Translations under genes and position numbers: made by a program
Origin: Aquificota bacterium
GTDB lineage: Bacteria > Aquificota > Aquificia > Aquificales > Aquificaceae
Direction: 5' to 3'
Length of the DNA stretch: 64,000 bases
NCBI GenBank assembly: GCA_030549905.1
Contig: JAUQQK010000006.1
Location: forward strand, 39,342-103,341
Notes under the pieces: generated by a model
The model's input: the letters and a program-made list of their open reading frames with translations, nothing else
What the model was told of the DNA's origin: nothing
Databases searched by the model: none
Shown: piece by piece, positions 1 through 64,000 of the stretch
How the letters are laid out: every line of letters starts with the position of its first letter
Numbering within the stretch: position 1 is the stretch's first letter

Positions 1-53
1 GCAAGCTATTTAAAGCTATGTATTCCTATTATTTAAAACATGGTGTGCTATAA

Positions 54-2256
<2,203 letters not shown>

Positions 2257-2260
<4 letters not shown>

Positions 2261-2991
2261 ATTTAAGGCTACTCAATTTAGTCCCGTCGCTCCTGCTTTT
2301 ATCCTTCCCTCCTTCACCTTCTATCCTTTCAATGCGGAAGATGCGGGAACCCTTGGAGCGGGAAAGTTCCAGCTTGAGGCTAACTACGCCTACTTCAGAC
2401 AGTATGACAGAACAACACATCAGCACATAGTGGTGCAGATAACTGCAGGGCTCAGAGATAACATGGATGCGGCCCTCTTTGTGCCTTATTCCTTCTACAG
2501 GTATCCGCAGGGTGGTAAATTGGAGGGTTTTAGCGATGCGGGCGTGTTTATCAAACACATACCCCTGCAGCTATTGGGCGTAAGGCTCGGTTATAAGGCA
2601 CAGCTCAACCTTGATACGGGTAAGGAAGGAATAGGCTACGGAGCCTACCGCAAACCTCCACCTTATAATTGAGAAGGAGTTTCATCCTTTAACGCTGAAC
2701 GCCAACCTCTTCTATGTGAAGGCATCTCACGTGGAAGGGCTGAGAGACTCCTATGGCTTTTACCTGCATGCCTACAGAAGGGTTTTAAAATGGGCTACCC
2801 TTGGCGGTGAGTTCAAGTATCTGGTGCCTGAGGACAGGCAGGTGAAAGAGGCTGATATGCATGTGCTTTTTGGGACCGTTTTTCATCTTTCTGAGAGCAC
2901 GGAGCTTAGCTTTGGCTTTCAGCATGGCATAAACAGAGAGGATGGGTTTTCAAGGTATGGTTTTCTTGCGGGCCTCCTCTACAGGTTTTAG
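2257..2991 (+). pseudogene. Outer-membrane beta-barrel (MetA/transporter-like) gene split over two reading frames
   Basis: ATG 2257 opens a signal-peptide-like [17 protein letters not shown]; homologous-looking FYPFNAEDAGTLGAGKFQLEANYAYFRQYD... continues in another frame (about 2310-2640), then returns to the first frame (ANLHLIIEKEFHPLTLNANLFYVKASH...LLYRF). Confidence 0.6.
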
Positions 2992-3000
2992 ACCTCCCCC

Positions 3001-3029
3001 TTGACAGGATAATCTTGGGATTGTATATT
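3001..3029 (+). promoter_or_regulatory. sigma70-type promoter for feoAB (TTGACA-17-TATATT)
   Basis: TTGACA 3001-3006, TATATT 3024-3029, 30 nt before feoA. Confidence 0.65.
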
Positions 3030-3058
3030 AATTTCTAAATTCCTTTCAGGAGGCTTTT

Positions 3059-3271
3059 ATGAAGCTTGAAGAGGTTGAGCTGGGCCAAGAGGTGGTAATT
3101 GTTGACCTGTCTGGTAAGGAGGAGGTCTTTAAGAAGGTGGAAGCCATGGGTCTAAGACGTGGCAGGAGGGTGGCCCTTCTTCAAAAGGTTGGCAGAAACC
3201 TGCTCCTGAAGGTAAATAATTCAAGGGTTGTGATTAGCAAAGACCTGGCAAGGCATATAGAGGTTCAATGA
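3059..3271 (+). CDS. feoA: Ferrous iron transport protein A
   Basis: 70 aa SH3-like FeoA, overlaps feoB. Confidence 0.9.
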   Translation: MKLEEVELGQEVVIVDLSGKEEVFKKVEAMGLRRGRRVALLQKVGRNLLLKVNNSRVVISKDLARHIEVQ

Positions 3272-5334
3272 AAAGAATCACCTTAGCCCTTGCGGGCAAC
3301 CCCAATGTGGGGAAAACCAGCATACTCAACCACCTTGCCGGCACAAGCCTTAAAGTGGGCAACTGGCCGGGTGCCACTGTGGAGAAGAAGGAGGGAAGGG
3401 TTGAGTTTATGGGCTATGAAATAATCCTCATAGACCTGCCGGGCGTATATACCCTTGAGCCCCTTTCAGAAGAAGAGTGGATAGCCTACAGGTTTTTAAC
3501 AGAAGGAAAGCCAGACCTTGTGCTGAACGTGGTGGAGGCAAGCAACATAGAAAGAGACCTTCTGCTTACTGTGGAGCTCTTAGAGCATGAAATGCCCGTG
3601 CTCATAGCCCTAAACATGGTGGACGAAGCCCAGAAACTTGGTGTTGAAATAAAAGACAGGTGGCTTTCTGAGCTTCTTGGTGTGAGGGTGGTCAGGACCA
3701 ACGGAAGGACTGGCGAGGGCGTAAGGGCTCTGCTCCAGCATATCATAGAGGTCTATAACTTAAAGGAAAAGCCCAAGCCCCTCCACTATAGCAAAGAGTT
3801 AGAAGAATTTCTTCAAAGGGTGAGAGAAAAGGACAATGAGCCGAAGGCTACGCTCATAAGGAAGCTTCTTCAGGAGGAGAGGTTCAGGTCCCTCAGGGAG
3901 GAAATAAAAAGAAGTTTTGGCAAGGAAGCCTACGAGGTAGTCAAGGACGAACGTTATGCCAAGGCACACGGGCTTTTCAGAGAGGTGGTGGAAAGAAGGT
4001 CTGTAAGCTCAAGGGATATAACAGAAGCCTTAGACGGCATACTTCTTCATCCCACCTTTGGTATTCCCCTCTTTTTCCTGCTCATGTTTCTCATCTTTAA
4101 AGTTTCCTTTGACCTTTCCAAGCCTTTTATGGACTGGCTCGATGGGTTTATTAACAAGCTTATAGCTCCTCTGACGGGCTTGCTTTTAACGGCCCTCGGT
4201 GCGGGCGAGTGGCTAAAGAGGTTTTTTGAGGAGGCGGTTATAGGTGGTGTGGGCTTTGTGCTTACCTTCGTTCCTCTCATTGCGGTCATATACTTCCTGC
4301 TTGCCCTCATGGAGTTTTCTGGCTACCTTCCGAGGGTTGCCTTTCTTATGGACAGGTTTATGCACAGGCTCGGGCTTCATGGCAAAAGCCTTGTGCCCCT
4401 TCTTCTCGGCTTTGGATGCAACGTGCCCGCCATAGTGGCCACAAGAACCCTTGAAACAAAAAGGGACAAGCTCCTGGTGATAGCCATGGTCCCCTTCATG
4501 AGCTGTCCCGCAAGGCTTGTGGTCTTTTCCTTCTTTGCGGTGCTCTTTTTCAAAAACCCTGCTGTGGTCATATTTTCCCTTTACCTTCTTGGCATTCTTG
4601 TAGCTTTTATTACCGCCATAATACTAAGAAAGACCGCCTTCGGAGGAAGCCTTTACCATTTTGTGATGGAGCTACCACCCTACAGGCTACCTACCCTCAG
4701 GCTACTTTTCAGGACCGTCTGGGTATATGTAAAAGACTTTCTTTACAGGGCTGGCACGCTCATATTCTCTGCCTCTGTGGTCATATGGCTGGCTCTGAGC
4801 CTGCCACCCGGCGTGAAAAGACCTTCTGAGAGTCTTGCGGGCTATGTGGGGAGGGCGATAGCACCTGTTTTTGAGCCTCTTGGGCTTTCTGACTGGAGGA
4901 TTACCACCTCTCTGATACCTGCCTTCCTTGCCAGAGAAATAGTCCTTAGCTCCATGGGCACCATATACTCTGCAGAGGTAAAAGAGGAAGAAAAGCCCTT
5001 TGAGCTGTCTGAAGCTTTAAAGGAGCAGGTTTTAGCCTTTGGCAAAGCCATAAGGTCCGCCCTGATAAATATCTTAAGCCCTGTGCCCTCTGCCTTCAAG
5101 GTGGAGGAAGAGGAGGGTAGCCTCAAAGCTGTGGTCGCTCAGGCTCTTAGCCCCCCTCAGGCTCTTGCCTTTATGGTCTTTTTGCTTTTATATACTTCCT
5201 GCCTTGGTACGGTGGCGGTTATGTGGAGAGAGGCTGGAAAAAAGTTTGCCCTTCTTTTCCTCCTCTACAGCTTTCTTGTGGCATGGCTTGCGGGCTTTTT
5301 AACCTACAGGGGGTTTATCCTGTGGAGTATGTGA
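3268..5334 (+). CDS. feoB: Ferrous iron transport GTPase/permease FeoB
   Basis: GNPNVGKTS G1, DLPGVY G3, Gate domains (GCNVPAI, MSCPARL). Confidence 0.96.
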   Translation: MKRITLALAGNPNVGKTSILNHLAGTSLKVGNWPGATVEKKEGRVEFMGYEIILIDLPGVYTLEPLSEEEWIAYRFLTEGKPDLVLNVVEASNIERDLLLTVELLEHEMPVLIALNMVDEAQKLGVEIKDRWLSELLGVRVVRTNGRTGEGVRALLQHIIEVYNLKEKPKPLHYSKELEEFLQRVREKDNEPKATLIRKLLQEERFRSLREEIKRSFGKEAYEVVKDERYAKAHGLFREVVERRSVSSRDITEALDGILLHPTFGIPLFFLLMFLIFKVSFDLSKPFMDWLDGFINKLIAPLTGLLLTALGAGEWLKRFFEEAVIGGVGFVLTFVPLIAVIYFLLALMEFSGYLPRVAFLMDRFMHRLGLHGKSLVPLLLGFGCNVPAIVATRTLETKRDKLLVIAMVPFMSCPARLVVFSFFAVLFFKNPAVVIFSLYLLGILVAFITAIILRKTAFGGSLYHFVMELPPYRLPTLRLLFRTVWVYVKDFLYRAGTLIFSASVVIWLALSLPPGVKRPSESLAGYVGRAIAPVFEPLGLSDWRITTSLIPAFLAREIVLSSMGTIYSAEVKEEEKPFELSEALKEQVLAFGKAIRSALINILSPVPSAFKVEEEEGSLKAVVAQALSPPQALAFMVFLLLYTSCLGTVAVMWREAGKKFALLFLLYSFLVAWLAGFLTYRGFILWSM

Positions 5335-5408
5335 TAACCCTTCTTATTGCCCTTATTGGAGGCTTTCTCTGGTGGAGAAGGAGGAAAAGACACTGCTGTA
5401 GCCCCTGA
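5322..5408 (+). CDS. Tiny single-TM protein, possible FeoB-associated Cys-rich membrane protein
   Basis: GTG start overlapping the feoB end: VEYVITLLIALIGGFLWWRRRKRHCCSP* ; one TM helix, basic stretch, CC near C-terminus. Confidence 0.45.
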   Translation: MEYVITLLIALIGGFLWWRRRKRHCCSP

Positions 5409-5428
5409 AGGTTTATAATTTTATAGTT

Positions 5429-8224
5429 ATGGTTGAATGGATACTTAAAAAGCTCTTAGGCACAAAAAGCGACCGGGAGGTCAAAAGGCTCAGGAAGGTG
5501 GTAAAAAGAATAGGCGAAAGGGAGCGTGAGCTTGACAGCCTATCAAACCTTGAGCTGGTGAGCCTTGCTCAGGATATGAGAAGGAAAATACTGCAGGAAG
5601 AAGGGCTGAAGGAAAAAATAATAAAGGGAGAGATAACGCCTGAGGTGGAGCTTGTCTTTGCCTTGGTGAGGGAGGCTGGAAAAAGGACGTTAGGGCTCAG
5701 GTTCTTTGATGTTCAGCTAATAGGTGGTCTTGTTTTGCATGAGGGAAAGATTGCGGAGATGAAGACGGGCGAGGGTAAGACCCTTGTGGCAACTTCAGCC
5801 ACAGCGGTAAATGCTATGACAGATGAAGGCGTTCATGTGGTGACGGTAAATGACTATCTGGCGAGAAGAGATGCCCAGTGGATGGGTCCCATATACCTCT
5901 TTTTAGGTCTTGATGTGGGTGTTATAAACTCCGATTACAGCTCCTACAGGGTTGAATGGGCAGACCCAAAGCTGGCACAGAGAGCTATAGAAGAAGACTG
6001 GAGGGTATGGCCAAAGGGATACTTTGAGGAAACACTACCATCTGAGCTTATAAACGTTCAGGCAAAGAAAGCCTTCTACACAAAGCTAACTCCCTGCACA
6101 AGAAGGCAGGCATACGAAGCCCACATAACATACGGCACCAACAACGAGTTTGGCTTTGATTATCTAAGAGACAATATGGCTTTTTCCTTGGATGAGATAG
6201 TACAGGTAAAAGGGCACAACTTTGCCATAGTGGACGAGGTGGACTCTATCCTCATAGATGAAGCAAGGACACCCCTTATTATCTCGGGACCCGCCGAGCT
6301 GGACACCTCTATCTATTACAGAGCCGATGAGGCGGTAAGAAGGCTTGAGAGGGACAGGGACTATACGGTGGACGAGAAAAACAGAACGGTTCAGCTCACA
6401 GAGGAGGGTATAAGAAGGCTTGAGGAGATTCTGGGTGTGGAAAACCTCTACGACATAAGAAACATAGAGCTTCTACATGCGGTGAATCAGGCTCTGAGAG
6501 CCCATGAGCTTTTTAAGAGGGATGTGCATTACATAGTAAGGGACAAGGAAGTGCTTATTGTGGATGAATTTACGGGAAGGGTACTCCCCGGCAGGAGGTG
6601 GTCCGACGGACTTCATCAAGCCATAGAGGTCAAGGAGGGCGTTCCCCCTCAGCAGGAAAACCAGACCCTTGCCAGCATCACCTTCCAGAACTACTTCAGG
6701 CTATACAGAAAGCTTTCTGGTATGACGGGCACCGCAGAAACGGAAGCCCTTGAGTTCAAGGAAATATACGGGCTTGAGGTGGTGGTTGTGCCCACCCACA
6801 GACCCATGAGGAGAAAAGACCATCCAGACCTTGTTTATAAAACCAAGGGTGAAAAGTGGAAGGCGGTGGTAGAGCTCATAAAGAAAGAGCATGAGAAGGG
6901 CAGGCCCATACTGGTCGGAACCATTTCTATTGAAGACTCCGAGCATCTTTCTAAGCTACTCCAGAAGGAGAAGATACCCCACAACGTGCTGAACGCAAAG
7001 CACCATGAGAAGGAAGCAGAGATAATAGCTCAGGCAGGCAGGCTTGGGGCTGTCACCATATCCACCAACATGGCAGGAAGGGGAACGGACATACTTCTGG
7101 GAGGAAACCCTGAATATTTAGCGAGGGAAATAATCCGCTCAAAGGGCAAAAGCCTTGAGGAGGCAACGGAAGAGGAATGGAAGTCAGCCCTTGAAACTGC
7201 TTACAGGATAACAGAAGAGGAAAAAAAGAAGGTGGTGGAGCTGGGTGGTCTTTTGGTGATAGGCACGGAAAGGCATGAATCAAGAAGGATTGACAACCAG
7301 CTGAGGGGTAGGGCTGGAAGGCAGGGAGACCCCGGAGAATCTCGCTTTGTGCTTTCCTTAGAGGATGACCTTATGCGTATATTTGGAGGCGATAGGGTCA
7401 AAAGGCTGATGGACATGCTACGCATACCCGAAGGAGAACCCATAGAGAGCCGTATGGTTACAAAAGCCATACAGAACGCCCAGAAGAGGGTAGAGGCTCA
7501 GAACTTCCAGATAAGGAAGAGGCTTCTTGAATATGACCTTGTGATGAACACGCAAAGGCTTGCGGTTTATTCTATGAGAAGAGACCTTCTTGAGGCTAAG
7601 GGTCTTGAGGACTATATGAAGGAATTTATAGAAGACCATATTTCTCAGAAGGTGGAGGAGCTTCTTAAAGAAGAGGAGCCAGAGCTGTGGGAACTGGAGC
7701 CTTTAAAGGAGTATCTGAAGGAGCTTACAGGAAGAGAGATTGAGATACCTCAGGCAAGGGACAAGGAGGAACTGGTAAGCAAGCTATCGGAAGAAATATA
7801 CAGGCCTGCCCTGCAAAGAAAGGAAGAACTTGGAGAGGAGCTTTTCAGAGAGCTTCTTAAAGTTGTCATGCTTTCCAACCTTGACCACCTTTGGAGGGAA
7901 CATCTTCACACCCTTGATAGGCTAAGAGAAGCTATATACCTGAGGGGCTACGCCTCAAGGGACCCCCTTGTGGAATACAAAAAGGAAGCCTTCTTACTCT
8001 TTGAGGATATGCTCAGCAGGTTCAAAGAAAGGGTCATATCTGACATAATGCACGCGCAGGTAAGGACGCAGGAAGAGGTTCAGGAAGAGCTCAAAAAGGA
8101 AGAGGAGGAAAAGCAAAAGCTTTTGAGCATGGCAGTCTTTAGCGGTGTGGAAGGTAAGGCTGACCAGAAGGGACCAAGAAGGAAGACCCTAAAAGAGAGG
8201 CTAAGGGAAAAGGGCAGGCGGTAG
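5429..8224 (+). CDS. secA: Preprotein translocase ATPase SecA
   Basis: MKTGEGKTLVAT Walker A, DEVDSILIDEARTPLIISG, 931 aa. Confidence 0.98.
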   Translation: MVEWILKKLLGTKSDREVKRLRKVVKRIGERERELDSLSNLELVSLAQDMRRKILQEEGLKEKIIKGEITPEVELVFALVREAGKRTLGLRFFDVQLIGGLVLHEGKIAEMKTGEGKTLVATSATAVNAMTDEGVHVVTVNDYLARRDAQWMGPIYLFLGLDVGVINSDYSSYRVEWADPKLAQRAIEEDWRVWPKGYFEETLPSELINVQAKKAFYTKLTPCTRRQAYEAHITYGTNNEFGFDYLRDNMAFSLDEIVQVKGHNFAIVDEVDSILIDEARTPLIISGPAELDTSIYYRADEAVRRLERDRDYTVDEKNRTVQLTEEGIRRLEEILGVENLYDIRNIELLHAVNQALRAHELFKRDVHYIVRDKEVLIVDEFTGRVLPGRRWSDGLHQAIEVKEGVPPQQENQTLASITFQNYFRLYRKLSGMTGTAETEALEFKEIYGLEVVVVPTHRPMRRKDHPDLVYKTKGEKWKAVVELIKKEHEKGRPILVGTISIEDSEHLSKLLQKEKIPHNVLNAKHHEKEAEIIAQAGRLGAVTISTNMAGRGTDILLGGNPEYLAREIIRSKGKSLEEATEEEWKSALETAYRITEEEKKKVVELGGLLVIGTERHESRRIDNQLRGRAGRQGDPGESRFVLSLEDDLMRIFGGDRVKRLMDMLRIPEGEPIESRMVTKAIQNAQKRVEAQNFQIRKRLLEYDLVMNTQRLAVYSMRRDLLEAKGLEDYMKEFIEDHISQKVEELLKEEEPELWELEPLKEYLKELTGREIEIPQARDKEELVSKLSEEIYRPALQRKEELGEELFRELLKVVMLSNLDHLWREHLHTLDRLREAIYLRGYASRDPLVEYKKEAFLLFEDMLSRFKERVISDIMHAQVRTQEEVQEELKKEEEEKQKLLSMAVFSGVEGKADQKGPRRKTLKERLREKGRR

Positions 8225-8228
8225 CAGG

Positions 8229-8894
8229 CTACCGCAAAAGCCTTACAATTTCTTTTGCCAGAAGGACCATACTCTTTTTATGAAGGACTTTATTGCGAAG
8301 CTTTAACACTTCACCGAAAGGTACATTACCCTCTCTGATAAGCCTCAGTCCGTAAGCTCCCAGAGCCCTTACGATGGTGGAAGGCTTGCCTTCCTTTTTA
8401 CCTCCATCCACATATAAATCCACCAGGTTTCCAAAGTAGCTCTGGGCTTCCTTTATGGTGGTGGCTGGTTTCTGACCCTCTGGGTTTGCGCTGGGTGCCA
8501 CCACAGGCTCACCTAAATGGTATAGAAGCTCCGCCACATGCGTATCTAAGGGTGGGATTCTGACCGCCAGGCTCTTCCTTCCCTGAGTTAAATAAAAAGG
8601 CACCCTGTTTTTTTTGTAGAAGATAAAGGTTATATTAAAAGAGCGCACAAGCTCCTTATGGACCCAACCATACCGCAGTCCCAGTAAGTCAAGCCATCCT
8701 GCGTCAGGAATAAGGAGCAGAAAGGGTCTGCCGGAGGGTCTTCTAAAGGAGTAGAGCCTCTCTACCGCCTCCCTGTCGGAGGCAAGGGCTAAAAGCCCGT
8801 AGATGGTGTCGGTGGGAAAGCATACAATACCACCCTCTTTTAAAACCTGGGCTGAATCCTTTATAGCCTTCCCTATCAGCTTAACAACCCTCAT
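8229..8894 (-). CDS. Sua5/YciO/YrdC-family threonylcarbamoyl-AMP synthase
   Basis: [35 protein letters not shown] motifs. Confidence 0.88.
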
Positions 8895-9949
8895 ACGTCT
8901 ATTACCTCTAAAACCCTCTCCACATCAGGAGGCAATGTTATGGGCTGTTCGCATACTTTAATAGCCGTGTCAGGATCCTTAAGACCGTTTCCTGTGAGCG
9001 TGCAAACCACCACCTCACCACCCTTGAAAAAGCCCTCCCTTGTGAGCTTGATAAGACCTGCCACAGAAGCGGCGGAGGCAGGCTCGCAGAATATGCCCTC
9101 CGTGGAAGCTACCAGCTTGTAGGCATAGAGTATCTCATCGTCGCTGACCGCATCTATAAGGCCCTTTGACTCCTGAACCGCCTGAAGGGCACTCTGCCAG
9201 CTATAAGGATTTCCTATCTTTATGGCGGTGGCTATGGTCTGAGGGTTTTTTATGGGATAACCCTTTACTATGGGTGCGGAACCTTCCGCCTGCCAGCCCA
9301 TCATCTTAGGCAGTTTCTTTATTTTTCCAGCCTCATGATACTCCTTATAGCCCTTCCAGTAGGCGGTTATATTGCCCGCATTGCCAACAGGTATAAAATG
9401 GTAGTCGGGCGCGTCCCCTAAGGCATCGCACACCTCAAAGGCACCCGTCTTTTGCCCTTCAATCCTGTAAGGGTTTACCGAATTTACTATCTCCACAGGA
9501 AGCAGCTGACCTATCTTTCTGACTATGTATAAAGCATCATCAAAATTGCCCTGAATGGCTATAACCCTTGCACCATATATGACTGCCTGTGAGAGCTTTC
9601 CCAAGGCTACCGCACCCTTTGGAAGCAGGACAAAGGCCTTTAGCCCTGCCTTTGCCGCGTAGGCAGCGGCGGAGGCGGAGGTGTTTCCTGTAGAAGCACA
9701 TATTACTGCCCTCTTTCCTGCTTCAACCGCCTTTGATATGGCAACCGTCATACCCCTGTCCTTAAAGGAGCCGGTGGGATTAAGCCCCTCATACTTGAGG
9801 AAAATCTCACCCTTAAAGCCTATGGTCCTTGCCAGGTTTTGCGCATGTATTAGCGGAGTATTGCCTTCGCAGAGGGTTATTACGGGCGTTTTATCGTTGA
9901 CGGGTAAATATTCCCTGTATCTGTGTATTATGCCTCGCCAGTAGCTCAT
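8891..9949 (-). CDS. thrC: Threonine synthase
   Basis: PLP fold: [36 protein letters not shown]. Confidence 0.95.
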
Positions 9950-9974
9950 AATTGCTTATAATATTATACTCTAC

Positions 9975-10059
9975 GGGGGTGTGGCGGAACTGGCAGACGC
10001 AGGGGACTTAAAATCCCCAGGCCCGAAAGGCCGTGAGGGTTCGAGTCCCTCCACCCCCA
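9975..10059 (+). tRNA. tRNA-Leu (anticodon TAA)
   Basis: Acceptor GGGGGTG/CACCCCC, anticodon stem-loop GGGGA CTTAAAA TCCCC, variable arm, T-arm GGGTTCGAGTCCC. Confidence 0.95.
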
Positions 10060-10068
10060 GGCTATGCC

Positions 10069-10596
10069 ATGATATTGAGCGATGCAAGTATAAAGGAGCT
10101 TATAAGGGCTGGAGAGCTATTGTTAGAACCCTACAGGGAAGAAAACATACAGGCTTCCTCCATAGACCTTACCTTGGGCTCAGAAGTGGTGCTATATAGG
10201 TCCGAGTGTATAGACCTCAAAAGCCCTTCCCTTCCCGTGGAAAAGCTGAGCATTCCCGAAAATGGTTTTTTAATACCTCCAAAGGCTTTTCTCTTAGCAA
10301 GCACGGAAGAATACATAAAACTGCCCGACTACATAACCGCCTTTGTGGAAGGAAGGTCATCCCTCGGCAGGCTTGGGCTTTTTATAGAGAACGCCGGATG
10401 GGTGGACGCGGGCTTTGAGGGACAGCTAACCCTTGAGCTATACAATGCCAACAATGCACCCATAAGGATATACAGAGGCATAAGGATATGTCAGATTGTG
10501 CTGGCAAGGCTGGACAGACCCGCAGAAAAGCCCTACAGGGGCAAATACCTCGGTCAGAGAGGAGCCACGCCTTCTAAGGTCTTCATGGACTTTTAG
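10069..10596 (+). CDS. dcd: dCTP deaminase
   Basis: MILSDASIKELI..., VEGRSSLGRLGLFIENAGWVDAGFEGQLTLEL. Confidence 0.95.
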   Translation: MILSDASIKELIRAGELLLEPYREENIQASSIDLTLGSEVVLYRSECIDLKSPSLPVEKLSIPENGFLIPPKAFLLASTEEYIKLPDYITAFVEGRSSLGRLGLFIENAGWVDAGFEGQLTLELYNANNAPIRIYRGIRICQIVLARLDRPAEKPYRGKYLGQRGATPSKVFMDF

Positions 10597-10970
10597 AGGT
10601 ATAGAAGGTCTATGGGCTTTCTTCCGGCAAAGCCCTCATTTAGCTCGTGCCAGTACATTATAGTATCCTCGTCCTCCTTCCAGCAGAGCCATATGTAGCG
10701 GTTCTGATGAAAAGAGAGAAAATCCACCAGTATGGGGTCTATGCCCTTTATCACACCGCCAAGAGCCTCAATCTTCTGGAAAAGTCTTTTTATATCCGCA
10801 TCCAGGTCTTTCACGTGGCTTTCAAGGTATAACCTTTCTAAGAGGTCCTGCTCCTCCTCCAGTCTGTTGAGGCATGTATATAGTTCTTCTCTCTTTGCGT
10901 TTATCTCCTCCACTATAGGCTTTATGACCGTTATCAAATCCCTTGCCGTTTCAAGGTCAAAGACTTTCAT
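10593..10970 (-). CDS. DUF2203-family protein
   Basis: MKVFDLETARDLITVIKPIVEEI...GGVIKGIDPILVDFLSFHQNRYIWLCWKEDE...WHELNEGFAGRKPI. Confidence 0.75.
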   Translation of the reverse strand: MKVFDLETARDLITVIKPIVEEINAKREELYTCLNRLEEEQDLLERLYLESHVKDLDADIKRLFQKIEALGGVIKGIDPILVDFLSFHQNRYIWLCWKEDEDTIMYWHELNEGFAGRKPIDLLYL

Positions 10971-10980
10971 AGCTAATAAT

Positions 10981-11997
10981 CTAATGCAAAAATACGGTGG
11001 AGCAACAGTTGGGGGATACAACTGGGTTCAATCCCAGACTTTTGGCATAGGTAAATATGCCTTCCGCCGGGAAGGTTATACCATTGACACCCGCATGCAG
11101 GGCATAGAGGTCAAACTTGAGCCTGTCTGGTCCCGCAGGCCTTGCACAGCCCACCACCACAGGTCTTTTAGGAAGGGCTTTTCTCGCGTGGAGAAGAACC
11201 CTCGCAGATTCTTCCGGTGCTGGTGGGGGAAGCAATTGAAAGCGTGCCTTTCCATAATAAGGCATTACCACCACCATCACAAGGGCTGAAGGGTCGAACC
11301 AGGCTATCATGTCAATAGCTCTGTATTCACCAAGCACCTTCCCGTAATGAAGTCCTATTATTACGTGAGGCACTATGTTATGACCAGCCTCCTTCAAAAG
11401 CCTGAGAGACTCTTCATAGTCCTTTACGCTCTTGTGGGGTAGTTTATAGACCTCATGAATTGTCCTGTCGTCTCCTATGATGTCAAGAAGCACCGCATCC
11501 ACATTGGCTTCCTTTAAGCCTTCAGCCAGTGCCTTATCCACAAGCCCCACATGACAGCTCACAAACATGGAAAGCTCTTCTTTTATCCTTCTCATAGTCT
11601 CCAAGAAGGGATAAAGCTCCACCACACCGTCCTTGTTGGAGCCTCCGGAAATAAGAAGCCCATCTACTCCCTTTGTCTTTAGCTCGCTGGCTGTTTTCCA
11701 CAGCTCTTCAGGCGTCAGGGCTGGTATCATGTGCCAGAGTATCTTGCTGGCACAGTGGTCGCACATAAGCTCACAGTTTCTACCCGTTATGGATATATCT
11801 ACGAACTTGGGACCCGTTTTTACAGAAAAGTCTTCTACCTCATAGTGTTTAAAGCCGGGGCTGTGAAAGAGTATATCTTTGCCAAAGTTCTCAAGCCTGA
11901 GTTTGAAACCTTCTGAAAGCTCCTGCAGAAGCTCCTCATCAAGTTCTATATCTTCAAGGGAGGGGGGCAAAGCCCCCATGCTGTTTATCAACCGCAC
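10981..11997 (-). CDS. Radical SAM protein, LipS1/LipS2-type lipoyl synthase candidate
   Basis: CELMCDHC (CX3CX2C) radical SAM motif; start overlaps the end of an lbpA-like gene by 10 nt. Confidence 0.65.
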   Translation of the reverse strand: MRLINSMGALPPSLEDIELDEELLQELSEGFKLRLENFGKDILFHSPGFKHYEVEDFSVKTGPKFVDISITGRNCELMCDHCASKILWHMIPALTPEELWKTASELKTKGVDGLLISGGSNKDGVVELYPFLETMRRIKEELSMFVSCHVGLVDKALAEGLKEANVDAVLLDIIGDDRTIHEVYKLPHKSVKDYEESLRLLKEAGHNIVPHVIIGLHYGKVLGEYRAIDMIAWFDPSALVMVVVMPYYGKARFQLLPPPAPEESARVLLHARKALPKRPVVVGCARPAGPDRLKFDLYALHAGVNGITFPAEGIFTYAKSLGLNPVVSPNCCSTVFLH

Positions 11998-12434
11998 TTT
12001 ATACCCTTTTCGTTTGCCACTTTCGTAAGGGCATCCACCGCCGCCTGACCCGTCAGGAGGCTCTTGACCTCATCGGGGTTAGTGGGCTTTATTTTGGCTA
12101 TCCATCCTGCGCCGTAGGGGTCGTCATTTACAAGGGCAGGGTTTCCCTTAAGGGCTTCGTTGATTTCCACCACCTCACCCGTAAGAGGTGTAGGCACGGG
12201 ACCAACCCACTTTCCGCTCTCAATGGTGGCTATGCTCTTGCGTCTTTCTATAACCTTGCCAGGCTTTTTAGGTGTATAAGCCACAAGCCTGCCCGCCATG
12301 GCTGCCGCTATGGAAGTGAGACCCACCGTGTAGGTGCCGTCTCCATTATCCTTTGCCCATGTGAAGGCGTTCGCCTCTGGGTCTACGTCATAAAGAAGGT
12401 CTTCGGGTATGTTGCACCCATTAACTACTGCCAT
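11988..12434 (-). CDS. lbpA: Lipoate-binding protein LbpA (GcvH-like)
   Basis: GcvH fold; lipoyl-lysine motif IATIESGKWVGP; adjacent to sHdr genes. Confidence 0.85.
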   Translation of the reverse strand: MAVVNGCNIPEDLLYDVDPEANAFTWAKDNGDGTYTVGLTSIAAAMAGRLVAYTPKKPGKVIERRKSIATIESGKWVGPVPTPLTGEVVEINEALKGNPALVNDDPYGAGWIAKIKPTNPDEVKSLLTGQAAVDALTKVANEKGIKCG

Positions 12435-12458
12435 GTCTATACCTCCCTGTATAGAATT

Positions 12459-12848
12459 TTAAAAAGTTAGCACCTTATCAGCCTCCATAGCTCTGAGGGC
12501 AAACTCACTGGCTGGCACAACGCCGTCCAGCTCAGGAATAAGTTCCTCGGGCTTGTAGCCCAAGGAATCTATAGCCTGCTTGCAAGAGTAGAACTTAACT
12601 CCAGCCTGCTTGGCATCCTTCATGAAGTCATACACGGTTTTAAGCTTTTTCCCGTTTGCGGAAAGGCAGTTAGGCTCCGCCGGATATATTCTCTCAGCCA
12701 CACCCTTTTTTAGAAGCCTTGTGCCGTCCATGTTGAAAAACATTTCCACCTCCGCCTCATTGGCAGACATAAGGGCGGCAATGTAGAAGGGGGAGGCACA
12801 TCGCCAGGGGGTCTTTGGCCCACTCGTCATCAGTATGACCACCTTCAC
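12459..12848 (-). CDS. DsrE-family sulfur carrier-like protein
   Basis: KVVILMTSGP..., FYSCKQAIDSLGY conserved Cys region. Confidence 0.75.
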   Translation of the reverse strand: MKVVILMTSGPKTPWRCASPFYIAALMSANEAEVEMFFNMDGTRLLKKGVAERIYPAEPNCLSANGKKLKTVYDFMKDAKQAGVKFYSCKQAIDSLGYKPEELIPELDGVVPASEFALRAMEADKVLTF

Positions 12849-13105
12849 GACTCTATTGCCCTCCTTGCTTCCGCTTCTTCCGGCACTCCTACAAAGGTTA
12901 GCTTACCATCTATTATAGTGGAAGGCACAGACCTGACCATAAGCTTCTTTGCCCACATCCTGCCCTCTGGCTGTGCCACATCAAGCACCTCGTATTTGAA
13001 ACCATACTCCTTCTGGAGCTTCTGCCACAGGGCATCCGCATCGGGACATGTGGCGCACCACTGAGAAACAAGCAGTATTACATGCTTGTCCTTTGCCGCC
13101 ATCAT
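12845..13105 (-). CDS. Thioredoxin/glutaredoxin-fold protein with CATC motif
   Basis: VILLVSQWCATCPDADALWQKLQ, cis-Pro SVPSTIIDG; ATGA overlap with upstream lbpA. Confidence 0.75.
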   Translation of the reverse strand: MMAAKDKHVILLVSQWCATCPDADALWQKLQKEYGFKYEVLDVAQPEGRMWAKKLMVRSVPSTIIDGKLTFVGVPEEAEARRAIES

Positions 13106-13581
13106 GTGCACCTCATACAGATTATATCCCATTCATCAATATACTGCCTCATAGGTTCTATGGCATCCTTTCCATACAGGAGGTCCTTTATATCCCTTTC
13201 AAGGTCTACGGGCTTCATTTTTACTATCCATCCTTCGCCATAAGGGTCATAGTTTATTATATCAGGCTGTTCTAAAACCTTCTCGTTTCTGGCCACCACT
13301 TCTCCCTCCACAAGGGCGTTTATGGGTCCGGCCCACTTTCCGCTTTCTAAAGAAGCTACGGGTTTTCCCTTCTTTATCACTTTTCCCACGTCCTTTATCC
13401 TTGCATGCAGAAGCCTACCCGCGCGAACCTGCCCCACATCGCTAAGACCCATGGTCACCGTGCCATCCTCATTGACCCTGAGCCAAGTCTGCGTCTCTAT
13501 ATCGTAGTAGAGGTCCAGGGGTATTATACAGCCATTATACTCCCACTCGTTGGAGCCAAGAGCCTCCTGCATTACCCCCAT
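13102..13581 (-). CDS. lbpA: Lipoate-binding protein LbpA paralog (GcvH-like)
   Basis: VASLESGKWAGPINALVEGEVV lipoyl-lysine motif; immediately after hdrB2. Confidence 0.85.
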   Translation of the reverse strand: MGVMQEALGSNEWEYNGCIIPLDLYYDIETQTWLRVNEDGTVTMGLSDVGQVRAGRLLHARIKDVGKVIKKGKPVASLESGKWAGPINALVEGEVVARNEKVLEQPDIINYDPYGEGWIVKMKPVDLERDIKDLLYGKDAIEPMRQYIDEWDIICMRCT

Positions 13582-13590
13582 TCGTTCACC

Positions 13591-14550
13591 TCAAGCAAGC
13601 CCGAGCCTTTTGAGAACCGGCAAGGGGTCTGAGAGATTATCCTTTAGCTTCACATCGTTTGCACTGTAGCCAAAGGCAAGTCCGAGAAGCTGTGTGAAGT
13701 ATGCCGCCGGCACATCCACATCAGGCACACCTTTGAGCATGAGCCTGTGCCTGTACATTTCCAAAGATGCATGGCATAGAGGACATTCGGTGGCTATTAT
13801 GTCTGCACCGTTCCTCTTTGCAGTCTGTAGTATCATCATGACAAACTTTTCAGATACAGCCTCGTCCGATAGAGAGTGAGGACCACCACAGCACTGGGTG
13901 TGCATGGGCTCAAACTCCACGCTGGTGGCGCCAGCAGCCTCAAGGAGGGCGTTCATGTAGTAGGGATGTTCATCGTCATCAGCTGTGTCTCTCCTTCTTG
14001 GCCTTACTTCCTCCTCCTGACCACCTGCATGGGCATAAGTCCTTGCATAGAAGTGGGGTCTTGTATACAGGCATCCATAGTAGTTAGCTACCTTTAGCCC
14101 CCGCAGTGGCTTTCTGGTTTTTTCCTTCACCTTCTGAGGCCCAGCCTCGTGATAGAACCACTCGAGTATGTGGTAGGTCTGGGGTATCTGGTCAAGAGGG
14201 TCTACACCACCCTCTCTGAGGAGGGCATTTACCTTTTCAAAGACAGCCCTGTCTGTCTCAAGGAAATATTCCGCCCTCTGTAGCGAGAAAGAACATCCGT
14301 TGCAGGGAGCCACTATTACATTGTGCCCCTGTTTTCTGGCAAGGGACATGTTCCTGGCGTTTAAAAGCATGGTGCCCATGAAGGTCACATTCTTGGACTC
14401 CATGGCACCACAGCAGTTGTAATCCTCAAGATAGTCAAGCTCAAGACCAAGCTCTTTAGCCACTATCCTTGTAGAAACATCGTAAGCCCTTGCTGCGCCC
14501 TCAAGGGAACAGCCGGGATAGTATGCCACTCTTTTTCCTATCACACCCAT
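13591..14550 (-). CDS. hdrB2: sHdr subunit HdrB2 (CCG-domain, heterodisulfide reductase B-like)
   Basis: YYPGCSLEG, EDYNCCGAM, NYYGCLYTR, HTQCCGGPH. Confidence 0.88.
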   Translation of the reverse strand: MGVIGKRVAYYPGCSLEGAARAYDVSTRIVAKELGLELDYLEDYNCCGAMESKNVTFMGTMLLNARNMSLARKQGHNVIVAPCNGCSFSLQRAEYFLETDRAVFEKVNALLREGGVDPLDQIPQTYHILEWFYHEAGPQKVKEKTRKPLRGLKVANYYGCLYTRPHFYARTYAHAGGQEEEVRPRRRDTADDDEHPYYMNALLEAAGATSVEFEPMHTQCCGGPHSLSDEAVSEKFVMMILQTAKRNGADIIATECPLCHASLEMYRHRLMLKGVPDVDVPAAYFTQLLGLAFGYSANDVKLKDNLSDPLPVLKRLGLA

Positions 14551-14562
14551 TTTTATACCTCC

Positions 14563-15324
14563 TTAATGGCTTAATGCTCCTTCTTCCTGCATTACCTTAC
14601 GCAGGACTTGTTTGAACCTGCTCCAGTTCTTTGTCCTCGGGTGGAAAAGCATGTGTTTGGCGTTAAGCACCAGAAAGCCTATGTTCATGGACTTTATCGG
14701 TTTTATTGTGAGCTGTTTGAGCCATTCGGGCGTTTCACCGAGGAAGGGGATGGGCTTTTTGAGTATTGGGTCTTTGAAGACCTTGTAGCCCTGCTTTTCT
14801 ATCCAGCCAAAGAGAAGCTCTCCGTCCTCTATCCTTCCGTATTCAAGCACCGACTCGGTAAAGAACTTGTCAAACTTCTTGGAAGGATACTCATCTATCA
14901 GACCCTTCTTAGCCATCGTTCTTAAAATAACCTTCAGTACCTCCTCCACCAAGACACCCTTTGGACATCTGTGGGTACACTTGTGGCAGGAAACGCACCT
15001 CCACATTACGTCCGCACGTTTTTGAAGCTCATCGATAAGCCCAAGCCTTGCAAGGTATATGAAGTGCCTGGGGTTATACCTCTCATCCCAGTAGTTATGG
15101 ACAGGACAGGAAGCGGTGCAGTAAGAGCACTGATAGCACTGGTTTATTGTCTTACCATCGGGAGAGTTTATTATCTCCTTTGCAAAGTCAAGGTCGTAGT
15201 CGTTTATAACACGAGGAAGGATTATAAGGTTCCAGTCCCCTGAAACATCTACACCATCAACTACAAGCCTCTCTTTTCTTAAAATTCTCTCCGGCTCTAC
15301 AAGGCTTCTCTCGTGTATAGCCAT
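14563..15324 (-). CDS. hdrC2: sHdr subunit HdrC2 (4Fe-4S)
   Basis: CYQCSYCTASCP and CVSCHKCTHRCP. Confidence 0.88.
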   Translation of the reverse strand: MAIHERSLVEPERILRKERLVVDGVDVSGDWNLIILPRVINDYDLDFAKEIINSPDGKTINQCYQCSYCTASCPVHNYWDERYNPRHFIYLARLGLIDELQKRADVMWRCVSCHKCTHRCPKGVLVEEVLKVILRTMAKKGLIDEYPSKKFDKFFTESVLEYGRIEDGELLFGWIEKQGYKVFKDPILKKPIPFLGETPEWLKQLTIKPIKSMNIGFLVLNAKHMLFHPRTKNWSRFKQVLRKVMQEEGALSH

Positions 15325-15327
15325 AGC

Positions 15328-16062
15328 TTACACCTCCAAAAGGTCTTCGTTTCTTATAACACCCAAAAGCCTCCTTGCCATGACGCCCGCAGGCGGGAAA
15401 AAGCCCTTGGCACTGTGCATGGTGGAAAGGGTCATGTAATCCACATAGGTGGCGTATATCATGGCAAGGAAGATATCCACAAAAAGGTAGCCCTTGACCT
15501 TTATGCCAAAGTCAAGGAGCTTTTCCTGTATCTGTTTATATATCTGCTCAAACTCCTCATAGGTTTCACCATACATATGCCTCTTTGGTGGCTCTTCTTT
15601 TAGGAAAACCACCGCACCGCTCTCGCTCTCGGGGTCCCATATCCAGCTGGTCCAGAGCACATACTGTTCTGGAAAGGTAAAGTGCAGTATCTCACTGGCT
15701 ATATCCCTGGCAAACTTTCTATCAACGCCCCTGATTTCTCTCACGAACCTCTCCACACGCTCTTCCCAGCTCTTTGCCTTCCCATACAAAAGGTCGCTTA
15801 TGGCCCTTTTTAGCCTTTCCAAGCCTGTCTCCTCAATTATCTTCTTCCTGCGTCTTCTGGCTGGGAATATCTTTTCAAGCACAAGCTCCAAGTCTTCTTC
15901 CGTCAAAGAGGCAAGTCTTTCCTTTGAAAAGGCTTGTTGAAAGAGGAGGGACTTGGCGAGGAGGTCCTTGTAAAAATCCTGAACGAACTCCTCGCCTTCA
16001 CCCAGTATCTTTATGAGGTAATCCCTCACCAAAAAGTCATCAAGGGTTGCTACTTTCTTCAT
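15328..16062 (-). CDS. Conserved 'hyp' protein of sHdr operons
   Basis: Position between hdrA and hdrC2, the position of 'hyp' in shdr clusters; no cofactor motif seen. Confidence 0.75.
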   Translation of the reverse strand: MKKVATLDDFLVRDYLIKILGEGEEFVQDFYKDLLAKSLLFQQAFSKERLASLTEEDLELVLEKIFPARRRRKKIIEETGLERLKRAISDLLYGKAKSWEERVERFVREIRGVDRKFARDIASEILHFTFPEQYVLWTSWIWDPESESGAVVFLKEEPPKRHMYGETYEEFEQIYKQIQEKLLDFGIKVKGYLFVDIFLAMIYATYVDYMTLSTMHSAKGFFPPAGVMARRLLGVIRNEDLLEV

Positions 16063-17117
16063 ACCGCCACCTTTGCACCTATAAAGGCTGCAGCTTCAGC
16101 AGCCGCCGCCTCGCCCTCAGAGAAGGAGGACTCTATGTCTATGGGTCCCTTACAGGCTCCTGCTATGAATATACCGGGCTTGTTGGAAACTATGTTGGAG
16201 CCTGACTCCTCAGAGGGTATTAAAAACTGGCTGTCCGGGTCCTGAGCAAGACCGAGTATCTTTGCTACCTTCTTGGTGCCGGAAGAAGGCTCCATTCCAA
16301 GCACAAGCACTACAAGGTCCATGGGAACCTCTGCGGGCCTCTGGACTATGGTATCTTCATGCTTTACCCTGAGCCTGCCATCTGCGGGGCTGTAGGTTAT
16401 CTCCGCTATCCTACCCCTTACATACCTGACACCATACTGCTCCTGAGGAGCCCAGTAGAAGGGATACTCCCATGTGCCGTAGGTTCTTACATCCATGTAA
16501 TAGCAAAAGACATCCACATCAGGATAATGCTCTCTTATCTCCATACCCTGAAGACCAGAAAGGGCACAACCGTACCTACAGCAATGCACATTAGTCACGC
16601 CCAGCTGTCTGTCCCTTGAACCCACGCAGAAGACAAAAGCTACCCTCTTGGGAAGCTGACCGTTGGAAGGTCTGTAAAGCTTGCCCTCCTGAGAGAACAT
16701 CTTTTCCAGCTCAAGGTTTGTGATAACGTCAGGATAAAGACCGTAGCCAAGCTCACCCTTCCTTCTTGGGTCAAAATGTTCAAAACCGGTGGCTACTATG
16801 ATGGCACCCACTTCATGCTTCTCTCCGTTGGAAAGGCTTACCTTGTAGCTTCCAGGTTCTCCTTCACAGGCTGTAAGCTCCGTGTTAAGAAGCACCTTCA
16901 CATTTGGGTTTTGCTCCACATCTCTTATGTAAGGACCTATCACCTGGGAGGGCTTTAGCTTTCTTGGTATCAGGGTGTGGTAGTGGTTCTTGATAGGGTT
17001 CCCACCCAGCTGACCGTCCTTTTCAATGAGTATGGTGGGCACTCCGAGCCTTCCGAGGGCTCTTGCTGCTGCAAGCCCCGCAGGACCGCCTCCAATCACC
17101 AGCACGCTTTTGCTCAT
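16059..17117 (-). CDS. hdrA: sHdr subunit HdrA (FAD flavoprotein)
   Basis: VLVIGGGPAGLAAARALGRLG, ATGFEHFDPRRKGELGYG, CVGSRD, IFIAGACKGPIDIESSFSEGEAAAAEAA. Confidence 0.9.
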   Translation of the reverse strand: MSKSVLVIGGGPAGLAAARALGRLGVPTILIEKDGQLGGNPIKNHYHTLIPRKLKPSQVIGPYIRDVEQNPNVKVLLNTELTACEGEPGSYKVSLSNGEKHEVGAIIVATGFEHFDPRRKGELGYGLYPDVITNLELEKMFSQEGKLYRPSNGQLPKRVAFVFCVGSRDRQLGVTNVHCCRYGCALSGLQGMEIREHYPDVDVFCYYMDVRTYGTWEYPFYWAPQEQYGVRYVRGRIAEITYSPADGRLRVKHEDTIVQRPAEVPMDLVVLVLGMEPSSGTKKVAKILGLAQDPDSQFLIPSEESGSNIVSNKPGIFIAGACKGPIDIESSFSEGEAAAAEAAAFIGAKVAV

Positions 17118-17167
17118 ATCAAACCTCCTAAGAAAAAGTATTAAGGGGGCGTAGCCCCCATAAAAGC

Positions 17168-18535
17168 TTAGGACTTAAACAGAGGCATGTTGGCTGTAGC
17201 GGAAGCCTTTGGCTTTCCAGTGGAAGTCCTGCTGTAAGGTTCATACAGGTCGTATTCCTTGAAGAACTCCATAAGCTCGTCATACTTTCCAGCCTTTTCA
17301 AGTTCTGCGATGTATTTGACCGTATCTTCCCACTCCTTCCTTAGCTCTCTCCAGTTGCTTATACCCATCTTCTCAAGAAGCCTTTCATAGTCAGAGCAGT
17401 TCCAGTAGAGCTGGACCACCTTGAAGGGATGTGCTCCGCAGGCAAGGGCTGCAAACATCACGTCGGACATGACAGCCACAGGATAATACATGCCGTGAGC
17501 CTTACCTATCCACTGGTTCTTCTCAAAGGTGGTGGTGCATCCCGTGTCGTGGGTCACTATCAGGTCAGCCTTGACCTCTTCGTAGATAACTTTTAGCTTT
17601 CTCTGTATGGCAAAAGACCTTGTAAATTCTCTTTCTGTAAGAATGTGCCTGAAGCCAAAGCCACAGCAATCAAACCAGGTGGAGTAATCAACCACCTGAG
17701 CCCCAAGAGCCTTCACCACAGCTGTGGAGGCTGCAGGTCTCTGACCGTTAAATACCTCGGGGTCGTAAGGATAGTCATCCGCTATCATCTTGTAGGTGTG
17801 GCAGGCGTTGTGTATGGCAACCCTCACATTGGAAACATCTATACCCTTTGCCTTTCCTTCCTTCTCATAAAGCTCCTTTATCTTATAACGCATTGCATGG
17901 ACCCATTCTGAGTAATGAACCACTTCCTGAGGTATTACTATCCTCTCCTTTCCATCGCCTATATCCACAAGCCTTCCAAGCTTCCTGAGAATGGGCTTTA
18001 CAGCATCTCTTAGTTCCTTGTTCATTATGAGCTGTTCCCTTGTTTCCTTGTAAGAGCCGAAGGAGGTTCCGCAGTGTATGAGAGGATAGTAGCCCGTCTT
18101 CCAGGCCTGGTGCATGTTTCTGAGCCAGACAGCTGCAAGAGCTACGGGGTTTGAAGTCCCAGAGCCGTGGTAGTTCCATGCAGTACAGGAAGTCTGGTGA
18201 GGCTCGTTTAGGTAGTCAAGACCAAACTTGTTCATAAACCAGAAGATAGAGGCAGGATAACCTGGTATATTTCCGCACTGCCCGCAGGATTTATGATGCC
18301 AAAGCTTGTTGGTGGGTATTAGCTTTATTCTTCCGGTTCTCGTGAAAACCTCAACGGGCTGGTGTTCCTCTGTTATCCTGTGTATAAGAATTTCCCCTTT
18401 TGCTTCCAGCTCTTCCATCATCTCAAAAATGTGGTCGTAGTGGGCGCTGTATTCCTTTAGTGGAAAGGGGGGCTTCTCTGGATATCTTAAAAGTCCTCCT
18501 GGGCTGTTATGTCCAAAGCCATGTGCATGTGCCAT
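17168..18535 (-). CDS. hdrB1: sHdr subunit HdrB1 (CCG-domain)
   Basis: SCGQCGNIPGYP, HNACHTYK, WFDCCGFGFRHI; 455 aa, between hdrC1 and hdrA. Confidence 0.85.
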   Translation of the reverse strand: MAHAHGFGHNSPGGLLRYPEKPPFPLKEYSAHYDHIFEMMEELEAKGEILIHRITEEHQPVEVFTRTGRIKLIPTNKLWHHKSCGQCGNIPGYPASIFWFMNKFGLDYLNEPHQTSCTAWNYHGSGTSNPVALAAVWLRNMHQAWKTGYYPLIHCGTSFGSYKETREQLIMNKELRDAVKPILRKLGRLVDIGDGKERIVIPQEVVHYSEWVHAMRYKIKELYEKEGKAKGIDVSNVRVAIHNACHTYKMIADDYPYDPEVFNGQRPAASTAVVKALGAQVVDYSTWFDCCGFGFRHILTEREFTRSFAIQRKLKVIYEEVKADLIVTHDTGCTTTFEKNQWIGKAHGMYYPVAVMSDVMFAALACGAHPFKVVQLYWNCSDYERLLEKMGISNWRELRKEWEDTVKYIAELEKAGKYDELMEFFKEYDLYEPYSRTSTGKPKASATANMPLFKS

Positions 18536-18583
18536 GGTTATACCTCCTTAAAGTTTTTTGGGGCATCAACCCCTTTTGCAAGC

Positions 18584-19312
18584 TCATTCTTCCTCCTCAT
18601 AAAGCTCCTCATAACGCTCCTCGTTTTCCTCCACAATGTCCATTATCACATTGTAAAGGTTGGGGTCAAGCTTTTCTAACATTTCAAATATGCCGGTCTC
18701 TCTCCATATGGTGTACATTTCAATGGCGGTTTCAAGGGAAACTTCCCATGCGGTCTTTACAGACTTTCCTACATCAAAGGGTATGGCAAGCCTCTTGGCT
18801 CTGAGGTTTTCCATATTGTCCGCCATCTTGGGACCCCAGTCGGGGAAAAAGTCAGGCTGGAGCATGTCTGCGGAAAGCTGGTTTCCCGTGGTCATCACCT
18901 TTAGAAGCACCCTTCCGTAGGGCTTAAGAAGGTCCTTTGTGGCTTCAAAGGCATTACGCACCGCCACTTCTCTCATTATGGCAACAAGACCGCCAGGGTT
19001 GTTCACAAAGGGACACCTTATCCAGCAGGTAAAGCACTGAGAACACGCCCATATATACTCATGCATCATGTCATAAAGGACTTCCACATCCTCCTCAAGA
19101 AACCTCTGGACTATTTCCCTCGGGGAGTAGTCAAAGAACCTGTTGGAGGGGCAGGAAGCTGTGCAAACACCACAGTTAAGACAGCCAAATATATATTCCT
19201 TAAAGCGAAAGTCTGATTTTACTTCCTCCACTATACGAACCTTTTCCTCCCAAGGCACCGCCTTGGTTTTTTCCGATATGGGCAAATTGTATCCATAAGG
19301 ATGTCCATCCAT
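18584..19312 (-). CDS. hdrC1: sHdr subunit HdrC1 (4Fe-4S)
   Basis: CLNCGVCTASCP, CSQCFTCWIRCP; likely ATG at 19312 preceded by GGAGGT. Confidence 0.88.
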   Translation of the reverse strand: MDGHPYGYNLPISEKTKAVPWEEKVRIVEEVKSDFRFKEYIFGCLNCGVCTASCPSNRFFDYSPREIVQRFLEEDVEVLYDMMHEYIWACSQCFTCWIRCPFVNNPGGLVAIMREVAVRNAFEATKDLLKPYGRVLLKVMTTGNQLSADMLQPDFFPDWGPKMADNMENLRAKRLAIPFDVGKSVKTAWEVSLETAIEMYTIWRETGIFEMLEKLDPNLYNVIMDIVEENEERYEELYEEEE

Positions 19313-19342
19313 GTTCAAACCTCCTGAAAAGTTCTTACTATA

Positions 19343-19370
19343 AAAGTATCTTGCCTCTGACAAAAGTCAA
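19343..19370 (-). promoter_or_regulatory. Candidate promoter of hdrC1 operon (TTGACT-16-TACTTT)
   Basis: TTGACT on minus strand at 19370-19365; 132 nt gap to upstream dsrE gene. Confidence 0.4.
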
Positions 19371-19444
19371 TTAATTTTTGCTTATAGAAATATAAGGATA
19401 TACTTATGGACGGAAGGGTAAAAAAGGGGGAGGTGGAATATGAC

Positions 19445-19861
19445 TTAAAGGGTAAGGACCGCATACTCACCGCTCATAAGCTTGTCAAGAAAAGCAGCAC
19501 CACCTATTATGCCATCGCAGAGCTCTGGGTTTACATCTTCCTTCTTGTATATGTCCGTCAAGTCTAAAGAAGGTACGCAGAGGTATATCTTAACACCCGC
19601 ATCCTTTGCCATCTTTATAAAGTCGTATATGGTCTGCTCCACGCCCGGACGCACCTTTACCTTCTTGGCATTGTCCCTCATCAGCAAAAAGCCCGCCTCC
19701 GAGGTTATAACCATTTCCACCTCGTAGTCCATGGTGGTAGCAGCGGTGGCAAGAAAGAAGGGGGCTCCTGCCTGTGGATTGATAAGCTCGCCTGTAGTTG
19801 GCTCAGCCCTTTCAAAGAAGGGCACCGTCAGGATGTAAAAGAGCACCTTCTCATAAGCCAT
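19445..19861 (-). CDS. DsrE-family protein (DsrE3-like)
   Basis: VKIYLCVPSLDLTDI conserved Cys; adjacent to DsrE2-like and TusA genes. Confidence 0.75.
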   Translation of the reverse strand: MAYEKVLFYILTVPFFERAEPTTGELINPQAGAPFFLATAATTMDYEVEMVITSEAGFLLMRDNAKKVKVRPGVEQTIYDFIKMAKDAGVKIYLCVPSLDLTDIYKKEDVNPELCDGIIGGAAFLDKLMSGEYAVLTL

Positions 19862-19873
19862 ATCTATGCCTCC

Positions 19874-20407
19874 TTAAACAAAGATTATCATTGGTTTGTC
19901 CGCTTCTATCACATAGTTTATGAAGGTGGCTGCACCCGCAGGTGGTTCAAGCCCATCTATCAGGTCTTCATATTTGTATCCAAAAAGCTCCATGGTCATC
20001 TGACAGGGGATAAGTTTTACTTCAGCCTCTTTACAGGCTTCTATAAGCTCGGGTATGGATGCCACACCATGCTCTTTAATGGTCTTTTTCATCATGAAAC
20101 TCATAAGGTCTGTCATACCTGGGATTATGCCCATTATCTGAGGTGGTCCAGGAAGTATAGAAGATATGGCGTTGGTAATTGGGTTCTGCATGGAAGGTGG
20201 AAAAGCCATAGGCATGGCAGGGTTTCCGATAGGAGCAATCTTTAGCTCATGCATCTTCTTTTTGTGAATTATGTTGAGCCCGTAAAAGGTAAAAAAGACA
20301 GCGGTCTCTATGCCTAAAGAAGCGGCGGTTGAAGCAAGTATAAGGGGCGGATAAGCCATGTCAAGGGTGCCTTTTGTGGCTATTATGGCAAGCCTTTCTG
20401 TAGCCAT
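19874..20407 (-). CDS. DsrE2-type/DsrE3A-like protein
   Basis: LAIIATKGTLDMAYPPLILASTAASLG, VKLIPCQMTMELFGYKYEDL. Confidence 0.8.
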   Translation of the reverse strand: MATERLAIIATKGTLDMAYPPLILASTAASLGIETAVFFTFYGLNIIHKKKMHELKIAPIGNPAMPMAFPPSMQNPITNAISSILPGPPQIMGIIPGMTDLMSFMMKKTIKEHGVASIPELIEACKEAEVKLIPCQMTMELFGYKYEDLIDGLEPPAGAATFINYVIEADKPMIIFV

Positions 20408-20419
20408 TTTATTCCCTCC

Positions 20420-20665
20420 TTATTTTTTCTTAAGGTAAAAGATTATCTTGCCTCCCTCTTCTACCACCTCAAGCAGTTGATGGCCAGTCCTGTTGCAAAA
20501 GGCAGGAATGTCCGCCTTGGCTCCTGGGTCGGTGGTGATTACTTCAAGTATCTGTCCAGACTGGAGTTCCTCTAAAGCCTTTTTGGTTTTGAGAACTGGC
20601 AGAGGACAGTTAAGCCCAGATGCATCAAGGGTTTTATCGGGTGTTATCGTTGCCATGCTATTCAC
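20420..20665 (-). CDS. tusA: Sulfur carrier protein TusA
   Basis: LDASGLNCPLPVLKTKKALEEL (CPxP). Confidence 0.92.
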   Translation of the reverse strand: MNSMATITPDKTLDASGLNCPLPVLKTKKALEELQSGQILEVITTDPGAKADIPAFCNRTGHQLLEVVEEGGKIIFYLKKK

Positions 20666-20758
20666 CTCCTGTGTAAGATTATCTACATATTATAAGCACC
20701 TTATGGGTAAATTGCTATTAATCTTTATGATATAAGTTATAAGTTTTCCTTATAGTCC

Positions 20759-21052
20759 CTAATGTTCCAGCCATAGCACATCGGAGATAAGACACATGCC
20801 ACCAAGCTTTTTAAGCAGGGGTCTGATGCTCTCAGCCACCTTCTGGGCTACGTCTTCAGGACAGACAGTAATCACATAGCTGTTTTTGAACACATCGGTA
20901 AGCTCGTCTCCAGCCATTATACCCCTTTCTCCCTTACCCAGCACATCTCTAAAGACCGTATAGCCAGAAACTCCAGCCTTTTCAAGAGTTTCCAGCAGCC
21001 TGTTTAAATGCACGCTGTCAATAACTATTTCTACCTTCTTCATGGGTTTCAT
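20759..21052 (-). CDS. sbtB: PII-like protein, SbtB-type
   Basis: ferredoxin-like PII fold pattern, GERGIMAGDELTDVFKNSYVI; directly downstream of sbtA-like gene. Confidence 0.72.
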   Translation of the reverse strand: MKPMKKVEIVIDSVHLNRLLETLEKAGVSGYTVFRDVLGKGERGIMAGDELTDVFKNSYVITVCPEDVAQKVAESIRPLLKKLGGMCLISDVLWLEH

Positions 21053-21056
21053 GTCT

Positions 21057-22028
21057 TTACCCCCAGAGCATGTTTATTATTGAGTAGTATAAGGGAATGC
21101 CTATGGCTATGTTGAAGGGAAAGGTAATAGCTAAGGACATGGTCACATAAAGGCTTGGATTTGCCTCCGGCACGGATAGCCTCATGGCTGCAGGCACCGC
21201 TATGTAGGAAGCACTGGCACAGAGAACGGAAAACATGAAGGCATCCCCCTTTGCAAGTCCAAAGGTCTTGGCAAGAAATATACCCGCAGAGGCGTTGAAT
21301 ATGGGAAGGAGCACGCCGAAAGCTACGAGGAAAAGACCCACCCTCTTTATCTCTCCAAGCCTTCTTCCAGCCACAAGACCCATATCAAGCAGGAAGAAGG
21401 CAAGCATACCCCTAAAAAGGTTTCCAAAAAGGGGCTCCATAGCCTTCCAGCCCTTCTCGCCCGTTATAAAGCCTATAACAAGCGTGCCCATAAGTATATA
21501 TACGGAAGGGTTTAAAAAGGCTTCCCTTAGCACTTCTTTCCACTCTATGGAGGAGTTTTCGTTCCTTCTTGCAAAAAGGCTCAAAAGTATAAGCCCTATT
21601 ATGATGGCAGGGCTTTCCATAAGGGTCATGGCTGCCACCATATATCCGCCGTATTTTCCTCCAAGAGTGTTAAGAAAAGAACCTGCGGTTATAAAGGTGA
21701 CCGCACTTATGGAGCCATAGGTGGCTGCTATGGCCACCGCATTATACACGTCCAGCTTCAGCCTCAAAATAAAGAAGGCATAGATAGGCACAGCAACTGC
21801 CATAAACATGGCGAGCAATAAGACCTTCACTACATCTGAAGTTATTCCGCTCTTTGAAAGCTCATAACCACCATGCAAGCCTATAGCTATGAGTAGGTAT
21901 AGGGAAAAAAGCTTTGGCAGAGGCTGTGGCACTTCAAGCTCAGTCCTTAGCAGGACTGCCAGGATACCCAGGAGGAAGAGCAAAACGGGTGGATTAAGTA
22001 TATTCTGTAAGAGAAGCTCTAAGCTCAT
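21057..22028 (-). CDS. sbtA: Sodium-dependent bicarbonate transporter family (SbtA-like)
   Basis: Polytopic membrane protein, LGGKYGGYMVAAMTLMESPAIIIGL, VPAAMRLSVPEANPSLYVTMSLAITFPFNI. Confidence 0.82.
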   Translation of the reverse strand: MSLELLLQNILNPPVLLFLLGILAVLLRTELEVPQPLPKLFSLYLLIAIGLHGGYELSKSGITSDVVKVLLLAMFMAVAVPIYAFFILRLKLDVYNAVAIAATYGSISAVTFITAGSFLNTLGGKYGGYMVAAMTLMESPAIIIGLILLSLFARRNENSSIEWKEVLREAFLNPSVYILMGTLVIGFITGEKGWKAMEPLFGNLFRGMLAFFLLDMGLVAGRRLGEIKRVGLFLVAFGVLLPIFNASAGIFLAKTFGLAKGDAFMFSVLCASASYIAVPAAMRLSVPEANPSLYVTMSLAITFPFNIAIGIPLYYSIINMLWG

Positions 22029-22039
22029 ATTTCACCTCC

Positions 22040-22921
22040 TTATAAGCTTTCTATAAGCACCAGAAAGGAGGGTCCGTCGTAGTCTTTTATTTCTATTGGG
22101 CTGTCTATGTGTCCAAAGCTGTAGTTTATTATAACAGGATAAGGGTGGTTTTTTAGCCTCACTATACCCTTAGCCCTTATAACCTTTTCCGGAAGGCTTC
22201 TAAGCCTTTGCACAAGTTCCTCATAATCTACGGGTGTCAGTAAGTTTGCTACCCTGTGTTTAAAGCCATGTGATGGGTGTTCAACAAGACCCCTTAGCTC
22301 TGGAAGTGTGTAAGAGCCTTCAAAAACCTCAGAAGGAAGCCTGCCGTAAGAGGTCTTATAAACCTTAACCTTTGTATAGTAAGGCTCTCCTGTGAAGGCA
22401 TTTACTGGTCTGTAGAGGTTCCATATGTCCAGCGCCTCTCTTTCTAACTCCACAAGCCTTTCTTCGCTAACAAGGTCGCTCTTATTGAGCACCAGCACGT
22501 TGGAGCCTCCTATCTGATACCTTGCGGTGCTGTCTTCTCTATACCTGTCAAAGTTTTTACTGTCTATGAGACATATAACCGCCTCCACAGAAAAACCCAA
22601 AGACTGAAGGCTTATGACCACGGGAAAGGGCACAGCACCACCAGAGGTTTCCACCAGAAGTACCTCGGGGTCGTATTTTTCTCTTATCTCTCCTATAGCC
22701 CTTTCAAATTCTGCATGAAGCGTGCAGCAGATACAGCCCTCCGGAAGCTCAAGAACCTCCGAGTAGGCATTTTTCAACAGCTTTCCATCAACACCCACCT
22801 CACCCAGCTCATTGACTATTACCGCAGTGCGTCTGTTAGAAAAATGCTCTCTTGCACAGTTTAAAAGGGTAGTAGTTTTACCACTTCCAAGAAAACCCGT
22901 AAAGACAAAAACCGGGAGCAT
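22040..22921 (-). CDS. CobW/COG0523-family metal-chaperone GTPase
   Basis: GFLGSGKTTTL, EGCICCTL (CXCC), NKSD. Confidence 0.88.
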   Translation of the reverse strand: MLPVFVFTGFLGSGKTTTLLNCAREHFSNRRTAVIVNELGEVGVDGKLLKNAYSEVLELPEGCICCTLHAEFERAIGEIREKYDPEVLLVETSGGAVPFPVVISLQSLGFSVEAVICLIDSKNFDRYREDSTARYQIGGSNVLVLNKSDLVSEERLVELEREALDIWNLYRPVNAFTGEPYYTKVKVYKTSYGRLPSEVFEGSYTLPELRGLVEHPSHGFKHRVANLLTPVDYEELVQRLRSLPEKVIRAKGIVRLKNHPYPVIINYSFGHIDSPIEIKDYDGPSFLVLIESL

Positions 22922-22924
22922 GGC

Positions 22925-23221
22925 TTATTCTCCGCCATACTCCACCGAATCTATCTCTTCCATAAACTGTTGTATTTGAAAGGTTAAAAAGTTGGCAAGG
23001 TCCTTTACATCCTTTTCCCAATACTCTGGGTCTACATCTATTTCCTTTTCATACACATCATGCCCTTCTATTACATACTTTACCTTCAGGTAGGGGTACT
23101 TCTTTACCTCACAGCCCTCATCCACCTCACTGGGGAAGCAAAGCTCAATATCAAGGTCAGGATTTGCCATGTTCTTCCTTACTTCCTCCGCCAGCAGTTC
23201 AAACTTTTTATTTAAATCCAT
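22925..23221 (-). CDS. Hypothetical acidic protein
   Basis: 98 aa ORF with no recognised motif, within the OFOR/COG0523 cluster. Confidence 0.65.
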   Translation of the reverse strand: MDLNKKFELLAEEVRKNMANPDLDIELCFPSEVDEGCEVKKYPYLKVKYVIEGHDVYEKEIDVDPEYWEKDVKDLANFLTFQIQQFMEEIDSVEYGGE

Positions 23222-23232
23222 CCCTTACCTCC

Positions 23233-23457
23233 TCAATCGCCAGCGGTAACCATCACCATCTCTATGCAGTTCCTCTTTAGAAGGTCAGAACATACATACA
23301 CGCATATGGCACAGCCTTTACATCTTGAGTAATTTACCCAAGCCACGTGCTTTGAGTCATGATACATAAGAGTGTTAGGCTCTGGACAGAAGAGCACACA
23401 CTGCTTGCAGTTATACTTGGCACAATCTGCCTCCTTTACATCCGCCACATAATACAT
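23233..23457 (-). CDS. 2-oxoacid:ferredoxin oxidoreductase ferredoxin-like small subunit (epsilon)
   Basis: 74 aa; CAKYNCKQCVLFCPEP and CKGCAICVYVC. Confidence 0.8.
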   Translation of the reverse strand: MYYVADVKEADCAKYNCKQCVLFCPEPNTLMYHDSKHVAWVNYSRCKGCAICVYVCSDLLKRNCIEMVMVTAGD

Positions 23458-23483
23458 ACCTGCCTTGCCTCCTTAAGTTTATT

Positions 23484-24167
23484 TTAAGCAGTAAGAGCTT
23501 CCTCTTCCACCCAGCCCCTTTCCTCCGCTATTCTGAAGGCTTCCTTTATAACCTGCATGTTCTTTTCCAGGAGTTCCATCTTCTTCTTGAACTTTTTCTC
23601 TATGGCACTGTCAAGGGCAGTGGTTCCGCCTGATGCTACGAAGGTGTTGCCAAGGAACCTTTCCCTTACCGCCTGCTCTATATGCTCAAAGCCCACAAGC
23701 CTTGTTATACCAAAGAAGAGTCCAATCATTGCCATGTTTGTGGCAAGCTCAGTACCTGCAATATCAAGGGCAAGCTTCGTTGCCGGGAACATATATACCC
23801 TTGTGTTTAGTTCTTTGAGTATAGCCCAGTCCTCTTCTGGTATTATATCCACATCCGTGTTTATTATGACAAGACCATTTTCCTTGAGGCCAGAATAGAA
23901 GGGCATGGTGTAGGACTTGCCATGAGTTATCACCTGAGGGTGGTAAATCATTATCACATTTGGATAGACCACCTCACCCACCTCATATATGGGCTGGTCT
24001 GAGACCCTAACATAGGCCTCCACCGGCGCCATCCTCTTCTCAGAACCGAAGAAGGGAACAAGGGTGGCATATTTACCTGCTGCGGACATGGCATTGCCTA
24101 AAATGTGGGCGGAGGTGACCACCCCCTGCCCACCAACACCGGCTATCCTTATGTTATACCTCTTCAT
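23484..24167 (-). CDS. 2-oxoacid:ferredoxin oxidoreductase gamma subunit
   Basis: IRIAGVGGQGVVTSAHILGNA, PFFGSEKRMAPVEAYVRVSD. Confidence 0.92.
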   Translation of the reverse strand: MKRYNIRIAGVGGQGVVTSAHILGNAMSAAGKYATLVPFFGSEKRMAPVEAYVRVSDQPIYEVGEVVYPNVIMIYHPQVITHGKSYTMPFYSGLKENGLVIINTDVDIIPEEDWAILKELNTRVYMFPATKLALDIAGTELATNMAMIGLFFGITRLVGFEHIEQAVRERFLGNTFVASGGTTALDSAIEKKFKKKMELLEKNMQVIKEAFRIAEERGWVEEEALTA

Positions 24168-25030
24168 GCCTTTACCTCCTGGGGCTTGTTCTCTATCTCT
24201 TCAAAGAACTCTTTTACCTCGTCCGTCATCCACTCGTAGAAACCAAAGTCCTGCTTTTCCCTCTTCCTGGCATCTTCCAGCACCTTTTCTGTGGGTATGG
24301 AGTATTCAATGTTGCAGGAGGTGTAGGCGTGTATAAAGGTAGGACCGAAGTGCCTTGCGGCGAGTATGGCTCTTCTTATGGTCTTTGCTATTCTCTTGGG
24401 GTTTGTTGGAGCCAGCTTTGCCACATATACACACCCTGCCACCTTTGCCAGCTCCACCGCATTTATCTTATCAAACTGCTTTCCTTTCGGAGCCATCTTC
24501 AGCTGGACACCCTTCGGAGACATACCACTTTCCTGACCGCCCGTGTTTCCATAAACCTCATTGTCCACCATTATGGTGGTGAATTTCTCACGCCTGAACC
24601 AGGAGTGCATGGTCATACCAAAGCCTATGTCTATGAGACCACCATCTCCAGCTATAACTACCACGTCCTTTATCTTGTCAGGGAACCTGATGCTCAAAGC
24701 CCTCTTTAAACCAGAAGCCACCGCGTTGGTGTCTCCGTAGTTTCCATATATGAAGGGAACCGCCGCTTGAGAAAGGGCAAGCCTTGCACATCCTGCCGTG
24801 CCTATGACGATAGTATCTTCAGGATTTGGAAGGGCTGCGTAGAAGACTCTTATAAAGTATGCCATGAAACAGCCTGCGCACATGGGATGCTCTTCTACCA
24901 GCTCCTTGAACTGCCCGAGCATCTGCACATCTATCTGCTTCCCAAATTGCCCATACTGGACCAAATCCACATAGTCCTTGGGCATATACCTCTCAAAGCC
25001 TGGTGAAATTCTCACATACTCCAAGCCCAT
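24164..25030 (-). CDS. 2-oxoacid:ferredoxin oxidoreductase beta subunit
   Basis: TPP motif IAGDGGLIDIGFGMTMHSWFRREKFTTIMVDNEVYGNTGGQ. Confidence 0.94.
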   Translation of the reverse strand: MGLEYVRISPGFERYMPKDYVDLVQYGQFGKQIDVQMLGQFKELVEEHPMCAGCFMAYFIRVFYAALPNPEDTIVIGTAGCARLALSQAAVPFIYGNYGDTNAVASGLKRALSIRFPDKIKDVVVIAGDGGLIDIGFGMTMHSWFRREKFTTIMVDNEVYGNTGGQESGMSPKGVQLKMAPKGKQFDKINAVELAKVAGCVYVAKLAPTNPKRIAKTIRRAILAARHFGPTFIHAYTSCNIEYSIPTEKVLEDARKREKQDFGFYEWMTDEVKEFFEEIENKPQEVKA

Positions 25031-25051
25031 GGTAATACCTCCTTAAAGTTT

Positions 25052-26221
25052 TTATACAACCACCTTCTTTTCCTTCTTTATACCGAAGGCTTCATAAACT
25101 TTCTCCATGATTAGCTCGACGGGCAGGGTCATACCACCGTAGACCCTTGGACCGCCTATCACCTTATCGTTGTCAGGTATAGAAGCTTTTACTTCCTTGG
25201 CAAGCCAGCCTACGATGTTATGCTCCGGCACTATGACCGCCTTTGCCTTGGAAAGCACCTCTCTTATTTCCCTTTCTGGGAAGGGTCTTATGGACTTAAC
25301 CTTTACAAGTCCCACGTTAAGACCTTCCAGCTGGGCATACCTTACCGCTTCCCTTCCCTGAGCGGCAGCACATCCAGAAGCCACTATAAAGACCTCCGCA
25401 TCGGGGTTTACCACTTCAATGGGTCCGCCAAGATACTTGTATATGTATTTCATAGCCCTTCTGTTGGAAGCCCAGACCTCCTGCTGCCAGACAGCATGAA
25501 TAAGGTAGCTCATGAAGTTGGACTTCTGAACGGGTGCATCCCTCTGAATCCTTGCGGGCGGTATCTCACAGTCGGTGGGAGGCACGGGTGCCTTGTAAGG
25601 GTCTCTGGGCGGGAGCTTCATGTCCTCAGGGGTCATGTTGACATAGCCCTTCGCATGGGTAACAAAGAAGCCCTCCGTGCAGACCGCTATGGGTATATAC
25701 ACATCCACCTTCTCGGATATAACAAAGCTGGCAAGGGTAAAGTCAAAAACATCTTGCTGGTTTTCCGCATGAAGCACTACCATTCCGCAGTGAAGCAGGT
25801 ATGCTATCTCCACATTGTCGGGCTGTATAGATAGGGGTGCGTTTACAACCCTTGTTAAAACTCCAAGAACCGCGGGTATTCTGTGCCCTGGCCAGGAGGC
25901 TATGGCTTCAATACCTCTAAGCAGTCCTGGTCCAGAGGTAGCTGAAAAAGCCCTTGCTCCACCCCTTACCGCACCTGCTATGGCAGACATGGCACCGTAT
26001 TCTTCTTCAGCCCTGTAGTAATCCTTCAAATAGCCCTGAGCCCATATATCACCCACCAGGTGCATAACCTCCGATTGAGGCGTTATTGGATAGGCTATAG
26101 CTATATCCACATTGGCACGTTTTACAGCCTCCGCCATGGCCTGGGCTCCCGTTATAAACTTTCTTTCTCTGGGAGCCTCCAAAAGAAGCCAATCCGCATC
26201 TACAACCTTTTGTTCTGGCAT
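25052..26221 (-). CDS. 2-oxoacid:ferredoxin oxidoreductase alpha subunit
   Basis: FITGAQAMAEAVKRANVDIAIAYPITPQSE, EYGAMSAIAGAVRGGARAFSATSGPGL. Confidence 0.94.
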   Translation of the reverse strand: MPEQKVVDADWLLLEAPRERKFITGAQAMAEAVKRANVDIAIAYPITPQSEVMHLVGDIWAQGYLKDYYRAEEEYGAMSAIAGAVRGGARAFSATSGPGLLRGIEAIASWPGHRIPAVLGVLTRVVNAPLSIQPDNVEIAYLLHCGMVVLHAENQQDVFDFTLASFVISEKVDVYIPIAVCTEGFFVTHAKGYVNMTPEDMKLPPRDPYKAPVPPTDCEIPPARIQRDAPVQKSNFMSYLIHAVWQQEVWASNRRAMKYIYKYLGGPIEVVNPDAEVFIVASGCAAAQGREAVRYAQLEGLNVGLVKVKSIRPFPEREIREVLSKAKAVIVPEHNIVGWLAKEVKASIPDNDKVIGGPRVYGGMTLPVELIMEKVYEAFGIKKEKKVVV

Positions 26222-26238
26222 GGCACTACCTCCAACTT

Positions 26239-26952
26239 TTATTCACTTTCTGTAACATGCTCTCCCCTTCTGGGTATGAGCAGGTATGAATACTCTCCGT
26301 AGTCAAGCACGGAGAGAGTTTGATACTCTTCTTTTGGTAGTGAAGGGTTTTCCGGGGGTAGTTTTGGTTCCCACTTTATGCCAAGCTCCTCTCTCACCTG
26401 AACCAGAACATCTCTGAACCTTCTTATCTCCTCTGCATGCACATCCCTCAGAGAAACCATGGCATCCTCATGCCCCATCTCCGCACAGAGGGCTATGGTA
26501 AAGCAGTTTGTCCCAGCTCTAATCATTCTGAGGCTTAGGTTTGCATAGTGGCAATGCACGCCTACGAATATGCAGGCTTCAATCTTGTTGTGAAGTATGG
26601 TAAGGTTCGGATGGTTCGGGTTTATCTCCGCCTCCGGGTCTATCTTCGGATATTTGGGTCTGTAGTCGGGCATGGGTATTATCCTGCAGTTGGGGATCTC
26701 CATGGCAAGCTCTAAAACCGCCTTTGCCTTTTCCATGGCGCTTGCGTTCCAGCCCCAGAGAACAAGGGGACCGGGGAATATGGTGGGGTTTCTTCTTGTC
26801 AGCATTGCCTTTGCAGCCTCCCGCATGGCAACTTCTTCATCTACTATTTTTCCATAAAGAAGCGCCTTACCGGGAGGTGGTAATTCCACACCTTCAAAGG
26901 CTGCAGGTGTGGGTATGTATCCCGCAGGACCGGGCAAAACTTCCATAGGCAT
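26239..26952 (-). CDS. 2-oxoacid:ferredoxin oxidoreductase additional (delta) subunit
   Basis: 237 aa; size and position match the D subunit of Hydrogenobacter DABGE-type five-subunit OFOR. Confidence 0.7.
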   Translation of the reverse strand: MPMEVLPGPAGYIPTPAAFEGVELPPPGKALLYGKIVDEEVAMREAAKAMLTRRNPTIFPGPLVLWGWNASAMEKAKAVLELAMEIPNCRIIPMPDYRPKYPKIDPEAEINPNHPNLTILHNKIEACIFVGVHCHYANLSLRMIRAGTNCFTIALCAEMGHEDAMVSLRDVHAEEIRRFRDVLVQVREELGIKWEPKLPPENPSLPKEEYQTLSVLDYGEYSYLLIPRRGEHVTESE

Positions 26953-26983
26953 GCCTAACCTCCTTAACTAATGGGTTATCAAA

Positions 26984-27011
26984 AAATTAGCATGAGCTTA
27001 AAGGCTGTCAA
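26984..27011 (-). promoter_or_regulatory. Promoter of OFOR cluster (TTGACA-16-TAATTT)
   Basis: TTGACA on minus strand 27011-27006, TAATTT 26989-26984. Confidence 0.55.
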
Positions 27012-27032
27012 GGGGAAAATATATGATTAATG

Positions 27033-27239
27033 TCATGCCTTTTTATCCTTCTTCTCCTCGCCACCTTCCAGCTCTCTTATGCGTTTTTCTCTAAGCTCCT
27101 CATACTTGGGAGCTACCTTGCGATAGACCCTGTCCGCTATGAAAATGATGACAAGAAGAAGGGGCACGCCCACTATTGCTATAAGCAAGAGGAGTTTCAG
27201 GAAGAATATTAAAAGTGCCAGCAGGTTATCCATCGCCAA
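27033..27239 (-). CDS. Small single-pass membrane protein, hypothetical
   Basis: 68 aa, one TM helix, charged C-terminal tail; overlaps leuS-beta stop. Confidence 0.55.
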   Translation of the reverse strand: MAMDNLLALLIFFLKLLLLIAIVGVPLLLVIIFIADRVYRKVAPKYEELREKRIRELEGGEEKKDKKA

Positions 27240-28098
27240 CCACCAGGTTTATGAGCTTGTTCTTCACATAAACCACCTTTTTAACCTGCTTACCGTCCAG
27301 TAGCCTGGCAACCCTTGGGTCTTCAAGAGCTAACCTCTTTACCCTTTCCTCCTCTTCATCTAAAGGCACTCTTATGACTGCTCTGAGCTTACCATTTACC
27401 TGCACGGGAATCTCTATTTCCTCAGACTTGAGAGCCTCCTCATCAGGCTCTGGAAAACGGTGGTATATCATAAGCCCTTCCTTTCCAAGCCTGTGCCATA
27501 GCTCCTCGCATATGTGGGGCGCGAGAGGATAGAGCATAAAGAGGGTAAGCTCTAAGGCTTCCTTCAAAACCTTATAGTCTTCCTCCTCCTGCGGACTAAA
27601 GTCCTGAAGGGCGTTTACCAGCTCCATGATGCTGGCTATGGCGGTGTTAAAGGAAAGCTCCTGCATGTCCTCAAGGTATTTTTTCAAGGTCTGATGGGCT
27701 TTCCTCCTTATTTCCTTTGCCTGAGGTTTTAGGTTTTTGAAGTCCTTCGCTGAGTAGCTCAAAGGCTTTATTGTATCCAGGTGTTTAAAGAAAAGACTCC
27801 AGAGCCTTCTTAAAAACCTGTAGGCACCCTGCACTCCTTCTTCCGTCCACTCAAAGTCTTTCTCAACAGGTCCAGCAAAGAGGATATAGAGCCTGACCGT
27901 GTCCGCACCGTAGCGTTTGATGGCTTCCTCCGGGTCTACCGTGTTGCCCTTAGACTTGGACATTTTGGCAGGCTCTCCCACTACACCTTCTATTTTCTTC
28001 ACATAAGCTTCGTCAAAAAGTCCCAGCCTTTCCAGAAGAAGGCGAAAATTATCGCCCACGGAAAGTTTATTTTCTATGAGGAAGTCCTTTACCTTCAT
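27226..28098 (-). CDS. leuS: Leucyl-tRNA synthetase, beta subunit (split LeuRS)
   Basis: Begins just before AKMSKSKGNTVDPEEAIKRYGADTVRLY; only the C-terminal half (290 aa); no N-terminal catalytic domain upstream. Confidence 0.92.
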   Translation of the reverse strand: MKVKDFLIENKLSVGDNFRLLLERLGLFDEAYVKKIEGVVGEPAKMSKSKGNTVDPEEAIKRYGADTVRLYILFAGPVEKDFEWTEEGVQGAYRFLRRLWSLFFKHLDTIKPLSYSAKDFKNLKPQAKEIRRKAHQTLKKYLEDMQELSFNTAIASIMELVNALQDFSPQEEEDYKVLKEALELTLFMLYPLAPHICEELWHRLGKEGLMIYHRFPEPDEEALKSEEIEIPVQVNGKLRAVIRVPLDEEEERVKRLALEDPRVARLLDGKQVKKVVYVKNKLINLVVGDG

Positions 28099-28121
28099 AA
28101 TAAAATATTAAACCAGAGGAG

Positions 28122-28457
28122 GTGGATATGTTTGAAGGCTTTGAAGAGTTAAGCGATAAGGACTTTTATGATAAGGCTATGGCAGGAGAAAAGCCTGCGG
28201 TGGTGCTTCTTACCACACCTAATAACCCGCAGAACACCGCCTTCTATGAAGCCCTCGTAAAGTATCAGAAGCTATACGGGGATAAGATAAACTTTTTCTG
28301 GCTTGATGTGAGCAAACACACAAGTGCGGAAGACCTTGGGGTTTTTAGCTATCCAACGGTTTTATACTTTAGGGATACGATGGAGCTGGACAGGCATGAT
28401 TACCTTCCTTCAGAGGAGGAGGTGGAAAGGGCTATAAGGAGGCTGCTGAGGTTATGA
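28122..28457 (+). CDS. Thioredoxin-fold protein lacking CXXC
   Basis: INFFWLDVSKHTSAEDLGVFSYPTVLYFRDTMELDRHDYLPSEEEVERAI. Confidence 0.6.
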   Translation: MDMFEGFEELSDKDFYDKAMAGEKPAVVLLTTPNNPQNTAFYEALVKYQKLYGDKINFFWLDVSKHTSAEDLGVFSYPTVLYFRDTMELDRHDYLPSEEEVERAIRRLLRL

Positions 28458-28957
28458 AGATACTGTGGGCTCCATGGAGAAGCACCTATGTGGAAAAGGT
28501 GGACCAGCAGGAGGGCTGTTTTCTCTGTGGAGCAGTCCAGCAGCCTGAGGATAAGCTAAGAGAACACCTTGTCCTGCATATAGGCAGGAAAGCCTTTGTT
28601 ATATTCAACAAGTATCCTTACAATGCAGGACATCTTATGGTGGCTCCAAAGGAGCATATAGGGGACTTTGACCTGCTTGATGAGGAAACCACCCTTGAAA
28701 TACACAGGCTTACAAAAGCATGTCTTAAAGCTCTTAAAGAGGTTATAAAACCGCACGGCTTTAATCTGGGGTACAATCTGGGAAGACCGGCTGGTGCCGG
28801 GCTTGAAAGCCATCTACATCTTCACGTAGTGCCAAGATGGAACGGAGATACAAATTTTATGCCCACCATAGGCAACACAAAGGTAATATCTCAGGACCTT
28901 TTTGAGCTTTATGACCGCCTGAAGCCCGTCCTTGACAGGTTTGTAAATGCTTCTTGA
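28454..28957 (+). CDS. HIT-family hydrolase/phosphorylase
   Basis: FLCGAVQQPEDK, KYPYNAGHLMVAPKEH, HLHLHVVPRWNGD. Confidence 0.9.
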   Translation: MKILWAPWRSTYVEKVDQQEGCFLCGAVQQPEDKLREHLVLHIGRKAFVIFNKYPYNAGHLMVAPKEHIGDFDLLDEETTLEIHRLTKACLKALKEVIKPHGFNLGYNLGRPAGAGLESHLHLHVVPRWNGDTNFMPTIGNTKVISQDLFELYDRLKPVLDRFVNAS

Positions 28958-29693
28958 GATAAAGGGTCTTAACCTCTGGTACGGAGACAGGCATGTGCTA
29001 AAGGATATAAACCTAACTCTTGACAGGGGAGAGGTGCTCTGTATAGTTGGAGAGTCTGGCTCTGGCAAAACCTCCATACTTTATTCCATACTTGGGCTTC
29101 TTCCAGAGATGGCAAGGCTTGAAGGCTCCATAAGGTTTATGGGCAAAGAGCTGGTAGGTTTAGCCGAGAGAGAATACAGAAGGCTCAGGGGAAGACATAT
29201 CTCTATGGTTTTTCAGGAGCCTTCCGTTTACCTTGACCCTCTGTTTAAGATAGGTGTGCAGGTGGAAGAAGCCTACAAGGCTCATTTCAGAGAGGGCGAT
29301 GCTAAAAGCAAAGCCTTGGAGGCTTTGAGAAGGGCTGGCATTCAGGAGGCGGAGCGTATCTACCAGAGTTATCCTCATCATCTTTCAGGTGGTCTAAAGC
29401 AGAGGGTCTGCATAGCCATCGCCACCATATGCGACCCAGAGCTCGTGCTTGCGGACGAACCCACCACAGCCCTTGATGTGTCCCTTCAGAGCCTGATACT
29501 ACAGCTATTCAGAGATATGAAAAAGGAAAACAGAAGCGTCATACTTGTGACGCACGACTTTGGCGTGGTGGCAGAGGTGGCAGACAGGGTGATAGTCCTA
29601 AAAGATGGTTGCATAGTAGAAGAGGGAGACGTCTATGAAATCTTTGACAAGCCCAAACACCCCTACACACAGGAACTGATAAGGGCTATTTAG
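28947..29693 (+). CDS. Peptide/nickel ABC transporter ATP-binding protein (OppD/NikD type)
   Basis: Walker A GESGSGKTSI, LSGGLKQRV, LADEPTTALDVS. Confidence 0.88.
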   Translation: MLLEIKGLNLWYGDRHVLKDINLTLDRGEVLCIVGESGSGKTSILYSILGLLPEMARLEGSIRFMGKELVGLAEREYRRLRGRHISMVFQEPSVYLDPLFKIGVQVEEAYKAHFREGDAKSKALEALRRAGIQEAERIYQSYPHHLSGGLKQRVCIAIATICDPELVLADEPTTALDVSLQSLILQLFRDMKKENRSVILVTHDFGVVAEVADRVIVLKDGCIVEEGDVYEIFDKPKHPYTQELIRAI

Positions 29694-29946
29694 AGGACAG
29701 GTATTTTTCAATGCCCTGCAAGACCTTCTCCGGAGAAACCTCGTAGGTGCCCTTTGCAAGCTCCCTCTTTATCCTTTCCACCTTTTGCGAAAGGTCTTCA
29801 TAGCTTACTTCCTGACTCCCCTTCAGAGCTTCAGAAAGTTCCACTTTAACCTCTTGCGACTCTCTCTCCCTAACTTCCTTTTTCCTCTTTTCCTCTACTT
29901 CTACAAGATAGGCTGTTATCCTCTGTAGCTCTATCCTATCAACCAT
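29686..29946 (-). CDS. flgM: Anti-sigma-28 factor FlgM-like
   Basis: C-terminal KVERIKRELAKGTYEVSPEKVLQGIEKYL matches FlgM sigma28-binding region. Confidence 0.75.
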   Translation of the reverse strand: MVDRIELQRITAYLVEVEEKRKKEVRERESQEVKVELSEALKGSQEVSYEDLSQKVERIKRELAKGTYEVSPEKVLQGIEKYLSSK

Positions 29947-29967
29947 GTATATTATTATCGGACAAAT

Positions 29968-30726
29968 TTAAAGTTTTTTCACCCCCACTACCTCCCCAAG
30001 GCTAACCTTGAGGACTTCCCTTGCGTTGCCAAGAGGTACCACAAGCTCCATAAATCCAAAGCTACCGCAAAGAAGGGCAGGCTTTCCCCTTTCACCTTTT
30101 AAGAAGTAGGATATGACGGGAAGCTCCTGACCCCTGAAGTATGCTACCGAATACTCTCCACAGGGTATGTTGGTTATGCAGTTGCCAAAGCGGTCAAAGT
30201 AAAGGACCCTGCCCCATATTTCCTCACCCCTATCTTCTGGCTCTACCCAATTTAGAGAAAAGGAATACTCCACAGGACTTCCCACCTTCTCTAAAGGCAC
30301 GCCCCTGCTAAGCCATCCTGCAGCTGGTGCAAATACGTCCCTTCCATGAAAAGTCTGGTTCACCCTTGGCAGTGTAAAGTTCTCTATCCTGTGGGCCTTC
30401 GGCTTACATCTTGTGTCTTTGATGGCAAGGTCAAATATGCCGTTCATGGGACCCACAAAGAAGTAGCCTCCGCCTTCTATGACCACAGGAAGCCTTTCAG
30501 AACCAACACCGGGGTCCACCACGCAGAGAAAAATAGTCCCTTTGGGAAAGTATTTAAAGTGAGCCTTCAAAAGGAGAGCTCCTTCTAACACATTAAAAGG
30601 TTCCACCTCATGACTTATATCTACAAGCTGAACCTCCGGGTTTATGGAAAGGATAACCCCCTTCATGGCACCCACAAAGCCATCTTTCGTGCCAAAGTCG
30701 GTAAGGATTGCCACGACCCTCCTCAT
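29968..30726 (-). CDS. SAM hydroxide adenosyltransferase (DUF62 family)
   Basis: ILTDFGTKDGFVGAMKGVILSINP, VVDPGVGSERLPV, YFVGPMNGIFDLA. Confidence 0.88.
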   Translation of the reverse strand: MRRVVAILTDFGTKDGFVGAMKGVILSINPEVQLVDISHEVEPFNVLEGALLLKAHFKYFPKGTIFLCVVDPGVGSERLPVVIEGGGYFFVGPMNGIFDLAIKDTRCKPKAHRIENFTLPRVNQTFHGRDVFAPAAGWLSRGVPLEKVGSPVEYSFSLNWVEPEDRGEEIWGRVLYFDRFGNCITNIPCGEYSVAYFRGQELPVISYFLKGERGKPALLCGSFGFMELVVPLGNAREVLKVSLGEVVGVKKL

Positions 30727-30759
30727 GGCTTATCATTTTATTCAAAGGAGGTGCAGAAA

Positions 30760-30945
30760 ATGGAAAAGAACATGGCGGTTTGGGACAGGGCGGTAAGGTT
30801 CATCTTGGGGCTTGTTTTCCTCTACCTTGCCTACACAAAGGGTGGTACATGGTGGATACTTGGCATACTGGGCATCGTATTTATAGGCACATCCGCCATT
30901 GGCTTTTGTCCTCTCTATAGGGTGGTGGGCATAAAAACTGGTTGA
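30760..30945 (+). CDS. DUF2892 inner-membrane protein (YgaP TM-like)
   Basis: MEKNMAVWDRAVRFILGLVFLYLAY...GTSAIGFCPLYRVVGIKT. Confidence 0.8.
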   Translation: MEKNMAVWDRAVRFILGLVFLYLAYTKGGTWWILGILGIVFIGTSAIGFCPLYRVVGIKTG

Positions 30946-31346
30946 AGGTTTTAGCGGTAGACTACGGCACAAAGTATATAGGTCTTGCCTTTGGGGATAC
31001 GAACCTAAGGATTGCGGTGCCCTTGTATGCTGTTAAAAACGACGGTGAGGGGGCTTTTAAAAGGATAGCTCGGGAGGTAGAGGAGAGAAATGTATCACTG
31101 ATAATTGTAGGTCTTCCTCTTACCCCTTCCGGAAGGGAAGGTCAGAGGGCTGTGGAGGTAAGGTCTTTTGTTGAAAGGATAAGGGAATACGTGCCTGAGC
31201 ATGTGGAACTTCTTCTCTGGGATGAGCGATATACAACGCAGGAAGCAGAAAGGCTAATCATGGAGATGGGCTGGAAGAAAAGAAAAGAGCTTAAGGATAG
31301 CCTGTCCGCCTATGTGATGCTTCTTGAGTATATTGAAAATATCTGA
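30942..31346 (+). CDS. ruvX: YqgF/RuvX family pre-16S rRNA nuclease
   Basis: LAVDYGTKYIGLAFGD, IVGLPLTPSGREG, WDERYTTQEAE. Confidence 0.9.
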   Translation: MKVLAVDYGTKYIGLAFGDTNLRIAVPLYAVKNDGEGAFKRIAREVEERNVSLIIVGLPLTPSGREGQRAVEVRSFVERIREYVPEHVELLLWDERYTTQEAERLIMEMGWKKRKELKDSLSAYVMLLEYIENI

Positions 31347-32317
31347 TGGGGCGTCTAAGGTTTTTTATACCATTGTTTTTGGTTCTCTCCTTTTTTATAT
31401 ATACCTTTCTGCCTGTAAAGGTTAATAAAAAGACAGTGGAGATAGAATACGGTACGCCCACGGTGGATATGGCTGTGAAACTTTATAAGGAAGGGCTACT
31501 GAGGAACCCCGCCTCCTTTTTATTTATTCACAGCTTCATGCGTAGTAAGCTAGAGGCTGGTGAGTATGAGTTTGACGGCATTGTTTATCCGTGGCATGTT
31601 TATGAAAAGATAAGCAAGGGACTTAAAAAGCTACATATAATAACAGTTCCCGAGGGCTATGACCTGTATGATATAGCCAGACTGCTGGAAGATAATGGAA
31701 TCTGTTCAGCAGAAGACTTTTTAAAGTATGCCAGCTCCGTAGAAACTGCAAGAAAGTATGGGCTAAAAACGCACACCATGGAAGGCTTTTTGTTCCCGGA
31801 TACCTACTATTTTTCCAAAAACACACATCCTCTGAGGGTTATAGACATGATGTATAAAAACTTTTTGAAAAGGACAGAGGAGCTGAGGGAGAAGCTGAAG
31901 GAGAAGGACATGAGCCTTGAGGAATGGGTAATAATAGCATCCATGATAGAAAAGGAAACCTCAAAACCCGAAGAAAAGCCTATGGTCTCCGCAGTTATTC
32001 ACAACAGGCTTAAAAAAGGCATGAAGCTACAGATTGACCCAACGGTTATATACGCCCTTAAGCGGAAGGGACAGTGGAAGGGGGAAAGGCTTCTCTACAA
32101 GGACTTGAGTGTGGAAGACCCATACAACACCTATCTCTTTTACGGGCTTCCACCTTCACCCATATGCAACCCCGGGCTTGATTCATTAAAGTCCGCCCTG
32201 GAGCCTGCAAAGGTAAATTATCTGTACTTTGTGGCGGACGGCACAGGAGGGCATTACTTCAGTACCACCTTGAGGGAGCATAACCTTATGGTAAGAAGGT
32301 ATAGGGATGCAAGATAG
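31346..32317 (+). CDS. mltG: Endolytic transglycosylase MltG
   Basis: IASMIEKETSKPEEKPMVSAVIHNRLKKGMKLQIDPTVIYAL. Confidence 0.93.
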   Translation: MGRLRFFIPLFLVLSFFIYTFLPVKVNKKTVEIEYGTPTVDMAVKLYKEGLLRNPASFLFIHSFMRSKLEAGEYEFDGIVYPWHVYEKISKGLKKLHIITVPEGYDLYDIARLLEDNGICSAEDFLKYASSVETARKYGLKTHTMEGFLFPDTYYFSKNTHPLRVIDMMYKNFLKRTEELREKLKEKDMSLEEWVIIASMIEKETSKPEEKPMVSAVIHNRLKKGMKLQIDPTVIYALKRKGQWKGERLLYKDLSVEDPYNTYLFYGLPPSPICNPGLDSLKSALEPAKVNYLYFVADGTGGHYFSTTLREHNLMVRRYRDAR

Positions 32318-32819
32318 GTTTATATACATAGCAGGCTTTGGTGTGGAAAAAAGGCTTCTTTTCGCCACCGCAAAAAATGTAAAGGAGGTCTTCGGGTATG
32401 AAACGCGGGTGTCTCATATAAGTTTGCCTCCGAAGCTGGGCTATAATGCTATGAGGGGGCAGTATAGGGGTGAAGAGGTGCTTGGCTACCTTTCAAGGAT
32501 ATATTACCCGAACATGCTTAAACTTGTAGCCCTGATAGCCTACGACCTTTACGAGGAAGGTCTCAACTTCATATTCGGACTTGCCCAGCTTGGAGGCTCC
32601 TGCGCTGTAGTTAGCACCTACAGGCTAAAGGATACGAGGGAAGAAGTTTTCTTGGAACGTGTCCTTAAGGAGACAAACCACGAGCTTGGTCATACCTTTG
32701 GGCTTATGCACTGCAGAGACAGCCGGTGTGTTATGAGCTTTTCAAACAGCCTTTTAGATGTAGATGCTAAAAGCAGGTTTTTCTGTGAAAGTTGCATTAA
32801 AATATTACCAAAACCTTAA
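32307..32819 (+). CDS. Archaemetzincin-family zinc metalloprotease
   Basis: [39 protein letters not shown] (HEXXHXXGX3CX4CXM pattern). Confidence 0.88.
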
Positions 32820-32830
32820 GGAGGTTTGTT

Positions 32831-34342
32831 ATGGCAACCATAACCTATGAGGAAGCTCTTCAACTTCTCAAAGAACAGATAAAGGGCTTTGAAGCAAGCG
32901 CCAAGATGGAAGAGGTGGGTGTGGTTTATTATGTGGGCGACGGTGTAGCAAGAGCTTATGGACTTGAAAATGTGATGGCTAATGAGCTTGTGGAGTTTGA
33001 AGGTGGTACTATGGGTCTTGCCTTCAACCTTGAGGAGGACAATGTGGGTATTATCGTGCTTGGTAGTGAGAGCGGAATAAGGGAAGGCTCCATAGTTAGA
33101 AGAACGGGTAGAATACTTGACGCTCCCGTGGGTGAGGGTCTCATTGGCAGGGTCATAGACCCGCTTGGAAACCCCCTTGATGGAAAGGGTCCAGTGCAGT
33201 ATGAATACAGGTCTCCTGTGGAAAAGATAGCACCGGGTGTGGTAAAGCGTAAATCCGTGCATGAGCCACTTCAGACTGGTATAAAGGCAATAGACGCCAT
33301 GATTCCCATAGGGAGGGGTCAGCGTGAGCTGATAATAGGAGACCGTTCCACCGGTAAAACCACCATATGCATAGACACTATACTGAACCAGAAGGACACG
33401 GATGTCTATTGCATATACGTGGCTATAGGTCAGAAACGTTCTACCACCGCAAGGATAATTGAACTTCTTGAGCGTAGCGGTGCAATGGAATATACCTGTG
33501 TGGTGGTGGCTTCCGCCACAGACCCCGCATCGCTTCAATACCTTGCACCCTTTGTGGGATGCACCATAGGTGAGTATTTCAGAGATAACGGAAAGCATGC
33601 CCTCATCATATACGACGACCTTTCAAAACATGCAGAAGCCTACAGACAGCTATCCCTTCTCATGAGAAGACCACCCGGCAGGGAAGCCTATCCCGGAGAT
33701 GTTTTTTATCTTCACTCAAGGCTCTTGGAGCGCGCAGCAAAGCTAAACGACGAGCTTGGTGCTGGCTCACTTACCGCCCTACCCATCATTGAAACAAAGG
33801 CAGGAGACGTGGCAGCCTACATCCCCACCAACGTGATTTCCATAACGGACGGTCAGATATACCTTGAGCCGGACCTCTTTAACAAGGGTATAAGACCCGC
33901 CATAAACGTAGGTCTGTCCGTCTCAAGGGTTGGTGGTGCAGCGCAGATAAAGGCTATGAAGCAGGTGGCAGGAACCCTGAGGCTTGAGCTGGCACAGTTC
34001 AGAGAGCTGGAGGCTTTCGTTCAGTTTGCCTCCGAGCTTGACAAGGCAACCCAGCAGACCATAAACAGGGGTCTAAGGCTTGTGGAGCTTCTCAAGCAGG
34101 AACCCTACAGCCCCATACCCGTCGAAAAGCAAATAATAGCCATATACGCAGGAACGGGTGGATACCTTGATGACCTGCCAGTAGAATCTGTTAGAAAGTT
34201 TGAGAAGGAGCTTTATGCATACCTTGACAGGGAAAAGCCTGAACTTTTAAAGGAGATAAGAGAAAAGAAAGCCCTTGACGACCAGCTTAAGGCTAAGATA
34301 GATTCCGCTCTCAAGGACTTCAAGTCTAAATTCATACCTTGA
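32831..34342 (+). CDS. atpA: F1Fo ATP synthase subunit alpha
   Basis: GDRSTGKTT Walker A, 503 aa. Confidence 0.97.
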
Positions 34343-35130
34343 GGGTATATGTAGGCTGTAGTGGTTTTTTCTACAGGGACTGGGTGGGGGGTTTTTACCC
34401 CCCGAACATAAAAAGGGAGGATTTTATAAGGTTCTATGCCCAGCACTTTGAAGTGGTAGAAATAAACTCATCCTTTTATAACTTTCCCAGCAGAGGGACC
34501 ATAAAGAGCATGCTCTCAAGAACTTCAAGCCTTAAGTTTGCTTTCAAGGCTCACAGAGTCTTTACGCATTTCCGGAAGTATTCGCAGGAAGAAATAAAAA
34601 AATTTTTGCACGCTCTTGAGCCCGTCTTTGAAGAAGACAGGTTTATAGCCCTGCTTTTTCAATTTCCCGAAAGCTTTGGATATTCAGAGGAGCATTTAGA
34701 GTATTTAAAAGGGCTTGCAAGAGACTTTCGGGGTTATACAAAGGTGGTTGAGGTGAGAAACAGAAGCTTTAAGAAGGTGGATTTTTATACCTTCCTTGAA
34801 GAAGAGGGCTTTTCTTTGGTAAACACGGATGCTCCGAAGGGTGGAAGGTTTCTGGTAGGTCCCTGGGTAGGTGTGGGTGCTATTAACTATGTAAGGCTTC
34901 ATGGAAGGAACGCCGAAAGGTTATACGATTACCTTTACTCCCTTGAGGAGCTAAAGAAAATAAGAGACAGGATAAAAAGGCTCGGAAACAGAGACACTTA
35001 CATATTTTTTAACAACACGGTAAAGGCTCAAGCTGTGCTGAACGCCCTTCAGCTAAAGCTTCTCTTTGGTATAAGGGTGGATATACCCCAGAGCTTAGAA
35101 AGGTCTTTGAAGGAAAGGGAGTGGGAATGA
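34339..35130 (+). CDS. DUF72 family protein
   Basis: [44 protein letters not shown]-like region. Confidence 0.88.
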
Positions 35131-35182
35131 CCACCATTAGTATATTATTGTCAAATTTTCTCACAAGATTATATTAAAAACC

Positions 35183-35662
35183 ATGAGGGAAGTGAACAGA
35201 GATGCAAAAGAGCTTTTGGAGAAGGCTCTTGAGGCACATATGGCGGGAAACCTACAGCAGGCAATAGAACTATACAAGCAGTCTATAGACCTTCAACCCA
35301 CAGCGGAAGCCTATACCTACATGGGCTGGGCTTACAGTATGCTTGGAGACTTTGAAAAGGCTATAGAGCTATGCATGAAAGCCATTGAGCTTGACCCAGA
35401 CTTTGGAAACCCTTACAACGACATAGGCTCGTATCTCATAGCCCTCGGAAGGCTTGATGAGGCTGTTCCATGGCTCAAAAGGGCAATAACCGCCAGAAGA
35501 TATGAGCCAAGGCACTACCCCCATATGAATTTAGCAAGGGTTTACCTGTCTAAGGGTCTTTTCAAGGATGCCCTTCTTGAGCTGGAAAATGCCATAAGGC
35601 TGGCACCTGACTATAAACCAGCGCATGTACTTAGACACCAGATACTGGCTATGCTAAACTAA
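35183..35662 (+). CDS. TPR repeat protein
   Basis: Several TPR units (AYTYMGWAYSMLGDFEKAIELCMKAIELDP...). Confidence 0.85.
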   Translation: MREVNRDAKELLEKALEAHMAGNLQQAIELYKQSIDLQPTAEAYTYMGWAYSMLGDFEKAIELCMKAIELDPDFGNPYNDIGSYLIALGRLDEAVPWLKRAITARRYEPRHYPHMNLARVYLSKGLFKDALLELENAIRLAPDYKPAHVLRHQILAMLN

Positions 35663-35666
35663 TTGC

Positions 35667-36143
35667 ATGCCAAAGGCAAGCGGAGAATATACGGTGGCTT
35701 ACAATAAGGAAGCAAAGGCAGAGTATGAAATCTTAGAAACTTATGAGGCTGGCATCGTGCTTGAGGGTCCAGAGGTCAAATCTCTGAGAAACAGGCAGAG
35801 CGTATCCTTCAAAGACAGCTTTGTAAGGATAGAAGACGGTGAAGCATGGCTTTATAACCTTTACATATCCCCCTATAAGTTTGCCACCATCAAGCCACCA
35901 GACCCTTTGAGGAAGAGAAAACTCCTGCTTCACAAGAGGGAAATCTTGAGGCTTATGGGAAAGGTGAAGGAAAAGGGCTACACCATAATACCCCTGAGGG
36001 TTTATTTCAAAAACGGCAAGGCTAAGGTGGAGATAGCTCTTGCTAAGGGTAAAAGGGTCCATGACAGGAGGGAAGAGCTGCGTCAGAGGGACCTTGAACG
36101 TCAGCTGAGAAGGGAATTGAAAGAGGGCAAGATAAAGCTATAA
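35667..36143 (+). CDS. smpB: SsrA-binding protein SmpB
   Basis: YEAGIVLEGPEVKSLRNRQ, AKGKRVHDRREELRQRD. Confidence 0.96.
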   Translation: MPKASGEYTVAYNKEAKAEYEILETYEAGIVLEGPEVKSLRNRQSVSFKDSFVRIEDGEAWLYNLYISPYKFATIKPPDPLRKRKLLLHKREILRLMGKVKEKGYTIIPLRVYFKNGKAKVEIALAKGKRVHDRREELRQRDLERQLRRELKEGKIKL

Positions 36144-36157
36144 TAATATCTCTGGCT

Positions 36158-36248
36158 GGAGGGGTGGCCGAGCGGTCGAAGGCGGGTGATTTGAAATCAC
36201 CAGTGGGTTGCCAGCCCACCGGGGGTTCGAATCCCTCCCCCTCCGCCA
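36158..36248 (+). tRNA. tRNA-Ser (anticodon TGA), CCA encoded
   Basis: GGAGGGG/CCCCTCC acceptor, GGTGA TTTGAAA TCACC anticodon arm, long variable arm, GGGTTCGAATCCC, GCCA 3' end. Confidence 0.96.
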
Positions 36249-36259
36249 AGGAGAAGACT

Positions 36260-37636
36260 ATGCAAAAGCCCTGGGAAGGAAGGTTCAGAGAAAGAACAGA
36301 GAAATTTGTAGAGGATTTTACCCAGTCGGTCAGCTTTGATAAGGAGCTTGCCCTCTGGGATATAAAACAGAGCAAGGCTCATGTCAAGACCCTTCAAAAA
36401 GCCGGAATTCTTCCGGAAGAGGAAGCCTCTTTGCTCCTTAAGGGGCTTGAGGGGATAGAGGAGGAGGTTCGTCAGGGAAGGTTTGACTTTAGGGTAGAGC
36501 TGGAAGATGTGCATATGAACATAGAAGCAGAGCTTATAAAAAGGCTTGGTGAGGTGGGCGGGAAGCTCCACACGGCAAGAAGCAGGAACGACCAGGTGGC
36601 TACAGATGAAAAACTTTATATAAAAGATAGCATAGGGGAGGTGTTAGAGCTTTTGAGGGAGCTAAGAAAAAGCCTTGTAAGGTTTGCGGAAAAGAGCGTG
36701 GATTTTGTGATGCCCTCCTACACGCACCTGCAGAGGGCTCAGCCCATAAGGGTGGCTCATTACTTTTTAGCCTACAGGGAAATCTTCCTTACAGATGCTG
36801 AAAGGTTCATTAACGCATACAGGCTTGCGGACTGCCTTCCCTTGGGTTCTGGAGCCGTGGCAGGCGTGGATTTTCCCCTTGACAGGTTTTACACAGCGGA
36901 ACTTCTTGGCTTTAACAGGCTTTGCAGGAACTCCATGCAGGCTACCGCAGACAGGGACTTTATCCTTGACCTTTTATATGCCTGTGCTGTGTGCGGTATG
37001 CACCTTTCGAGGCTCTCAGAAGACCTTATTCTCTGGTCTTCGGAAGAGTTTGGCTTTGTAGAACTTCCTGACAGGCTCTGCACGGGAAGCTCCATAATGC
37101 CACAGAAGAAGAACCCCGATGTGCTTGAGCTGATAAGGGGAAAAACGGGAAGGCTGTACGGAAACCTTTTGAGCCTTCTGACCACCCTTAAAGGTCTTCC
37201 CATGGCTTACAACAGGGACCTGCAGGAGGACAAGGAACCCCTCTTTGACAGCCTCAGGGCCATAAAGGACTGTCTTACGGGCATGAGGCTTGTGCTTGAA
37301 GGTATGAGCCTGAAAGAAGGTAGGCTTTACAGCTCTGCGGGAAGTTTCAGTCTTATGACGGACCTTGCAAACTACCTGGTGCTTAAGGGCCTTCCCTTCA
37401 GGCAGGCTCATAAGGTAGCAGGTTCCATAACCGCATACCTTCTTGAGAAGGGGAAAAAGCCCGAGGAGCTGAGCCTTGAGGAGCTAAAGAGCTTTTCCGA
37501 GCTTTATGAAGAGGACGCCCTCAGGCTTTTAAAGCCTGAAGCTTCTGCAGACAGGAGGAAGGTCTTTGGAGGCACTGCAAGGGAAGAGGTTTTAAGGAGG
37601 CTTGAAGTGGCAAAGAGAGAGGAGGGGCTTTCATGA
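36260..37636 (+). CDS. argH: Argininosuccinate lyase
   Basis: KPWEGRF N-terminus, GSSIMPQKKNPDVLE signature. Confidence 0.96.
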   Translation: MQKPWEGRFRERTEKFVEDFTQSVSFDKELALWDIKQSKAHVKTLQKAGILPEEEASLLLKGLEGIEEEVRQGRFDFRVELEDVHMNIEAELIKRLGEVGGKLHTARSRNDQVATDEKLYIKDSIGEVLELLRELRKSLVRFAEKSVDFVMPSYTHLQRAQPIRVAHYFLAYREIFLTDAERFINAYRLADCLPLGSGAVAGVDFPLDRFYTAELLGFNRLCRNSMQATADRDFILDLLYACAVCGMHLSRLSEDLILWSSEEFGFVELPDRLCTGSSIMPQKKNPDVLELIRGKTGRLYGNLLSLLTTLKGLPMAYNRDLQEDKEPLFDSLRAIKDCLTGMRLVLEGMSLKEGRLYSSAGSFSLMTDLANYLVLKGLPFRQAHKVAGSITAYLLEKGKKPEELSLEELKSFSELYEEDALRLLKPEASADRRKVFGGTAREEVLRRLEVAKREEGLS

Positions 37637-37857
37637 AGCTCTTTTTTGTTTTTCTGATTCTTATCCTTGTGGCGGGTATATCTGGCATGTTTGTCTTTTT
37701 AAACCAGCAGAAGGTGGTTTTTGTGCTGACACCTGCCATGAAGGGAACCTATTACATCATACCTGAGATGCCACTGGGTCTTTTAGTGGTTCTGAGTTTC
37801 TTCACTGGACTTATTGCTGGTTATATTCTTTCTCTCCTTGCAAGGCTTTTAAGGTAG
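37633..37857 (+). CDS. LapA-domain (DUF1049-like) membrane protein
   Basis: Two TM helices with FLNQQKVVFVLTP spacer. Confidence 0.6.
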   Translation: MKLFFVFLILILVAGISGMFVFLNQQKVVFVLTPAMKGTYYIIPEMPLGLLVVLSFFTGLIAGYILSLLARLLR

Positions 37858-37884
37858 TTTTATATTTATCTACGGGAGGGCAAA

Positions 37885-38607
37885 ATGGCTATAGAATACC
37901 AGCCCATGTATGTTCTGGCAAGCGGTATGCTCCTTCAGCAGAGGAAGCTTGACACCATAACCAACAACCTTGCCAATATGGACACGCCCGCCTTCAAGAG
38001 GGAGCTAATGCTGGCAAGCTTATGGGAAACTCCAGAGGGTCAAAGGCTACCGGACAACAGCCCGGAAAACCCCACTAACAACTTCCTGTATCCGGTTGTG
38101 GAAAGGGTCTTTACAGACCTCTCTCAGGGAGCCATAAGGCAGACGGGAAACCCCTTAGACCTCGCCATAGAAGGCAGGGGCTTTTTTGCCCTCAGGTCTC
38201 CTCAGGGTGTGGTCTATACACGCAAGGGCAACTTCAGGCTTGATGCGGAGGGCTATTTAGTAAATGAGCTGGGCTACAGGGTTCTGGATACAAACCTTCA
38301 GGACATAAGGCTGGAGGGACAGCCTACCTTTGGCGCGGATGGCTCCGTCTTTGTAAACGGTCAGCAGGTAGCTACCCTTGGGGTTTTTGAGCTTGCAAAC
38401 CCTCAAAAGCTTGGAAGAGACCTCTTTACGGGGCAGCCCCAGCAGGCTCGGGGCTTTAGGCTTATGCAGGGCTTTCTTGAGCTATCCAATGTGAACCCTG
38501 TGCTTGAAATGGCTCAGCTTATTCAAAGCCATAGGGCTCATGAAACCTACGCAAACCTAATAAGGTCCTTAGACGCCATATATGAGAGGCTCAACCAGGC
38601 TTTCTAA
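37885..38607 (+). CDS. Flagellar basal-body rod protein (FlgF/FlgG family)
   Basis: LDTITNNLANMDTPAFKRE, GNPLDLAIEGRGFFAL, QSHRAHETYANLIRSLDAIYERLNQ. Confidence 0.88.
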   Translation: MAIEYQPMYVLASGMLLQQRKLDTITNNLANMDTPAFKRELMLASLWETPEGQRLPDNSPENPTNNFLYPVVERVFTDLSQGAIRQTGNPLDLAIEGRGFFALRSPQGVVYTRKGNFRLDAEGYLVNELGYRVLDTNLQDIRLEGQPTFGADGSVFVNGQQVATLGVFELANPQKLGRDLFTGQPQQARGFRLMQGFLELSNVNPVLEMAQLIQSHRAHETYANLIRSLDAIYERLNQAF

Positions 38608-39473
38608 AAGAGGCTCTTCTGAGAGGTCTTTTTCTTTATCTCTTCAAGGTCTTTAAGGAGGCTCTTAAACTCAAGCCTTTCAAACCTCTCTTTGAGGGCT
38701 TCCAGCTGAGGCTCACCTATGAGAAGGTCTTCTTCTCTGACCTCAAGCTCCTCCACCCTGTGAAGGCTTAAGAGCTCAAGGGCAAGCTTTAATTTTTCCC
38801 TGTCCGCCTGTGGAAAGGCGGTGGAAAAGTCTTCCCACCTTGCCAGTATGTTTTCCACACTGCCGTATGTTTCAAGTATCCTTATAGCAGTTTTTGGACC
38901 CACGCCCCTGACACCTTCTATGTTATCCACCTTGTCTCCCACAAGGGCAAGGTAATCTCTGAGCTTTTCCGGTGGCACGCCGAACTTTTCCAGCACCTTC
39001 CTTCTATCAAAAACCTCCTGGCTTATGGGGTTTATCACAAGAAGCCTGTCATTTACAAGCTGGAGTATGTCCTTGTCTGGGGAATAGACCTTTACCTTGA
39101 AGTCCTTTTCTAAAGCCCACTGGGCTATGGTGGCAATAAGGTCGTCCGCCTCATAGCCTTCCAGCTCATATATCTTTATGCCAAGAAGGGATACAAGCTC
39201 CTTTATCACAGGCACCTGCACCTTTAACGGGTCTGGCATGGCAGGTCTCTTTGCCTTATACTCCGAATACTTCTTTTCTCTTTTGGTGGGAGCAGGCAGG
39301 TCAAAGGCTATGGCAAAGTATTTAGGCTTTTCTGTCTTTATTATGTACAGGAGGGCTCTCATAAAACCGTATATGGCTCCCGTAGGAAAGCCTTCCTTAG
39401 TAGATAGGGGCGGAAGGGCAAAAAAGCTCCTGTAGAGGAAGGCAGAACCATCAAGGAGGTAAAGGGTCTTCAT
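38604..39473 (-). CDS. Stand-alone 5'-3' exonuclease (PolA N-terminal-type)
   Basis: YLLDGSAFLYRSFFALPPLSTKEGFPTGAIYGF, GYEADDLIATIAQWA, GDKVDNIEGVRGVGPKTA. Confidence 0.93.
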   Translation of the reverse strand: MKTLYLLDGSAFLYRSFFALPPLSTKEGFPTGAIYGFMRALLYIIKTEKPKYFAIAFDLPAPTKREKKYSEYKAKRPAMPDPLKVQVPVIKELVSLLGIKIYELEGYEADDLIATIAQWALEKDFKVKVYSPDKDILQLVNDRLLVINPISQEVFDRRKVLEKFGVPPEKLRDYLALVGDKVDNIEGVRGVGPKTAIRILETYGSVENILARWEDFSTAFPQADREKLKLALELLSLHRVEELEVREEDLLIGEPQLEALKERFERLEFKSLLKDLEEIKKKTSQKSLF

Positions 39474-40111
39474 GGCATGTGCATGACCTTTCTGTAGTAT
39501 CCCTTCATAGCTTCCACCATGGACCTTGTGGCTTTTTCCACATCCTCAAAGCCCAGAATGGCTGATACAACCGCTATACCTTTTGCACCGGCGGAAAGCA
39601 CCTCCTGAACCCTGTAGTGGGTTATGCCTCCTATGGCAACTATGGGCTTATTGGTTAGCTTTACTGCCTGACGAAGCCCCTCTATACCCACAAGCCTGTA
39701 GTTTTTCTTAGTGGTGGTTTCATAGACAGAGCCAAAGCCTATGTAGTCTATGGGAAGGTGTTCCACCTCCTTTAGCTTATCCACCGAATTGACCGAATAG
39801 CCTATATACAGCTTATCACCCACAAGCCTTCTTACCACATCGGGTGGAAGGTCCTCCTGTCCCACATGCACACCGTCCGCCTCCACCGCAAGGGCAAGGT
39901 CTACCCTGTCATTAACCACTAAGTCCACGCCATGGCGTCTTGTTAATTCTCTTAAAACCAACAACTCTTCATACATCTGACGGGCTGTCTTGTTTTTGAA
40001 CCTGTATTGAAGGGCTGTTATACCACCCTTTATGGCGGACTCTATGGTCTGCACCAGGTCCCTGTCTTGAAAGTAGGCATCATCGGTAACTAAATAAAGG
40101 GTCAGGTTCAT
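39470..40111 (-). CDS. thiE: Thiamine-phosphate synthase
   Basis: LYLVTDD, ALQYRFKNK, VHVGQEDLP, YIGFGSVYETTTKKN. Confidence 0.92.
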   Translation of the reverse strand: MNLTLYLVTDDAYFQDRDLVQTIESAIKGGITALQYRFKNKTARQMYEELLVLRELTRRHGVDLVVNDRVDLALAVEADGVHVGQEDLPPDVVRRLVGDKLYIGYSVNSVDKLKEVEHLPIDYIGFGSVYETTTKKNYRLVGIEGLRQAVKLTNKPIVAIGGITHYRVQEVLSAGAKGIAVVSAILGFEDVEKATRSMVEAMKGYYRKVMHMP

Positions 40112-40157
40112 TTTCTCCTCCTTGCAAATGAAACTCAGTTAGCTTATATTATATGCC

Positions 40158-40631
40158 ATGCAAATTGAAGAGCTTAAACATAAGTTTGAGCAGTTTTTGA
40201 GGCAGAGGGGGTATAAGATAACCAAGGGCAGGTTTGAGATAATTGACAGGATAGCCAGCTACGGACAGCACTTTGAGATTGAAGAGCTGGTAAGGTGGAT
40301 AGCAAGTCAGGACAGGTCAGTAGCGAGCAGGTCCACTGTTTATAGAACGGTAAGGCTTCTTCAGGAGTTTGGTGCCATAAGGGAAGTGATAAAGCTGGGC
40401 AACAGAACCATATATGAGTTTGTGGCGGGAAAGCCCCACCATGAGCATCTTATATGCGTAGAATGTGGAAAGATAATAGAGTTCTATAAGGAAGAGATAG
40501 AAGACCTTCAGGACCGAGTCTGCGAGGAGCACGACTTTACACCCATAAACCATCGGCTTGAGATATTTGGCATATGCTCTGAATGTAAGGGAAGGAAAGA
40601 TGAGAATAGAAGACTTCAGGCTTACGCTTAA
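40158..40631 (+). CDS. Fur-family transcriptional regulator
   Basis: RGYKITKGRFEIIDRI, SRSTVYRTVRLLQEFGAI, HHEHLICVECGKIIEF. Confidence 0.93.
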   Translation: MQIEELKHKFEQFLRQRGYKITKGRFEIIDRIASYGQHFEIEELVRWIASQDRSVASRSTVYRTVRLLQEFGAIREVIKLGNRTIYEFVAGKPHHEHLICVECGKIIEFYKEEIEDLQDRVCEEHDFTPINHRLEIFGICSECKGRKDENRRLQAYA

Positions 40632-41115
40632 GACCACAAGGGAAGAGCATATAAGACCTAAGGAAGACTTTTCAAGCCTTCTTCAGGAGCAGTTAAGCTC
40701 CTTAGAGCCTGTAAAGACCCGTAGATGGCAGGAGCCTGTTGATGCAAGAATTCAGGCAAAGGTGGAGGAGGTTTCTCAGAAGTATGGCATTCCAAAGGAG
40801 CTTATATTGGCGATTATCTCCGTGGAAAGTGGTTTTAACCCAAGGGCATACAACAAAAACAAAGACGGCACGGAAGACAGGGGTCTCATGCAGGTAAATT
40901 ATCAGCATAACATAAGGCTCATGAAGGAGTATGGGATAGAGGACCCAAATCAGCTCTTTGATATAGAAACAAACATAGAGCTTGGAGCAAGGATACTGTA
41001 TGAAAACTTCAAAAGGTTTGGAAACTGGGTAATGGCGGTAAAAGCTTACAATGGGCTGAAGGCGGACAACTGGGACTATGTACGGAAAGTTTTTGAAAAA
41101 ACTGGTATGAGGTAA
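40600..41115 (+). CDS. Lytic transglycosylase (SLT domain)
   Basis: ILAIISVESGFNPRAYNKNKDGTEDRGLMQVN. Confidence 0.85.
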   Translation: MRIEDFRLTLKTTREEHIRPKEDFSSLLQEQLSSLEPVKTRRWQEPVDARIQAKVEEVSQKYGIPKELILAIISVESGFNPRAYNKNKDGTEDRGLMQVNYQHNIRLMKEYGIEDPNQLFDIETNIELGARILYENFKRFGNWVMAVKAYNGLKADNWDYVRKVFEKTGMR

Positions 41116-41118
41116 GCC

Positions 41119-41478
41119 ATGAGGATATCAGAGCTTGAAGAAAGGCAAAAGGAGTTTTTAAAAAGGGTCTTTGAGCTAAAAGAGCTTCCTGAAGGGCTGG
41201 ACTTAGAGGAGTTTTTAGCATCAAGGGGTTGCAGGCTTTATGAGTGTCTGTCCTGCGGAAGGCTGATATTTCATGATAATTATGAGTTCTGGAACTTGAG
41301 CGAGTGCTGTGATGACAACTCAAAGCTGGTGGAGGGTGGGCTTTTATGTGAGCTTTGCTACTCAAGGACTCCTGAAAACTTAAAGCACTGGATATTTTTC
41401 AAGCCTACCTATTACAAGGAAGTGGAGTTTAATTTAAAATTTTCCAATGCCCCAGATAAAGGACATAGAGGAAGTTAA
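41119..41478 (+). CDS. Cys-rich (putative zinc-binding) hypothetical protein
   Basis: CLSCGRLIF and CELC pairs; operon-like position. Confidence 0.6.
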   Translation: MRISELEERQKEFLKRVFELKELPEGLDLEEFLASRGCRLYECLSCGRLIFHDNYEFWNLSECCDDNSKLVEGGLLCELCYSRTPENLKHWIFFKPTYYKEVEFNLKFSNAPDKGHRGS

Positions 41479-41887
41479 AGCCTTCATAAGGCAAACTTCT
41501 GAAAAGTCTGCCGTCTATGTGGGGTGCGATTCAAGGCAGGTAAGAGACTATACGGTTTTTGTCTCTGTGGTGGTGGTGCATATAGATTCCTGCAGGGGTG
41601 CGAGGATATTCTGGAAGGTGGATAGGGTAAGGAGAATAAGGTCTCTAAGGCAGAGGCTTTTGGAGGAGGTTTCAAGGGCTGTCTTCCTGGCTCTGGAAAT
41701 ATCGGAGGTGGTGGGTAAAAGACCCTTTGAGGTGCATCTTGACATAAACCCAAACCCCCAGCATAACTCCAGCCTTATACTGAAAGAAGCCATAGGGTAT
41801 GTGCTGGCTCAGGGTCTAAAGCCGGTGGTAAAGCCCCACTCTATAGCCGCCACTACGGTGGCAGACTACATTACCAGCAAATACTAA
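41447..41887 (+). CDS. RNase H-like YkuK family (DUF458)
   Basis: VYVGCDSRQ, HLDINPNPQHNSSLILKEAIGYVLAQG, KPHSIAATTVADYI. Confidence 0.8.
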   Translation: MPQIKDIEEVKAFIRQTSEKSAVYVGCDSRQVRDYTVFVSVVVVHIDSCRGARIFWKVDRVRRIRSLRQRLLEEVSRAVFLALEISEVVGKRPFEVHLDINPNPQHNSSLILKEAIGYVLAQGLKPVVKPHSIAATTVADYITSKY

Positions 41888-42726
41888 AAGCTATACTCAC
41901 CAGATATGAGCTTGTTTAGGAAGCTCTCTGGCAGGAAGGCGTGCCTGTGCATGTCTGCAGAGTAGAGCTTTGTCTGAGCCTTTACCTCTCTTGATGGCTC
42001 TCTGACAGGATGTTTCTTTGAGCCTATGGACATGGTCCACCAGTAGCCTGCATAACCCGGAATCACTGCCGTGTATAAATCCACTATGGGGAAGACCTTC
42101 CTGAGAGCCTTCTGCACCCTGCGGACTATCTCTAAGTGGTAGTGTATGGATTCGGTCTGACCTACATATATGCCATCCTCCTTCAAAGCCCTGAAGACAT
42201 ACCTGAAGAACTCTTCCGTGGTGAGCACATGGGCAAAGCCCACGGGGTCGGTGGAATCCACTATTATTACATCAAACTCCTTCTCGTAGTCCTGTATGTA
42301 TTTGTATCCGTCCTCGTTCAGCACTATAGCCCTCGGGTCTTCAAAGGCTACCGCCATGGTGGGAAGGAAACGCCTGGAAACCTCTATAACCTCTTTGTCT
42401 ATATCCACTAACACGGCCCTCTTCACTTCCGGGTGTTTGAGAACCTCTCTCAGCACTCCACCGTCTCCACCTCCTATTATGAGCACGTTCTCGGGGTTTG
42501 GGTGAGCATAAAGGGGCACATGTGCCATGAATTCGTGGTATATGAACTCATACCGCTCATCGCACTGAGCCACGCCGTCCAGCACCAGTATCCTTCCAAA
42601 GTGGGGCGATTCCACCACCATTATCTCCTGGTATTCGCTCTTGCCGTGATAGAGCACGTTGGTGATGGGGTAGCAGTGTCTGATGGGTGCGTAAGGGTCT
42701 CTTTCCATGAAGAAGGTGTCCGTCAT
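41884..42726 (-). CDS. speE: Spermidine synthase family aminopropyltransferase
   Basis: LVLDGVAQCDERYEFIYHEF, VLIIGGGDGGVLREVLKH, VIIVDSTDPVG. Confidence 0.94.
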   Translation of the reverse strand: MTDTFFMERDPYAPIRHCYPITNVLYHGKSEYQEIMVVESPHFGRILVLDGVAQCDERYEFIYHEFMAHVPLYAHPNPENVLIIGGGDGGVLREVLKHPEVKRAVLVDIDKEVIEVSRRFLPTMAVAFEDPRAIVLNEDGYKYIQDYEKEFDVIIVDSTDPVGFAHVLTTEEFFRYVFRALKEDGIYVGQTESIHYHLEIVRRVQKALRKVFPIVDLYTAVIPGYAGYWWTMSIGSKKHPVREPSREVKAQTKLYSADMHRHAFLPESFLNKLISGEYSF

Positions 42727-43472
42727 CTCTGCTCACCTCTTGCCTTTTGCCATGTATTATACAACAAAAGGACCTTCTCTACGCTTAGGCTTTCCACCCT
42801 TGCCATGGGGTCTATGCCCGCTTCAAGGAGCAGGCTTTCTGACAGTTTGTTTTTAAGAGCCTTTCTCTTTAAGGCATAAAGAGAGGTCAAAAACCTCTTG
42901 TATTCTTTAAGGTCAAGCTCAGGAACTTCCTTCTTCCTTTTTAGCCTTATAAGTCCTGACTGCACCTTAGGTGGTGGCATAAAAAACCTTGCGGGTAGGC
43001 TCATAAGATACTCTACGCTGTAAAAGGTCTGCAAAAAGGCAGAAAGCCAGCCGGCACCCTTTTGAAGCTTTTGAGCCACCTCCTTCTGAAGCATGTATAT
43101 GGCCACGGGCACGCATCTGTGGTGAAAGACCGTGTTTTCCACTATAAGACTTGCCACGTTGTAGGGAAGGTTTCCAAAAACTTTTAGGTTTTCACCGAGG
43201 GAGCAAAGGTCAAACTTGCTCGCATCCGCCTGATGGATAAAAACCCTGCTGTCCTTTATTTCTTCTCTTAACCTTTCTATCATCTGCGGGTCTATTTCAA
43301 TAAGGTGTAGTTCCTTAAAGGGGTATTTTAGCACTTCTTTGGTCAGGTTTCCCGTGCCGGGACCGATTTCCACAAGCAGGTCGCTCTCCTGAGGACTTAT
43401 GAACTCCACTATCTTTGAAAGAACCCCCTTTGCCACAAGAAGGTGCTGACCAAGCTCTTTTTTTAAGGGCAT
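42723..43472 (-). CDS. rsmA: 16S rRNA dimethyladenosine transferase
   Basis: KKELGQHLL, VEIGPGTGNLTKEVL, VFGNLPYNVAS. Confidence 0.94.
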   Translation of the reverse strand: MPLKKELGQHLLVAKGVLSKIVEFISPQESDLLVEIGPGTGNLTKEVLKYPFKELHLIEIDPQMIERLREEIKDSRVFIHQADASKFDLCSLGENLKVFGNLPYNVASLIVENTVFHHRCVPVAIYMLQKEVAQKLQKGAGWLSAFLQTFYSVEYLMSLPARFFMPPPKVQSGLIRLKRKKEVPELDLKEYKRFLTSLYALKRKALKNKLSESLLLEAGIDPMARVESLSVEKVLLLYNTWQKARGEQR

Positions 43473-43490
43473 GGAGTATAATTTTAGGCT

Positions 43491-44153
43491 ATGTTTCTGT
43501 TCCTGCTTCCTTACAGCAAACGTCAGTCAAGGCTAAACATGAAAAACTGCACAGGAGAGAGGTTCAGCCTTGCGGAGCTGGAGCCCTTAGCAAGGGCTGT
43601 GGAAAGGGTTTTTCTTTCAAACTCGGAGCTGTCGCCCCTTTACAGAAGGTTTAAAAGCCTCTTCTGGGAAAACCTTGAGTTCTGGGTCTTTCCGCCACCG
43701 GTGGCAAAGTATGTAGAAGAACACTCATGGGTCCTGTCGCCCGTCTATGGTCTTGTAAAGCCCACCGCCTGCCTTCCTTATATGCCCGTGGGCTGGGAAG
43801 AGCTTTATGAGGGGGAAAGACTAAAAGACTTCTGGAAGAGGCATCTTAGGAACCTTTCAGAAAAACTCTTCAAGGATAAGGTTCTGGTGCCTTTTGTGGG
43901 AAAGGTTGAGCTTTCCCTTTTTGACCTGAAAAAAGCGGAAACAATCATAAGGTTTGAATACTACAGGAAAGACCAGAAGGTTAAAAACCCTTCAAGGTAC
44001 TACGCTTACACGCTTCGCTACATGGCAGAAAGGGGCATAAGCCTTCAAGAGCTTGAAAGGATAAACTTCTATGACTACAGGGTGGAGAAGGTTGTTCAAA
44101 GGGGAAGAACTGTTAAGGTGGTCATGAGGTCGGAGGGCAGGTATGAGGTCTGA
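43491..44153 (+). CDS. YaaA/DUF328-like protein
   Basis: FLLPYSKRQ, VLSPVYGLVKPTACLPYMPVGW. Confidence 0.55.
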   Translation: MFLFLLPYSKRQSRLNMKNCTGERFSLAELEPLARAVERVFLSNSELSPLYRRFKSLFWENLEFWVFPPPVAKYVEEHSWVLSPVYGLVKPTACLPYMPVGWEELYEGERLKDFWKRHLRNLSEKLFKDKVLVPFVGKVELSLFDLKKAETIIRFEYYRKDQKVKNPSRYYAYTLRYMAERGISLQELERINFYDYRVEKVVQRGRTVKVVMRSEGRYEV

Positions 44154-45096
44154 CATGATTTCTATAGTTATACCCGCCTACAACGAGGAGGAAAACATAC
44201 CCATACTCTATGAAAAGCTAAGGAGTGTGTTAGAGGGGCTTGGAAGGGAGTATGAGGTCATATTTGTAGATGATGGCTCCACCGACAGTACCTGGGAGAA
44301 ACTCAAAGAAATTGCTCAGAGGGATAAGAAGGTTAAACTGATACGTTTTAGAAGGAACTACGGACAGACCGCCGCCATGTATGCGGGCTTTCAGCACGCA
44401 AAGGGGGAGGTAATAATCACCATGGATGCTGACCTTCAGAACGACCCGGAGGACATTCCAAGACTTCTTCAGGAGCTTGACAAGGGCTACGATATAGTAA
44501 GCGGCTGGAGGAAGGACAGGAAGGACCCCTTCCTTTCAAGGAGGCTACCCTCCATGATAGCCAACTGGGTCATATCAAAGGCGACAGGGGTGGAGCTTCA
44601 TGACTATGGATGCACCCTCAAGGCTTACAGGGCGGACATAATAAAGAGGTTAGAGCTTTACGGAGACATGCACAGGTTTCTTCCAGCCCTGACAAAAAGG
44701 CTTGGAGCAAAGATAACAGAACTGCCTGTAAAACATCACCCGAGAATATACGGGAGGTCCAAATATGGCATAGGCAGGACAATAAGGGTCATACTGGACA
44801 TATTTCTTGTGAAATTTTTGAACGAATACATAAACAAGCCCATGTATGTGTTTGGCACTGCAGGTTTTCTTCTTCTTAGTCTTGGTCTTGCTTTGCTCTT
44901 CTACCTTGTTTTTATAAAACTTTTCCTTGATGAAGACATAGGAAGAAGACCCCTCCTGATACTTAGCGTCCTCTTTACACTTGCTGGTATACAGTTCATA
45001 TCTACTGGCATCATAGCGGAGCTTTTAGTAAGAGTTTATTACAGGACAAGAGAAGACAAACCCTTTATGATAGAAGAGAAGGTAAACATTGAATAA
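44143..45096 (+). CDS. Family 2 glycosyltransferase (polyprenyl-phosphate sugar transferase type)
   Basis: SIVIPAYNEEENIP, FVDDGSTDSTWE, MDADLQNDPEDIP, two C-terminal TM helices. Confidence 0.92.
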   Translation: MRSDMISIVIPAYNEEENIPILYEKLRSVLEGLGREYEVIFVDDGSTDSTWEKLKEIAQRDKKVKLIRFRRNYGQTAAMYAGFQHAKGEVIITMDADLQNDPEDIPRLLQELDKGYDIVSGWRKDRKDPFLSRRLPSMIANWVISKATGVELHDYGCTLKAYRADIIKRLELYGDMHRFLPALTKRLGAKITELPVKHHPRIYGRSKYGIGRTIRVILDIFLVKFLNEYINKPMYVFGTAGFLLLSLGLALLFYLVFIKLFLDEDIGRRPLLILSVLFTLAGIQFISTGIIAELLVRVYYRTREDKPFMIEEKVNIE

Positions 45097-45151
45097 AAAA
45101 GGTATGACTAATGGCATTGCCCTTATTTCCTCCACAACATAAAATCTATGC

Positions 45152-46066
45152 ATGAGTATGAAAAACATAGACCTTGACCTCAGGCTTGTGGAGCTTTTCT
45201 GCTGTGTGTATGAAAAGGGAAGCATAGCGGAAAGCTCAAACTGTCTTCATCTTTCCCAATCTACCATTAGCTTCCACCTGCATCAGCTTGAAAAGTCTAT
45301 AGGTCTTAAGCTCTTTTACAAGAAGGGAAGGAAACTATACCCTACGAGCAATGCCCACATGCTGTATCCTTACGCAAAGAAACTCTTAGAGCTTAAGCTG
45401 TCCATGCTTGAAGAAATAAGGCTAATGACTGGCACCTATAAGGGCTACATAAAAATAGGTGCAAGCTCCATACCCGGCACATACCTTCTGCCAGAGTTTG
45501 TGAGCCAGTATCTGGAAAGGAATCCAAACACACATATAGAGCTTCTTGTGGAGGACTCGGGCTTGGTGCTGAAAAGGGTGCAGTCGGGTGATGTGGATTT
45601 AGGGTTTGTGGGTTTTAATTATTCAGAAACGGACTTGGAGGTTGTAGAGGTATGGGATGATAGGGTGGTGTTTGTTGGTGGTAAGGGTATAAAGGAGAAC
45701 CTTACCCTTGAAGAGCTTGTAAAACTGCCCTTTATTTTAAGAGAACCAGCCTCCGGCACAAGACGCTTTATGGAGGAATATCTAAAGTCCTACCGCATTA
45801 GCCCGAGAAGTCTTAATATAATAATGACGGTCAATAAGAACGAAGTTCTTCTTGATGTGCTGAGAAGGGTCAGAGCGGTTTCTTTTGTATCTTCAAGGCT
45901 TTTAGAGAGAGAAGGGCAAAAGGGAATAAAGCCTCTAAAAATAAAAGACTTTGACCCACCTATCAGGAAGTTCTATCTGATATACAGCAGGGAAAGACCA
46001 CAAAGCCCGGCGGTAAGGAACTTTCTTCAGGAGGTTTATAAAAATCTTCAAAAGGTAAGCCTTTAG
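45152..46066 (+). CDS. LysR-family transcriptional regulator
   Basis: N-terminal LysR HTH ([38 protein letters not shown]). Confidence 0.92.
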
Positions 46067-46896
46067 ACCTCCGCACCTTCTAAAATCTTGTCGCATCCAC
46101 AGGTGCGCTCCTGAGGTAGCTGGGCTATAAACTTCCTTATAACCTCCTTTATCTCCTCCTCCTTCTGTTTCATAAGATTTATAACCTCCTCACTGGTGAG
46201 CCTGTAGCCTGCAATACCTGCCGCCGGGTTTGCCACCACACACAGGCTTGCATAACACATGGTTAACTCCCTTGCCAGAACCACCTCAGGATAGCCCGTC
46301 ATACCCACCACATCACCACCCAGTCTTTCTATAGCCCTTATCTCCGCCGGCGTTTCAAACCTTGGACCTTCTGTGCAGGCGTAGGTGCCAGAAGGATGAT
46401 AAGGAAGCTTTAGCTCCTCAAGTACCTCTACAAGCACACTCTTCATTTGAGGGCAGTATAGCTGGCTTGAGTCTATATGAACCACCTTACCCTCTCGCAG
46501 GAGCTTCGCAGGTTTGTCCTCTCCGCAGACAGGAATGGAATAAACCCCCTCGTAGTAAGTGTCCTTTCTTCCCTTTGTAAAATCCAGAAGGTCCTCTACC
46601 ACCACAAAATCTCCGGGCTTGAAGAGCCTGTTTATTGAGCCTACCGCAGAAATGCCCAAAACCCTATTTACTCCAAGCTCTCTAAAAGCCCAAAGGTTTG
46701 CCCTGTAAGGCACCAAGTGAGGTGGGTATTTATGACCCTTTCCATGCCTTGAAAGGAAACATACCTCTTTGCCTTCCAGCCTTCCAACCACCACCTCCGA
46801 AGAAGGCTCGCCGAAGGGCGTTCTTATGAAAGCTCTTTCCACCACCTCAAGACCTTCCAGCTCGTAAAGACCGCTACCGCCTACAATACCAATCAT
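46063..46896 (-). CDS. S-methyl-5'-thioadenosine phosphorylase family
   Basis: [60 protein letters not shown]. Confidence 0.93.
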
Positions 46897-47510
46897 AGCT
46901 CCCTTGAAGGACAGAGGTCATAGAGGGGGCATTCATGATGCTTTGGTTTCTGGGCGGTGCATATGTACCTGCCAAGCAAGATAAGAAGGTTTGAAAACTT
47001 TCCCCAAAGCTCTTGAGGAACCTGCCTCATAAGGTCCTGCTCAATCTTCTCGGGCTTTGTTTCCCTTGTAAGCCCAAGCCTCTGGCTCACCCTCGCCACA
47101 TGCGTATCCACTGCAATGCCTTCATTCTTGCCAAAGGCGTTATAAAGAATTATGTTTGCACTCTTTCTTCCTATGCCTGGAAGGCTTGTAAGCTCTTCCA
47201 TGGTGTCGGGCACCCTTCCACCGAACTCTTCCATGATTTTCTGACAGGCAGACTTTATAAACTTTGCCTTATTTCTGTAATAGTTAATAGAGCTTATATC
47301 CCCTTCAAGCTCCTCAAGAGGAACCTTGAGATAGTCTTCACAGCTTCTGTATTTTTTGAAAAGCTTTTCTGTGACTTCATTCACCTTCCTGTCGGTGGTC
47401 TGCGCTGCAAGTATAACTGCCACAAGCAATTCTAGGGGGCTTGAAAAGTTTAGCTCAAGCTTATCTGGAAAAACCTTTTCAAGTCTATCCACTATGAGCT
47501 TTGCGTCCAT
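46893..47510 (-). CDS. nth: Endonuclease III
   Basis: [48 protein letters not shown]6CX2CX5C-like cluster. Confidence 0.95.
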
Positions 47511-47526
47511 ATGGTAAAATTTTAAC

Positions 47527-48273
47527 ATGGGCTGGGAGGGTTATGTGGCTTTAGGCTTTGCGGTCATATTTTTGAGCATAGCACTTTCTATAAAAAGCGG
47601 TATAGTGAGGGGGCTATCACTGTTATATTCTGTTGCCTTCCTTCTCTTTGCGGGTGGTGACTATGTGGGCCAGTATTCAAAACCTGCCTCCTACATGCTT
47701 TATCTTCTTTCTCTGAGCTTCTTTGCCATAACCTTCTTTTACAACTACCGCTTTAGACACCTTTCAAGAAAGGCTTCTCTCAAAGAATACATAGACCCTC
47801 TGGCGGGCACGGGCAACAGGCTCTACTTTGAGGAGGTGGTAAAGGCGGAAGTGGAAAGTATGGAAAGGCTCGGCATAAGGTATGCGGTAATCTTTATAGA
47901 CCTTGACAATCTAAAGGCTATAAACGACACATACGGGCATGAGAGGGGCGATGAATACATAAGGCTTACGGGAAAGGTCATAAAGGAGAACCTAAGAATA
48001 GACGACATGGTGGCAAGGTATGGCGGCGATGAGTTTGTGGTGATATGCTCCATAAGGTCCTGCGGTGAAGTACTTTCTATAGTTGGAAGGTTAGAGGAAG
48101 GTCTGGAAGGTCTGAGAGGGGAAACAAGCATGGATTATTCCTTCTCTCTGGGCTTTGCCTGCTATCCGGATGAGGGCAGGAGCTTTGAGGAAGTTTTGAG
48201 CCTTGCGGATAAACGCATGTATAATAATAAGCTCAAAAAGAGGAATGCAAAAACAAATAGCCCTTCTGTATAG
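47527..48273 (+). CDS. Membrane diguanylate cyclase (GGDEF)
   Basis: N-terminal TM helices; DPLAGTGNRLYFEE, RYGGDEFVVIC. Confidence 0.9.
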   Translation: MGWEGYVALGFAVIFLSIALSIKSGIVRGLSLLYSVAFLLFAGGDYVGQYSKPASYMLYLLSLSFFAITFFYNYRFRHLSRKASLKEYIDPLAGTGNRLYFEEVVKAEVESMERLGIRYAVIFIDLDNLKAINDTYGHERGDEYIRLTGKVIKENLRIDDMVARYGGDEFVVICSIRSCGEVLSIVGRLEEGLEGLRGETSMDYSFSLGFACYPDEGRSFEEVLSLADKRMYNNKLKKRNAKTNSPSV

Positions 48274-49261
48274 CCCTGACCCTGAAGGGATAGAAAAGGT
48301 TTTTATAGACAATTCCATAAGCTATAGAAGGCTGGGCAACGTTTTTCTCCTGCAGTGGGAAGAGTTCTTGTCGGTGCTATCCGAGCTAAAGGAAGAACTT
48401 TTAAGAGACGTAAGAATTTCTTTTGCAAAACCAGAAGAACTTAAAGACCCCAACAAGCTTTTAGAAATAGGCTTCAGAGCAAGGACTTTAGACCAGTTAT
48501 CGGAGGAAGAGCTCTTTAAAAACCTCTCAAAGATACTTGGAACAGCTCAGAGCTATTTTCATGCGATAGTGTGCGCAAAGAGTATGAAGATTTATGGCTT
48601 TGAAGCTCTATGCAGGTCTCAGGTACCTGTCTTTAAGCTCTTTAATGTAAGCAATAGAATAGCTCTTCTCGTGGATAACTTCTGCAGGGAAAGGGCTATA
48701 TATGAATTCAAAAGAAGGTTCTTGAGGACAGACTATAAGCTTTTCCTAAACTTCCATCCTAAGTTCCTGAAAAACCCCCTTGAAAACGCAGGAGACCTTA
48801 TATCCCTTCTACACTTCATGGAGGTCTCACCCTCAAGGGTGGTGGTGGAGATAGACGAGTATGAGGGTATGGACCTAAACAGCCTCAAGATGCTCAGAAA
48901 CCTTCTGGAGGGGGAGGGGGTTCTGGTGGCTTTAGACGACGTGGGTGCTGGCTATGCAGGTTTATACCAGCTTACAGAGATAAAACCCCACATAGCCAAG
49001 CTGGATATGGAGCTGGTCAGAAGAATAGACAAGAACCCCATGAAACAGAGCATAGTAAAGGCTCTTATAAGCGCCTGCAAGGATGTGGGTATAATGGTTC
49101 TAGCTGAAGGCGTAGAAAGAGAGGAGGAGCTTAAATTCTTTCTTGAGGCAGGTGTGGGCCTTTTTCAGGGCTTTCTCTTTGCCAGACCTTCACCACATCC
49201 AAACACCTTAGAAATTGAAAAGCTGGCTTATAATTTATTGTCTACATACGCTCGGAGGTAA
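48245..49261 (+). CDS. EAL-domain c-di-GMP phosphodiesterase
   Basis: [64 protein letters not shown] at 48245. Confidence 0.88.
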
Positions 49262-49266
49262 TAGTC

Positions 49267-51543
49267 ATGAAAACCCTTGCTTATGGCTTTCCAAAGCTAG
49301 GAGAGAAAAGAGAGTTCAAAAGCCTCCTAGAAGGCTTCTGGAAGGGTAAGCTTTCTGAGGAGGAACTAATAAGGGGTATGCAGGCTCTTGAGGAGCAGAG
49401 GGCTTTAACATACAGCCAGCATGTGGAATACTTCCCTTCTGGAGAGCTTTCATACTACGACTTTATGTTAGATATGGCTATAACTCTTGGTGCTGTTCCC
49501 AAAAGGTTTGGCTCTTATGAGGGTCTTAGAACCTACTTTGAGATGGCTCGTGGTGGTCAGGCTTTGGAGATGACCAAATACTTCAACACCAACTACCACT
49601 ATCTTGTGCCGGAGCTTGAAGGCAAGGATTTTAAGCTTTTAGAAAACCTTCCCCTTAGGGACTATCAGTTTTTAAACTCAAAGGGCTACAGCCCGCTTCC
49701 AAGGCTCATAGGACCCTATACCTTCCTCAGGCTCTCAAAGATCTTGAAAAGAAAGGAGGAGGGTCCCTTCCCCCTGTATGAGCTTGCTAAATTGGAGGGT
49801 CAGGAGGAGTTTGAAGAGTATCTTAATGCGGTCTTCCCCGTGTATGAGGAGCTTCTAAGGAGCCTGTCTTCTGCGGGTGCCAGAAGGGTTCTGATTGAGG
49901 AGCCTGCTCTGTGCCTTGATATGCAGGAATGGGAGTGGGAGCTGGTACATGAAACTTACGGATGCCTTAGCAAGCATGCGAACATATGGCTGATAACCTA
50001 CTACGACAGCGTTTCTGACTACAGGAGGTTTGTGGAGCTTCCCGTAAAAGCCCTTGGGCTTGACCTTGTATCCAACAGGGAAAACCTTGAAAGCATACAG
50101 AAATACGGCTTTCCGGAGGACAAAACCCTTATAGCGGGCATAATAAACGGGAGGAACGTATGGAGGGCAAACCTTAAAGAAAAGCTTGAACTCCTTGAGG
50201 AACTATCAAGGTATGCAAAAGATATGCTTATATCCAACTCCTGCCCCCTCTTTCACCTGCCTGTGAGCCTTGAACCAGAGGATAGCCTTCCAGAGGGCCT
50301 GAAGGAAAGGCTTTCCTTTGCAAAGGAAAAATTGAAGGAATTAAAAAGCCTGAAGGAAGCCCTTGAAGGAAGAGAGGAAGCCCTCAAAGAGGTGGAGGAG
50401 TCTTCAAGGCTTTCTTCTCAAGCCTTTGCGGTAAAGGAAGAAGTTAGAAGAAGGGTGGCAAGCCTAACAGAGAAGGACTTTGAAAGAGAGATGCCTTATA
50501 AGGAGAGGGCAAGGCTTCAGCAGGAGCTTTTAAACCTTCCCTTACTTCCTACCACCACCATAGGCTCCTTCCCTCAGACGGAGGAGGTCAGAAGGGCAAG
50601 AAGTGCCTATACATCGGGCAAAATGTCTGAGCAGGAGTATAAGGAGTTTATAAGGAAACAGATAGAGCATGTGGTCCGTGTGCAGGAGGACATTGGTCTT
50701 GATGTGCTGGTGCATGGTGAGTTTGAAAGGACGGACATGGTAGAGTTTTTCGCTCAAAGGCTTGAAGGCATTGCCACCACAAGGCACGGCTGGGTCCTCT
50801 CTTACGGCTCAAGGGTCTATAGACCACCCATAATATACGGAGATGTTTACAGACCTGCCCCCATGACGGTGGAGGAGATTACCTACGCTCAGTCCCTTAC
50901 CCAAAAGCCCGTAAAGGGCATGCTAACGGGACCTGTCACCATACTCAACTGGAGCTATTACAGAGAAGACGTTCCAAAGCATGAGATAGCCTATCAGATA
51001 GCCCTTGCTTTGCTTGAAGAGGTAAAAGACTTAGAAAGGGCTGGAATAAGGGTCATTCAGATAGACGAGCCCGCCTTCAGAGAGGGGGCACCCCTCAAAA
51101 GAAGGGACTGGAAGGCATACTTTGACTGGGCGGTCAAAGCCTTCAGGCTCTGCTCAAAGGCAAGCCCCCAGACGCAGGTTCATACCCACATGTGCTACAG
51201 TGAGTTCAACGAGGTGCTTGAATACATATATCAGATGGACTTTGATGTTATATCCATAGAAGCCTCACGCAGTAAGGGTGAGATAATCTCAGCCTTTGAA
51301 AACTTTAAGGGCTGGGACAGGCATATAGGCATAGGCGTCTATGATATACACTCTCCTGCAGTTCCTACAAAGGCTCAGATAAGGGCTGTGTTAGAAAGGT
51401 CAATGAAGGTGCTTCCCGTGGAGCTTCTCTGGGTAAACCCGGACTGCGGTCTTAAGACAAGAAGGTGGGAGGAGGTGGTGCCCGCCCTGAAAAACATGGT
51501 GGAAACCGCAAAGGAGCTTCGTAAGGAGCTGGTAAAGGCATGA
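49267..51543 (+). CDS. metE: Cobalamin-independent methionine synthase
   Basis: N- and C-terminal MetE halves; [40 protein letters not shown]. Confidence 0.96.
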
Positions 51544-53516
51544 GCAGGGACGAGCTTCTTATAAACACCATAAGGTTTTTGAGTTTAGACCAGGTGGAAA
51601 GGGCAAAGTCAGGACACCCGGGCATGCCCCTTGGTGCCAGCCACATAGCATACCTCATATACGACCGCTTTTTGAGGTTTAACCCCAAGAACCCTAAGTG
51701 GTTTAACAGGGACCGCTTTGTGCTGTCAGCAGGGCATGCCAGCGCCATGCTCTACTCACTTCTTTTCGTGATGGGCTATGAGCTGAGCCTTGAAGACCTA
51801 AAAAGCTTCAGACAGCTGGGAAGCAGGACGCCCGGACATCCAGAGAACTTCTTAACCCCGGGCGTGGAAGCCACCACAGGACCCTTAGGTCAGGGCATAG
51901 GCAATGCAGTGGGCATGGCTCTTGCTGAAAAGTATCTTTCCTCCTACTTCAACAGGGAAGGCTTTCCCATAATAGACCACTACACTTTTGCCTTAGTGAG
52001 CGACGGAGACCTGATGGAAGGAGTTTCCTGCGAGGTCTCTCAGCTGGCAGGACACTTTAGACTTCACAAGCTGGTGGTCATATGGGACAACAACAGGGTA
52101 TCCATAGATGGTCCCACCTCTCTTGCCTGGTCTGAGGACGTACTAAAGAGGTTTGAAGCCTTTGGCTGGTATGTGCAGCATATAGAAGAGGGCTATAACC
52201 TGGAAGAGATAGAGAAGGCTATAAGAAGGGCTTTAGAGCAGAAGGAAAGACCCTCCTTCATATCCGTAAGAACCCACCTTGGCTATGGCTCTCCCCTTCA
52301 GGACGATGCAAAGGTTCATGGGTCTCCCATGGGCAGAGAAAAGGCTCTTGAAACAAAAAGACGCTTTGGCTGGCCAGAGGAGGACTTTTATGTGCCTGAA
52401 GAGGTCTATGCCTACAGGGAAGAGAAGATAAAAAGAGGACAGGAGCTGGAGGAAGAATGGAACAGGCTCTTTAAGGCTTACAGGGAAAAGTATCCAGAAC
52501 TTGGAGAGCTTTTAGAAAGAGCCGTAAAGGGAGACCTGGGTCAGGAATACAGAAAACACATACCCGTCTTCAGCGAGCCGATGGCAACCCGTCAGGCGAG
52601 CGGTAAGGTGCTAAACGCCATAGCTCCGCACATTCCCTTCCTTTTTGGAGGCTCTGCAGACCTCTCTGAATCCAACAACACCTACCTTCACGGCATGGGT
52701 GACTTTCTGGCGGAAAACCCCACAGGAAGAAACATACATTTTGGTGTGAGAGAGCATGCGATGGGCACCATTTTGAACGGCATGGCATACCACGGAGGCA
52801 TAATACCCTACGGCGGCACCTTTTTAGTCTTTTCCGATTATATGAGGCCCTCCATAAGGATAGCCGCCATGGCAGGGCTTCAGGTGGTATATGTCTTTAC
52901 CCATGATTCAATAGGTCTTGGTGAAGACGGACCTACCCACCAGCCTGTGGAACAGCTAAGCTCTCTAAGGCTCATTCCAAACCTGTGGGTAATTCGCCCG
53001 GCGGATGCCAACGAGACCGCTGTAGCCTGGGATATGGCTTTGCAGAGAAAGGAGGGTCCAACAGCTCTCATACTCACAAGGCAGAAGGTAAGCCTCATAG
53101 ACAGGACCAAATATCCCTCTGCAGAGGGCATAAGAAGGGGTGCATATATTCTCTTAGACTCGGATGAGCTTCCTGAGGTTATCCTTATGGCAAGCGGTTC
53201 TGAAGTGGAGCCTACCTTGAGGGCGGGCGAGATGCTTAAAGAAAAAGGTGTAAAGGTAAGGGTAGTCAATATGGCAAGCTTTGAGGTCTTTGAGGCTCAG
53301 GAGGAGGAATACAGAAGGCATGTTTTACCCCCCGAGGTGAGGAAGAGGGTGGCAGTAGAGGCTGGAAGGGGTCTTTGCTGGCACAGGTATGTGGGGCTTG
53401 ATGGTCTTGTAATAAGCCTTGAAACCTTTGGAAAGTCCGCACCCGGAGACAGGCTCATGGAATACTTTGGCTTCAGTGCAGAGAAGATAGCTGAAAAAGT
53501 GCAAGGGCTACTTTAA
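51540..53516 (+). CDS. tkt: Transketolase
   Basis: [48 protein letters not shown]. Confidence 0.97.
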
Positions 53517-54680
53517 ATACCTGAGGATGGTCATATCCTTCTGGTCAGCTATAATGTTCATCAAAGCCTCATAGGCTAATCGGTAGCGGGTATATTCCAT
53601 TATGCTCGTGGAGAGGTCCGCATCTTCTATGTCTGACTTTTGCTTGTTTAAACTGTCCTGCAGGCTTTCCTGCATGGGCTGTAGGTCTTTAACATTGGCT
53701 AACACGCTTCCCACCTGAGACCTTCTAAAGGATACTCTGTCAAAGGCTCTCTGAAGGAGCATAAGGTCTGAATCATCAGGATACATACCGCCAAGGAGCT
53801 TATCTCCCATCCTCTTGACCGCCTGAAGCACGTTTGGGTAATAAAAATCTGAAGCACCAGCATCAAAGTCTCCACCGCTCGTGTCCTGCACGCTTATATC
53901 TTTGGAAATATCCACTGGCATAAGCATGAGAGAGTAGCTTCCATCTGGGTTCTGGCTTACTTTTGCATTTACAAGGTTTGAATAGTTAGAGTTTATGAAG
54001 TTCGCAAGGTCATTAAGGGTTTGCGTGGTCGTGTAGTTAACATTCAGGCTCACATTACCCACACTTATGCTCAGTGTTCCAGCTGTGTTGAAGTTAACTC
54101 CTGGGCTTGCAAAGGTTGCCTGAGAGATTGCCACGTTTAAACCAAAGGTTTCTCCGCCCTTTAAGAAGACGGAAACCTGAAGGTTTTCCGTCAGCCATAC
54201 CTTAAAGTCCTCCGGGCTTGCCATGTAGCTTAAGGTATTTTCATCAAAGGGCTTCTGCGTCAGGCTTGCACCGCCAAAGAGGTAGTTGCCTCCCAGCTGG
54301 TCATTAGCCCTGTCAATAAGGGCTTTAAGGTTTGAAGAAAAGTATTCTCCTATTGCTCTTAATTCTTCTTTCTGAAGCACCTGGTTCTTTGCCTGAATGG
54401 TCTTTGCATAAAGCTGGTTCAGAGTATCCACCACCTTCCCGAGGCTTGAATCCATGTAGCTCAGCACCGTATCCGCAAAGAGCCTGTTCTTTGAATACTG
54501 AGAAAGTTGAGCTATCTCCTTTTTCAGGTTCAGCACATGGTAGGTGGAGGGTGGGTCTTCTGATATGTCCTGAAGCCTCCTGCCGGTAGATATCTCAAGT
54601 GTCTTTTCTGACAGGTTCTTTCTGACCCTTGCATCCTGCTGCTGGAATATGGAAAAGAGCAAATTATCTGGCACTTTCAT
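53508..54680 (-). CDS. flgL: Flagellar hook-associated protein FlgL
   Basis: Flagellin-like N-terminus, [27 protein letters not shown]-terminal helix. Confidence 0.88.
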
Positions 54681-54692
54681 GGCACATCACCT

Positions 54693-56264
54693 CTATATCA
54701 TATTAAGGGTTGCCTGAAGCATTTCATCCATCCTGCTGACTACCTGCGCAAGGGCTTCGTAGCTCCTCTGCACCTTCATAAGCTCTATGTATTCGTTGTC
54801 TATGGAAACGCCCTGCATCTCCTGAAGCCTTGCGTTTAAAGACTCAAGCAGGGCACTTTCTATCTCATACTTTTTCTTGAGGTCCTTCTGTCTTCCTGCC
54901 ACCGCATTTACCATATTGTTGTATAGCCCCTTTGCTGTCTCCCACCAGCTCCTTGAAAGGTTTGTAAACTCATCCGCCCTTTCATAGTCAAGGTTCTGCA
55001 CGTATGTATCAGCCATTGGGTTCAGGCTCATGTCTGAAATGTTCGTGCCTGTGAAGAGGGCTTCAGACCTGAAAACAAGATTGTTGCTATCCTGAACCGT
55101 GTAATTGGAGTTTGCGGAGCTTATCAGCATGGTATATGTGCCGTCCGGATTATTTACAAGGCTTGCAGTAAATTCGCCACCCGGAAAGGCTGAGTTTATG
55201 TTGCTTATAAGGTTATTCAGGCTGTCAGTGGAGCTGTAATTTACCGTAATAGGTCCTCCGGCAAAGCCATAAAAGGTTATGCTCCCAGATATTCCAAGAG
55301 GCGCATTAGGGTCGCTAACATGTTTATACCAGTACCAGCTTTGAGTGGTCTGTGCATTAAGGGGTAGCTTTACATCGCTTATAAGCTTTTTTGCAAGCCC
55401 CTCAAGGTCGTTGATGTATCCCTGCAGGTCTGACTGAAAATCCAAAAGACCCTTCACGCTTCCCCCCTCTATGAGAGAAGTTATATCCACCTGCGTTCCG
55501 TCCTTTGACTTCCAGTATATTCTCTTGCTTCCTGCATCATAGCCCAGCTCCCAGCTGTAGCGGTCCTCCACAAGCACAAACCCCTTGCTGGTTTCCACCC
55601 TCACCCTGCCTATCTGGTCTTCCTGCACCCTTATGTTGATATACTGGGAAAGCTCCTTCAGATACTTATCCCTCTCGTCAAGCAGGTTCTTATAATCCTT
55701 TCCCCTTGCGTAGGTTTGGGCGTAGCCCGTAAGTATCTCCTGATTTATCTGAGCTATCTTCCTGCTTAGTGTGTTTATCTGGTCCACGTAGGTTCTCATG
55801 TCATAGTCAGTGCCCGCCATAAGCCTGTCAAAGTCTACCCTCCTGTCCTTAAGGTAAGCTATCAGGCTCTTCCCGGCGTTTAACAGCTCACTTCTTGCCC
55901 CTTCGTTGGTTGGGTCCTTCATAAGGTCCTGATAAGCCTGGAAGAAGCTGTTTATGTATTCACTGCCACCAAGGCCCTGTGTAAATTCCTGAAACAGACT
56001 TTCCACCGCAGAGCCGTTTTTTATGGCAGTGTCAAGGGCTGAAACGGTGGATTGTTTGGTATTCCTCAGAGACATGTAATAAAAGTTCTGATACCTGCTT
56101 ATATCCTCAAGGGTAATACCAACAGGTGCAAAGCTTTTTATTACAGGCTCTTCCTGAGCATAGTCCGGGTTGTTGGCGTTCAGTATGTTCCTGTTCCTTA
56201 TGTCCGCTGACTTCCTGAAAAGCTCAAGCCCCTGAGCTACTATACCAAAGGTAGCACCAAACAT
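54693..56264 (-). CDS. flgK: Flagellar hook-associated protein FlgK
   Basis: N-terminal rod-like motif, GVSIDNEYIELMKVQRSYEALAQVVSRMDEMLQATLNMI. Confidence 0.9.
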   Translation of the reverse strand: MFGATFGIVAQGLELFRKSADIRNRNILNANNPDYAQEEPVIKSFAPVGITLEDISRYQNFYYMSLRNTKQSTVSALDTAIKNGSAVESLFQEFTQGLGGSEYINSFFQAYQDLMKDPTNEGARSELLNAGKSLIAYLKDRRVDFDRLMAGTDYDMRTYVDQINTLSRKIAQINQEILTGYAQTYARGKDYKNLLDERDKYLKELSQYINIRVQEDQIGRVRVETSKGFVLVEDRYSWELGYDAGSKRIYWKSKDGTQVDITSLIEGGSVKGLLDFQSDLQGYINDLEGLAKKLISDVKLPLNAQTTQSWYWYKHVSDPNAPLGISGSITFYGFAGGPITVNYSSTDSLNNLISNINSAFPGGEFTASLVNNPDGTYTMLISSANSNYTVQDSNNLVFRSEALFTGTNISDMSLNPMADTYVQNLDYERADEFTNLSRSWWETAKGLYNNMVNAVAGRQKDLKKKYEIESALLESLNARLQEMQGVSIDNEYIELMKVQRSYEALAQVVSRMDEMLQATLNMI

Positions 56265-56306
56265 GCAAACCTCCCTGTTTATATGATCGTCAAAATTATA
56301 AAACCT

Positions 56307-57245
56307 TTAAGCCCCCAGGTTAGGATAAATCAACTCCTCCACCTTATCATCGTAAGCCTTCCCTATAAGTTCATTGGCTCCTTCAAAACCCTCCGCATGC
56401 ACCACTATGCCGTCTTTGATAACCAGACCTGCTCCACCCCTCAATAGCCTCACATAAACTCCTTCCCTAATCTTTATGAACTTATGCCTCCTGCCCGTAT
56501 CTTCCATAAGCGTGTCTTCTGAAGTCATCTCCAGCCTCAGTTTTTCCGCATATTCAAGGGCAGGCTCTGGAGCCTCGTGGGAAACCTCAAGCTCAAAGTC
56601 CTTTGAAAACTCTTCCAGTAGCATACTGGCTACCTCTTCAAAACTAAGATTCTTGCCAAGCTCCCTCTTTAACCAGGAGAGGTTTTCCTGCAGGCTTTCC
56701 CTGAGCAGATGTCTTAAGCCCTCCGGAGCTGCAAAGAGCTCAGCCATAAGCTCTGGACTGAAATCCACAAGCACATTACCCACGAAGACAAAGTATTTAC
56801 CAATATCCCCCGCACCCTGACCGCTTATCTTCCTTTGACTTTTTTTGACCACAAGGTCATTGATGGGTCTATACACCACCTCCACGCCAAGCCTTCCGTA
56901 AGCCCTTATAACAGGCTCTGAAAGTTTCCTGTAAGCATCCTCCACCTTGAAGGGCACCAGTCTTTTTGGAAGTATAAACTGATAAAAAACCTGACCCGGA
57001 GCGAGCAAAACCGCACCGCCCCCTATTTGCCTCCTTATAATTCCTATACCCAAGCTTTTGCATTTTTGCACATCAATGAGCTGTGGTGCGTAGTCAAAAT
57101 AACCAAGGCTCAGGTAGGTATCCTCAGGCTCACACAGCACAAGCCCCTCATAGCCAAGCTCTGCCATCGCATGAAAAAGCGTGGTGGAAAGCATGCGTGG
57201 AAGTCTTCCAAGTATGTAAGCTCGCATGATAAGATAATAAGCCAT
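56307..57245 (-). CDS. Lipoate:protein ligase with fused LplA/LplB-like domains (sLpl(AB)-like)
   Basis: RRQIGGGAVLLAPGQVFYQF, NDLVVKKSQRKISGQGAGDIGKYFVFVGNVLVDF; C-terminal LplB-like extension. Confidence 0.8.
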   Translation of the reverse strand: MAYYLIMRAYILGRLPRMLSTTLFHAMAELGYEGLVLCEPEDTYLSLGYFDYAPQLIDVQKCKSLGIGIIRRQIGGGAVLLAPGQVFYQFILPKRLVPFKVEDAYRKLSEPVIRAYGRLGVEVVYRPINDLVVKKSQRKISGQGAGDIGKYFVFVGNVLVDFSPELMAELFAAPEGLRHLLRESLQENLSWLKRELGKNLSFEEVASMLLEEFSKDFELEVSHEAPEPALEYAEKLRLEMTSEDTLMEDTGRRHKFIKIREGVYVRLLRGGAGLVIKDGIVVHAEGFEGANELIGKAYDDKVEELIYPNLGA

Positions 57246-58137
57246 GAAGGAGCTTATTGAAAAGGCAAAGGTGCTTCAGTCAGCCCTTCCCTATATAAGG
57301 GAGTTTTATGGGAAAACCTTTGTTATCAAATACGGTGGATCCGCCATGACGCAGGAATTCCTCAGAGAGTCCTTTGCCAAAGATGTGGTGCTTTTGAGGT
57401 ATGTTGGCATCAGGACAGTGGTGGTGCATGGCGGAGGACCTCAGATAAGCCAGACCCTTGAAAAGCTTGGTATAAAGCCGGTCTTTGTGGGTGGTATGAG
57501 GAAGACGGACGAGGAAACCATGCATGTGGTGGAGATGGTGCTTTCTGGCGACATAAACAAGGACATAGTAGCTCTTATAAACACTCACAGCGGACAGAAC
57601 ATATATGCGGTGGGGCTTTCTGGAAGGGACGGACAGCTTATAAGGGCAAAGAAGATAGACAAGGAAGCTTATTTCAGAGAACTTGGGCTTGAAGTGCCAG
57701 AAGAGGACATAGGATATGTGGGTGATGTGGTGGATGTGAACACAGACCTGCTCAATACCTTGCTTGATAAGGGCTACATACCGGTGATTGCTCCCGTCGG
57801 GGTGGGGGAGCGTGGAGAAGCCTACAACATAAATGCGGATATAGCCGCCTCAGAGATAGCAAAAGCCTTAAGGGCTGAAAAGCTCATATTTTTGACGGAT
57901 ACAGAAGGCATAAAGGACAGGGAAGGAAGGCTCCTGTCAAGCCTTTCCAAATCTGAAGCCCTAAGGCTGACCCTTGAGGGCGTTATAAAGGGGGGTATGC
58001 TTCCAAAGGTCAAAAGCGCCATAAGGGCTCTTGAAGGAGGTGTAAAAAAGGTGCATATAATAGACGGCAGAGTTCCCCACTCTATACTTCTTGAAGTTTT
58101 CACAGAAGAGGGCATAGGGACAGAAATATTGCTATAA
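57244..58137 (+). CDS. argB: Acetylglutamate kinase
   Basis: FVIKYGGSAMT, VVVHGGGPQIS, GGMLPKVKSAIRALEGGVKKVHIIDGR. Confidence 0.97.
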   Translation: MKELIEKAKVLQSALPYIREFYGKTFVIKYGGSAMTQEFLRESFAKDVVLLRYVGIRTVVVHGGGPQISQTLEKLGIKPVFVGGMRKTDEETMHVVEMVLSGDINKDIVALINTHSGQNIYAVGLSGRDGQLIRAKKIDKEAYFRELGLEVPEEDIGYVGDVVDVNTDLLNTLLDKGYIPVIAPVGVGERGEAYNINADIAASEIAKALRAEKLIFLTDTEGIKDREGRLLSSLSKSEALRLTLEGVIKGGMLPKVKSAIRALEGGVKKVHIIDGRVPHSILLEVFTEEGIGTEILL

Positions 58138-58235
58138 GCATATTAGAACATTTGCATTTTTTATAAAGCTATAAGAAAGTCTAATTGAAAAGGCTTGAGC
58201 CATAATGTTATGCTCTATATCAATAATTCAGGGAG

Positions 58236-58730
58236 GTGATAAGCATGAAGAAGCTGGCTCTTACTTTGTTTATAACAGGCGGAGTTGCCTTCTCCGCACC
58301 CGTTTTTATGGGTGGTGAGTATGCAAAAGCCCTGTGCGACGCCTGGAATAAAACCCCTCAGCTTAGCGAACAGCTTGGAAAAAGCGAAAGCTGGACCGCA
58401 GTGCCAGAGAGGAAGCTATTCCTATACAGGGAAGACTGCGGTGACGCAAAACAGATACAGCTAACCATAAAAAACGAGGGTGGTAAGGCTCTGTGTGTGT
58501 ACGGTGGTCCTGCAAAGGACAAAAGGGGTAAGGATGACTTTTTGATGTATGCGGAGACGAAAAGGTGGCTTGAGATGGGCAAAAAGGAGTATGGTCCCAT
58601 GAAGGCTATGATGCTTGGAAGGCTAAAGTTTGAAGGACCCAGGGGCGTTGCCATGAAAAACATGGGACCCTTTGAAGCCTTCCTTGACATAATAGATAAC
58701 CCACCCCATGATGCCAGCAAATGTCCTTAA
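58236..58730 (+). CDS. Exported SCP2 sterol-binding-like protein
   Basis: Signal peptide (KKLALTLFITGGVAFSAP), then C-terminal RLKFEGPRGVAMKNMGPFEAFLDII SCP2-like pattern. Confidence 0.55.
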   Translation: MISMKKLALTLFITGGVAFSAPVFMGGEYAKALCDAWNKTPQLSEQLGKSESWTAVPERKLFLYREDCGDAKQIQLTIKNEGGKALCVYGGPAKDKRGKDDFLMYAETKRWLEMGKKEYGPMKAMMLGRLKFEGPRGVAMKNMGPFEAFLDIIDNPPHDASKCP

Positions 58731-58765
58731 AAGAGCGGGAGTGAGGGTTTAGGGGAAGGGAGGGG

Positions 58766-59491
58766 CTAAAGAAATACCTTCTCTAAGGTAAGTCCGTGAG
58801 CTTTTGCTGTAAAGGGGCAGCTCTTCTTTCCTTGAAGAAATTCCTTTATATCTTCTTCCTTGAGCCTGCCTAAGCCCACATACACAAGACAGCCCACCAT
58901 ACGCCTTACCATGTACCTTAAAAAATTTCTTGCCCTCACACTGAAAAGTATAAGGTCTCCTTCTTTTCTAATGGAGACCTCCTCAATCTTTATTACCGTA
59001 ATCCTCTCCTCTTCCAGTTTGGCAAAGCCAGAAAAGTCATGCTCGCCTGAAAAGAGCCTGCAAGCACTTTCCATGGCTGGAAAGTCAAGCCTGTAGGGAA
59101 TTCTCCAGCAGAAAGGCTCAAGGAAGGGGTCCCTTGCATGGGTGTTAAGGATGCGGTATGTGTAAAGCTTTCCCTTCACCGAATACCTGGCGTTAAAACC
59201 CTCCTGTATCCAGACCCTTTTTATACCCATATCTTTGGGCAGCAGGGAGTTCAGAGCCTTAAGAAGCACGTCAGGCTGAAAGTCTTTATAACCTTTGAAG
59301 TTTGCCACATATTCTTTTGCATGCACTCCCGCATCTGTCCTGCAACAGCCCGTTATCTTAACCTCATGCCCGAAGAGCTTTTCTAAGGATTCTTTTAATA
59401 CCCCCTGCACGGTCCTCAAGCCCGGTTGAATTTGCCAGCCATGAAAGTCCGTGCCTACGAAGGAAAGAAAAAGCACATAGTTAGGCATCAT
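58766..59491 (-). CDS. truA: tRNA pseudouridine synthase A
   Basis: [39 protein letters not shown]. Confidence 0.95.
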
Positions 59492-59940
59492 AAATATCTT
59501 AAAACTTTGAGAAGGCTATCCTCCTTCTCTTTGAACCTTTTCTCTTCCTCCTCTCCCAGCTCATGGTCGTAGCCTAAAAGATGCACAAAGCCATGCAATA
59601 AAAGCCTTTCTACTTCCTCCTCAAAGGTATGCCCCAGCTCCTCCGCCTGCCTTTTTGCCGTATCTACAGAGATTACTATCTCACCCAGTATGTAGGTATT
59701 TCCTACAGACTCTCTGATGGGGAAGGAAAGCACATCGGTAGCCTTATCCTTGTTCCTGTATGCTTTATTTAGCTCTCTTATGGTTTCGTCGCCGGTCAGA
59801 TACAGGCTTAGCTCCGTATCCTTAAAGCCTTCAGCCTCAAGAAGTCTAAGAAGAAGATTTTTCAGCCTTCTTACGCTTAGCTTTGATTTCTCCCTTCTTA
59901 TCAGTATCCTGTTCCTGACTTGCCCTTTCATACTCTTCAT
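59488..59940 (-). CDS. ybeY: Endoribonuclease YbeY
   Basis: [34 protein letters not shown]. Confidence 0.94.
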
Positions 59941-60892
59941 AGGCTTTTATTATCCTTGCCACAATGGGGTGTCTGACCACATCCTCCTCCTTGAACCATA
60001 CAAAGCTTATACCTTCTATACCCTGCAGGACCCTTATGGCTTCCACAAGACCCGACTGCTCCCTCTTTGGCAGGTCTATCTGCGTTATGTCGCCCGTTAT
60101 AACCACCTTTGAACCAAAGCCTATACGAGTTAAAAACATCTTCATCTGCTCTTTCGTAGAGTTTTGAGCCTCGTCAAGGATTATAAAGGAGTCGTTTAAT
60201 GTTCTACCCCTCATGAAGGCAAGGGGTGCAATCTCTATTATGTTCCTCTCAAGCATATAAACTGCCTTGTCGTAATCCACCATGTCGTAAAGAGCATCGT
60301 AGAGGGGTCTCAGGTATGGGTCCACCTTCTCCGCTATGCCACCCGGCAGGAAGCCCAGCTTTTCCCCTGCCTCCACCGCAGGTCTTGTAAGAATTATCTT
60401 ATTTACCCTGTTTGTCTTGAGGTATGAGAGTGCCATTGCCATGGCAAGGTATGTTTTGCCAGTTCCCGCAGGACCTATGCCAAAGGTTATATCGCTGTTC
60501 CTTATGGCATCTACGTATATAGCCTGTGTGTGTGTTTTTGGCACTATTGCCTTTTTCCTGTGGGTTATTAATATTACCTCTTCCTTTCCCTCTTCTTTAA
60601 AGCCTGTCTGGGTTTTTGACTGAAGAAAGTTCTTAGCCCTCTCTCTCACCTCCTGAGCGGTAAGGGTTGTATGCCTTAACTCTCTTATGGTCTCCCTCAA
60701 AAACTCTGTCAGAAGCCTTACCTTATCCTCTTCGCCCCTTATGAGAATTTCCGTTCCACGGGCGGATATTTTCACATCAAAGAGCTGGGAAAAGTATTTG
60801 AGGTTCTCGTCGCCCCTTCCCACGATGGCATAAAACTTTTCATCAAAACTTCCTAAATCCAGCCTTTCTTCAAGCCTTTCTGTCATTTTCAT
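59846..60892 (-). CDS. PhoH-family ATPase
   Basis: [61 protein letters not shown]. Confidence 0.95.
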
Positions 60893-60954
60893 AAATTTAA
60901 CTGCTCACTTTAAATATAGCCCGCTGGATTACTATTTGCAAGGGGGAGTTGCTC

Positions 60955-60982
60955 TTGACAGCCTTTTGAAACTGCATATTAT
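60955..60982 (+). promoter_or_regulatory. sigma70-type promoter (TTGACA-16-TATTAT) for htpX 5' UTR
   Basis: TTGACA 60955-60960, TATTAT 60977-60982; predicted TSS close to 60989. Confidence 0.75.
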
Positions 60983-60988
60983 TAAACA

Positions 60989-61079
60989 GGCACGGGTAAA
61001 ACCGCCCGCTGGGGTCGCCCGTGCTAAGAAAGGCGGTATAGAAATACCCCAGCCCGGGCAAGAGAAAGCCCGGCATCGG
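60989..61079 (+). ncRNA. Structured 5' UTR RNA with three crossing helices (ABCABC) plus hairpin, upstream of htpX
   Basis: GCACGGG 60990-60996/CCCGTGC 61018-61024; ACCGCC 61001-61006/GGCGGT 61032-61037; GCTGGGGT 61008-61015/ACCCCAGC 61046-61053; CCGGGC 61054-61059/GCCCGG 61068-61073. Confidence 0.6.
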
Positions 61080-61087
61080 AGAAAAGC

Positions 61088-61957
61088 ATGGGTTATGCCA
61101 TAAGGAGCGTTATATTGCTGGGTCTTCTTACAGGACTCTTTCTCTTTGTGGGAAATCTCATAGGTGGTAAAACGGGTATGACCATAGCCCTTATCTTGGC
61201 TGGTATTATGAACTTTATAGCCTACTGGTTCTCTGACAGGATAGTGCTTGCCATGTATGGTGCAAGGGAAATACCCTATGAAGAGGCTCCATGGCTCCAC
61301 AGAATAGTGGAGGAGCTGGCTCAAAGGGCGGGCATTCCAAAGCCAAGGATATATCTTGTGCCTATGGAACAGCCAAATGCCTTTGCCACCGGTAGGGGTC
61401 CCTCTAATGGTGCGGTAGCAGTAACCGCCGGCATATTACATCTACTTAACGAGCGTGAGCTAAGAGGAGTGCTTGCTCATGAGATAGGGCATATAAAGAA
61501 CAGAGATGTTTTGGTGGCTACCATGGCTGCCACCATAGCAGGCGCCATATCTTACCTTGTGAATATGCTCCAGTGGTCCCTTCTTCTGGGACACTCAAGG
61601 GATGAGGAGAATAACAATCCCCTTTCCCTCATTGCCAGCATAGCTATGATAATCATAACGCCCATAATAGCCACCATAATACAGATGGCCATATCCCGCT
61701 CAAGGGAGTATATGGCGGACGAGACTGGTGCCATAATCTCCGGAGACCCATTGGCTCTGGCAAGTGCCTTGGAAAAGATACATAACTATGTTTATCAGAT
61801 ACCGGCTGAAGTCAATCAAGGCACCGCTCACCTTTTCATAGAAAACCCCCTGTCCGGTCAGGGCATATGGGAGCTTTTCTCCACCCACCCGTCTACCGAA
61901 AAGAGGATAGAAAGGCTCAAAGAACTGGCAAGAAAGATGGGTGTTTATGCCTACTGA
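61088..61957 (+). CDS. htpX: Membrane zinc metalloprotease HtpX
   Basis: HEIGHIKNRD, QPNAFATGRGPSNGAVAVTAGIL, SREYMADE. Confidence 0.95.
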   Translation: MGYAIRSVILLGLLTGLFLFVGNLIGGKTGMTIALILAGIMNFIAYWFSDRIVLAMYGAREIPYEEAPWLHRIVEELAQRAGIPKPRIYLVPMEQPNAFATGRGPSNGAVAVTAGILHLLNERELRGVLAHEIGHIKNRDVLVATMAATIAGAISYLVNMLQWSLLLGHSRDEENNNPLSLIASIAMIIITPIIATIIQMAISRSREYMADETGAIISGDPLALASALEKIHNYVYQIPAEVNQGTAHLFIENPLSGQGIWELFSTHPSTEKRIERLKELARKMGVYAY

Positions 61958-62346
61958 CGGTCAAGCACATGCCCTTCTGGCACCACGCAGAGGAATTCCC
62001 CCTCTGCGGTCTTTTCATCTCCCCTCTTTACCTCCACATGAACCCACCTCTTTTTGCCCTCAGACCTTACAAGCCTTCCCTCCGCCATAAGCTCATCGCC
62101 CACCACCACGGGCTTTAAAAACCTGATGTTTGCCTGAGCCAGAACCACCGTAGGCTCATTGACCGTGGCCATGGCACAGAAGTCCGCAAGAGAGAAGATA
62201 AAGCCACCATGCACAAGCCCCCTCTCATCGGCAGCCATACGCTGGTCCGTTTTCAACCTCAGCCTTGCGTAGCCTTCAGAAAGCTCCAAAACCTCACCGC
62301 TCAGGCTTGTGTCAATCCTTAAGTGCGTTCTTAACTGCATGGACAA
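61951..62346 (-). CDS. PaaI-like hotdog thioesterase
   Basis: DERGLVHGGFIFSLADFCAMATVNEPTVVL. Confidence 0.8.
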   Translation of the reverse strand: MSMQLRTHLRIDTSLSGEVLELSEGYARLRLKTDQRMAADERGLVHGGFIFSLADFCAMATVNEPTVVLAQANIRFLKPVVVGDELMAEGRLVRSEGKKRWVHVEVKRGDEKTAEGEFLCVVPEGHVLDRQ

Positions 62347-62926
62347 ACTCCTCCATCTTTTTATGGTTCTTTATGCCCGGCTTGATTTCTATACCAGAGG
62401 ATACATCAACGGCGTAAGGTCTTACTTCCCTTATGGCTTCTGAAACATTTTCGGAATTTAGCCCGCCGGCAAGAAATACACGAAAACCCCGCCTTGTAAG
62501 CCCTTTTGCCAGTTCCCAGTCCGCCCTCTGCCCAGTGCCGCCGTATGCGTAAGAGCAGGCATCTAAAAGCACTCCGTGGGCTAACTTCCACTCCTCCTCA
62601 ACCTCCAGCCCCGGGCATGTTCTGAAGGCTTTTATGACCCTTTCAATGCCTACCATCTTTGCAAACTCAAAACTTTCCTCACCATGAAGCTGTAGGAGGT
62701 CAAAGCCAATCTCAAGGGCTTTTTCCACCTGCTCCTCTGCCGGATTTACCATAACCGCCACCTTATAAACACTCCTTGCATAGGGCAGAAGCTCTTTCAG
62801 CTCCTCAAAGGACACATAACGGGGGCTTTTCTCGTATAGAACAAAACCCATATAATCCACCGAAAGCTCAAGGGCTTTTTCTATGTCCTCCCTTCTTTTA
62901 AGCCCGCAGAACTTGATTTTTACCAT
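62312..62926 (-). CDS. trpF: Phosphoribosylanthranilate isomerase
   Basis: KIKFCGLKRREDIEKAL, LQLHGEES, FLAGGLNSENV, AVDVSSGIE. Confidence 0.94.
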   Translation of the reverse strand: MVKIKFCGLKRREDIEKALELSVDYMGFVLYEKSPRYVSFEELKELLPYARSVYKVAVMVNPAEEQVEKALEIGFDLLQLHGEESFEFAKMVGIERVIKAFRTCPGLEVEEEWKLAHGVLLDACSYAYGGTGQRADWELAKGLTRRGFRVFLAGGLNSENVSEAIREVRPYAVDVSSGIEIKPGIKNHKKMEEFVHAVKNALKD

Positions 62927-62949
62927 TCTGAAAATTATATTCTACAGGA

Positions 62950-63441
62950 GTGGTTAGGGTTTTCCTCTTGATATGTGCTTATGTATTGCTTGCCTTTTCA
63001 CAGGAACATGCCAAATACATGCAAACACCTTATCAAAAACCCTTTAAAGTAGTATATGAGTTTTTCCTTGACCACCCTGAGAAGATAAGGCAAGCCCTTG
63101 GCTGGGTTTCAAATGTTATATTCGTGCTTACAAACCAACCTTATGGCTTTACGCCCGAGGATATTCATATCATAGTGGTTTCGCATGGTAGGGAGCTTCC
63201 AGTTTTTGCCAAAAAGAACCGGGAGCAGTATGCGGACATAGTGGAAAGGCTTGAAAGCCTTAGCCTTTATGGTGTTAAGTTTAAGGTATGCAAAATGGCA
63301 GCAGAGCAGATATACGGACTTTCTGAAAAGGACTTTTATCCCTTCGTGGAGCTTGTGCCTTCTGCCATAACGGAAATAGCCCACTGGCAACAGCAGGGAT
63401 ACAGCCTCATAATTCCTCAGGTTTTTGAGATAAAAAGGTAG
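62950..63441 (+). CDS. Exported DsrE/DsrF-like family protein
   Basis: N-terminal signal-like helix; IHIIVVSHGRELPVFAKKNRE, VKFKVCKMAAEQIYGLSEKDFYPFVELVPSAITEIAHWQQQGYSLIIPQ. Confidence 0.75.
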   Translation: MVRVFLLICAYVLLAFSQEHAKYMQTPYQKPFKVVYEFFLDHPEKIRQALGWVSNVIFVLTNQPYGFTPEDIHIIVVSHGRELPVFAKKNREQYADIVERLESLSLYGVKFKVCKMAAEQIYGLSEKDFYPFVELVPSAITEIAHWQQQGYSLIIPQVFEIKR

Positions 63442-63450
63442 AGCTGTGCT

Positions 63451-63545
63451 GTGATATAATATAAGGCGTAGTTATAGAGGAGGGGGCTTTATGCTCCCTT
63501 GTCATCTTGGAAATTGAATAGGTGAGAGGCTCCTGAAGGACGGGT
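63451..63545 (+). ncRNA. Candidate non-coding transcript after TATAAT promoter element
   Basis: TGTGATATAAT extended -10 (TATAAT 63455-63460); hairpin AGGGGGC-TTTAT-GCTCCCT; no downstream plus-strand ORF. Confidence 0.25.
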
Positions 63546-63741
63546 CAGTAATCAAGGGGGTTGTCTGTCATTGCAGTCTTTTCTATGAGGGCTTTGAGCC
63601 TTTGAAGTTTTTGAGCTATAAGTTCTCCTATAGGAACGCCCTTTTTGATGCTCTCTATCCTTAGCTCTTCCCACAAATGATAAGGCAGGCTAATGGTGGT
63701 TCTTTTATATCTTTGCCCTTTCTTCCTCTTCTGGCTCATAG
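63545..63741 (-). CDS. Ribbon-helix-helix (CopG/Arc-type) small DNA-binding protein
   Basis: YKRTTISLPYHLWEELRIESIKKGVPIGELIAQKLQRL; start at 63741 or 63772. Confidence 0.7.
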
Positions 63742-63750
63742 GTTTTATTG

Positions 63751-63818
63751 TAGCATCTTGATGATTAAACATACAGGCATCTTGATGATTTGATGCATTG
63801 ATGACTTGATGCTACAAG
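63751..63818. repeat. Operator-like cluster of GATGC/GCATC repeats
   Basis: TGTAGCATC 63751-63759 ... GATGCTACA 63810-63818 inverted repeat; GCATCTTGATGATT twice (63755, 63779), further TGATG units. Confidence 0.6.
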
Positions 63819-63840
63819 CTTCAAAGCCTTGAAAGACATG

Positions 63841-63972
63841 GATTTAAATTTGATAATAGCTCACTCAACCTTGCATTACCCCGGACTTTTGGCAAAGCAC
63901 CTTCATTTGAGAGGGGTACCCCCTTGACAAAATCCTTGTCATTGCTTATTATTTTTTATATGGTGAGGTTGG
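63841..63972 (+). promoter_or_regulatory. Putative CRISPR leader with promoter TTGACA-17-TATTAT
   Basis: AT-rich, non-coding, TTGACA...TATTAT (about 63926-63955) immediately before the repeat-like sequence. Confidence 0.5.
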
Positions 63973-64000
63973 GTTGCTAATGTACCGTGTGGAGTTGAAA
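63973..64000 (+). CRISPR. First repeat of a CRISPR array, truncated by window end (GTTGCTAATGTACCGTGTGGAGTTGAAA)
   Basis: Matches the general form of thermophile CRISPR repeats (GTT...GTGTGGAGTTGAAAC); only one copy visible so periodicity cannot be confirmed. Confidence 0.6.

Follow-up and report, generated by a model that had tools for sequence, protein, structure and literature searches.

Three helices that follow one another in the order ABCABC define the pseudotrefoil class of RNA pseudoknots (genus 1, subclass 1C), for which a pseudoknot survey counts 51 sequences from RNA STRAND (PMC3390330). Guide RNAs of the transposon nuclease TnpB are a second point of comparison. In ISDra2, an IS200/IS605 element, the omegaRNA (or reRNA) overlaps the 3′ end of tnpB (PMC10097598, PMC10278001). 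Its 5′ stem loop can base-pair with the residues that directly precede the guide, forming a stem-1 pseudoknot that is conserved in Cas12-type guides (PMC10097598). Elements of the IS607 type use GG as their target (PMC6188088), and the TAM of one IS607 TnpB, that of ISFba1, is AGGAG (PMC11061315). The reRNAs described for IS607 TnpBs are derived from RAGATH-18, a long stem with an E-loop/kink-turn that lies outside the coding sequence (PMC11061315). Two further systems show what may become of such parts. TldRs are TnpB-derived RNA-guided repressors (mentioned in PMC13418256), and IStrons combine IS607 with a group I intron (PMC4227781).

Here we describe an RNA found as the 5′ leader of htpX in a window of 64,000 nucleotides of DNA from an Aquificota bacterium of the family Aquificaceae. 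It shares its topological class with the surveyed pseudotrefoils but differs from them (PMC3390330) in that the three helices cross within 64 nt, are supported by covariation and belong to a new family. The same module occurs in the right-end RNA of IS607-type tnpA-tnpB transposons. Our leading reading, about which we are evenly divided, is that the htpX leader is a solo copy of a pseudotrefoil module common to these RNAs, retained as a cis-acting 5′ leader.

The htpX leader and its fold

The gene behind the leader encodes a membrane M48 peptidase (htpX, 61088–61957, plus strand, as are all features of the leader; PF01435, 9e-41). From 5′ to 3′ the order is promoter, ABCABC module, hairpin, Shine–Dalgarno sequence and ATG. 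The promoter, TTGACA-16-TATTAT at 60955–60982, matches the consensus at 11 of 12 positions and gives a predicted transcription start at about 60989–60990, the first base of helix A. The core of the leader (60990–61053) consists of three perfect, mutually crossing helices in the order A-B-C-A′-B′-C′. Their 5′ strands are GCACGGG (A, 60990–60996), ACCGCC (B, 61001–61006, with the conserved core CCGCC at 61002–61006) and GCTGGGGT (C, 61008–61015, conserved core 61008–61014). Their 3′ strands are CCCGTGC (A′, 61018–61024), GGCGGT (B′, 61032–61037) and ACCCCAGC (C′, 61046–61053). All six strands are supported by covariation. The A-rich linker between B′ and C′ (61037–61046, consensus nAUAnAAAUA) is near-invariant in solo and tnpB-linked copies, and on this pattern it is a possible triplex or ligand site. 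Behind the core stands a 3′ hairpin, P4 (CCGGGC-aagagaaa-GCCCGG, 61054–61073, arms 61054–61059 and 61068–61073), whose shape is conserved among copies and whose sequence is not. The Shine–Dalgarno sequence GGAG (61078–61081) lies outside the structured part, and no terminator-like site was found on the sense strand of the leader. The first-pass annotation had placed the helices, hairpin, promoter, Shine–Dalgarno sequence and start codon exactly here. Divergent from htpX, the window carries PhoH-like and YbeY-like genes, identified by sequence, at 59488–60892; a weak minus-strand promoter lies beside them at 60913–60941.

Is the arrangement more than chance? None of 1000 dinucleotide shuffles of the leader matched the 21 bp of its ABCABC arrangement; any arrangement of this kind with helices of at least 5 bp turned up in just 25 of them. 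Standard folding is unable to represent crossing helices; the pseudoknot-free minimum-energy fold keeps helix A and the 3′ hairpin. Both covariance models that we built pair helix A only, therefore B and C, which neither model pairs, are an independent test of the fold. Among 93 distinct relatives standard pairs fill 94.3% of pair cells, as against 74.5% when shuffled and 38–54% with slid partners, although these cells are not independent and the counts are inflated, because many copies within a genome are near-identical. In the same relatives every one of the 7 pairs of helix A and of the 7 pairs of helix C shows two-sided changes; in helix B one pair of 5 does, with a change from CG to GC. 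Among 131 solo copies the variable (third) pair of helix C is UA in 67, CG in 57 and GC in 7, the first core pair of helix B is CG in 108 and GC in 23, and neither shows a mismatch; the mean length of helix A is 9.7 bp with cognate arms and 6.05 bp with non-cognate arms. Within 13 orthologous htpX leaders two-sided changes affect 6 of 8 pairs of A, with B and C invariant.

These alignments show that the triple-crossing fold is kept by compensatory change, and on comparative grounds the fold of the htpX leader is real and evolutionarily conserved. The first-pass proposal of a structured leader RNA with three crossing helices is thus upheld, with all three helices covarying in the 93 relatives. 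Its companion idea, that the helices are mutually exclusive and form a switch, was rejected: every copy conserves B and C jointly.

No covariance model in Rfam 15, RAGATH-18 and HEARO included, scored above its gathering threshold on the leader, and relaxed thresholds gave noise only (tpke11 at 17 bits, below its cut-off of 43). This agrees with the earlier remark, made with the suggestion of an Infernal search, that the leader fits no known riboswitch consensus. The main text of a catalogue of Aquifex ncRNAs does not describe the module (PMC4227106), and our search of the open literature turned up no previous description of such a leader, nor any of a TnpB RNA reused as one. As judged from these comparisons, the RNA is a family absent from Rfam, with a rare ABCABC topology supported by covariation.

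Distribution and tnpB-linked copies

The first-pass annotation had tied its case to the presence of the element upstream of htpX in relatives, and within the window's genus 13 of 14 genomes carry the leader there. At the level of the order, 86 of 112 genomes matched a first covariance model, which was built from 21 sequences; a second model, for which 106 matches were used, detected the module in 90 of 136 Aquificota genomes, representing 24 of 30 genera. Carrying Aquificota genomes hold between 1 and 35 copies. The 35 are in one genome of 1,500,577 bp (G022), where the scores fall off clearly beneath the last copy, and a relative's genome of 1,551,335 bp (G016) has none. The second model at full sensitivity found no copies in G071 and G072, which belong to the genus of G022. 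Six genomes of that genus (G071–G076) lack copies except for one marginal match in G074, and several of them carry a different tnpB subfamily. The contrast of 35 copies with none in six congeners suggests rapid gain or loss.

A pattern scan of species genomes extends the range beyond the Aquificota. Among the matches listed, nearly all hosts are thermophiles, including thermophilic Bacillota; they include Caldanaerobacter, Thermoanaerobacter, Thermovorax, Fervidicola, Tepidanaerobacteraceae, Thermosyntropha, Thermosediminibacter, Carboxydothermus, Caldicoprobacter, Thermodesulfobacteria and one Caldisericum MAG. Occurrence across phyla rules out a genus-specific relic. Pattern matches in Demequina and Pimelobacter (L366, L379) fall in coding sequence and were discarded as chance. 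Two different Bacillota (L361 and L393) have solo leaders before the same gene, with a protein start of MGIVGG...MPHPP, and are a possible pair of orthologous leaders outside the Aquificota. One match lies in a 172-kb viral contig (L438, 3880–3931).

The module occurs in two forms, tnpB-linked (T-type) and solo (S-type). The first-pass annotation knew it as an element of htpX only; it is also part of the presumed right-end (omega/guide) RNA of TnpB transposons. As in ISDra2 (PMC10097598, PMC10278001), the T-type RNA falls at the 3′ end of tnpB, whose reading frame, here of about 550 aa (TIGR01765, 1e-21; TIGR01766, 1e-16), extends over it. At one locus (L233) the gene of a serine recombinase, tnpA (PF00239, 2e-26), overlaps tnpB, therefore the element is of the IS607 type. 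The RNA scaffold ends at the right end of the transposon, with a flank that differs from copy to copy. An additional 5′ hairpin, P0, has the loop CUUGG(U), which by our reading can pair with the right-end (A)CCAGG, much like the guide-adjacent pseudoknot that the 5′ stem loop of ISDra2 can form; both RNAs also have a subterminal 3′ hairpin (PMC10097598), of which P4 in the htpX leader is the counterpart. Unlike ISDra2, with its stems 2–4, T-type RNAs have the ABCABC domain between stem 1 and the right end. They resemble the RAGATH-18-derived reRNAs in belonging to IS607 tnpA-tnpB elements, and the ISFba1 TAM fits their left flank, AGGAGG (PMC11061315); RAGATH-18 itself had no match in the module loci by Rfam search.

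The location at the 3′ end of tnpB and the right-end scaffold fit a TnpB omegaRNA/reRNA, with putative TnpB binding and guiding of DNA cleavage. By their sequence the linked elements likewise fit IS607, with a serine recombinase tnpA, a GG target and no target duplication. TnpB homology stands upstream of 58 of 74 copies with P0 and 1 of 135 solos, where the two types are split by hairpin detection and 25 ambiguous copies are set aside; several of the 16 T-type copies without upstream TnpB look like solos misassigned through a chance hairpin. The htpX copy differs from the ISDra2 omegaRNA in having no tnpB, stem 1 or guide: tnpB is absent near 60990–61087, P0 is absent, and by sequence the copy would not class as an omegaRNA, which has an adjacent tnpB and a stem-1 pseudoknot beside the guide.

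At Shine–Dalgarno sites of the window's genome stand at least seven tnpB elements or remnants of the IS607 type, four with B and C (on contigs C9, C13, C15 and C27; L207, L237, L209 and L208) and three without (C7, C14 and C23; L314, L313 and L312). One tnpB-element remnant in this genome stands immediately before the gene of cytochrome oxidase subunit I. The TnpBs of the three elements without B and C share about 85% identity with the C13 TnpB. The RNAs of these three elements agree with that of C13 in P0, right end and 3′ hairpin, with a simple stem where A and its B/C loop would be, therefore B and C are an optional addition for this TnpB.

The target site is informative. AGGAGG precedes the left ends of full T-type elements. 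At trpS the empty site reads AAAAGGAGG directly joined to CAATTTATG, and the filled site has the element, ending in ACCAGG, between AAAAGGAGG and CAATTTATG; seen as alleles, AAAAGGAGG-CAATTTATGAGA of a close relative corresponds to AAAAGGAGG, the element ending in ACCAGG, and CAATTTATGAGA in the filled form. From this alignment the insertion is exact, at the GG of the Shine–Dalgarno sequence AGGAGG, and without duplication. The T-type element is inserted in sense, and the end of its RNA falls just before the start codon. Such a target explains why copies stand always in sense and just 5′ of a start codon.

Solo copies and their genes

Solo copies have neither tnpB nor P0, and begin at a promoter start point or at the upstream stop codon. 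Some retain a GGTAACCAGG-like right end, and most have no relic of stem 1. A −10-like box that places the start at helix A is found for 60 of 137 solos and 0 of 89 tnpB-linked copies. In G022 all 35 copies stand in sense just 5′ of a start codon, many of them directly behind the stop codon with which the upstream gene ends. The leader of rpoA in this genome abuts the old Shine–Dalgarno sequence, where relatives have stop codon, Shine–Dalgarno sequence and ATG.

The solo-led genes of G022 include those for ribosomal proteins S21, S20, L32, L25, S18 and S11, IF3, EF-Ts, RpoA, Rho, two Hfq, FtsH, Ndk, pyrophosphatase, thioredoxin, GlyA, IlvC, MetE, ThiG and oxidoreductase subunits, and no pathway is common to them. 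Control specific to htpX or to stress, as first proposed, is at odds with this list of varied housekeeping genes. The set might equally mirror a preference of insertion. A second solo in the window's genome (G000:C11:1701–1772, L058) leads infC, the gene of IF3, as in G022. The same gene is also chosen across genera for rho, rpsT and rpmF, as judged from N-termini, either by conservation or by repetition.

A search with one profile, TIGR01766, gave no TnpB match in G056 (18 copies), G014 (3 copies, single contig), G003, G008 and G011, some of the genomes being drafts. Solos keep their pairing, with covariation, even in genomes without a detected TnpB. The distance from the end of the hairpin to the ATG is nearly constant (median 15 nt, interquartile range 13.75–16), U-runs are rare among copies, and the Shine–Dalgarno region is on average 63% unpaired in models that are unable to represent the pseudoknot. 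An RNA thermometer, another of the first suggestions, or a switch that masks the Shine–Dalgarno sequence is unlikely, because that sequence lies downstream of all conserved helices at a near-constant distance.

A proposed role in cis and the alternatives to it

How might a transposon RNA come to lead a housekeeping gene? Within the IS607-type tnpA-tnpB elements of thermophilic bacteria, the module in the right-end RNA may help the interrupted host gene to stay expressed. Solos would derive from such elements, trimmed to the useful part, module and hairpin. As for direction, we infer a transposon origin of the leaders rather than the opposite, from the right ends that some solos retain and from the position of the rpoA leader in G022, though the missing stem-1 relic in most solos speaks against it. 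A solo would work in cis by forming the 5′ end of its mRNA: the heat-stable knot would hinder decay or processing from the 5′ end, insulate the ribosome-binding site directly behind it, and so support constitutive expression of the downstream gene. The Shine–Dalgarno sequence outside the structure, with no terminator seen, would favour such constitutive stabilization or insulation over a ligand switch, and from the sequence features we prefer it with moderate confidence.

A riboswitch, in which pseudotrefoil and AUAnAAAUA linker bind a metabolite or ion and control initiation or decay of housekeeping mRNAs, is unlikely, although it would fit a compact, covarying pseudoknot in a leader whose near-invariant unpaired linker could be a ligand pocket. 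Against it, the downstream genes share no pathway, the Shine–Dalgarno sequence is outside the structure and mostly unpaired in the models, and U-runs are rare. The module moreover occurs in transposon RNAs that share their sequence with a reading frame, and is often operon-internal, right behind a stop codon.

Solos could still be guide RNAs or decoys: TnpB would bind them in trans and either be directed to the gene start or process the mRNA on the 5′ side of helix A. The module is the same as in the tnpB right-end RNAs, some genomes have both, and TnpB is known to cleave the mRNA that encodes it where the omegaRNA begins (PMC10278001). This role is nonetheless quite improbable: the stem-1 hairpin, with a loop able to form the guide-adjacent pseudoknot, is missing from solos, they persist where TnpB is not detected, and TnpBs of about 85% identity have RNAs without B and C.

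Small ribozymes are typically complex pseudoknots, and many operon-internal copies begin at the upstream stop codon, as would suit a self-cleaving ribozyme or nuclease-processing site that gives each mRNA a structured 5′ end. HDV-like ribozymes have the strand order P1 P2 P3 P3′ P1′ P2′, unlike the A B C A′ B′ C′ of the leader. Bases 5′ of helix A are unconserved, and promoter-linked copies have no 5′ segment to cut because the predicted transcription start is helix A itself. We regard this explanation as very improbable. That solos are non-functional relics left where tnpB-linked copies insert, exactly at Shine–Dalgarno sites, is hardly credible given the compensatory changes within 13 orthologous htpX leaders, the promoters at fixed spacing that 60 of 137 solos and none of 89 tnpB-linked copies possess, and the retention of module plus hairpin only.

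The constitutive role in cis can be put more broadly. Thermophiles of several phyla may repeatedly keep the module of a TnpB guide RNA, without the nuclease, as a general 5′ leader of core genes, a heat-stable block of the 5′ end spread by a transposon that inserts at Shine–Dalgarno sequences; we offer this tentatively, a little short of even belief. Like TldR, it would be a domesticated TnpB/guide RNA system, but TldR keeps the protein as a guided regulator, whereas here the RNA part alone would be retained, in mRNA leaders. IStrons, too, are TnpB-family transposons with an RNA module that makes insertion tolerable; they splice out, whereas the leader module remains in the mRNA.

IS607-type TnpB elements that use the Shine–Dalgarno sequence as insertion site explain why copies stand in sense before essential genes. 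The module offers a small, stable knot for structural work, and it makes the protection and initiation of hyperthermophile mRNAs at 70–95 °C testable. Finally, hosts appear here to have adopted the RNA half, not the protein, of an RNA-guided nuclease system, dozens of times in one genome.
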